A stretch of 33,026 nucleotides of DNA. Source: Candidatus Omnitrophota bacterium (lineage in GTDB: Bacteria > Omnitrophota > Gorgyraeia > Pluralincolimonadales > Pluralincolimonadaceae). Within the stretch, counting starts at the first letter, position 1. Every line of letters begins with the position of its first letter. Below, piece by piece: positions 1 through 33,026 of the stretch. The notes beneath the pieces were generated by a model that saw nothing but the letters and a program-made list of their open reading frames with translations, was not told where the DNA came from and searched no databases. Position numbers and translations under genes: made by a program. The stretch spans positions 70,379 through 103,404 of the forward strand of contig JAQUPL010000005.1 of the NCBI GenBank assembly GCA_028716565.1, written 5' to 3'.

Positions 1-1439
1 ACAGGCCCGATTGGTGCCTCTCGCGCCAGAGGTACTGGGGCGTGCCGATACCGGCATTCTACTGCGAGTCGTGCAAGAAACCGGTGCTTGATCCCGGCCT
101 GATAAACCATATCGCGGACCTGATGGAAAAAGAAGGTTCGAACGTATGGTTCAGCAGGCCCGCGGAAGAGCTGTTGCCCGCGGGGTTCGCCTGCCCGGGG
201 TGCAAAGGAAAAAAATTCAGGAAAGAAGAGGATATACTCGACGTCTGGTTCGATTCCGGCGTCAGCCACCAATCCGTATTGAGGAAAAGGAAAGAGCTCG
301 CCTTCCCGGCAGACCTTTACCTGGAGGGCAGCGACCAGCACCGCGGGTGGTTCCAGGCCGCGGTACTTACCTCTATGCCGATAGAGCATAAGGCGCCGTT
401 CAAGAGCGTCCTGACGCACGGTTTCGTCGTTGACGGCGAGGGAAGGAAGATGTCAAAATCCCTGGGTAACGTCATTTCGCCGCAGGACGTGATAAAGACG
501 CACGGCGCCGACGTCCTGAGGATGTGGGTCGCGTCGTGCGATTACTACGAGGATATAAGGATATCAAAAGAGATAATCGAGCGCACTTCCGAGGCGTACC
601 GCAAGATCAGGAACACGGCTCGCTTTATACTGGGGAATCTTTTCGATTTCGACCCGGGCAAAGACAGGCTCGCGCATAAAGACCTCCTTGAGATAGATAA
701 ATGGGCGGTCTCGAAGGCCTTCTCGCTGGTCCATGAGATAGAAGGTTATTATGACGCCTTCGAGTTCCACAAGGTCTTCCGCGCCCTGTACAGCTTTTGC
801 ACCGTTGAGCTTTCCAGTTTTTATCTTGACGTTTCAAAGGACAGGTTGTATACTTATGCGCCGAACTCGAGAGAGCGGAGATCGTGCCAGACCGTGATCT
901 ATGAGATAGTGATGGCCCTGGCGAAAACGCTCGCGCCGATGGCGCCGTTTACAGCCGATGAGATATGGCAGAAGGCCAGGCGGGATGACCCGGAATCAAG
1001 CGTCCACGCTTCGCTTTGGCCCGAGGCCCGCGAGGGGTATATCGACAAGTCCCTCGAGGAGAGATGGGAGAAGATATTCGTCCTTCGTCCTTATATAATG
1101 AAGGCGATAGAGGAGAAGAGGGCCAAGGGCGTAATAGGCGATTCGATGGAAGCTTCGGTCACGCTGTATATAAAGGATACCGGTAAATACAGGTTCCTGC
1201 ATGATTTCGCAAGAGAGCTCGCGGGAGTATTCCTGGTCTCGGATTTCAGGCTCGAGGAAGCAGGCAGTATGCCGGCAGGAAAAGAGGGATTGCTCGAGGC
1301 CGAAGGGCTGGGCATTTACGTGGATAAGGCCGCCGGAGGCAAATGCGGCCGCTGCTGGACGTATAAAAAAGAGGTCGGAACCGACCCGGAACATCCGGAG
1401 CTTTGCGGGCGCTGCTCAAAAGTATTAAAAGGAGAATAA
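1..1439 (+). CDS. ileS: isoleucyl-tRNA synthetase, C-terminal part (5' end outside window)
   Basis: Class I aminoacyl-tRNA synthetase that charges tRNA-Ile in the cytoplasm. The reading frame is open from base 3 and begins RPDWCLSRQRYWGVPIP, the block that follows the CP1 editing domain in IleRS. About 479 residues, roughly the C-terminal half of the usual ~930, are visible. The HIGH motif lies upstream of the window. KMSKS is encoded at 447-461. Two zinc-type cysteine clusters are present: CESC/CPGC near the start of the fragment and CGRC/CGRC at the very C-terminus, as in bacterial IleRS with the C-terminal zinc finger. In between lies the anticodon-binding domain (DKWAVSKAF onward). The stop codon TAA is at 1437-1439, one base before the next gene. 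The internal GTG at 42 is not a real start because the conserved sequence continues upstream of it. Confidence 0.97.
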   Translation, partial: RPDWCLSRQRYWGVPIPAFYCESCKKPVLDPGLINHIADLMEKEGSNVWFSRPAEELLPAGFACPGCKGKKFRKEEDILDVWFDSGVSHQSVLRKRKELAFPADLYLEGSDQHRGWFQAAVLTSMPIEHKAPFKSVLTHGFVVDGEGRKMSKSLGNVISPQDVIKTHGADVLRMWVASCDYYEDIRISKEIIERTSEAYRKIRNTARFILGNLFDFDPGKDRLAHKDLLEIDKWAVSKAFSLVHEIEGYYDAFEFHKVFRALYSFCTVELSSFYLDVSKDRLYTYAPNSRERRSCQTVIYEIVMALAKTLAPMAPFTADEIWQKARRDDPESSVHASLWPEAREGYIDKSLEERWEKIFVLRPYIMKAIEEKRAKGVIGDSMEASVTLYIKDTGKYRFLHDFARELAGVFLVSDFRLEEAGSMPAGKEGLLEAEGLGIYVDKAAGGKCGRCWTYKKEVGTDPEHPELCGRCSKVLKGE

Positions 1440-1440
1440 C

Positions 1441-1836
1441 ATGATGAAGCTTGACAAGGAAGAACTCGAAAAATATAAGAAGATGCTCCTGAAGAAGAAA
1501 GAGGAGATGTTGAAAGAGGTCCGCGGCGTCCAGAAGGATTCCTTGAATACGTCGCAGAGGGACGCCTCGGGAGACCTGTCGGCATACACTTTCCACATGG
1601 CCGATGTCGCTACCGACAGTTTCGACAGGGAGTTTTCCCTCGGCATCGCGACAAACGTCCAGCAAAAGATACTCTACGCTATAGAAGAGGCGCTCAAGCG
1701 CATCGAGGATAAGACCTTCGGTATATGCACAGAATGCGAGAAGCAGATACCCAAGCAGCGCCTTACTGCCATGCCATGGGCTGCCCTATGCCTCGAGTGC
1801 CAGGCTAAAGAGGATCCGCAGAAGAAGATAATCTAA
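1441..1836 (+). CDS. TraR/DksA-family C4 zinc-finger protein
   Basis: 131-residue protein with an N-terminal Lys/Glu-rich helix (residues 3-30) expected to form a coiled coil. A DLSAYTFHMADVATDSFDRE segment and a C-terminal four-cysteine zinc finger follow (C96, C99, C117, C120; CTEC...CLEC). This is the arrangement of the TraR/DksA/YocK-like family, whose better-known members bind in the RNA polymerase secondary channel. The ATG at 1441 is preceded by GGAG at 1431-1434 inside the end of ileS. A second ATG at 1444 is possible. It is tightly coupled to ileS (1-base gap) and lspA (1-base overlap), an arrangement seen in several phyla. Whether it modulates transcription in the ppGpp manner cannot be told from sequence, so I give no gene symbol. 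Confidence 0.9.
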   Translation: MMKLDKEELEKYKKMLLKKKEEMLKEVRGVQKDSLNTSQRDASGDLSAYTFHMADVATDSFDREFSLGIATNVQQKILYAIEEALKRIEDKTFGICTECEKQIPKQRLTAMPWAALCLECQAKEDPQKKII

Positions 1837-2303
1837 TGCACTCCTTTCTGAGGAAAGGACTGGCGCCTTTTATTATCGCCGCCTCGGTCGTCATTATAGA
1901 CCAGGTTACCAAGGCGATAGCGGTAGCGAAATTGACCTCCGTTGGTTCACTCCCCGCGATCGGCACGATCGTAAGTTTCACCCTTGTCAAGAATACCGGC
2001 GCCGCTTTCGGGCTCTTCAGGTACCAGACCGTCGTTTTAGTCGTCATTTCCGTCATAGCGATAGCGTTTACCATTTTCTATCTGGCAAAGAAGAAACCCG
2101 CCCTATACCTGCCGTTCTCGCTCATACTCGGAGGCGCTGCGGGAAACCTCATCGACAGGTTGCATCCCGGCGGTTACGTGATAGATTTCATAGACCTGCA
2201 CTTCTGGCCGGTCTTCAACGTCGCGGACTCCTGTATAACGATAGGGGCTGTATTGCTCTTCGTGATAATTTTGAGAGGCAAGGATGCATCCCGTACTGTT
2301 TAA
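1836..2303 (+). CDS. lspA: signal peptidase II (lipoprotein signal peptidase)
   Basis: Inner-membrane aspartyl protease that removes the signal peptide from diacylglyceryl-modified prolipoproteins. The 155-residue length and four hydrophobic segments (about 10-30, 62-82, 90-108, 128-148) fit the family. The two catalytic aspartates are visible: D107 in NLIDR and D131 in FNVADS, along with the conserved VKNTGAAFG block (51-59). The ATG overlaps the stop of the preceding gene by one base (TAATG), implying translational coupling. The 3' end overlaps lgt by 20 bases. Placing lspA and lgt together puts two consecutive steps of lipoprotein maturation in one transcript. Confidence 0.97.
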   Translation: MHSFLRKGLAPFIIAASVVIIDQVTKAIAVAKLTSVGSLPAIGTIVSFTLVKNTGAAFGLFRYQTVVLVVISVIAIAFTIFYLAKKKPALYLPFSLILGGAAGNLIDRLHPGGYVIDFIDLHFWPVFNVADSCITIGAVLLFVIILRGKDASRTV

Positions 2304-3006
2304 GATAGGTTCCTATCCCGTATATTCCTACGGCGCGATGCTCGCGCTGGCTTTCCTCGTCTGCTCATTTCTCGCCAAAAGGCGCGCCGCCTCGCTCGGC
2401 ATGGGCGGCGAAAAGGTCCTCGACCTCATGATCACCCTTATCGTATCCGGCGTCATCGGCGGCAGGCTTATGTTCGTCCTTTTGGACCTCGATTATTTCA
2501 GGTCAAGGCCCCTGGATATATTCAAAATCTGGGAAGGCGGTCTCGCCTGGTACGGCGGCTTCATCCTGGCGGTCATAAGCGGTGCGGTCTTCCTGCGAAT
2601 GCATAAGATGCATTTACTGAAGACGGCAGACCTTGTAATCCCGTATATCGCCCTGGGCCAGGCGATCGGCCGCATAGGATGTTTCCTGAACGGCTGCTGC
2701 TACGGCAAGGCTACGGCGCTGCCTATCGGCGTGGTCTTCAACCCGGAACAGGGCGCGGTCCTTCCGACTCAGCTCTTCGAGTCAGTTGCTATGTTCATCG
2801 TCTATCTTATCTTAAGGAGGCGCGTCCCGTCGAACGGGAGGACGCTTTTTTTGTATCTTATGCTCTATTCGGCTTTCAGGTTCTCGGTCGAGTTCCTTCG
2901 CGGAGATAATATGCTTACCGTAATGGGATTGACCTTTTCTCAGGCCGTATCGATAGCCATTTTCGCGGCGGCGGTGATATTATGGAAAATTATACCTTCG
3001 AAGTAG
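2284..3006 (+). CDS. lgt: phosphatidylglycerol--prolipoprotein diacylglyceryl transferase
   Basis: Integral inner-membrane enzyme that transfers diacylglyceryl from phosphatidylglycerol to the lipobox cysteine of prolipoproteins, the step before LspA. The product is 240 residues with about seven hydrophobic segments. Diagnostic pieces are the N-terminal SYPVYSYGAMLALAF, GGRLMFVL (59-66), GGLAWYGGF (85-93), and the signature G129-R-I-G-C-F-L-N-G-C-C-Y-G141, followed by PTQLFES. It starts inside lspA (20-base overlap) and its end overlaps the rluD-type gene by 25 bases, so these three genes are strongly coupled. It is slightly shorter than E. coli Lgt (291), as in many non-proteobacterial homologues. 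Confidence 0.97.
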   Translation: MHPVLFKIGSYPVYSYGAMLALAFLVCSFLAKRRAASLGMGGEKVLDLMITLIVSGVIGGRLMFVLLDLDYFRSRPLDIFKIWEGGLAWYGGFILAVISGAVFLRMHKMHLLKTADLVIPYIALGQAIGRIGCFLNGCCYGKATALPIGVVFNPEQGAVLPTQLFESVAMFIVYLILRRRVPSNGRTLFLYLMLYSAFRFSVEFLRGDNMLTVMGLTFSQAVSIAIFAAAVILWKIIPSK

Positions 3007-3893
3007 GGTCTGAGGCGGCCTCCACGCGCCTCGACCAGTACCTCGTCTCAGTATTGCCTAAGACGGTCTCGCGCTCCCACTTGAAAAAACTTATAGGCGC
3101 CGGGTGCATCCTCGTTAACGGCAAACCGGCCAAACCGCACCATAAGGTCAAGTCCGGAGAGAAGATAGAAGTCTCATTCGAGGAGCCGGCCTCCCCGGAA
3201 CTGAAGGCCGAGGATATAGCCCTCAAGATAATATACGAAGACGACGATATAATAGTGATAAACAAACAGCCGGGCATCGCAGTCCATCCCGCGCCGGGCA
3301 CGCGTTCCGGAACGATAGTCAACGCCCTGCTTAACCACTGCAGGAAACTTTCCGACTTGAACGAGGGGAGGCCGGGAATAGTCCATCGCCTCGACAAGGA
3401 CACATCCGGCGTGATGGTCGCGGCGAAAAATAACGCCAGCCACGCAGAACTCGCGAGGCAGTTCAAGGACCGCGCCGTAAAGAAGAATTACCTGGCCCTG
3501 GCCAAGGGCGTCATCGAGTTGGACAACGGCGTCGTGGACCTGCCGATCGGCAGGCACCCGAGCAACCGGCAGAAGATGGCGGTCAGGTACGATTCGGAAC
3601 GGAAAGCCGTCACGGAATATAAGGTAATAAAGAGGTTCGACGATTTCACCCTCGTCAAGCTGGACCTGAAGACAGGCAGGACGCACCAGATACGCGTACA
3701 TATGGCGTATATCGGCCATCCCGTCCTGGGCGATGAGAAATACGGCTCTAAAGGGAATTTCCCCAGGCAGGCGCTCCATTCATATTATCTCAGGCTGCGC
3801 CACCCCAAGGACGGCAGGGAGATGGAGTTCAAGGCAGACCTTCCGGACGATATGAGGAAAATGATGGGGCCCGATTTTTTTCTTGCGTTTTAA
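2982..3893 (+). CDS. rluD: RluA/RluD-family ribosomal RNA pseudouridine synthase
   Basis: Converts uridines to pseudouridine in structured RNA, in RluD's case the helix 69 loop of 23S rRNA. The 303-residue protein has an N-terminal S4 RNA-binding domain (RLDQYLVSVLP...SRSHLKKLI, about 16-75). A catalytic domain with the family signature HRLDKDTSG follows, at residues 135-143, with catalytic D138. The downstream TGRTHQIRVH block is also present. Start ATG 2982 lies within the end of lgt and gives a natural RluD-type N-terminus (ENYTFEV...STRLDQYL). The family assignment is very secure, but the exact rRNA target (RluD versus RluA/C/YlyB-like) is inferred only from the S4 domain and length. Confidence 0.93.
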   Translation: MENYTFEVGSEAASTRLDQYLVSVLPKTVSRSHLKKLIGAGCILVNGKPAKPHHKVKSGEKIEVSFEEPASPELKAEDIALKIIYEDDDIIVINKQPGIAVHPAPGTRSGTIVNALLNHCRKLSDLNEGRPGIVHRLDKDTSGVMVAAKNNASHAELARQFKDRAVKKNYLALAKGVIELDNGVVDLPIGRHPSNRQKMAVRYDSERKAVTEYKVIKRFDDFTLVKLDLKTGRTHQIRVHMAYIGHPVLGDEKYGSKGNFPRQALHSYYLRLRHPKDGREMEFKADLPDDMRKMMGPDFFLAF

Positions 3894-3911
3894 AACCTTA
3901 TTATATATAAT
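3883..3911 (+). promoter_or_regulatory. probable sigma70-type promoter of the coiled-coil gene
   Basis: A perfect TATAAT at 3906-3911 is preceded 17 bases upstream by TTGCGT (3883-3888), a half-match to TTGACA. The -10 lies in a 16-base perfect A/T palindrome at 3898-3913, so the match could partly reflect AT-richness. The predicted start near 3918 leaves a short leader before the strong GGAGG ribosome site at about 3936. The -35 overlaps the last codons of the rluD-type gene. Confidence 0.5.
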
Positions 3912-3944
3912 AAATTGCAGTAGAACCCCAAAAAGGAGGAACAA

Positions 3945-4715
3945 ATGAAATCGTTCCGGCTTATCGTCATACTATTAGCTATCCTATGCGTAGTCTTTTT
4001 GGTATTTTCTTTAGTTACCTTCAGCGGACTCCAGACCGAGAAGAAGAACCGCGTCGCAACAGAGAATTCCTATAAGGATCTGCTGGCAAACAAGGAGGAC
4101 CTTCAGAAGCAGCTCGACGACCAGAAGAAACTTAAGACCGATCTCGAGTCGCAACTTGCCGACCTGAAAGGCAAGGTCACCTCATTGCAGGATAAGGCCG
4201 AGAAGCTGGCCGCCCAGATCGCGGAAGAAAAGAAAGACAAGGAGGAAGCCCTCGCCAAGTTGAGCGATAAAGATAAAGAGATAGAGGAGGTAAAGACGAA
4301 CTGGGAGAGCGAGAAGTCTTCCCGCGCCGCAGTCCAGGAACAGTTCGATAAACTCCAGAAGGAATACGTCGCGGTCCAGAAGAAACTGGGTGATCTGCAG
4401 GCCACCAACCAGGGCCTCTTAAAACAGGTAGAGGACCTCCAGGCGAAAAAGGAAGTGGATCTTGAAAGGATAGTGGTCAAGCCCGGCGTTGACGCCGAAG
4501 GCAAAGTCCTCGTCGTAAATAAGGAATTCAATTTTATAGTCGTCGCCGCGGGCAACAATAAAGGCATCACCCCGGGCGTGACATTTGGTGTCTACAGGAA
4601 CAATAAGCTTGTCGCCAAGGCCACAGTCGAGAAGGTCTACGAGACGATGTCGGCCGCCAACATACTGCCTGACAGCGGTGAGATAAAAGAGGGCGACATA
4701 GCGAAAGCTATGTAA
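3945..4715 (+). CDS. membrane-anchored periplasmic coiled-coil protein of unknown function
   Basis: I do not recognise a named family. The 256-residue product has one N-terminal transmembrane helix (about 5-28, no cleavage site evident). A long Lys/Glu/Gln-rich heptad region (about 30-170; QKQLDDQKKLKTDLESQLAD is typical) and a compact C-terminal domain (about 174-256) follow. That domain has alternating beta-type hydrophobic stretches: KVLVVNKEFNFIVVAAG and GITPGVTFGVYRNNK. The overall plan of TM, coiled coil and small beta domain recalls MreC, but no homology is claimed. An excellent ribosome site (AAAAAGGAGG) and its own predicted promoter suggest solid expression. It sits between rluD and aroA with only one base before aroA. 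A structural envelope role is plausible but unproven. Confidence 0.85.
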   Translation: MKSFRLIVILLAILCVVFLVFSLVTFSGLQTEKKNRVATENSYKDLLANKEDLQKQLDDQKKLKTDLESQLADLKGKVTSLQDKAEKLAAQIAEEKKDKEEALAKLSDKDKEIEEVKTNWESEKSSRAAVQEQFDKLQKEYVAVQKKLGDLQATNQGLLKQVEDLQAKKEVDLERIVVKPGVDAEGKVLVVNKEFNFIVVAAGNNKGITPGVTFGVYRNNKLVAKATVEKVYETMSAANILPDSGEIKEGDIAKAM

Positions 4716-4716
4716 C

Positions 4717-6009
4717 TTGAGCTCTGCCACTATAAGACCCGCCAAAAGATTACGCGGTTCCCTGACTTTACCAGGCGATAAATCCATCTCCCACAGGGCC
4801 GTAATGCTCGCCTCGCTCGCGAACGGCACGAGCGTCATAAAAAATATCCTCCATTCGGACGATACCCTTACCACGATAGAGGCGTTCCGCGCCCTCGGCA
4901 TCGACATCAACATCAAAGAAGATCATGACGAAATAACCATAATTGGGCGCGGCCTTAACGGCCTAAAAGAACCGGCAGGCCCGCTTTTTATGCGCAATTC
5001 CGGAACATCGATGCGGCTCCTCCTTGGTATACTGGCCGGCCAGCCTTTTGCGGCGACATTGACAGCGGATAAAGGATTGGCCGCTAGGCCGATGCGCCGG
5101 GTCACCGAACCGCTTTCGGTGATGGGCGCGAAATTCGAAGGCAGGAACAAGGCCGATTACGCGCCGATAACCGTCCGCGGCGGCAAGTTAAATCCCATAG
5201 ATTATGTCTCTCCGGTCGCGAGCGCGCAGGTAAAATCCGCTATCCTCCTTGCCGGGCTTTACGCCGGAGGGAAGACATCGGTCACCGAGCCTTCGAGATC
5301 GCGCGACCATACGGAGCGCATGCTTAAGGCGTTCGGCGCGCGCGTCTCTGTCGAGGGCCTTAAAGTCTCGGTCGAGGGCAAGGCGGACCTGCGGGCGCGG
5401 GAAATAGACGTCCCCGGAGACATATCCGGCGCCGCGTTCTTCCTGGTCGCCGCGACGATAGTAAAGGACTCGGCCGTGACCCTTAAGTCAGTAGGCGTCA
5501 ATCCCACCAGGACCGGAATAATAGATATCCTCAATAAGATGGGCGGGAAGATAGCGATAGAAAACGCGAGAGAGACAGCGTCCGAACCGGTCGGCGATAT
5601 ATTCATAGAGAGCGCTGATCTGCGCGGCGCGACGATAGAGGGGGACCTCGTCCCGCGCTCGATAGATGAATTGCCTGTCGTCATGGTCGCGGCCGCTTAT
5701 GCCAAGGGCACGACAATAATAAAAGGCGCGCAGGAGCTCAAGGTCAAGGAGACCGACAGGATAAGTTCCATGGCCGCGAACTTGAAAAACATGGGAGCGA
5801 AGTTCAGCCTGAAGGGCGACGATATCGTCATCGAGGGGACAGGCGCGCTCAAAGGCATCACCGCGATGAGTTTCGGCGACCACAGGACCGCGATGTCGAT
5901 GGCAGTCGCCGGCCTCGCGGCAAAGGGCGATACCACCATCGACGACACCGCCTGCATCGCCAAGTCATATCCCAACTTCTTAAAGGACCTCGATTCACTT
6001 TTAATATAA
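4717..6009 (+). CDS. aroA: 3-phosphoshikimate 1-carboxyvinyltransferase (EPSP synthase)
   Basis: Catalyses the condensation of shikimate-3-phosphate with phosphoenolpyruvate in the shikimate pathway. The 430-residue length is normal. Visible hallmarks are LPGDKSISHRA (residues 18-28; K22/S23 bind substrate), RNSGTSMRLLLG (signature 1, with Ser where NAGT is usual), D317 in SIDELP, and E345 in KVKETDRISS (signature 2). D317 and E345 correspond to E. coli D313 and E341. The start must be TTG at 4717: the conserved N-terminus starts immediately and no ATG/GTG is available between the upstream stop (4713-4715) and LPGDKS. The ribosome site is poor, so translation probably depends on coupling to the upstream gene. 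No other aro genes are nearby. Confidence 0.96.
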   Translation: MSSATIRPAKRLRGSLTLPGDKSISHRAVMLASLANGTSVIKNILHSDDTLTTIEAFRALGIDINIKEDHDEITIIGRGLNGLKEPAGPLFMRNSGTSMRLLLGILAGQPFAATLTADKGLAARPMRRVTEPLSVMGAKFEGRNKADYAPITVRGGKLNPIDYVSPVASAQVKSAILLAGLYAGGKTSVTEPSRSRDHTERMLKAFGARVSVEGLKVSVEGKADLRAREIDVPGDISGAAFFLVAATIVKDSAVTLKSVGVNPTRTGIIDILNKMGGKIAIENARETASEPVGDIFIESADLRGATIEGDLVPRSIDELPVVMVAAAYAKGTTIIKGAQELKVKETDRISSMAANLKNMGAKFSLKGDDIVIEGTGALKGITAMSFGDHRTAMSMAVAGLAAKGDTTIDDTACIAKSYPNFLKDLDSLLI

Positions 6010-6440
6010 TTCCCCGGCCGCAAATTCACAAGGGTCTAGAACGCGGGTCTTTTCCCCTCATCGCGCGCTTGCGGGCCCCTGCGAGGCCCGCTGCGCTTGA
6101 AATCCTCTCGCTCTCGCAGGGTATTATATACGGGCGATCCGTGCCCGCTCGAGTCTTTCCAATGCGATGAGGGGCAAAAGCCCTCGTTCTCTAATCAGTG
6201 AATTTGCTGCCGCGGCTTGTATTTAGAACTCAATATATGGCCCGTAGACCTTTGTGTCTTTTAAGCCTTGAAATTTAACGTATCGCGAAGAGCCGGTTTA
6301 TGACGCAGTAGATACCCGATCAAGGCGAGTAATAAAGAAAGGCCGAGCGAGACTTAAATTTCAAGGCGAACGTCCCTGCAAGAACACAAGGTCGAAGGGC
6401 CTGCATATATATGCAGGAAGGCGCGACACAAGCCGCGGGA
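6010..6440 (+). ncRNA. large unidentified structured element (candidate ncRNA, strand inferred)
   Basis: This gene-free stretch contains long, interrupted inverted repeats. Domain A: 6021-6029 pairs perfectly with 6198-6206, and 6039-6064 pairs with 6164-6189 (22 of 26 positions). Inside are a hairpin (6071-6077/6085-6091 extended by 6065-6068/6093-6096) and a small one (6131-6135/6143-6147). The 7-base loop 6078-6084 is fully complementary to 6114-6120, a possible pseudoknot. Domain B: an 11-bp helix 6210-6220/6428-6438 encloses 6239-6243/6397-6401, 6247-6252/6388-6393, and a perfect 14-bp helix 6265-6278/6354-6367. A palindrome lies at 6401-6416. A TATAAT at 6005-6010 overlapping the aroA stop would start a transcript near 6016, but no good -35 exists. 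No signature of RNase P RNA, tmRNA, 6S or SRP RNA was found. It could instead be a palindromic insertion element. Confidence 0.55.
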
Positions 6441-6455
6441 GGAGTGCTTTAATTA

Positions 6456-6484
6456 TTGACATTTAAAGGGTGGTTTGGTATCCT
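6456..6484 (+). promoter_or_regulatory. sigma70-type promoter of the mre operon
   Basis: A perfect TTGACA (6456-6461) is followed after 17 bases by TATCCT (6479-6484), giving a predicted start near 6491 and a leader of about 60 bases before mreB. It lies directly downstream of the structured element, so mreB need not depend on read-through from aroA. An alternative -10-like TATGAT sits at 6487-6492 but at an unfavourable spacing of 25. Confidence 0.7.
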
Positions 6485-6551
6485 CTTATGATACTGGGAG
6501 GGTGGGTCAAAATTAACACCATTTTCCCATAAACAAAGAAAGAGGTGTTGG

Positions 6552-7628
6552 GTGAACGTTTTCGATGTCTTAAAAAGGGGATTTAACAACATCTCCGGCA
6601 TGTTCAGTAACGACATGGGCATCGACCTTGGCACCGCGAGCACGCTCGTTTACGTAAAAGGCCAAGGGATAGTGCTTTGCGAACCTTCGGTCGTCGCCAT
6701 ACAGAAGGGGACTAACCACGTCCTGGCGGTCGGCGAAGAGGCGAAGCGGATGTTAGGCCGTACCCCCGGTTCGATAGTGGCTATAAGGCCGATGAAAGAC
6801 GGAGTTATCGCTGATTTCGAAATAACGGAGGCGATGCTCCGTTATTTTATTAATAAGGTCCACAACAGGCGAGTTTTGGTCAGGCCGCGCATGGTCATCG
6901 CCATACCTTCCGGCATTACCGAAGTCGAGAAGCGCGCGGTCAAGGATTCTGCGGAAAGGGCAGGCGCCCGAGAGGTATACCTCGTCGAGGAGCCGATAGC
7001 CGCCGCGATAGGCGTAGGCCTGCCGATACAGGAACCCGCCGGCAACATGATAATCGACATCGGCGGCGGCACGACGGAGATGGCGGTAGTCTCTCTCTCG
7101 GACGTCGTATACTCGAAATCGATCCGCATAGGCGGCGACGAGATGGACGACGCGATAATTCAGCACCTGAAAAAGACTTATAACCTCATGATCGGCGAAC
7201 GCACCGCCGAGGAGATAAAGATAAAGATAGGCTCGGCTTACCCGCTCGAGGAAGAGATGACGATGGAAGTCCGCGGCCGCGATCTGGTGGCAGGTCTTCC
7301 AAAGACAGTCACAATATCTTCTGAGGAGGTAAGAGAGGCTCTTGCTGAGCCAATAGCTGCCATAGTGGAGGCGGTCAGGATTACCCTCGAGCGCACACCG
7401 CCGGAGCTTTCCGCAGACCTGATAGAGCGCGGGATGGTCCTGGCAGGAGGCGGCGGATTGCTGAGGGGGCTGGACAAACTCCTTTCGGAACAGACCGGCC
7501 TTCCCGTGCATATAGCGGAGGATCCGATAACCGCGGTCGCCCTCGGGACAGGGATGGTATTAAGCGAAATAAAGTATCTCAAAAAAGTTACGGTTACTAC
7601 CGCTTCTAAGTCCCCTGAATCACAGTAA
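6552..7628 (+). CDS. mreB: rod shape-determining protein MreB
   Basis: Actin-like ATPase that forms membrane-bound filaments guiding lateral cell-wall synthesis. The 358-residue protein shows phosphate-1 [13 protein letters not shown] (from D25), phosphate-2 [13 protein letters not shown], and adenosine-binding [12 protein letters not shown]. The N-terminal [16 protein letters not shown] resembles the amphipathic membrane-binding helix that precedes SNDLSIDLGT in E. coli MreB. The start is GTG 6552 with GAGGTG four bases upstream, and no ATG is available before the conserved region. It is the first gene of a co-directional mreBCD-mrdA-rodA operon and has its own predicted promoter. Confidence 0.98.
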
Positions 7629-7633
7629 ACGAT

Positions 7634-8413
7634 GTGAAAAAATTTCAGAACAAACCTTTAACTGTCGTAGCCGCAGTATCCTTTGTCATTATCCTGCTGA
7701 TCGCGTTTGAGTCCCTCACGAACAGAACGACCCTAGGCCTCCATTCCATCCTGCAGGTTCCCGCTCAGATAGCCTCCGCCGTATTCGGGACCGGGTTCGA
7801 GCTCCTGCATTTCAAAAGCATAGCCAATGAAAATAAAAGGTTAAAGCGCGATGTCGCGGCGCTGGGTTCGCGCGCGGCCGCGCTCGATGAGGCCGTCTCC
7901 GAGAACAGGAGGCTCAAGGGCCTGCTCTCGATGAAGGATAAGATCGGCAGGCGCTCCGTGGCCGCCAAAGTGACGGGACTTGACATCTCGAACTGGGCCG
8001 AGAGCCTGATAATAAACAAGGGCATAAAAGACGGTATTAAGGAAGATATGGCCGCGCTGGCCGACGGTGTCGTGATAGGGAAGGTCACGGCCGTCGGCAG
8101 GGTGAGTTCCCGCGTATCCCTGGTCAGCGATCCTGAGATAAGGGTCGCGGTCGTATCACAAAGGGGAAGGGCGGGCGGCCTGATGTACGGCATCGCGCAC
8201 GGCAGGTGCATAATGAAGTTCATCCCGAAGGATGCGGACATAAAAGCCGGCGACACGGTGGTGATTTCAGGCACTAGCGGCGTATACCCGCAGGGTTTCC
8301 TTGTGGGGAAAGTCATAGACGTAAAAATGGAATTCAACATGATGTACCAGTTCGCGGTCATAGAGCCGGCTATAAACCCGATGGCGGTTGAGGAGGTATT
8401 AACGGTAGAATGA
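7634..8413 (+). CDS. mreC: rod shape-determining protein MreC
   Basis: Bitopic inner-membrane protein that links MreB/MreD to the periplasmic synthases PBP2 and RodA. The 259-residue product has one N-terminal membrane segment (about 9-26), a short coiled coil (about 58-92, LKRDVAALGSRAAALDEAV), and the MreC beta-barrel domain. Characteristic pieces of that domain are GLDISNWAESLIINKG, VVSQRGRAGGL and GDTVVISGTSGVYPQGFLVGK. Translation starts at GTG 7634, since the nearby ATG 7632 is out of frame and runs straight into TGA. It is five bases from mreB and overlaps mreD by four bases. Confidence 0.96.
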   Translation: MKKFQNKPLTVVAAVSFVIILLIAFESLTNRTTLGLHSILQVPAQIASAVFGTGFELLHFKSIANENKRLKRDVAALGSRAAALDEAVSENRRLKGLLSMKDKIGRRSVAAKVTGLDISNWAESLIINKGIKDGIKEDMAALADGVVIGKVTAVGRVSSRVSLVSDPEIRVAVVSQRGRAGGLMYGIAHGRCIMKFIPKDADIKAGDTVVISGTSGVYPQGFLVGKVIDVKMEFNMMYQFAVIEPAINPMAVEEVLTVE

Positions 8414-8940
8414 GTTGGCCGCGGATCATCATAACACTCGTCATTATTTCGGTCCTTGAGGCGGGAAGCCGCAATTACATAAAACTCCTCGGCGCAAGCC
8501 CGGAACTTGTCCTTATAGGCGTGTTATTTTTTTCGCTTAATTCCGATAAAGAGAAGGGCGCGGTCTGCGGCTTCGCCGGCGGCCTCCTGGAGATGGTCTT
8601 CTCCGGGGCGCATCCGCTGATACTTGTACTTTACGGCGCGATAGGCTACGCTGCAGGTTTATATAAAGAAGCGCTTTACAGGCATCTGGCGTCGGCGCAG
8701 ATGATAATCGCCGCTATCGCGGTCGTCTTTTCGACACTTATTTACGGCCTGCTTATCTCTTCGGCCGGTTTTCCTTACTATAAGGCTGTCATCTTCATTA
8801 CCATACCCGTTGCGATATACACTTCGTTATTGGCGCCCCCGGTCTTCAGGGCCCTCGAGTTCTTCATGCCGTCGATAGAGACGGACTATAAAGAGATAGT
8901 CTTCAAGAAAAAGGTATTTGAGGGCAGGCGGCCTCAATAG
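8410..8940 (+). CDS. mreD: rod shape-determining protein MreD
   Basis: Small polytopic inner-membrane component of the elongasome. The 176-residue, strongly hydrophobic sequence has about five predicted membrane segments. The family-like GAVCGFAGGLLEMVFSG block follows the second, and GAIGYAAGLYKEALYR the third. Sequence conservation in MreD is low, so the call rests on hydrophobicity, length and position between mreC and mrdA. Its ATG overlaps the mreC stop (ATGA), implying coupled translation. Confidence 0.92.
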   Translation: MSWPRIIITLVIISVLEAGSRNYIKLLGASPELVLIGVLFFSLNSDKEKGAVCGFAGGLLEMVFSGAHPLILVLYGAIGYAAGLYKEALYRHLASAQMIIAAIAVVFSTLIYGLLISSAGFPYYKAVIFITIPVAIYTSLLAPPVFRALEFFMPSIETDYKEIVFKKKVFEGRRPQ

Positions 8941-8951
8941 GTCATAAAAAT

Positions 8952-10676
8952 ATGCGCGGCAGGATCTATTCGATAATAGTAGATGTCTTATTCCTGGTCA
9001 TACTGGCGGGGTTGGCCTATCTCCAGATATTGAGGTGGCCGCTCTACCACGACCTCTCAAGGAAGAACCACATAAGGCTGATACCGATGCCCGGCCTGCG
9101 CGGCACTATCTATGACAGGAACGGCCTCGCCATAGTCGATAACCGCCTTTCTTTCGACGTGGTCATCATTCCTCAGGAGGTGGAGAATGTCGATACGACA
9201 TACGGCCGTCTCTCCCGGGCCCTGGGCATTTCGAGGTCCCGCATCGAATCGATCGTGAAAAAGGATTATACCGCGCCGTTCGCGCCGATAACCATCGCCG
9301 GCGACGTCGATAAGGACCTCGCTTTCCGCCTCGAGGAGAAGAAACAGGAGCTTCCCGGCGTTCTGGTCCTGCCGAGGACCCTCCGGTGGTATATCTACGG
9401 GGAAAGGACGTCGCACCTGATCGGTTACTTAAGCCTCATAAACAAGGAAGAGCTTGAGAGACTCGGCGATTACGGGTATTCGATCAGCGACCTTGTCGGC
9501 CGTGACGGCATCGAGCGGGCCTATGACAAATACCTGAAAGGCGAGGACGGAGGCACGCAGCTGGAGGTGGACGCTACCGGCAGGCTCGTGAAGATCCTCG
9601 GAAGCAAGAACCAGAAGAAGGGCACGGATATCACCCTGACCGTCGACGTTAAACTGCAGGCTTATGCCGCAGACTGTCTCGAGGGGGTCAAAGGGTCGGT
9701 CGTCATAATGGACCCGCGCAACGGCGAGATACTTGCTATGGCGTCCTCGCCGTCATTCGACTCGAATATATTCGTCGAGCGCGGCAAGGGCGAACAGGCG
9801 GCGGGCTATATGAAATCGGGCTCGCACCCGATGCTCAACCGGGCGATAAACGGCCAGTATCCCGCGGGTTCTATCTTTAAGATAATAATGTCTGATGCCG
9901 GACTCGAGACGAAAACGATAACCGAACACTCGACTTTTGTCTGCAATGGGAAATTTTTCCTCGGCAGGGCCGAGTTCGACTGTTGGAAAGAGGGGGGACA
10001 CGGACCGCAGGACCTGCGCGACGCGATAACGCATTCATGCAACGTTTATTTCTATAATCTGGGGCACAAGCTGGGGCCGAATGTGATCTCCGAATACTCC
10101 CAGAAGTTCGGCCTCGGGAAACCTACGGGAATAGATATTGCAGGCGAGAGCTCCGGACTTGTGCCGAGCCCGGCCTGGAAAAAGGCGAAGAGGGGACAGA
10201 ACTGGTATGAGGGCGAGACGATCAATTATGCCATAGGCCAGGGGGACCTCCTGGTGACGCCGCTGCAGATGGTCGAGGTCGTCTCCGTGTTCGCGACCGA
10301 AGGCAGCGCGCCTAGGCCGCATATCATAAAGAAGATCGGCAATGCCGATGTCCAGGCACCGAAGCCGAAGACGATACCGGTCTCAAAGGCCGCGATCGAG
10401 ACCATAAAGTCCGCGATGGTGAACGCCGTCGCCTCGAATACAGGGACCGGGCAGAGGGCCAGGATAGAAGGGATAAAGGTAGCAGCGAAGACAGGCACCG
10501 CGCAGACGACTAACGGCGAACCGCACGCGTGGTTTTTGGGTTTTGCGCCCGCCGGCGATCCGAAGATAGCTTTTGTGGTGATGGTCGAACACGGCGGCCA
10601 CGGAGGCGTGACCGCAGCCGACATAGCAAAGAAGATACTCGATTTCGCGAAGGATAACACGGAAGTATTCAAATGA
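8952..10676 (+). CDS. mrdA: penicillin-binding protein 2 (elongasome transpeptidase)
   Basis: Class B penicillin-binding protein that cross-links peptidoglycan during elongation, working with RodA. The 574-residue product has an N-terminal membrane anchor (about 8-26), a PBP dimer/pedestal domain (about 50-220, including GLRGTIYDRNGLAIVDN), and a transpeptidase domain. The three active-site motifs are visible: S307-I-F-K310 (SxxK, nucleophile S307), S362-C-N364 (SxN), and K513-T-G515 (KTG). The domain start VVIMDPRNGEILAMAS is typical of PBP2. It begins 11 bases after mreD and overlaps rodA by four bases. Confidence 0.97.
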   Translation: MRGRIYSIIVDVLFLVILAGLAYLQILRWPLYHDLSRKNHIRLIPMPGLRGTIYDRNGLAIVDNRLSFDVVIIPQEVENVDTTYGRLSRALGISRSRIESIVKKDYTAPFAPITIAGDVDKDLAFRLEEKKQELPGVLVLPRTLRWYIYGERTSHLIGYLSLINKEELERLGDYGYSISDLVGRDGIERAYDKYLKGEDGGTQLEVDATGRLVKILGSKNQKKGTDITLTVDVKLQAYAADCLEGVKGSVVIMDPRNGEILAMASSPSFDSNIFVERGKGEQAAGYMKSGSHPMLNRAINGQYPAGSIFKIIMSDAGLETKTITEHSTFVCNGKFFLGRAEFDCWKEGGHGPQDLRDAITHSCNVYFYNLGHKLGPNVISEYSQKFGLGKPTGIDIAGESSGLVPSPAWKKAKRGQNWYEGETINYAIGQGDLLVTPLQMVEVVSVFATEGSAPRPHIIKKIGNADVQAPKPKTIPVSKAAIETIKSAMVNAVASNTGTGQRARIEGIKVAAKTGTAQTTNGEPHAWFLGFAPAGDPKIAFVVMVEHGGHGGVTAADIAKKILDFAKDNTEVFK

Positions 10677-11779
10677 AGAACGGCTATAAGTTAAAAGGCG
10701 AATTTGATTACGGGCTCGTGCTCATAACGGCAGTCATCCTGCTCATGGGGCTCTTCGTCATCTACAGCGCCTCGTACCAGAAACTCGTCTCTTCGAACGC
10801 GAACCTCGCGATGAGGCAGGTCAATTCCGCATTGATCGGCCTTCTCATCGCTGCGGCGATATTCAGGATAGGTTACCAGAGGATAATAGATTTCAGTTAT
10901 TATATCTTCGGCCTGAATGTCCTATTCCTGATCCTGGTCCTCGTCCCCGGCATCGGCGATGTCCGCTACGGGGCGAGGCGGTGGATAGACTTCGGCTCAT
11001 TCGCATTCCAGCCGTCGGAATTCGCGAAGGTTACTTTTATATTCGCGCTGGCGAAGTATCTCGGGGACATAAAGGAAGGGATAGAAAGACCGAAGGCTCT
11101 CATTGTCCCTTTTGCCATGGCGGTGGTCCCGATGCTCCTCATATTCAAGGAGCCGGACCTTGGCACGGCTTTGATATTCGTCCCGATCCTGCTCACCATG
11201 CTGCTTATAGCCGGCGCGCGGTTGAAATACCTTCTTTTAGTGATCGGCGCGGGCCTGGCGTGCGCGCCGTTTTTATGGTTCATCCTGAAGGATTACCAGA
11301 GGGCGCGGCTTTTGGTCTTCCTGAACCCGAATCTCGATCCTCTCGGCGCCGGATACACGATCATACAGTCCAAAATAGCGATAGGCTCGGGAGGGATCTT
11401 CGGAAAGGGGTGGCTTTCCGGGACGCAGAACCAGCTGAATTTCCTGCCTGAACGCCACACGGATTTCATCTTCTCGGTAGTGGGCGAGGAGTGGGGGTTT
11501 ATCGGGGGCGCCCTGCTCTTGTTCCTTTTTTACAGGTTCGTCGGAAAGGGGATAAGGATAGCCGAAACGACAAGCGACACATACGGGAAAGCCCTTGCCT
11601 ACGGGATCACCACGATGTTCGCGGTGCATGTGATAGTTAATATCGGCATGGTCTGCGGCATAATGCCTGTCGTCGGCCTGCCGCTTCCTTTCGTATCATA
11701 CGGCGGTTCCTTCCTCATGATGTCCCTCGCCTGCGTCGGCATCCTTGAGAATATAAAAAACAAACGCAAGGTGTTCTGA
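10673..11779 (+). CDS. rodA: rod shape-determining protein RodA (SEDS peptidoglycan glycosyltransferase)
   Basis: Polytopic SEDS-family enzyme that polymerises lipid II into glycan strands as partner of PBP2. The 368-residue sequence has about ten hydrophobic helices. SEDS landmarks are GARRWIDFGSFAFQPSEFAK, the FKEPDLGTALIF segment, the large periplasmic-loop region with QNQLNFLPERHTDFIFSVVGEE (containing the functionally important aspartate), and the C-terminal GLPLPFVSYGGS. Its immediate linkage to mrdA (ATGA overlap) identifies it as RodA rather than FtsW. The stop overlaps the next start by one base. Confidence 0.97.
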   Translation: MKNGYKLKGEFDYGLVLITAVILLMGLFVIYSASYQKLVSSNANLAMRQVNSALIGLLIAAAIFRIGYQRIIDFSYYIFGLNVLFLILVLVPGIGDVRYGARRWIDFGSFAFQPSEFAKVTFIFALAKYLGDIKEGIERPKALIVPFAMAVVPMLLIFKEPDLGTALIFVPILLTMLLIAGARLKYLLLVIGAGLACAPFLWFILKDYQRARLLVFLNPNLDPLGAGYTIIQSKIAIGSGGIFGKGWLSGTQNQLNFLPERHTDFIFSVVGEEWGFIGGALLLFLFYRFVGKGIRIAETTSDTYGKALAYGITTMFAVHVIVNIGMVCGIMPVVGLPLPFVSYGGSFLMMSLACVGILENIKNKRKVF

Positions 11780-13413
11780 TGCTGACCGGCGAGATGCTCC
11801 TCGGCGTGAGAAAACCCGCCCGGTACACGGGCGGCGAATGGAACAGCGTTGTAAAAGGGGATAAAGGGATAGATTGCAGGGTCGCCTTATGCTTTCCGGA
11901 CCTCTACGAGGTCGGGATGAGCCATCTGGGGTTGAAGATCCTCTACTCCATCCTTAATGACAGGGGCGATGTCGCGTGCGAACGCTCATTCGCTCCCTGG
12001 CACGATATGGAAAAGGTCATGAGAGAGAAGGGAATACCGCTCTTCTCGCTCGAGACGAAACGCCCTCTCGGCAAATTCGACATAGTCGGCTTCTCCCTCC
12101 AGTACGAGCTGAGTTATACGAATATACTCAACATGCTCGACCTCTCCGGAGTACCGATTTTTTCGAAAGACCGCGACAACTCCGCTCCTCTCGTAGTGGG
12201 CGGCGGGCCGTGCGCGTTCAATCCCGAACCGCTTGCGGATTTCTTCGATTGTTTCATAATAGGCGAAGCTGAAGAGGCCCTTCCGGAGGTGGTCGACGCC
12301 GTGATAGAAAATAAAAAAACCGGGCTGGACCGGCGACGGTTATTGGAGAGGCTTGCCGCGATCGAGGGCGTTTATGTCCCGTCAATCCCGGGGAAGGTAA
12401 AGAAAAGGATCGTCGCTGATCTCGATTCCGCGCCTTTCCCTGAAAAGCCGGTAGTCCCTTTCATAGATATCGTCCATGACAGGATACAGATAGAGATAAT
12501 GCGCGGCTGCAGGAGGGCGTGCAATTTCTGCCAGGCGTGCGCGATCTACGGGCCTAACCGTTTCCGTTCCCCGGAAAAGATACTCTCGCTGGCCGAGAAT
12601 ATCTATAAAAATACGGGTTATGACGAGATATCTCTCGTATCTCTCTCGTCCGGGGACCATCCGCAGATAATGGAAATAGTGGCGTCACTTACGAAGGCCT
12701 TTAAAGAGAGGGCGGTAAGCATCTCGTTCCCTTCCATCAGGGTCGAGGAGATGACGAGCCGCCTCCCGCTTGAGCTCGCGTCGGGAAGGCGAACCGGGCT
12801 TACCTTCGCGCCCGAGGTCGGCAGCGACAAGATGCGCAAGGTGATCAATAAGAATATACCGCCCGAGGCGCTTAAGGAATGCGCCTACCAGGCCTTCAAG
12901 AATAATTGGCGCAGGATAAAACTCTATTTCATGATCGGCCTGCCCGGCGAGGAAGACAGCGATCTCGATGCCATCGTCGACCTGGCCAGGGAGGTCTCCG
13001 AGACAAAAAAGAAGGTTGACGGGAGGCCCGCGGATATAAACGCCGCGGTATCGGTATTCATCCCGAAACCGCATACGAGGTTCGAGCGCGAGGCGATGCT
13101 GCCGGTTGATGAGGTATACAGGAGGCAGAGGTATATCAGGGAGAAGGCGAGGCGCACGAGGGTGAAATTTGTTTTTCATGACCCGAAGATGAGCTACCTG
13201 GAGTCGGTCCTCGCGCGCGGGGACAGGAATCTCTCCAGCGCGCTTTATCTTGCCTGGAAAAGCGGGTGCAGGTTCGACAGCTGGAAGGAAAATTTCGATC
13301 TCGAAAAGTGGCTGCCGGTTTTCCGGGAGGCCGGCATAGACCCGGATCGTTATTCATTGAGAGAGCGGGGGTTAGACGAAGAACTTCCCTGGGGATTCAT
13401 CGCGCTGCGATAA
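11779..13413 (+). CDS. B12-binding-like/radical SAM protein, TIGR03960 type
   Basis: Uncharacterised radical SAM enzyme. The 544-residue protein begins with a cobalamin-binding-like Rossmann region (about 20-200; VALCFPDLYEVGMSHLGLKI, FDIVGFSLQYELSYTNILNML, VVGGGPCAFNPEPLADFFD). The radical SAM domain with the cluster motif C244-x3-C248-x2-C251 (CRRACNFC) follows. The C-terminus (ELPWGFI) is the usual ending of this family. Family members normally sit beside, or are fused to, the DUF2344/TIGR03936 protein, often upstream of rng. Here that partner lies at 30288, about 17 kb away. It overlaps rodA by one base and so is likely the last gene of the mre operon. No substrate is known. Confidence 0.9.
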   Translation: MLTGEMLLGVRKPARYTGGEWNSVVKGDKGIDCRVALCFPDLYEVGMSHLGLKILYSILNDRGDVACERSFAPWHDMEKVMREKGIPLFSLETKRPLGKFDIVGFSLQYELSYTNILNMLDLSGVPIFSKDRDNSAPLVVGGGPCAFNPEPLADFFDCFIIGEAEEALPEVVDAVIENKKTGLDRRRLLERLAAIEGVYVPSIPGKVKKRIVADLDSAPFPEKPVVPFIDIVHDRIQIEIMRGCRRACNFCQACAIYGPNRFRSPEKILSLAENIYKNTGYDEISLVSLSSGDHPQIMEIVASLTKAFKERAVSISFPSIRVEEMTSRLPLELASGRRTGLTFAPEVGSDKMRKVINKNIPPEALKECAYQAFKNNWRRIKLYFMIGLPGEEDSDLDAIVDLAREVSETKKKVDGRPADINAAVSVFIPKPHTRFEREAMLPVDEVYRRQRYIREKARRTRVKFVFHDPKMSYLESVLARGDRNLSSALYLAWKSGCRFDSWKENFDLEKWLPVFREAGIDPDRYSLRERGLDEELPWGFIALR

Positions 13414-13419
13414 TTATGT

Positions 13420-13448
13420 TTGACACCTAATTTAGGAACAGGTATACT
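13420..13448 (+). promoter_or_regulatory. strong sigma70-type promoter of the pilus operon
   Basis: TTGACA (13420-13425), 17-base spacer, TATACT (13443-13448), placed just after the radical SAM stop codon. The predicted start near 13455 precedes the GGGAG ribosome site at 13468-13472. It marks the upstream boundary of the pilus locus and should drive the GGDEF-like gene through pilC. Confidence 0.8.
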
Positions 13449-13481
13449 TTTTATAATAAATTACGAAGGGAGATGATAAAG

Positions 13482-14921
13482 ATGGCAGGAATTATCAAAA
13501 AACTATCGCTTATACCCGCCGGCCTCCGTTACAAGTTGACCGTAGTTTTCGTGTTGATGTCCTTCATACCGCTTGCCATCTGTGTCTATCTCGCATATAA
13601 TTTTATTTATTTTCCGTTCCTCCAGCCCAATATAGACCTGGATTTTACGACGAAAAACGTCTCGCTCGTCATAGGCCTAACTATCCTTATCGCCTTGCTC
13701 GGTTTCAAGATCATCTGGGATATCGCCTCGCCGATAATCGATATGGCCATCAGAGCCAGGGGGATCGCTAACGGCGATTACTCAAGGAGCATAGAAGTCA
13801 AGAGCGAGGACGAGGTAGGGGAACTCGGCATTACCCTTAACACGCTCACCCGCCGTATACGCGAGAATATGGACGAACTCCGCTCCTACGGGGAGAGGAC
13901 AAAAGAGATAAACGTTGAGATAAACAAGAAGGTCCTGATCATGTCGGGCCTCCTGCAGGTCAGCAACCTCATCTCGCAGGGCGCTTCGCTCGACGAGATC
14001 CTCAAGATAGCCATCGAGAAGATAAGCCAGGCCGAGGAAGATTCATCCGCGTTCCTGATGCTTGCCGAGGAGAAGAACACCCTCGTGATGAAGGAAAGCG
14101 AGAACCTGAGCGGGAGCTTGAATTCGTTCAGGATCAAGGTAGGTACCGGCCTCCTCGGGAAGCTCGTCGCCGAGAACAAAATGGTCAGCATAGACCGGCG
14201 TTCGCGGATGACGCCTGACATCGAGGAATTCCTTAAGGTCTTCAGTGTCAAGAATTGCCTTCTGTGTCCCATCGTCGCGCACGGCCACGGCTTCGGGATC
14301 GTAGGGTTATGCAATACGATTGCGGATTATGAGTTCAAGGAAGAGGATACCGAGCTTATAAAACTTTTCGGGAAACAGATGGCCATAGCCGTGGAGAACG
14401 AGATACTGACCACCAAGGCGAAGGAACTGGCCATCAAGGATGAGCTCACCGGCCTCTATAACGAGAAGTTCATCATTTCCCGCCTCGAGGAAGAGATCAA
14501 GCGCGCGGCATTGTACCAGAGGCCGTGCTCGTTCCTTATCTTCAATATCGACGACCTCAGTTTATACAGGGATATAAACGGGGAGTTGTCGGCCGAAGAG
14601 ACCATAAAGAAGATCGGCAAGATAATAGAATCGAACATCACCGAGGTCGACAGGATAGGCAGGTTGAGCGGCGATACGTTCGCGGTGATACTGCCGGAGA
14701 AGAACAAGAAACAAGCGAATACGGCGGCGGAAGTCCTCAAGCAGCGCGTCGAGGCCTTCGGCATCGCCGGCGGCAAAGGTTATCCGCGCAACTTCGTGAC
14801 GGTGAGCGGCGGCGTGAGCGAGAACCCCATAGACGGCGTGAGCGCCGAAGACCTGATAAAAAAAGCGACTTTATCCTTGAACGAAGCCAAATCAAAAGGA
14901 AAGAATACGATCGTCTCTTAA
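13482..14921 (+). CDS. membrane HAMP-GAF-GGDEF-like protein with degenerate GGDEF motif
   Basis: Putative signalling protein. With the chosen start the product is 479 residues: two membrane segments (about 15-40 and 58-80) around a short periplasmic loop, a HAMP-like linker (ASPIIDMAIRARGIANGDYS), a GAF-like domain (about 145-305), and a C-terminal GGDEF fold (about 312-479, beginning KDELTGLYNEKF). The signature reads S396-G-D-T-F400 instead of GGDEF, losing the metal-binding Glu. The RxxD inhibitory site upstream reads TEVD. It is therefore probably not an active diguanylate cyclase and may act as a receptor or scaffold. I chose ATG 13482 because GGGAG at 13468-13472 is nine bases upstream. 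The ATG at 13473 abuts that site. It precedes pilT by 15 bases. Confidence 0.85.
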   Translation: MAGIIKKLSLIPAGLRYKLTVVFVLMSFIPLAICVYLAYNFIYFPFLQPNIDLDFTTKNVSLVIGLTILIALLGFKIIWDIASPIIDMAIRARGIANGDYSRSIEVKSEDEVGELGITLNTLTRRIRENMDELRSYGERTKEINVEINKKVLIMSGLLQVSNLISQGASLDEILKIAIEKISQAEEDSSAFLMLAEEKNTLVMKESENLSGSLNSFRIKVGTGLLGKLVAENKMVSIDRRSRMTPDIEEFLKVFSVKNCLLCPIVAHGHGFGIVGLCNTIADYEFKEEDTELIKLFGKQMAIAVENEILTTKAKELAIKDELTGLYNEKFIISRLEEEIKRAALYQRPCSFLIFNIDDLSLYRDINGELSAEETIKKIGKIIESNITEVDRIGRLSGDTFAVILPEKNKKQANTAAEVLKQRVEAFGIAGGKGYPRNFVTVSGGVSENPIDGVSAEDLIKKATLSLNEAKSKGKNTIVS

Positions 14922-14936
14922 TCCTAAGGAGGTCCC

Positions 14937-16004
14937 ATGGTAAATGTCCAGATAGAGACACTGCTTAAATTGATGGTCCAGAAGGGGGCGTCCGACCTGC
15001 ATATCTCCGTGTTTTCCCCGCCCCAGTTTAGGATAGACGAGCAGTTGGTGCCGACCGAATTCGGCTTCCTCACGGCCGAGGACACCAAGAGGCTGGCTTA
15101 CAGCATGCTCAAGCCGCAGCACATAGAGAAGTTCGAACGCGAGCTTGAACTTGATATCTCGTTCGGCATAGAGGGGCTTGGGCGCTTCAGGGTAAATGTA
15201 TTCCTCCAAAGGGGATATGTCGGCGCTGCGGTAAGGCTGCTCCCCCTCCACATAATGAGTTTCGAGGAGTGCGGCCTCCCGCTCAATGTCGTCGAGGACC
15301 TCTGCAAAAGGCCCAAGGGGCTCGTCCTCGTCACGGGCGCCACCGGAAGCGGCAAGTCCACGACCCTCGCTTCGATGGTCGACAAGATAAATTCGGAGAG
15401 AAATTGCCATATCGTGATAGTGGAGGACCCGATCGAGTATGTCCATAAGAACAAAAAAGCGCTGGTTGACCAGCGCGAAGTCGGGCCGGACACGCAGTCA
15501 TTCGCGCAATCGCTGAAGCATGTCCTGAGGCAGGACCCGAACGTAATCCTCATCGGCGAGATGCGCGACCTCGAGACGATCGAGGCTGCCCTGGATATCG
15601 CCGAGACCGGGCATCTCGTCCTGTCTACGCTACATACCTCGGACGCGGTCCAGACGATAAACAGGGTCATAGATGTCTTCCCGTCCCACCAACAGCAACA
15701 GGTAAGGATACAGCTCTCGTTCGTGCTTCTCGGCATCCTCGCCCAGCAGCTCATACCGAAGGCCACCGGCCACGGCAGGGTCCTGGCGACGGAGGTATTG
15801 ATCGCCACACCCGCGGTGAGGAGCCTTATACGCGAGGCTAAGACGCACCAATTGTATTCCGTCATACAGACGAGCCAGAAAGAGGGCATGAGGACGATGA
15901 ACCAGACGCTCTTCGAACTTTATAACAAGAAATTGATAAGCTACGAAGACGCGATACTCCGAAGCACTGATCCGGACGATCTTGACAGGTTATTCAGGAA
16001 ATAG
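14937..16004 (+). CDS. pilT: type IV pilus retraction ATPase PilT
   Basis: Cytoplasmic hexameric ATPase that powers pilus retraction and twitching. The 355-residue length is typical. Motifs in order are Walker A GATGSGKST (134-142), Asp box VEDPIEY, Walker B LIGEMRDLETIEAALDIAE, His box TGHLVLSTLHTSDA, and the PilT-specific C-terminal block VRSLIREAKTHQLYSVIQT (the AIRNLIRE region). No zinc-binding tetracysteine is present, as expected for PilT and unlike PilB. A near-ideal ribosome site, TAAGGAGG, precedes the ATG. It is the first of four consecutive genes for motor-related proteins. Confidence 0.97.
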   Translation: MVNVQIETLLKLMVQKGASDLHISVFSPPQFRIDEQLVPTEFGFLTAEDTKRLAYSMLKPQHIEKFERELELDISFGIEGLGRFRVNVFLQRGYVGAAVRLLPLHIMSFEECGLPLNVVEDLCKRPKGLVLVTGATGSGKSTTLASMVDKINSERNCHIVIVEDPIEYVHKNKKALVDQREVGPDTQSFAQSLKHVLRQDPNVILIGEMRDLETIEAALDIAETGHLVLSTLHTSDAVQTINRVIDVFPSHQQQQVRIQLSFVLLGILAQQLIPKATGHGRVLATEVLIATPAVRSLIREAKTHQLYSVIQTSQKEGMRTMNQTLFELYNKKLISYEDAILRSTDPDDLDRLFRK

Positions 16005-16010
16005 GGCCAT

Positions 16011-16457
16011 ATGGCGTCGGTAAAGCGCGTAATAACTAAAACAATAGGACAGCTCCTCCTGGAAAAAGGCGTGATAAAACAGGCGCATCTCGAAGAGGCC
16101 TTGAAGATCCAGAAGGAGAAGGGCGGGCTTTTAGGCCAGATCCTGGCTGGTCTGGGATATGTAACTGAAGAGCAAATAGCCCAAGCCATCACGGTCCAAT
16201 ACGGCTTCCCGTACCTTCCGCTGGCTAATTACGAGATGGACGAGTCGGCGATAAAGATGGTGCCTGAGAATGTCGCGCGCCAGTATTGCCTTATCCCGAT
16301 AGATAAGATCGGCAATACCGTGACCATCGCGATGGCCGATCCCCTTAACATCCAGGCCGTCGAAGACATAGAGCTGGTGACCGGCTGCTCGATACAGATA
16401 TTCGTTTCAACGGCGACCGACATAAAGCAGGCGATAGACAAGTTCTACAAAAAATAG
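16011..16457 (+). CDS. stand-alone MshEN-domain (PilB N-terminal-like) protein
   Basis: 148 residues corresponding to the N-terminal module of the two downstream PilB proteins, with no ATPase domain. It has two tandem MshEN-type 24-residue motifs: IGQLLLEKG...L...AL..Q and LLGQILAGLG...I...I..Q. The second half is the GspE/PilB N-terminal fold (VPENVARQYCLIPIDKIGN, VTIAMADPLNIQAVEDIE), which aligns without gaps to both PilBs. MshEN domains of MshE and related ATPases bind cyclic-di-GMP, so this may be a free sensor or adaptor subunit. Nothing suggests decay: the frame is intact and it ends cleanly in a TAG 16 bases before the next gene. It starts six bases after pilT. Confidence 0.88.
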   Translation: MASVKRVITKTIGQLLLEKGVIKQAHLEEALKIQKEKGGLLGQILAGLGYVTEEQIAQAITVQYGFPYLPLANYEMDESAIKMVPENVARQYCLIPIDKIGNTVTIAMADPLNIQAVEDIELVTGCSIQIFVSTATDIKQAIDKFYKK

Positions 16458-16473
16458 GAGACCCTGACAGCCG

Positions 16474-18177
16474 ATGCCATCTGGGATCAAGGAACGGCTA
16501 AGCGAGATACTGATAAAAAAAGGGGCTATAACCGAAGAGAAATTAAACCAGGCCCTTCAAGCCCAGAAAGAGAAGGGCGGTTCGCTGGGAGACATCCTTG
16601 TCTCTTTGGGAGCCATAACCCAGAGGGATCTTTTAGCGATACTAAGCCAGGAACTCGGCATCCCGCCGATATCCCTTTCCAAATTCAAGATCGACCCTGA
16701 AATAACGAAGTTCATCCCGAAAAAGATCGCCGCCAATTACCAGATCATGCCTATATCGAAGATGGGTAATGTCCTGACCGTCGCGATGGCCGACCCGCTT
16801 AATGTCTTCGCGCTCGACGACATAAGGAATGTCACGGGTATGGATATCACGCCCATCATAACCACACAGGACGATGTGAAGGCCGCGATAGAGCAGCATT
16901 ACGGCAGCGCGGCGACATCCACCATCGAAGCGCTGGTAAAGGAGACGAATATAGAGCTCATCTCTTCCAGGAGAATAGAAGATGAGTCTGTCGAGGTGCT
17001 GGGCGCGGTCGCTGATACCCCTGTGGTAAAACTTACGAACGCCATAGTCCTGGACGCGACAAAAGCGCGGGCGAGCGATATCCTGATAGAGCCGATGGAA
17101 GACCACCTGCGCGTCAGGTATAAGATCGACGGGATATTCAGGGAAGCGCAGTCGCTTCCAAGGTCTATACAATCGGGCATAATATCCAGGATAAAAGTCA
17201 TGTCGAACCTCAATATCGCCGAGCGGCGCCTGCCCCAGGACGGCAGGTTCAAGATAAAGGTGCAGGAGAGGGAAGTCGACTTCAGGGTCTCGACAGTCCC
17301 GACCGCGTTCGGCGAAAAAGTGGCGCTCAGGATCCTCGATAAATCCCAGGCCATGCTCGATGTAGATAAGCTGGGTTTCGAGAAGGAACCTCTCGACGAG
17401 CTCAAGAAGGCCTCGAGGAGGCCCCACGGGATGATACTCGTCTGCGGCCCGGCGGGTTCCGGCAAGACGACTACGCTCTACTCGGTCATCAAGCATATAG
17501 ACGCTCCGGAAAAGAATTTTGTCACCGTAGAAGACCCGGTCGAATACCTGCTCCCCGGGATAAACCAGGTCAATATAAACCCGAATATCGGGTTGACATA
17601 CGCGGCCACTCTCCGTTCGATATTGCGCCAGGACCCGAACGTCATAATGGTAGGCGAGATAAGGGACCTCGAGACCGTCGACATCGCGATAAAGGCTGCG
17701 CTGACCGGACACCTCGTCCTAAGCACGCTGCATACCAACACGGCGACCGGTGTCATCATGAGGCTGATGAACATGGGCGTCGAGCCGTTCCTCATCAGTT
17801 CGTCGGTGGTACTTGTCGCGGCCCAACGGCTTGTCAGGAAGGTATGCCCGCGCTGTAAGGAAGTCCAGGAAATCCACAAGACATTACTCGAAAAACTTAA
17901 GATAAAGGCGCCGGAGAATGTGAAGTTTTACAAGGGCAAAGGTTGCGATCATTGTTTCAAGACCGGGTTCAGGGGAAGGGTAGGCCTTATAGAAGCGGTA
18001 GCTATAAACGCGGAGTTGAGGGAATTGATCGCCAAGAGGGCGCACGAGAGCACCGTATACGAAGCGGCGCGCCGCGCCGGGCTCGTAACTTTAAGGGAGA
18101 GCGGATTAAGGAAGGTATTTGACGGCACCACGACCCTAGAGGAGGTAGTGCGCGTGACCCTCGGCGAGCAGGATTAA
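16474..18177 (+). CDS. pilB: type IV pilus assembly/extension ATPase, PilB type (copy 1)
   Basis: GspE/PilB-family ATPase expected to drive pilus polymerisation with PilC. The 567-residue protein has an N-terminal MshEN/T2SSE-N module (about 1-145; RLSEILIKKGAIT and SLGDILVSLGAIT repeats) and the ATPase domain from about 170. The domain carries Walker A GPAGSGKTT (325-333), Asp box VEDPVEY, RQDPNVIMVGEIRD (Walker B), the His box LTGHLVLSTLHTNTA, and a tetracysteine zinc site (CPRC...CDHC). All catalytic motifs are canonical, so of the two copies this looks the most conventional. The ribosome site GGAG (16457-16460) is rather far, 13 bases, from the ATG. Three bases separate it from copy 2. 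Confidence 0.95.
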   Translation: MPSGIKERLSEILIKKGAITEEKLNQALQAQKEKGGSLGDILVSLGAITQRDLLAILSQELGIPPISLSKFKIDPEITKFIPKKIAANYQIMPISKMGNVLTVAMADPLNVFALDDIRNVTGMDITPIITTQDDVKAAIEQHYGSAATSTIEALVKETNIELISSRRIEDESVEVLGAVADTPVVKLTNAIVLDATKARASDILIEPMEDHLRVRYKIDGIFREAQSLPRSIQSGIISRIKVMSNLNIAERRLPQDGRFKIKVQEREVDFRVSTVPTAFGEKVALRILDKSQAMLDVDKLGFEKEPLDELKKASRRPHGMILVCGPAGSGKTTTLYSVIKHIDAPEKNFVTVEDPVEYLLPGINQVNINPNIGLTYAATLRSILRQDPNVIMVGEIRDLETVDIAIKAALTGHLVLSTLHTNTATGVIMRLMNMGVEPFLISSSVVLVAAQRLVRKVCPRCKEVQEIHKTLLEKLKIKAPENVKFYKGKGCDHCFKTGFRGRVGLIEAVAINAELRELIAKRAHESTVYEAARRAGLVTLRESGLRKVFDGTTTLEEVVRVTLGEQD

Positions 18178-18180
18178 GCC

Positions 18181-19926
18181 ATGGCCCAGAGCATAAGGGA
18201 TAAATTAGCCGAAGTCCTCGTTAAGAAGGGCTCCATTTCGAAAGAAAAACTGGACGAGGCGATAAAAGCCCAGAAGGCGCATGGCGGCAGCCTGAGCAAG
18301 ATCCTTGTGCAGAAGGGGCTCGCCAACGAGAATGACCTCCTCGCGATATTCAGCCAGGAACTTAATATTACCCCGATAAACCTGGCGAAATACAAAATAG
18401 ACAAGGAGATCATCTCGCTCGTGCCGGAGAAGATCGCGCGGCTTTACCACCTTATCCCTGTCTCGAAGATCGGCAACCGTATGACAGTAGCCATGTCCGA
18501 TCCGCTCGATATATTCGCCCTCGACGACCTGAAGATTCTCACCAAATACGAGATAGACCCTGTTATAGCGACCGACAAGGATATAATCGCGGCGATCGCA
18601 AGCTATTACGGGGAAGAAGTGTTCTCAATAGATAAATTGGTAAAAGATGCCAAGGGCGAAGAATTGCAGCTCCTTTCGTCCGAAGACGCGGAGCGGTTCG
18701 ATGTCTCGACCCTCGCCATAGAGAGCCAGAAGGCGCCGATACTCAAGATGGTCGACGTCATTATAAGCGAGGCGCTCAAACGCCGCGCCTCTGACATCCA
18801 TGTCGAGCCGATGGAGACTGACCTGCGCCTGCGCTACCGTATCGACGGCGCCCTCACGGAATTCTCGCACCTGCCGAAATCGAACCAGAACGCGGTGCTT
18901 ACCAGGATCAAGATAATGTCGGATATGGATATCACCGAATGGCGCCTACCGCAGGACGGCAGGTTCAAGGTGAGGATGGAGGAGAGGGAGATAGATTTCC
19001 GCGTCTCTACCCTGCCGCTGGTCCACGGCGAGAAGGTCGTCCTGAGGGTCCTCGATAAATCGAGCATAAAAGTTTCCCCTGAAAAGCTGGGCTTTCTTCC
19101 CAAGACCCTGGAGGAATTGAGGGAAGCCATCTCCAGGCCTTACGGGATGTTCTTGGTGACCGGCCCGACAGGGAGCGGCAAGTCCACGACCCTTTATTCC
19201 ATCCTTAACATATTGAATACGCCGGAAAAGAATATCGTCACCATAGAAGACCCGATCGAATATGAGCTCATGGGGATAACCCAGGTGCAGGTCAAGCCGG
19301 AGATAGGCCTTACCTTCGCGGGCGGCCTGCGCGCTTTCCTGCGCCAGGCGCCGGATATCGTGATGGTCGGGGAGATCCGCGATTTCGAGACCGCGGATAT
19401 CGCCATCAAAGCGTCGCTTACCGGACAGCTGCTCCTTTCAACACTGCACACGAATGACGCGCCGAGCGCCATAACGAGGCTTATAGATATGGGCGTCGAG
19501 CCGTTTTTGGTCGCCTCCAGCGTGGTATTCATATGCGCGCAGAGGCTGATGAAGAGGGTATGCGCGAATTGCAAGGAGAAGATCGATATCCCGAAGGAGA
19601 TGCTGGATAAGTTAGGATATAAGGAAAGGTCTAAAGGCCCTGAGGGGTCTAAAGGCCCTGAGGGGTCCAAGGCGGTTTTTTATAAGGGGAAAGGGTGCGC
19701 CAAGTGCAACAATACCGGCTATTACGGGAGGTTCGCCATCCTCGAAAACCTCACTGTAGACGACAAGATAAAAGAGATGATACTTGACAGGGTGCAGAGC
19801 GATAAGATAAAAGAATATGCTATGAAGGAAAAGGGGATGCTCACCCTGCGCGCGGCGGCGCTCGAAAACCTGGCTTTGGGGAATACCACGGTTGAGGAAG
19901 TCTTGAGGGTAACGTCGGAGGAATAA
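18181..19926 (+). CDS. pilB: type IV pilus assembly ATPase, PilB type (copy 2, divergent motifs)
   Basis: Second GspE/PilB-family ATPase, 581 residues, with the same layout: MshEN module (KLAEVLVKKGSIS, SLSKILVQKGLAN), then the ATPase domain. Walker A GPTGSGKST is intact (from G328, K334), as are DPIEY, MVGEIRD and the zinc cysteines (CANC...CAKC). Two normally conserved positions differ from copy 1: RQDP reads RQAP (A390), and the His-box TGH reads TGQ. The zinc domain carries an SKGPEG duplication from an 18-base tandem repeat. It may be a specialised or partner subunit of copy 1. It is coupled to pilC, whose GTG directly abuts the stop. Confidence 0.93.
   Translation: MAQSIRDKLAEVLVKKGSISKEKLDEAIKAQKAHGGSLSKILVQKGLANENDLLAIFSQELNITPINLAKYKIDKEIISLVPEKIARLYHLIPVSKIGNRMTVAMSDPLDIFALDDLKILTKYEIDPVIATDKDIIAAIASYYGEEVFSIDKLVKDAKGEELQLLSSEDAERFDVSTLAIESQKAPILKMVDVIISEALKRRASDIHVEPMETDLRLRYRIDGALTEFSHLPKSNQNAVLTRIKIMSDMDITEWRLPQDGRFKVRMEEREIDFRVSTLPLVHGEKVVLRVLDKSSIKVSPEKLGFLPKTLEELREAISRPYGMFLVTGPTGSGKSTTLYSILNILNTPEKNIVTIEDPIEYELMGITQVQVKPEIGLTFAGGLRAFLRQAPDIVMVGEIRDFETADIAIKASLTGQLLLSTLHTNDAPSAITRLIDMGVEPFLVASSVVFICAQRLMKRVCANCKEKIDIPKEMLDKLGYKERSKGPEGSKGPEGSKAVFYKGKGCAKCNNTGYYGRFAILENLTVDDKIKEMILDRVQSDKIKEYAMKEKGMLTLRAAALENLALGNTTVEEVLRVTSEE
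19628..19663 (+). repeat. 18-base tandem repeat, two perfect units, inside pilB copy 2
   Basis: Unit GGTCTAAAGGCCCTGAGG at 19628-19645 is repeated exactly at 19646-19663, with a partial third copy (GGTCCAAGG) following. It is in frame and encodes SKGPEG twice in the linker between the two cysteine pairs of the zinc domain. This is a likely slippage-prone, length-variable site. Confidence 0.9.
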
Positions 19927-21135
19927 GTGCCACAATTTAAATATGTCGCTAAGGATAAGGACGGCAGGACCGTATCCGGTTCCATGGAAGCGCCCAGCAG
20001 CATCGCCCTGGTAGATACGCTCAGGCAGAAAGAATATGTGATAATCTCGTTGGGCGAGGCGAAGGAAGCGGCCAGGGGCCAGGCCTTCGGCGGCGCTAAG
20101 ATAAAGCTCGACGACCTGGTCGTCTTCTCCAGGCAGCTAGCTACCATGGTGGACGCGGGCATACCGCTCGTCGGAGCCCTTGACGCGCTCCAGGAGCAGA
20201 TGGAGAGCAAGGGTTTCAAGAACGTCGTTAAGAAGGTCCGCGATAACGTCGAGGGCGGGTTGAGCCTATCCGAAGCGCTGGGCAAACAGCCGAACGTATT
20301 CTCTCCTTTTTTCATAAACATGGTCAGGGCAGGCGAATCGAGCGGAAACCTGGATGAGATACTCGACAGGGTCGCCATCTATATGGAAAAGACGATCGCC
20401 CTGATAAGGAAAGTGAAATCGAGCCTTATTTATCCGGCGGTCGTAGTCACGATGGCGATCCTTATCACGACTTTCTTGATAGTCAAAGTCGTCCCGACAT
20501 TCGAGAGCATATTCGCCACCATCGGCGTAACGTTGCCCCTGCCGACGCTTATACTGATAAAGATATCACATATCGTGAGGAGCTACCTGCTTTTCGTGAT
20601 CATAGGGCTGGTGATAGGGTCCATAACGCTTTCGCAGGTGGTCAAGACCGATAAAGGAAAGCTTGCCTTCGATACCTTTCTATTGAAGATACCGGTCATC
20701 GGGCCGTTATTAAGGAAGGTAGCCATCGCGAGGTTCGCGCGCACGCTTTCGACGTTACAGAAGAGCGGCGTCTCGATATTGACGGCGCTTGAAATAGTAG
20801 GGAAGACCTCGGGTAACAGGGTAATAGAAGCGGCGGTCCTGAAGACCAAGATGAGCATCAAGGAAGGCGAGTCGATAGCGCAGCCGCTCACGGCAAGCAA
20901 AGTTTTCCCGCCTATGGTAACGAGGATGATCTCGGTCGGAGAACAGACCGGCAAACTCGAGGAGATGCTCGGGAAGGTCGCCGATTTTTACGAGAGCGAA
21001 GTCGACGCCGCAGTATCCGGGTTGACGAGCCTCATAGAGCCGCTGATAATCGCTTTCCTCGGGATCGTGGTAGGCGGAATCGTCGTGTCGATGTTCCTGC
21101 CGATAGTGAAGTTGATCCAGGTCGTCGGAAGATAG
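19927..21135 (+). CDS. pilC: type IV pilus inner-membrane platform protein PilC
   Basis: Polytopic platform protein on which the PilB/PilT motors act. The 402-residue length is standard. It has two T2SSF domains (about 68-190 and 270-393), each with the LAR/FARTLSTL- or FSRQLATMVDAGIPLVGAL-type start. GESSGNLDEIL and GEQTGKLEEML are the corresponding GExTG motifs, and three to four membrane helices are visible. The N-terminus (MPQFKYVAKDKDGRTVSGSMEA) is typical of PilC/GspF. The start is GTG 19927, directly after the pilB stop with no spacer. It is the last gene before the pilin promoter. Confidence 0.97.
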   Translation: MPQFKYVAKDKDGRTVSGSMEAPSSIALVDTLRQKEYVIISLGEAKEAARGQAFGGAKIKLDDLVVFSRQLATMVDAGIPLVGALDALQEQMESKGFKNVVKKVRDNVEGGLSLSEALGKQPNVFSPFFINMVRAGESSGNLDEILDRVAIYMEKTIALIRKVKSSLIYPAVVVTMAILITTFLIVKVVPTFESIFATIGVTLPLPTLILIKISHIVRSYLLFVIIGLVIGSITLSQVVKTDKGKLAFDTFLLKIPVIGPLLRKVAIARFARTLSTLQKSGVSILTALEIVGKTSGNRVIEAAVLKTKMSIKEGESIAQPLTASKVFPPMVTRMISVGEQTGKLEEMLGKVADFYESEVDAAVSGLTSLIEPLIIAFLGIVVGGIVVSMFLPIVKLIQVVGR

Positions 21136-21141
21136 AAACGC

Positions 21142-21169
21142 TTGACAGAGGTTGCTTTTATGTTATACT
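21142..21169 (+). promoter_or_regulatory. strong promoter of pilin gene 1
   Basis: TTGACA (21142-21147), 16-base spacer, TATACT (21164-21169). The predicted start near 21176 gives a 45-base leader with a strong AAAGGAGGGG ribosome site before the ATG at 21221. Together with the downstream terminator it makes pilin 1 an independent single-gene transcription unit. Confidence 0.8.
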
Positions 21170-21220
21170 TTAACTGAAGAAACGGAAGTCCCAATCTAGG
21201 AAGAAAGGAGGGGAAATAAA

Positions 21221-21652
21221 ATGAGAACGCTAGTAGGAAGAAAAGGTTTTACGCTCGTTGAGATCATGATCGTAGTTGCCATTATAGCTCTTTTAGCAGC
21301 CATAGCGATACCCAACTTACTACGTGCTAGACTCAACGCCAACGAAGCAGCAGCTATAAGTTCACTCCGTACGATAAGTACGGCATGTGAAAGTTTCAGA
21401 GCCGCCCAGAGCCCGGTGTCTTATCCGGCTAACCTGGCAGCTTTAGGCGCTGCTAATCCCCCGTACATCGATGCGACATTGGCCGGTGGTACAAAGCAGG
21501 GATATACGTTTACCTATGCATTAGTGAACGTGAACCAGTATACCTGCACGGGCGCGCCTGTAACGGCGAACGTTACCGGTACGAGGACATTCTTTGTTGA
21601 CGAGTCGGGCGTAATAAGATTGACGAACGCCGCGGGCAACCCGATCGAATAA
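21221..21652 (+). CDS. pilA: type IV pilin (major pilin candidate 1)
   Basis: Class III-signal prepilin of 143 residues. The short leader MRTLVGRKG is cleaved after G9 and mature F10 is followed by TLVEIMIVVAIIALLAAIAIP, with Glu at mature position 5 (E14). The C-terminal half carries PPYID, KQGY.F.Y, TRTFFVDESGVIR and ends NPIE, all shared with the two other pilins here. It has the strongest promoter and ribosome site of the three, a terminator of its own, and relatively many CGT/GCT codons where neighbours use AGG. These signs favour high expression, hence the best major-pilin candidate. The symbol is by analogy. Confidence 0.92.
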   Translation: MRTLVGRKGFTLVEIMIVVAIIALLAAIAIPNLLRARLNANEAAAISSLRTISTACESFRAAQSPVSYPANLAALGAANPPYIDATLAGGTKQGYTFTYALVNVNQYTCTGAPVTANVTGTRTFFVDESGVIRLTNAAGNPIE

Positions 21653-21673
21653 TGCTCAGGGCGTAAAGTATGC

Positions 21674-21705
21674 AAAAAGGCGAGGAGTAAAATCCTCGCC
21701 TTTTT
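21674..21705 (+). terminator. intrinsic terminator of pilin gene 1
   Basis: Perfect stem GGCGAGGA (21679-21686) / TCCTCGCC (21693-21700) with loop GTAAAA, flanked by AAAAA upstream and TTTTT (21701-21705) downstream. It lies 22 bases after the pilin 1 stop. Confidence 0.92.
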
Positions 21706-21715
21706 GTTATACTTG

Positions 21716-21774
21716 CCCTGAGCCCTTCAGCGGAGTTTACCCTGAGCGGAGCCGAAGGGCTCAGGGTAAACTCC
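21716..21774. repeat. nested, mutually exclusive inverted repeats (REP-like palindrome)
   Basis: Two perfect inverted repeats overlap. CCCTGAGCCCTTC (21716-21728) pairs with 21754-21766, and GGAGTTTACCCTGAGC (21732-21747) pairs with 21759-21774. They share 21759-21766, so only one hairpin can form at a time. There is no T-run. The element lies between the pilin 1 terminator and the pilin 2 promoter. It resembles dispersed intergenic palindromes of many genomes, but copy number cannot be judged from one window. Confidence 0.8.
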
Positions 21775-21783
21775 GGTAAAGGG

Positions 21784-21812
21784 TTGACATTTTATCGTTT
21801 TGGTTATAGATT
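21784..21812 (+). promoter_or_regulatory. probable promoter of pilin gene 2
   Basis: Perfect TTGACA at 21784-21789. Possible -10 boxes are TAGATT (21807-21812, spacing 17) or TATAGA (21805-21810, spacing 15). Either predicts a transcript start at about 21817-21820, at or within three bases of the ATG at 21820, meaning a leaderless or almost leaderless mRNA. Confidence 0.6.
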
Positions 21813-21819
21813 AAACAGC

Positions 21820-22254
21820 ATGGCGAAAGATCCGGATCGCAGAAAAGGGTTTACGCTTGTCGAGATAATGATAGTCGTGGCCATACTGGTCACGCTGGCG
21901 GTCATCGCGATACCCGGTTTCTTGAGGGCGAGGGTCATCGCGAATGAATCGTCGGCGATAGGCTCGATGAGGACGATAAGCACCGGATGCGAGAGTTACC
22001 GGAGCATGCAGAACCCACCCTCATATCCTCCGGACCTCCAGACCTTGAGCACCGAAACTCCCCCGTATATAGATCCTGCTCTGGGAAGCGGGTCGAAGCA
22101 GGGGTATAATTTCAATTACACCCTTGTGGACCCGAACCAGTTTACCTGCACGGCGACGCCCGTAACCGTCAATATATCAGGAGTCAGGACTTTTTTTGTG
22201 GATGAGTCAGGCGTGATAAGGGTAAACGACGCGTCAGGCATACCCGTCGAATAA
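21820..22254 (+). CDS. type IV pilin-like protein (pilin 2)
   Basis: 144-residue prepilin: leader MAKDPDRRKG, cleavage before F11, then TLVEIMIVVAILVTLAVIAIP with Glu at mature position 5 (E15). The globular part is closely related to pilin 1 (PPYIDPALGSGSKQGYNFNY, VRTFFVDESGVIR, ending PVE). A TTG at 21784 would add 12 residues but coincides with the -35 box, so I prefer ATG 21820. No ribosome site precedes this ATG, in keeping with leaderless translation. The gene converges on a minus-strand operon 14 bases downstream, with no terminator visible between them. It could be an alternative or minor pilin. Confidence 0.88.
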   Translation: MAKDPDRRKGFTLVEIMIVVAILVTLAVIAIPGFLRARVIANESSAIGSMRTISTGCESYRSMQNPPSYPPDLQTLSTETPPYIDPALGSGSKQGYNFNYTLVDPNQFTCTATPVTVNISGVRTFFVDESGVIRVNDASGIPVE

Positions 22255-22268
22255 GGACCCCGCGCTTC

Positions 22269-22700
22269 TCAGTATGCCACTATACCTTGCCTTTGCATCT
22301 TCTGTAATACTTCCGGCGGAGGCATCTTAGGCGGTTTCTTCGGCAGGTCAGGGGATGGCTCATAGACCTTCGGCGCATTTCCCGTTCCGCCGCTCAAACT
22401 GTTATCGGGATTTCTTGTATTTTCGATTGAAGCCGCGGGTGCAGGGGATGTCGGCGGTATCGATGGCACCGGTTTCGCGGACGGAGTGCTTACGGACTGC
22501 GAAACCGGATATCCGGCGTTCTCCTGTGCCGGGGGCAGTTCGTATTTTCCCGCCTGAAGCGGGATCTGCTCTTCCGGTTTGGCTTCAGGAGCCGCAGTCA
22601 CAGCCGGCTTCGGCTGAGGCCTGCCGAGCGAGAGGATGATAATTATTGCCAGGACGCATAAGGATAATATTATGGCTATTTGTGTTTTTGATATCTTCAT
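22269..22700 (-). CDS. proline-rich membrane-anchored protein in minor-pilin operon
   Basis: Not recognised as a known family. The 143-residue product has one N-terminal membrane helix (about 6-25) followed by a low-complexity periplasmic region rich in Pro, Ala and Ser (about 27-110) and a C-terminal KKPPKMPPPEVLQKMQRQ segment. I chose the start at 22700 (MKISKTQ) because GGAGGG lies seven bases upstream. An upstream in-frame ATG at 22712 has no such site. It overlaps the PilX-like gene by four bases, so it belongs to that operon as the last gene. The design (anchor plus Pro-rich spacer) resembles bridging proteins such as GspC or TonB only in a general way. Confidence 0.75.
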   Translation of the reverse strand: MKISKTQIAIILSLCVLAIIIILSLGRPQPKPAVTAAPEAKPEEQIPLQAGKYELPPAQENAGYPVSQSVSTPSAKPVPSIPPTSPAPAASIENTRNPDNSLSGGTGNAPKVYEPSPDLPKKPPKMPPPEVLQKMQRQGIVAY

Positions 22701-24016
22701 TGTTCCCTCCATGCTACCCCTATGTACTTTTTAGTATCCGGGAAGTAAGGGGGCGGCGCGTCGCGCAGCCTCCTGTCGTAGACGTAATTTTTTGAAAAAC
22801 CGCTGGCTTTGGTGCTTGTAGTTATATTGAAACTTCCTACGGGCCCCCGCTGGTTCTGGGTTATCCCGCCGTATATGTTCAAGGCACCTTTCATGCTCGA
22901 GGTCCAATCTTCCAGGTAGAAGGAGTCGGCCATGGCCATTACGGCCGCCTGGATAGTAAGGTTTCCGTTTGTCGGGCATGCGCTTTGCTTGATCACGACA
23001 TCGCCTTCGGCTATGAGCCCCAGCGTGTCGGTCGAGTTCGGGTTCGTCTGCGGATTGATGTTATATTGTACGTTTCCCGTGATAATAATGTCATCGTTTG
23101 TTCCTATGGAGAGACGGCCGTTCAATGTCCCGGATACCTTGGCATATCCGTATTCGCTGATATGTCCCCACCTATCCAGCTTGTTCTGTACGTATATAGC
23201 CCCGTTTGCCGGTACGGGCATATTGGTATTATTGTAACCGCCGGTCGCGTTCGTCACGTTCATCGTGCCGTTGGCGTTTAAAGTTATCGTAGTGTTCCCC
23301 GTAAAGACACGGCCGCCGGATGCGGCTGCGTTACGGAGGGGTTCCGTATCATCATGGTCAGGCATTTCTATAGTGTCGGCGTTGAAATCAACCGGCTGGG
23401 CAAAATACGGGTTATCATCTCCGGGATGCATGTAATTTATACTCGGGCCGTGATGTTGGGTCGGATGGAGGTCTATAAGGTCGGGGAATTGGGGGTCGCC
23501 CGAAATATTGAAGCTGTCGTTAGTGTGTACGGGGCCGTCCAGCGAGTCGACCGTTACGAACCATACATCAAGCGGGCCGTAACTCTCGGTATTTGTAAAC
23601 CAGATATTCTTGGCGAAAGTATCGCGCTGGACTTCGTAATATACGGTTCGGGTCGAATCCCCGGACGTCCCTACAGATACTATCTCGTATTTTTTCGGCC
23701 AGTTTGTCGGATTGCTTGCGTTCGGCACGACCGTTACGGAGTATGTCCCGGTAGTCAGGGCAGGTTTCGGCACGCCCGTTATCACGGGATTAAAGATGGG
23801 AGCCGTGCCGGCAGGCGGGGTAGGTTGGGCTTTCAGCCAGGCAAAGCCGTAATCGATCCCCGTCTCAGCCGCGGCGAGCGCCGCCAAAGAATCCTTTTCT
23901 CTTTGCGCTGTCCTCATCTCCGCCACGCTGCGGGCCACATAGGCTGCGATGAGGATAAGGATCACAGCGACTACCGAATAAGCCACGATCAGTATAAACC
24001 CTTTTTTGTGTCCCAT
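22697..24016 (-). CDS. PilX/GspK-like minor pseudopilin with large beta-rich domain (DUF4900-like)
   Basis: 439-residue protein. The N-terminus MGHKKG is followed by a hydrophobic helix starting FILIVAYSVVAVILILIAAY, a prepilin-type site (cleavage after G6) lacking the usual Glu at mature position 5, as in GspK/PilX proteins. The next segment, EKDSLAALAAAETGIDYGFAWL, matches the PilX N-terminal pattern. The large C-terminal part is rich in Asn, Gly and Thr and contains GPVHTNDSFNISGDPQF, reminiscent of DUF4900. It probably folds as an extended beta structure at the pilus tip. The ribosome site GAGGGA is six bases upstream. It follows the PilW-like gene by two bases. Family names are assigned from pattern memory, without a profile search. 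Confidence 0.8.
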   Translation of the reverse strand: MGHKKGFILIVAYSVVAVILILIAAYVARSVAEMRTAQREKDSLAALAAAETGIDYGFAWLKAQPTPPAGTAPIFNPVITGVPKPALTTGTYSVTVVPNASNPTNWPKKYEIVSVGTSGDSTRTVYYEVQRDTFAKNIWFTNTESYGPLDVWFVTVDSLDGPVHTNDSFNISGDPQFPDLIDLHPTQHHGPSINYMHPGDDNPYFAQPVDFNADTIEMPDHDDTEPLRNAAASGGRVFTGNTTITLNANGTMNVTNATGGYNNTNMPVPANGAIYVQNKLDRWGHISEYGYAKVSGTLNGRLSIGTNDDIIITGNVQYNINPQTNPNSTDTLGLIAEGDVVIKQSACPTNGNLTIQAAVMAMADSFYLEDWTSSMKGALNIYGGITQNQRGPVGSFNITTSTKASGFSKNYVYDRRLRDAPPPYFPDTKKYIGVAWREQ

Positions 24017-24018
24017 TT

Positions 24019-24621
24019 TTAGTCCCTCAATAAGACGGCGCTGGTTAAAGTCATCGGGATCAGCCTTCTCTCCGCAGTGGTCTTCGTCGTCTGCAACGTT
24101 ATCAAGAACGTCGTGAGCGAGTATTCCTGGCCGTCGTTCAGTGTATGAGAATCCTTTTGCAGGCGGAACGTGAGGCCGGTCACATTGTTTGCAAGCACTT
24201 TGGCGGTATTGTCCTGGAGTCTTATCAGCTGGTTATTATTCACGTAATAAGAGATAGGAGCGGACAAGTTTGGCATGCCGGCATTAGTTATCACGGAACC
24301 GTAGGCGCCGTAATTATTATTACCGGCGACGACGGTCACGACCCGGAAGACGACGGAGTTATAGTCGGTATCCGTATTGTCTACGTATTTCGCGCCCGCC
24401 ATATTAGTCAGGGAGGCCAAATTGGCCTGCCGCAATTCCCTTGTCATGTACATGACGCCTTTCCTCGCTTCCTGTGTGGCCTGTATCTCCGCGTCTCCCG
24501 AATGCCAGGCCGCGCCTCCTATAACAAGGAAACGCGCAAGGATCCCTCCGATAACGACCACTATGCCTATGGTCACCATCAATTCGACCAGGCTTAACCC
24601 TTTACGAGGCCCCGTGTTCAT
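24019..24621 (-). CDS. PilW-like minor pilin
   Basis: 200-residue prepilin-like protein. Leader MNTGPRKG is cleaved before L9, then SLVELMVTIGIVVVIGGILA, with Glu at mature position 5 (E13). The following EARKGVMYMTRELRQANLAS is characteristic of PilW/GspJ-type minor pilins, and the C-terminal part is beta-rich (ISYYVNNNQLIRLQDN, VTGLTFRLQKD). It lies between a PilV-like gene (4-base overlap) and the PilX-like gene, reproducing the common V-W-X order of minor-pilin operons that prime pilus assembly. Confidence 0.87.
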   Translation of the reverse strand: MNTGPRKGLSLVELMVTIGIVVVIGGILARFLVIGGAAWHSGDAEIQATQEARKGVMYMTRELRQANLASLTNMAGAKYVDNTDTDYNSVVFRVVTVVAGNNNYGAYGSVITNAGMPNLSAPISYYVNNNQLIRLQDNTAKVLANNVTGLTFRLQKDSHTLNDGQEYSLTTFLITLQTTKTTAERRLIPMTLTSAVLLRD

Positions 24622-25097
24622 CTGTCCGTTACCACCTCTGAAATAATAGCCGGCGATTTCAAATAACCGTTAGCGTCCGCCTGTTCCGTGCCGTCGCGCA
24701 CGCCGTTAAGCGCTATCCCGCCGCCGCTGCCGTTATCCGCCCCGATTATCCTTCCGCCTTTTTGCCGCCAGGAGACGGAGATGGTCACTCTTTTGAGATC
24801 CGTGCTATTGGGAATGGCGTCGACATAGACCACGCCTTTGGCATTCTGGACGGCGAAACCCGGTATATCGAACGTGTTATAGTCGTAATGATTGACTATG
24901 TTGAGCTTCTGGTAACGTATCTCTTCAAGTTTCTGCTGGATCGCGTTCGTCGCTAAAGTCAAGTTTCTTGCCGTCTCGCTCAGGTTAAAACAGAGGACAT
25001 ATGCCCCCAAAAGCCCGCCTATCGCGACGAGCATTATCGCGCCCGAGAACATGACTTCCATCAGCGTAAAACCGGATTTCGCGGAACGAAACAACAT
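24618..25097 (-). CDS. PilV-like minor pilin
   Basis: 159-residue prepilin-like protein, first gene of the minus-strand minor-pilin operon. Leader MLFRSAKSG is cleaved before F10, then TLMEVMFSGAIMLVAIGGLL with Glu at mature position 5 (E14). The downstream ATNAIQQKLEEIRYQKL helix is a typical PilV/GspI feature. A ribosome site GGAGGG lies eight bases upstream of the ATG. Its promoter should lie in the 155-base divergent gap to pilin 3 (25098-25252). I see a TATAGT box on the minus strand there but no convincing -35. Confidence 0.87.
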   Translation of the reverse strand: MLFRSAKSGFTLMEVMFSGAIMLVAIGGLLGAYVLCFNLSETARNLTLATNAIQQKLEEIRYQKLNIVNHYDYNTFDIPGFAVQNAKGVVYVDAIPNSTDLKRVTISVSWRQKGGRIIGADNGSGGGIALNGVRDGTEQADANGYLKSPAIISEVVTDR

Positions 25098-25215
25098 CTT
25101 ATCATCCCTCCAATTAGAAGTTTACTATAATGCCGGGTCAATATCAAGACTTTTGCAACGTCCCGCCGCAGCGGGGCTCTTAAGAGGGGAATCTCGTAAA
25201 AATTGGCAATTTTTC

Positions 25216-25244
25216 TTGACTTTTTTGCTCAAAAAATATAAACT
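25216..25244 (+). promoter_or_regulatory. probable promoter of pilin gene 3 and pilM-Q
   Basis: TTGACT (25216-25221) followed by TATAAA (25237-25242, spacing 15) or TAAACT (25239-25244, spacing 17). The predicted transcript start, about 25249-25251, lies only two to four bases before the ATG at 25253, so the mRNA would be essentially leaderless. It sits in the divergent gap opposite the minor-pilin operon. Confidence 0.6.
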
Positions 25245-25252
25245 AAAACTCA

Positions 25253-25711
25253 ATGAAAGAAGAAAAACTATCATATCGCGGTTTTACTCTTGTTGAAATA
25301 ATGATAGTTATCGCCATTATAGCTACTTTGGCGGCCATCGCTATCCCTGTCTTCCTCACATCCCGCATAAACGCGAACGAGGCATCGGCTATAGTATCGT
25401 GCCGGACGATCGGATCGGCCTGCAACAGCTATTACGCGAATTCCAACCCCCATACTTTTCCGGCTGCCCTGGATAACCTGGCGGCGCCGGATTCCGATCC
25501 GCCTTACATCGATTCGGTCCTGGGTGTGACCAAGCAAAAACAGGGTTACAGGTTCAATTATACTTTCATCGACGCGGAGAATTTCGAGTTGAACGCAGAA
25601 CCGACAACTCCCGGAAGGACGGGGAACAGGTATTTTTTCACGGACAGCACGGGCATAATAAGGGCAAAGAACGGGGGTCAGGCGGGCGAGTCCGATCCCC
25701 CGATAGAGTAG
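25253..25711 (+). CDS. type IV pilin-like protein (pilin 3)
   Basis: 152-residue prepilin: leader MKEEKLSYRG, cleavage before F11, then TLVEIMIVIAIIATLAAIAIP with E15 at mature position 5. The C-terminal part shares NANEASAI, PPYID, KQGYRFNYTF, YFFTDSTGIIR and the terminal PPIE with pilins 1 and 2, and adds a GGQAGESD insertion. The ATG lacks any ribosome site and sits a few bases after the predicted transcription start. pilM follows after three bases, so this pilin is the first gene of the pilM-N-O-P-Q operon. Confidence 0.92.
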   Translation: MKEEKLSYRGFTLVEIMIVIAIIATLAAIAIPVFLTSRINANEASAIVSCRTIGSACNSYYANSNPHTFPAALDNLAAPDSDPPYIDSVLGVTKQKQGYRFNYTFIDAENFELNAEPTTPGRTGNRYFFTDSTGIIRAKNGGQAGESDPPIE

Positions 25712-25714
25712 GAT

Positions 25715-26641
25715 ATGAAAGAGATCAAATTCCCGTTCTTGAATTTGAACAGGACAAAGGTTAAGGTCGGCATAGATATAGGCACTTCTTCCGTAAAGGT
25801 ATTGGCCCTCTCGCGGAAAAAAACAGGCGGGTTCCAGCTTGATTTTTTCGCCGTCCAGTCTATTGACGGGGACCGCTCGAAAGAGAAGGTAGTCGAAACG
25901 ATAAAGCGCGCCGTCGCTCCTTCGGAGACCAAGGTCCAGGGCGTAACGATCGCCGTTTCAGGGCAGGGAGTCGTCGTGCGCCAGGTTCTCTTCCCGAAGA
26001 TGAGCGAGGGCGAATTGAAATCCGCCTTGCAGTTCGAGGCCGAAAAGCATATCCCGTTCAACATAAATGAAGTCTATATAGACGTGCAAGTGATCGATCA
26101 GAACGCCGAAGGCAACAAGATGAAGGTCCTCATCGTGGCTTCGAAGAAAGACCTCGTTGACGAGTACATGGGTTATGTCAGCGGGGCGGAGTTGACGGCC
26201 GAGGCCATAGATTGCGACGCTATCGCCGTGACGAACGCTTTTATGTTCAATAATCCCGGGTTAGGCAAGGATAAGACGGTCGCCCTTCTGAATATCGGCG
26301 CGAGCATGACCAACGTCTGCATACTCAAGAACGAGACGCTCAATTTTACCCGCGATATCCCGGTGGATGTAAAAAGCGCGGATACGCTCGAGAACCAGGT
26401 CAGGCTCTCGTTCGACTATTACGAGAACCAGTTCGGCAAAGGGATAGACGGTATATACGTGAGCGGCGGCGGCGCGAAAGAGACGGCGCTGCTGCAGCGT
26501 TTCTCCCAGGCTTTCGGGTTTGAGGTCTCGGCATGGGACCCGGTAAAAAACCTGGCGGTCTCCCCTAAAATAGATACGCAGGCCCTTAAGGACGCCTCCG
26601 GCCAACTGGCCGTCTGCGTCGGGCTCGCGATAAGAAGGTAG
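25715..26641 (+). CDS. pilM: type IV pilus assembly ATPase-fold protein PilM
   Basis: Cytoplasmic actin/FtsA-like protein that binds the N-terminus of PilN and couples the alignment complex to the motors. The 308-residue protein shows phosphate-1 VGIDIGTSSVKVLAL (about 18-32), ALQFEAEKHIPFNINEVYID (typical PilM), phosphate-2 VALLNIGASMTNVCIL, and a third glycine-rich IYVSGGGAKETALL motif. It is shorter than many PilMs (about 350) but intact across the core. It starts three bases after pilin 3 and ends three bases before pilN. Confidence 0.95.
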   Translation: MKEIKFPFLNLNRTKVKVGIDIGTSSVKVLALSRKKTGGFQLDFFAVQSIDGDRSKEKVVETIKRAVAPSETKVQGVTIAVSGQGVVVRQVLFPKMSEGELKSALQFEAEKHIPFNINEVYIDVQVIDQNAEGNKMKVLIVASKKDLVDEYMGYVSGAELTAEAIDCDAIAVTNAFMFNNPGLGKDKTVALLNIGASMTNVCILKNETLNFTRDIPVDVKSADTLENQVRLSFDYYENQFGKGIDGIYVSGGGAKETALLQRFSQAFGFEVSAWDPVKNLAVSPKIDTQALKDASGQLAVCVGLAIRR

Positions 26642-26644
26642 GCG

Positions 26645-27259
26645 ATGATAGAAATAAATCTTTTGCCGCCGCATCTGAAAGCCAGGAAGAGGGAGCCGAT
26701 GAAGCTGCCTTCGCTGCCCGTCATGCCGGTCGCCGCCGGCATCGTCGTCTTCCTGCTTGTCATACAGGTCCTCTTATGGGTCTTTATCCAGGTAAAAACC
26801 GTTTCCCGCGATTCCCTCAAAAAGAAAGCCGTCTCTATCGCCGCGTCGAATAAAGAGGCTATTACAATCGACAGTACCCTGAGGGAGATGTCCTCAAAGG
26901 TCGCAATAGTCGATAAACTGTCCGGCTCTAGGTTCGGGCTGGCGAAGATGCTCAATGATATTTCCGATTCTATGACATCGGGCGTCTGGTTGAGGATCAT
27001 CGATATCAAGAAGGGCGAATCGCCCGCAGAACCCGGCATCCTGAAGGAGGTGCTGGTGATAGAGGGTTCAAGCGTCATCTCCGGGGGCACCGACGAGTAC
27101 ACGATAGGCAAATTCGTCAATTCACTGAAAGAGAACGCGTCCTTCTCGTCGGATTTCGACAATATCGAGATCGCGAAGGAGGAGCGTAAAAAGATACAGA
27201 ATACCGAGATAATGGATTTTATCGTCATGTGCCATTTTAAGAAGGGGAAGGGGTTATAA
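26645..27259 (+). CDS. pilN: type IV pilus alignment protein PilN
   Basis: Bitopic inner-membrane protein. The 204-residue product starts MIEINLLPP, containing the INLLP motif that docks into PilM. A transmembrane helix (about 29-51) is followed by a short coiled-coil segment and a ferredoxin-like periplasmic domain (GVWLRIIDIKKG, VLVIEGSSV, IGKFVNSLKEN). Order and spacing (three bases after pilM, four before pilO) confirm the assignment. Confidence 0.94.
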   Translation: MIEINLLPPHLKARKREPMKLPSLPVMPVAAGIVVFLLVIQVLLWVFIQVKTVSRDSLKKKAVSIAASNKEAITIDSTLREMSSKVAIVDKLSGSRFGLAKMLNDISDSMTSGVWLRIIDIKKGESPAEPGILKEVLVIEGSSVISGGTDEYTIGKFVNSLKENASFSSDFDNIEIAKEERKKIQNTEIMDFIVMCHFKKGKGL

Positions 27260-27263
27260 AGAT

Positions 27264-27896
27264 ATGCCCGCGCCTTTTAACATACCGCGCATCCCAAAGG
27301 CCGACCTTGAGAAGATAGTGCTTATAGGGATAGCGGGTTTTATAGTTGTATTCAGCCTGATCCAGTTCCTGATGATCCCTTCTTTTCGCAAGTTAAGCGA
27401 GTTAAGGAAAGATATCATCAAGGAAACAGAGACCCTGAAAAAAGATGAGGCCCTCATAGCGAGCAAATCCCAGTTGCAGGCCCGGTTGGCGGCGGCGCAG
27501 GAAAAACTCAAAGTTTATGAAAATGCCATGCCGCGTTACAGTGAAATGCCGGGTATCCTGCAGAAGATCGCGGAGGTCGCTTACGAAAATAAGGTCAAGA
27601 TAATAAAGGTCGAGCCTCTCCGCACGGAGAAAGCCGAGCCGGCAAAACCCAAGGCGGCGCAGGCAAAACCCGAGGCAAAAAAACCCGCCTCTATATATAT
27701 GGAGATCCCTATACAGGTAGAGGTAAAAGGAGGCTATCACGCCATAGGCCAGTTCATAAACGGCGTCGAGACTGCCGTTAATATTATGTCGATAGGGGAT
27801 ATAGAGATCAAGGCGAACCCCGAGGATATGCAGAACCATAACGCCAGGCTCCTGATAGTCGCTTATGTCCTGCGCGAGGAGACCCAATCGAAATGA
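27264..27896 (+). CDS. pilO: type IV pilus alignment protein PilO
   Basis: Partner of PilN in the periplasm. The 210-residue protein has a membrane helix (about 19-40), a coiled coil (about 42-90), and a ferredoxin-like domain beginning MPGILQKIAEVAYENKVKI. A Lys/Pro/Ala-rich linker (about 125-145) interrupts it. The segment IPIQVEVKGGYHAIGQFING is characteristic of PilO. It overlaps the PilP-like gene by four bases. Confidence 0.93.
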   Translation: MPAPFNIPRIPKADLEKIVLIGIAGFIVVFSLIQFLMIPSFRKLSELRKDIIKETETLKKDEALIASKSQLQARLAAAQEKLKVYENAMPRYSEMPGILQKIAEVAYENKVKIIKVEPLRTEKAEPAKPKAAQAKPEAKKPASIYMEIPIQVEVKGGYHAIGQFINGVETAVNIMSIGDIEIKANPEDMQNHNARLLIVAYVLREETQSK

Positions 27897-28249
27897 GGAA
27901 CGCGGCATTCATAGGGCTTTTGATCCTTATCGCGTTCGCGCCGTATGCCCCGGGGAACGAAAATTTCAAGTACGACCCCAAAAATAAACGTGACCCGTTC
28001 AGGCCCCTTGTCGACAGGGACGGCAACATACTTCCCGAAATGAGGGCGGTTACGGCCAATGTCGAACTGACCCTTGAGGGGATAGTCTGGTCCAGGAACG
28101 GGGATTCATATGCTATCGTAGGAGGTTCGGTCGTCAGGGCCGGGGATATCCTGGGAGATTATAAGGTCAAAAATATAGAGAAGACGAGGGTGATCCTCGA
28201 AAGAGACGGCGAAGAATCAGTCATAAATTTGAGAGGCGAGGAGGAATAA
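27893..28249 (+). CDS. pilP: PilP-like periplasmic protein
   Basis: 118-residue exported protein expected to connect PilNO with the secretin. The N-terminal hydrophobic signal sequence (about 4-20) lacks a lipobox cysteine, unlike proteobacterial PilP lipoproteins. The mature part opens FKYDPKNKRDPFRPLVD, containing the conserved RDPF motif of PilP/GspC-type HR domains. A small beta domain follows (LTLEGIVWSRNGDSYAIVGG, VRAGDILGDYKV). It sits between pilO (4-base overlap) and pilQ (one base), the classical position. Confidence 0.9.
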   Translation: MRNAAFIGLLILIAFAPYAPGNENFKYDPKNKRDPFRPLVDRDGNILPEMRAVTANVELTLEGIVWSRNGDSYAIVGGSVVRAGDILGDYKVKNIEKTRVILERDGEESVINLRGEEE

Positions 28250-28250
28250 C

Positions 28251-29993
28251 ATGTCCAAGCGCGAAAAGATCTCAATCGTAGGCGTCGTGTTTTTGAGCGC
28301 GTTTTTTTACGGGTCCGCATGCGGGCAGGAGCCGCCGGCCGCGCCGGCCGCGGTAGAGCAGCCTGTCGCCGCGCAGCCTGTCGCGGTTCCTCAGCAGGAG
28401 CCCGCGTCGGAGAAGAGCACCGTGACCCTTGATTTTAAGGATGCCGATATACAGAATGTCCTCCGGGTACTGGCTTACAAGAGCGGCGTAAATATCGTTA
28501 CGGGCAAGGAGGTCGTGGGGACCGTCACTATACGGCTTGTGGATGTGCCGTGGGAACAGGCGCTGGACGTCATCCTTAATACATACGGTTTCGCGTATGA
28601 ACGCGAAGGCAACATCATCACAGTCTCGACCGTTGACGCCCTGAAGGAACGCAGGGAGAAGAAGAAGGAATTGACCGAGATAGAGGGCGTCAGCAGCAGG
28701 GTCTTCAATTTACAATATCTCGACGCGCAGGACGCCAAGAAGATGCTTGAGCCGCAGTTGTCGCCGCAGGGCAAGATATCGGTCCTTGAGGTAACCGGGC
28801 AGAAAGGGTGGAAGATCGGCGTGCCGCAAGCCGGTGGCCAGTCGACGGATGAAGGCAAAGAGAGAAGGGAAAGGGAAAACTCCAGGTCGCGCTCGCTGGT
28901 GGTGACCGATACGTTGACCTATCTCGACAGGATGTCGAAGATATTAAAAGAGATGGATGTCAAGCCCGTCCAGATCCTTATAGAGGCGAGGATAATGGAG
29001 GTCAGCAAGAACGTCCTGAGGGATATAGGGATGGAGTGGAGCACCGGGTCAAGACTGCAGAACCACCAGGCCTTGACTACGGCAGGGGTCCTGAACGGTG
29101 GGGTTAAAGTGAAGTTCGGCAGCGCTTCTAAGACGACAGGCACGATATCGGGAAGCAATTATTCTCAATCGGAGCCTACCGACCCTCTCGGTTATCAGCC
29201 TTCAAATTTCAATCCGCTTTCCACGAACCTCAACCCTTATAACGCGGGGCTCCAGCTGCTCTACCAGAAACTCTTCGGGACGCAGATGGAAGCTATGGTC
29301 CACGCGCTTGAGGAAGATGTGAGGACCAATACGCTGTCCGCGCCTAAGATACTGACGCTTTCCGGCCAGGAAGCGATCATCCTTATCGGCACGAAGTATC
29401 CGATAGTCGAGAGCAGTATTTCAGGCACTTCGGGTACCGCGACAGAGAACCTGGCTTATTACCAGGATATAGGCGTCCAGCTTTATGTAGTCCCCCAGGT
29501 AAGCGGTGACGAAAAATTCATTAACATGATAGTCCATCCGGTCATTTCCGAGAGAACGGCGCTCACCGTCGGGTTGAATGATTACCCGGTCATAGACACG
29601 AGAGAGACAGAGACCCAGATCTTGATGGCGGACGGCGAAACGATAGTCATCGGCGGCCTTCTCAGGAACGTCAAATCGAAGAGCAGGATAGGGATACCAA
29701 TATTGGGAGACATCCCGGTCATCGGCAACCTCTTTTCGCGGGCGACCAACAATACCGATAAAATAGACCTCCTTATATTCATAACGGCAAGGGTTGTAAG
29801 GCCGGGAGAGTTCACCGACCAGGAGATGGCGATGGTCAAGCAGGCCTTGGAGGCCGGACAGGCCAATGTCACCCCGGCTGCCGAGCCGGAGAAGAAGGAG
29901 AAGAAGAAGGAAGATAAAAAGAAAGAGAAACCGGCCGCGCCGGTGGCCGCGGAAGGATTCAGCAAGTCGAACAGGGGCTATTTGAGTAAATAA
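28251..29993 (+). CDS. pilQ: type IV pilus secretin PilQ
   Basis: Outer-membrane secretin through which the pilus exits. The 580-residue protein has an N-terminal signal peptide ending near SACGQ (the cysteine lacks a convincing lipobox) and an Ala/Pro/Gln-rich linker. STN/N0 follows (VTLDFKDADIQNVLRVLAYK, about 58-125), then N1 (SSRVFNLQYLDAQDAKKML). The secretin domain with the signature IPILGDIPVIGNLFS is near residue 485. No AMIN peptidoglycan-binding repeats are present, so it is shorter than proteobacterial PilQ. The C-terminal tail is strongly basic and acidic by turns (EKKEKKKEDKKKEK). The ribosome site GAGGAG is well placed. Confidence 0.95.
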   Translation: MSKREKISIVGVVFLSAFFYGSACGQEPPAAPAAVEQPVAAQPVAVPQQEPASEKSTVTLDFKDADIQNVLRVLAYKSGVNIVTGKEVVGTVTIRLVDVPWEQALDVILNTYGFAYEREGNIITVSTVDALKERREKKKELTEIEGVSSRVFNLQYLDAQDAKKMLEPQLSPQGKISVLEVTGQKGWKIGVPQAGGQSTDEGKERRERENSRSRSLVVTDTLTYLDRMSKILKEMDVKPVQILIEARIMEVSKNVLRDIGMEWSTGSRLQNHQALTTAGVLNGGVKVKFGSASKTTGTISGSNYSQSEPTDPLGYQPSNFNPLSTNLNPYNAGLQLLYQKLFGTQMEAMVHALEEDVRTNTLSAPKILTLSGQEAIILIGTKYPIVESSISGTSGTATENLAYYQDIGVQLYVVPQVSGDEKFINMIVHPVISERTALTVGLNDYPVIDTRETETQILMADGETIVIGGLLRNVKSKSRIGIPILGDIPVIGNLFSRATNNTDKIDLLIFITARVVRPGEFTDQEMAMVKQALEAGQANVTPAAEPEKKEKKKEDKKKEKPAAPVAAEGFSKSNRGYLSK

Positions 29994-30013
29994 GAGGTCA
30001 CAAGGAGGAAACA

Positions 30014-30295
30014 GTGAAAAGGATTTTTTTTGCGTTAATTCTTATGTCGGTGGCCGTTCTCCCGTTGGCGGCGCAGGATTACAAGAGTTCCGATTTTGAC
30101 GCCGCTTTCCAGGACGCCACGAAGATGACCCTCTCCGGCGTAGAAGCGGCCAAAGGCACCGATCTTCTCGTCAAGGATACCGCCAGCGTCCTGCACAGGG
30201 AACAGATGGCGATACTCGACGAACTCGCGAAGCTGCATAAAGAGATCGCCGACTTGAAGAAGGACATCAAGACCATAAAGAGCCAGGTTGAATAA
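30014..30295 (+). CDS. small secreted coiled-coil protein, unknown
   Basis: Unrecognised 93-residue protein. The N-terminal signal peptide (about 1-20, MKRIFFALILMSVAVLPLAA) is likely cleaved before QDYKSS. The mature part ends in a heptad-rich helix (about 58-93, LHREQMAILDELAKLHKEIA). The start is GTG 30014 with a very strong AAGGAGG seven bases upstream. It follows pilQ by 20 bases and overlaps the DUF2344 gene by eight, so it is probably the last gene of the pilus operon. A periplasmic accessory to the secretin is conceivable but is inference from position alone. Confidence 0.8.
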   Translation: MKRIFFALILMSVAVLPLAAQDYKSSDFDAAFQDATKMTLSGVEAAKGTDLLVKDTASVLHREQMAILDELAKLHKEIADLKKDIKTIKSQVE

Positions 30296-30590
30296 TTACC
30301 GGGTCTTCTTTGCCAAGAAAGAGCAGATGAAGTTCATCTCGCATCTCGATCTCGTCCGGCTTTTCCAGCGGGCGGCCCGCCGCGCCGGCATATCCCTCGT
30401 GATCTCGCAGGGGTTCAGCCCGAGGCCAAAGATAAGTTTTAAGCGCGCGTTGAAGCTCGGCGTGGAGAGCGAGGCCGAGGAGGCGGTATTCCATCTCAAG
30501 GATATGGTATCGAAAGAGGATTTCGGTAACAGATTGCAGGCGCAGTTGCCTGGAGGGATAATCATTAATAATATAGAGGAAATAAGTTAA
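30288..30590 (+). CDS. short DUF2344 (TIGR03936-type) protein, C-terminal half absent
   Basis: 100 residues matching the N-terminal half of DUF2344 proteins: YRVFFAKKEQMKFISHLDLV, FQRAARRAGISLVISQGFSPRPKISF, LGVESEAEEAVF and the LPGGIII region. Usual family members are about 200-240 residues and associate with TIGR03960 radical SAM proteins and RNase G. The stop (30588-30590) is immediately followed by the rng ATG, so no room remains for the missing half. This looks like a natural short form or an internal deletion, and a frameshift is unlikely. The start is TTG 30288, since the only ATG (30327) would cut off the conserved first strand. Confidence 0.85.
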   Translation: MNNYRVFFAKKEQMKFISHLDLVRLFQRAARRAGISLVISQGFSPRPKISFKRALKLGVESEAEEAVFHLKDMVSKEDFGNRLQAQLPGGIIINNIEEIS

Positions 30591-32083
30591 TGGGAAAAGA
30601 AATTCTGATCAACATCGAGCCGCAGGAGACAAGGCTCGCGGTGCTCGAGAACAAGGTCCTCGAGGAGTTTTCGGTCGAGAGATTGGGTGAGAAGAGGCTC
30701 GTCGGCAATGTCATCAAGGGCAGGGTGAACTCCGTCGTGCCGGCTGTCAAGGCCGCGTTCGTCGGACTCGGGCTGGAGAAGAACGGTTATCTCTATCTCG
30801 CGGATATCGTCGGTATAGGGATGGATTTCGAATCGATCGACAAGGAAGAGGAGGTGGTAAGGCCTCCCAGGGGCATACAGCCGCACCAGTCGATAGACCA
30901 GCTGGTAAAAAAAGGACAGGAAGTCCTCGTCCAGGTGACGAAGGAGCCGTTCGGCACGAAGGGCGCGCGCCTCACTACCCATATCTCATTACCCGGCCGC
31001 TATATAGTTTTATTGCCGTACGACAGGCACCTCGGGATCTCGCGCCGCATATCGGACGATAAGGAACGCGCGCGGCTTAAGGATATATTGAGGGGGCTTG
31101 AAGTCCCGAAGGAGATGGGCGTCATAATCAGGACCGCGGGCATCGGGCAATCCAAGCGGGAACTCGGCAGGGACCTCAAATATCTCTTGGGCATCTGGAG
31201 GAAGATAAAATTCGGCGCGGCGAAGAAACAGGCGCCGGCCCAGCTGCATGAGGAATATGACCTGGTGCTCAGGGTCGCGCGGGATTACCTTACCGAGGAC
31301 GTCGAGAAACTTATAATAGATAACCGCGACGAATACAGGAAGATACAGCATTTCCTTAGCGCGGTCGCCCCTCACCTCAGGCCTAAAGTCGAACTTTATG
31401 AAGGCGACATCCCGCTTTACGACAGGAAGGGCATAGAGAAGGACGTCGAGAAATTATTCGAGCGCAAGGTCCCGCTGAGATGCGGCGGTTATATCGTCAT
31501 CGAGCCGACCGAAGGGCTCGTCGCGATAGACGTCAACAGCGGGAAGTTCACCGAGAAGAAGAGCCTAGAGGAGACGGCGTTCGCAGTGAACATGGAAGCC
31601 GCCCGCGAAGTCGCGCGCCAGATACGCCTGCGCGACCTCGGCGGCATTATCGTGATCGATTTCATCGACATGATGCAGGCCGGCAAGAGGCGCAAAGTAT
31701 TCGAGGCGCTCACAGACTCGTTGAAGCGCGATAAGGCGAAGACAGACGTATCTCCGCTCTCAGAGATCTGTCTCGTCGAGATGACGCGCCAGAGGATGCG
31801 CCGCAGCGTCGAGAGCATGTCATTCAGGGAATGCCCGTATTGCCAGGGCAGGGGCCTGATAAAATCGGTCTCGACCGTATCCATCCAGGCATTAAGGAAA
31901 GTCAAAAAATATCTCAAGGAGACGAAGAAGAAGCAGGTCGAACTCCTCGTTAATCCCGAGGTCACCTCGCGCCTCTTCAATGAGGACCGCCAGGCGATAG
32001 AATCCATCGAGCGCGTCTTCCACGCCAAGATCATCATCAAGGCAGACCCGCTGCTCCACGTCGAAGAGATAAAGCTTATTTAG
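30590..32083 (+). CDS. rng: ribonuclease G/E family endoribonuclease
   Basis: Endoribonuclease of the RNase E/G family that processes rRNA and mRNA. The 497-residue size matches RNase G and lacks the long scaffold tail of RNase E. It has an N-terminal S1 domain (about 36-120; GNVIKGRVNSVVPAVKAAFV, GYLYLADI) and a DNase I-like catalytic region with D314 in AIDVNSG and D357/D360 in IDFIDM as metal ligands. The zinc-link motif C415-P-Y-C418 precedes QGRGL. It overlaps the DUF2344 stop by one base (TAATG), reproducing a widely conserved gene pair. Confidence 0.96.
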   Translation: MGKEILINIEPQETRLAVLENKVLEEFSVERLGEKRLVGNVIKGRVNSVVPAVKAAFVGLGLEKNGYLYLADIVGIGMDFESIDKEEEVVRPPRGIQPHQSIDQLVKKGQEVLVQVTKEPFGTKGARLTTHISLPGRYIVLLPYDRHLGISRRISDDKERARLKDILRGLEVPKEMGVIIRTAGIGQSKRELGRDLKYLLGIWRKIKFGAAKKQAPAQLHEEYDLVLRVARDYLTEDVEKLIIDNRDEYRKIQHFLSAVAPHLRPKVELYEGDIPLYDRKGIEKDVEKLFERKVPLRCGGYIVIEPTEGLVAIDVNSGKFTEKKSLEETAFAVNMEAAREVARQIRLRDLGGIIVIDFIDMMQAGKRRKVFEALTDSLKRDKAKTDVSPLSEICLVEMTRQRMRRSVESMSFRECPYCQGRGLIKSVSTVSIQALRKVKKYLKETKKKQVELLVNPEVTSRLFNEDRQAIESIERVFHAKIIIKADPLLHVEEIKLI

Positions 32084-32092
32084 TAGGTACTC

Positions 32093-32686
32093 ATGAAAGT
32101 AACCGCGATAGTAGGCACTTACCGTAAGGGCGGTATCACCGATACCGCCGTCGATGAGATCCTTGCCTCGGCCAAAGAATCGGGGGCCGAGGTGTCGAAG
32201 ATCTATCTTCTCGATAAGCACATCGAATTCTGCACCAATTGCAGGGCGTGCACCCAGAAAGAGGGGACGAAACGCGGGGAATGCCCGATCTCGGATGATA
32301 TGAACGGCATACTCGACGAGATCGAACGTTCGGATTCTATCGTGGTCGCCTCGCCGATGAATTATTATACCGTAACGGCCTTGATGAAGAAATTCATCGA
32401 ACGGCTTATCTGTTTCGCGTATTGGCCGTGGGAAGGGCACGTTCCCAAAATGAGAAGCACTCTGATAAATAAACGCGCCGTTGTCGTAGCCTCTTCTGCG
32501 GCTCCTGCATTATTTGCCATTTTCACACCCGGTACCGTGAGCCTTTTGAAGATCACCGCCGGCAACCTCGGTGCGAAGACGATAGGAACTCTCTTCATGG
32601 GCCTCGCCGCTCAAAAGCCGAAACAGGAATTAAACCCTCGGCATAAGAAACAAGCCCGCCTTTTAGGAAAAAAACTGGCCGCCTGA
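32093..32686 (+). CDS. NAD(P)H-dependent FMN reductase/flavodoxin-like protein with cysteine cluster
   Basis: 197-residue flavodoxin-fold protein. The N-terminal [15 protein letters not shown] forms the FMN phosphate loop, and the [21 protein letters not shown] motif follows. Four cysteines, C47-x2-C50-x2-C53-x10-C64, are followed by the common SDDM motif. The spacing recalls the cluster-binding insertion of iron-sulfur flavoproteins but is longer than the compact CX2CX2CX5C. Such proteins use NAD(P)H or ferredoxin electrons, and the substrate here is unknown. It starts nine bases after rng, with a weak ribosome site, and its stop overlaps the next ATG. Confidence 0.85.
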
Positions 32687-33026
32687 TGGCAACAAAGATA
32701 GAGCTATTCCAGGGTGATATTACGACGCTGGCGGTCGACGCTATCGTTAACGCCGCGAATAAGACGTTGCTAGGCGGCGGGGGAGTGGACGGCGCGATAC
32801 ACCGAGCAGCCGGCCCGAAACTTCTCGCCGAATGCGCCACGCTCGGCGGATGCGAGACAGGCGGAGCGAAGATAACCAGGGGCTACAACCTCCCGGCGAA
32901 ACATGTGATTCACACAGTCGGCCCTGTCTGGCGCGACGGCAAGCACAACGAGCCGGAATTACTCGCCTCATGTTATCGTAATTCTCTCAACCTCGCGAAG
33001 GAACACGGCCTCAAAACCATCGCTTT
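32686..33026 (+). CDS. macro-domain protein, ADP-ribose hydrolase/O-acetyl-ADP-ribose deacetylase type (3' end outside window)
   Basis: The reading frame is open to the end of the window (113 codons visible). The first residues, [20 protein letters not shown], lead into [20 protein letters not shown] and AAGP, the MacroD/YmdB-type ADP-ribose-binding motifs (NAAN and [10 protein letters not shown]). [20 protein letters not shown] and HTVGPVW follow, as in this class. It likely binds or hydrolyses ADP-ribose derivatives. The ATG overlaps the previous stop (TGATG), indicating coupling to the flavoprotein gene. Typical length is about 170-190 residues, so roughly two thirds is present. Confidence 0.93.

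Follow-up and report, generated by a model that had tools for sequence, protein, structure and literature searches.

The 430-base stretch between aroA and mreB in a genome of a Candidatus Omnitrophota bacterium is very probably built from several palindromic interspersed repeats, non-autonomous and MITE-like, which are stacked and nested and can flip in place. Three modules can be told apart (Table 1): a branched palindrome, A, stands beside a related branched palindrome, B, into which a shorter hairpin element, C, would have been inserted. On the best reading, the three are new, genus-restricted families of a known kind, the bacterial palindromic or MITE-like interspersed repeat. Indeed, C and A are short (105 nt and ~200 nt, respectively), non-coding, multi-copy and mainly intergenic, and inverted terminal arms, a highly base-paired structure and both filled and empty sites among close relatives are also found. 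A preliminary description of this DNA had proposed either a novel large noncoding RNA (ncRNA) or a palindromic mobile repeat; it is the second option that gains support, as the modules recur alone or combined, sites are filled or empty, unrelated palindromes share the same gaps and orientations flip.

Genomic setting

The window, that is, the whole stretch of DNA analysed (33 026 nucleotides; G000:C5:70379-103404), belongs to a genome (G000) of 18 contigs and 1.73 Mb. Within it, aroA, encoding EPSP synthase (its product matches EPSP_synthase), extends to 6009, and the start of mreB, with a product that matches MreB_Mbl, is at 6552, which bears out the earlier statement that the stretch is gene-free. 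A scan of the + strand of this region gave a single promoter-like site, that of mreB, downstream of the repeats, and no site resembling a terminator. Since the putative mreB promoter follows the composite, the latter is outside the mreB leader.

The comparisons made here rest on chosen stretches of the genomes, and all of the compared genomes are MAGs or drafts, in which repeats break assemblies; the completeness of the four sister species (G001-G004) varies from 68 to 97%.

Table 1. Features of the aroA-mreB region (window coordinates).
Feature	Position	Strand	Basis
Module A, ~200-bp palindromic repeat with a long outer stem and two internal hairpins	6014..6212	+	Copies in 5 genomes of the genus
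Module A outer stem	6021-6029/6198-6206; 6038-6064/6164-6190	+	Sequence
Module A inner hairpin P2 (GCGGGCCCC..GGCCCGC)	6071..6092	+	Sequence; present in 9/9 copies
Module A inner hairpin P3, with superfamily motif CTCGCTCTC...CCGTGCCCGCTCGA (motif at 6139-6152)	6100..6160	+	Motif common to B-, D- and E-type palindromes
Module B, palindromic repeat interrupted by C; outer arms 6210-6220/6428-6438 (ACAAGCCGCGG)	6206..6441	-	Copies both with and without C among G001-G004; part of the core in G007
Module C, a hairpin element of 105 nt, dispersed and lying within B	6264..6368	+	Copies found with covariance model R1; covariation
Left arm of module C (GCCTTGAAATTTAA)	6265..6278	+	Pairs perfectly with 6354-6367 (14-bp inverted repeat)
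Conserved core of module C, 5' strand (GCGAAGAGCCGGTTTATGACGCAG)	6285..6308	+	Nearly invariant in 35 copies
Apical loop of module C, hypervariable	6309..6324	+	39% different between orthologous sites
Conserved core of module C, 3' strand (GCGAGTAATAAAGAAAGGCCGAGCG)	6325..6349	+	Nearly invariant in 35 copies
Right arm of module C (TTAAATTTCAAGGC)	6354..6367	+	Pairs with 6265-6278
Putative mreB promoter, TTGACA-17-TATCCT	6456..6484	+	Promoter-like site kept across the genus; similar in genus g2

Inverted repeats and fold of the stretch

The inverted repeats are genuine and far exceed what chance would produce. All of the arms previously listed are present to within about one base: the two parts of the outer stem of A (the first inside a longer repeat, I1; the second, I2, at 85%), the arms of C (I3, 14/14) and the outer arms of B (I4, 6207-6220/6428-6441). 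The longest exact inverted repeat measures 14 bp, as against a maximum of 12 across 300 dinucleotide shuffles, and the long inverted repeats with arms at most 400 bases apart in the 33 kb window are clustered in the aroA-mreB stretch. As RNA, the stretch folds with -184.3 kcal/mol, compared with -141.4 ± 5.5 kcal/mol for shuffled sequences (z of -7.85), and none of the 100 shuffles was as stable.

The Rfam search that had been suggested gave no match in the window, where no family reached its curated gathering threshold, and none in the stretch even at E values up to 5; a search for tRNA and tmRNA likewise found none. The earlier remark that no core of RNase P RNA, tmRNA, 6S or SRP RNA is present thus holds, and these RNAs, together with any other Rfam family, can be set aside on the absence of an Rfam match. 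Such a stable fold without a counterpart in Rfam would favour the view of the 430 bases as one novel large ncRNA. This reading now appears very improbable, since the modules behave independently of each other: in the sister species they occur apart, reordered, reoriented or not at all in the same gap. In the aroA-mreB gap of G004 the A+B block is reversed and lacks C; in that of G002 (L028) only B is found, reversed, with an additional, unassigned gene after it and then a D-type palindrome next to mreB; and the gap of genus g2 holds none of the modules A, B and C. The lone promoter-like site downstream and the lack of a terminator-like site on the + strand also speak against a separate RNA gene. 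Of the 'two-domain element' described earlier, the structure is real, but its parts are three repeat modules that can be separated, C lying within B.

Distribution of module C

A search of the source genome with the stretch returned the inner 100 bases of the former 'domain B', which correspond to C, at about ten more places with 83-92% identity, in addition to weaker matches. Many near-identical copies had been named as a sign of a repeat; the copies are indeed many, but only 83-92% alike. With a covariance model built from 19 copies (R1), 14 copies of C were counted in G000, 11 in G003, six in G004 and four in G002; at least one was also scored in G001, and one in G008, which belongs to a different genus. 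The remaining 143 genomes of the class yielded no copy with R1, in a search with strict filters and a limited number of candidates scored per genome, from which weak copies may escape. A pattern scan of public genomes returned only Omnitrophota, plus matches judged to be due to chance, and no C was found in viral contigs. Both the 143 negative genomes and the public-genome scan speak against a wider spread of C.

Three matches to the C pattern in the MAG ZJ1.bin59 (L151, L152 and L163) were rejected as parts of a different repeat, IS66-like to judge from the neighbouring open reading frames (ORFs). This repeat is near-identical in three contigs, in one of which it stands beside IS66-like reading frames, and its match to the C pattern is probably fortuitous.

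In G000, the copies of C occupy short gene gaps, with housekeeping genes as neighbours, or overlap shortly with gene ends, often at 8-24 bases from the adjacent reading frames. The gaps include those that we take to be murG-murC, dnaK-dnaJ, aroC-aroK, guaA-dnaE and coaX-groES, some of these names being tentative; further copies lie beside a gene for a recombinase of the phage-integrase family and before an NAD synthase gene. The groES-coaX gap (L056, ~10115-10260) also contains, upstream of groES, an inverted repeat of CIRCE-like appearance (TTAGCACTC...GAGTGCCAA).

Architecture of and constraint on module C

Two types of arm surround the single core of C, one with TTGAAATTTAA arms and the other with CAATC/GATTG arms, and the replacement of whole arms with pairing kept is visible by eye across the copies. 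Among 35 copies, 96.6% of the pair cells are standard pairs, two-sided change occurs at 17 of the 31 pairs and the covariation score is 0.299, compared with 0.086 for shuffled and at most 0.064 for slid controls, figures that are biased towards the model, as the alignment was fitted to it and the copies are related. Structure-level constraint on C is therefore real, and the compensatory changes that had been named as a test of an RNA gene are found in its stems, but they do not rescue the RNA-gene reading of the whole stretch. Between orthologous copies (nine sites and 16 pairs, which are not independent), divergence amounts to 4.5% in the core and 6.9% in the arms, against 16.9% in the flanks and 38.9% in the apical loop. 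The low divergence of the core would mean either constraint or conversion between copies.

The strong covariation, with arms fully replaced around one core, and the contrast in divergence between the core and arms and their surroundings would also suit a functional structured element, either an RNA in intercistronic mRNA or a protein-bound DNA hairpin, which spread as a repeat and is now selected site by site, A and B being ordinary repeats around it. The internal loop GA/AGUA resembles the bulged-G (loop E) motif, although this is a resemblance only, and in the same-direction gaps of G000 C lies on the strand of the genes in eight cases out of ten and on the opposite strand in two, numbers too small for a claim of bias. 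On the other hand, C is reversed with an intact core at three of the nine compared sites, the stems contain 11 G-U pairs and seven A-C mismatches, with no clear excess of the former, copies have been gained and lost, and the neighbouring genes have no common pathway; moreover, gene conversion between copies could equally keep the core. A functional C of this kind is thus possible but unlikely.

Since inverted copies of C keep the core, a strand-specific role in mRNA is not required. That the core is kept whichever way round it lies, and that the G-U excess is weak, in fact speaks against such a role, while a role at the DNA level or in a single orientation may exist. In a related and slightly more doubtful proposal, C, as a dispersed hairpin with a strict non-palindromic core and exchangeable arms that is selected in operon gaps either way round, might have started as a mobile repeat and become, in this uncultured phylum, a regulatory or chromosome-binding element that works in both orientations.

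A 27-nt hairpin (CCCCGCTCTTTCTAACGAAAGAGCGGG) flanked by repeated ACGCAG was seen within the apical loop of C in G002 and G004 (L073:3816-3951 and 9501-9636; L087:1501-1636); it resembles a very small insertion that duplicated 6 bp.

Modules A and B

Both modules recur independently in the sister species, A on its own and B without C. Nine full-length copies of A, as well as fragments, were found among five genomes of the genus (six matches in G004), and two-sided change occurs at ten of the 63 predicted pairs in the nine aligned copies. Where B is free of C (in G004 and on contig 66 of G003), it displays a branched core like that of A, in the order hairpin, CTCGCTCTC, second hairpin and CCGTGCCCGCTCGR or a close variant. 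A and B are thus branched palindromes with a common core motif, and the motif of P3 also recurs in palindromes of the D type, in this genus, and of the E type, in genus g3. A single superfamily thus seems to unite A, B, D and E, going by common motif and layout and not by any calibrated model.

The composite of A and B, with C inside B, is present at two loci of G003, aroA-mreB, where part of A is deleted, and a second gap between genes that we presume to be argS and mfd. In genus g3 (L046 and L047), B-type arms with a reverse-sense central core were noticed immediately before the promoter of mreB, where the gene context differs, as if this position were a hot spot.

Filled and empty gaps and probable inversion in place

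The aroC-aroK gap is filled by C in G000, G003 and G004 and empty in G001, G002 and G008, and in G005 one continuous match spans the gap. The dnaE-guaA gap is filled in G000, G002 and G004 and empty in G003, G005 and G008, with a 22-nt spacer in G001, and the nadE gap is filled in G000 and G003 and empty in G002 and G004. At these three filled and empty pairs the edges of the inserts are blurred and no clean target-site duplication is readable. Gaps may also hold one palindrome in place of another: before a rubredoxin-like ORF, C is found in G000 and G003 and A in G002, and in the murG-murC gap G000 has one arm type of C, G003 and G004 have the other type next to what is left of the first, and G002 has a third, unrelated palindrome. 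This last belongs to another family (GGGTGACTGCCGACGGAGCCC...GTGCTCGGCAGGCAGGACCCGC), observed in G002 in gaps that hold C in sister species (L200, murG-murC; L188, C120). A further unrelated palindrome (GGGGACGT...ACGTCCCC) was noted in the dnaK-dnaJ gap of G001 and G005 (L049 and L202), the same gap holding C in G000 and G003.

The three sites at which C is reversed between matching flanks are aroC-aroK, dnaE-guaA and C2:403. Instead of inversion in place, another copy may have been inserted independently at the same spot, the apical loops being too diverged to trace the event. Inverted arms around a short spacer and in-place inversions between species are also the marks of phase-variable switches (invertons), in which a site-specific recombinase acting on C and on A+B would control the adjacent genes. 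Such a switch is nevertheless highly unlikely: the arms of C vary between copies and the ends of A+B are quite different, so there is no common recombination site, the neighbours are housekeeping genes, and the differences in orientation seen among the MAGs are fixed ones between species.

Comparison with known repeat systems

Bacterial MITEs are typically 100-200 bp long, highly base-paired and mainly intergenic, and form long hairpins; for most accepted families, an autonomous partner with the same arms was not sought or not found (PMC2229807). A close likeness is to small inverted-repeat elements such as the Correia elements (CREE/NEMIS) of Neisseria, which measure ~100-150 bp, have inverted arms, are intergenic, may form long RNA hairpins, have filled and empty sites and are reported to invert in place as well (PMC2229807, PMC10969869). 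This likeness is claimed without a relation in sequence; the present modules differ in their copy-varying arms, low copy number and absence of a clear TA target duplication. Rickettsia palindromic elements (RPEs) similarly comprise multiple palindromic families within one lineage (PMC10969869), but often lie in frame inside genes, whereas the copies described here lie in gaps. The pneumococcal BOX, RUP and SPRITE repeats are interspersed with strong secondary structure, and BOX is a modular composite (PMC3049150); ISSpn2 and IS630-Spn1 have been proposed as insertion-sequence partners of BOX and RUP, whereas none was found for the modules studied here. Plastids, too, commonly have small inversions at hairpins, the loop lying one way round in one species and the other way round in a close relative (PMC6824564), although the loops there span 4-24 bp, compared with ~75 bp (C) to ~430 bp (A+B) here.

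REP/BIME-type repeats, mobilized by REP-associated tyrosine transposases (RAYTs), are likewise intergenic palindromes, and descriptions of REPs exist for the PVC superphylum (PMC3733652), the clade to which NCBI assigns Omnitrophota. An origin of this type is nonetheless scarcely probable, as the distribution of Y1_Tnp, which is absent from G001-G004 and occurs once in G000, does not fit that of the modules, and RAYT-driven REPs were rejected on this ground. In addition, the modules are larger (100-200 nt) and branched, and no GTAG or CGTC tag was seen at the foot of C, either in the 35 aligned copies or in their flanks.

Proposed mechanism and significance

On the MITE-like reading, a trans-acting enzyme would copy the modules into intergenic gaps, and the long inverted arms would let an insert flip by hairpin-driven template switching or by recombination. 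Copies between co-directional genes would be co-transcribed, forming tight hairpins between cistrons that may alter mRNA processing. The core of C may be kept as a structure recognized by the enzyme, by conversion between copies or through use by the host. No autonomous transposon with C-like arms was seen in G000 and G004, where the arms searched for lie in copies of C with one exception, absence in MAGs being weak evidence. Besides the absence of a clean target-site duplication and of a transposase source among the sequences searched, three findings run against the MITE-like reading: the copies are old and few; the terminal arms vary between copies yet stay complementary, which is unusual for the terminal inverted repeats of transposons; and the difference between core and flanks at orthologous sites (4.5 versus 17%) is tighter than expected of idle insertions.

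The explanation of a structured region as stacked interspersed repeats avoids the description of a false ncRNA family and adds repeat families from Omnitrophota, for which literature searches found no such description. Repeats that swap arms, keep their core and flip in place constitute a natural test of palindrome inversion in bacterial chromosomes. They also test whether covariation by itself is proof of an RNA gene, strong covariation being found here alongside mobility and inversion.

Other observations in the window

Outside the aroA-mreB stretch, the long inverted repeats of the window are a small hairpin at 21.7 kb and, at 30.6 kb, an imperfect palindrome that lies within a gene. A compact palindrome is located between two pilin-like genes at 21713-21783. 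At 16011-19926, three consecutive ORFs have similar starts, one being short (148 aa) and two long and PilB/GspE-like, which suggests that the GspE N-terminal domain may have been duplicated repeatedly.
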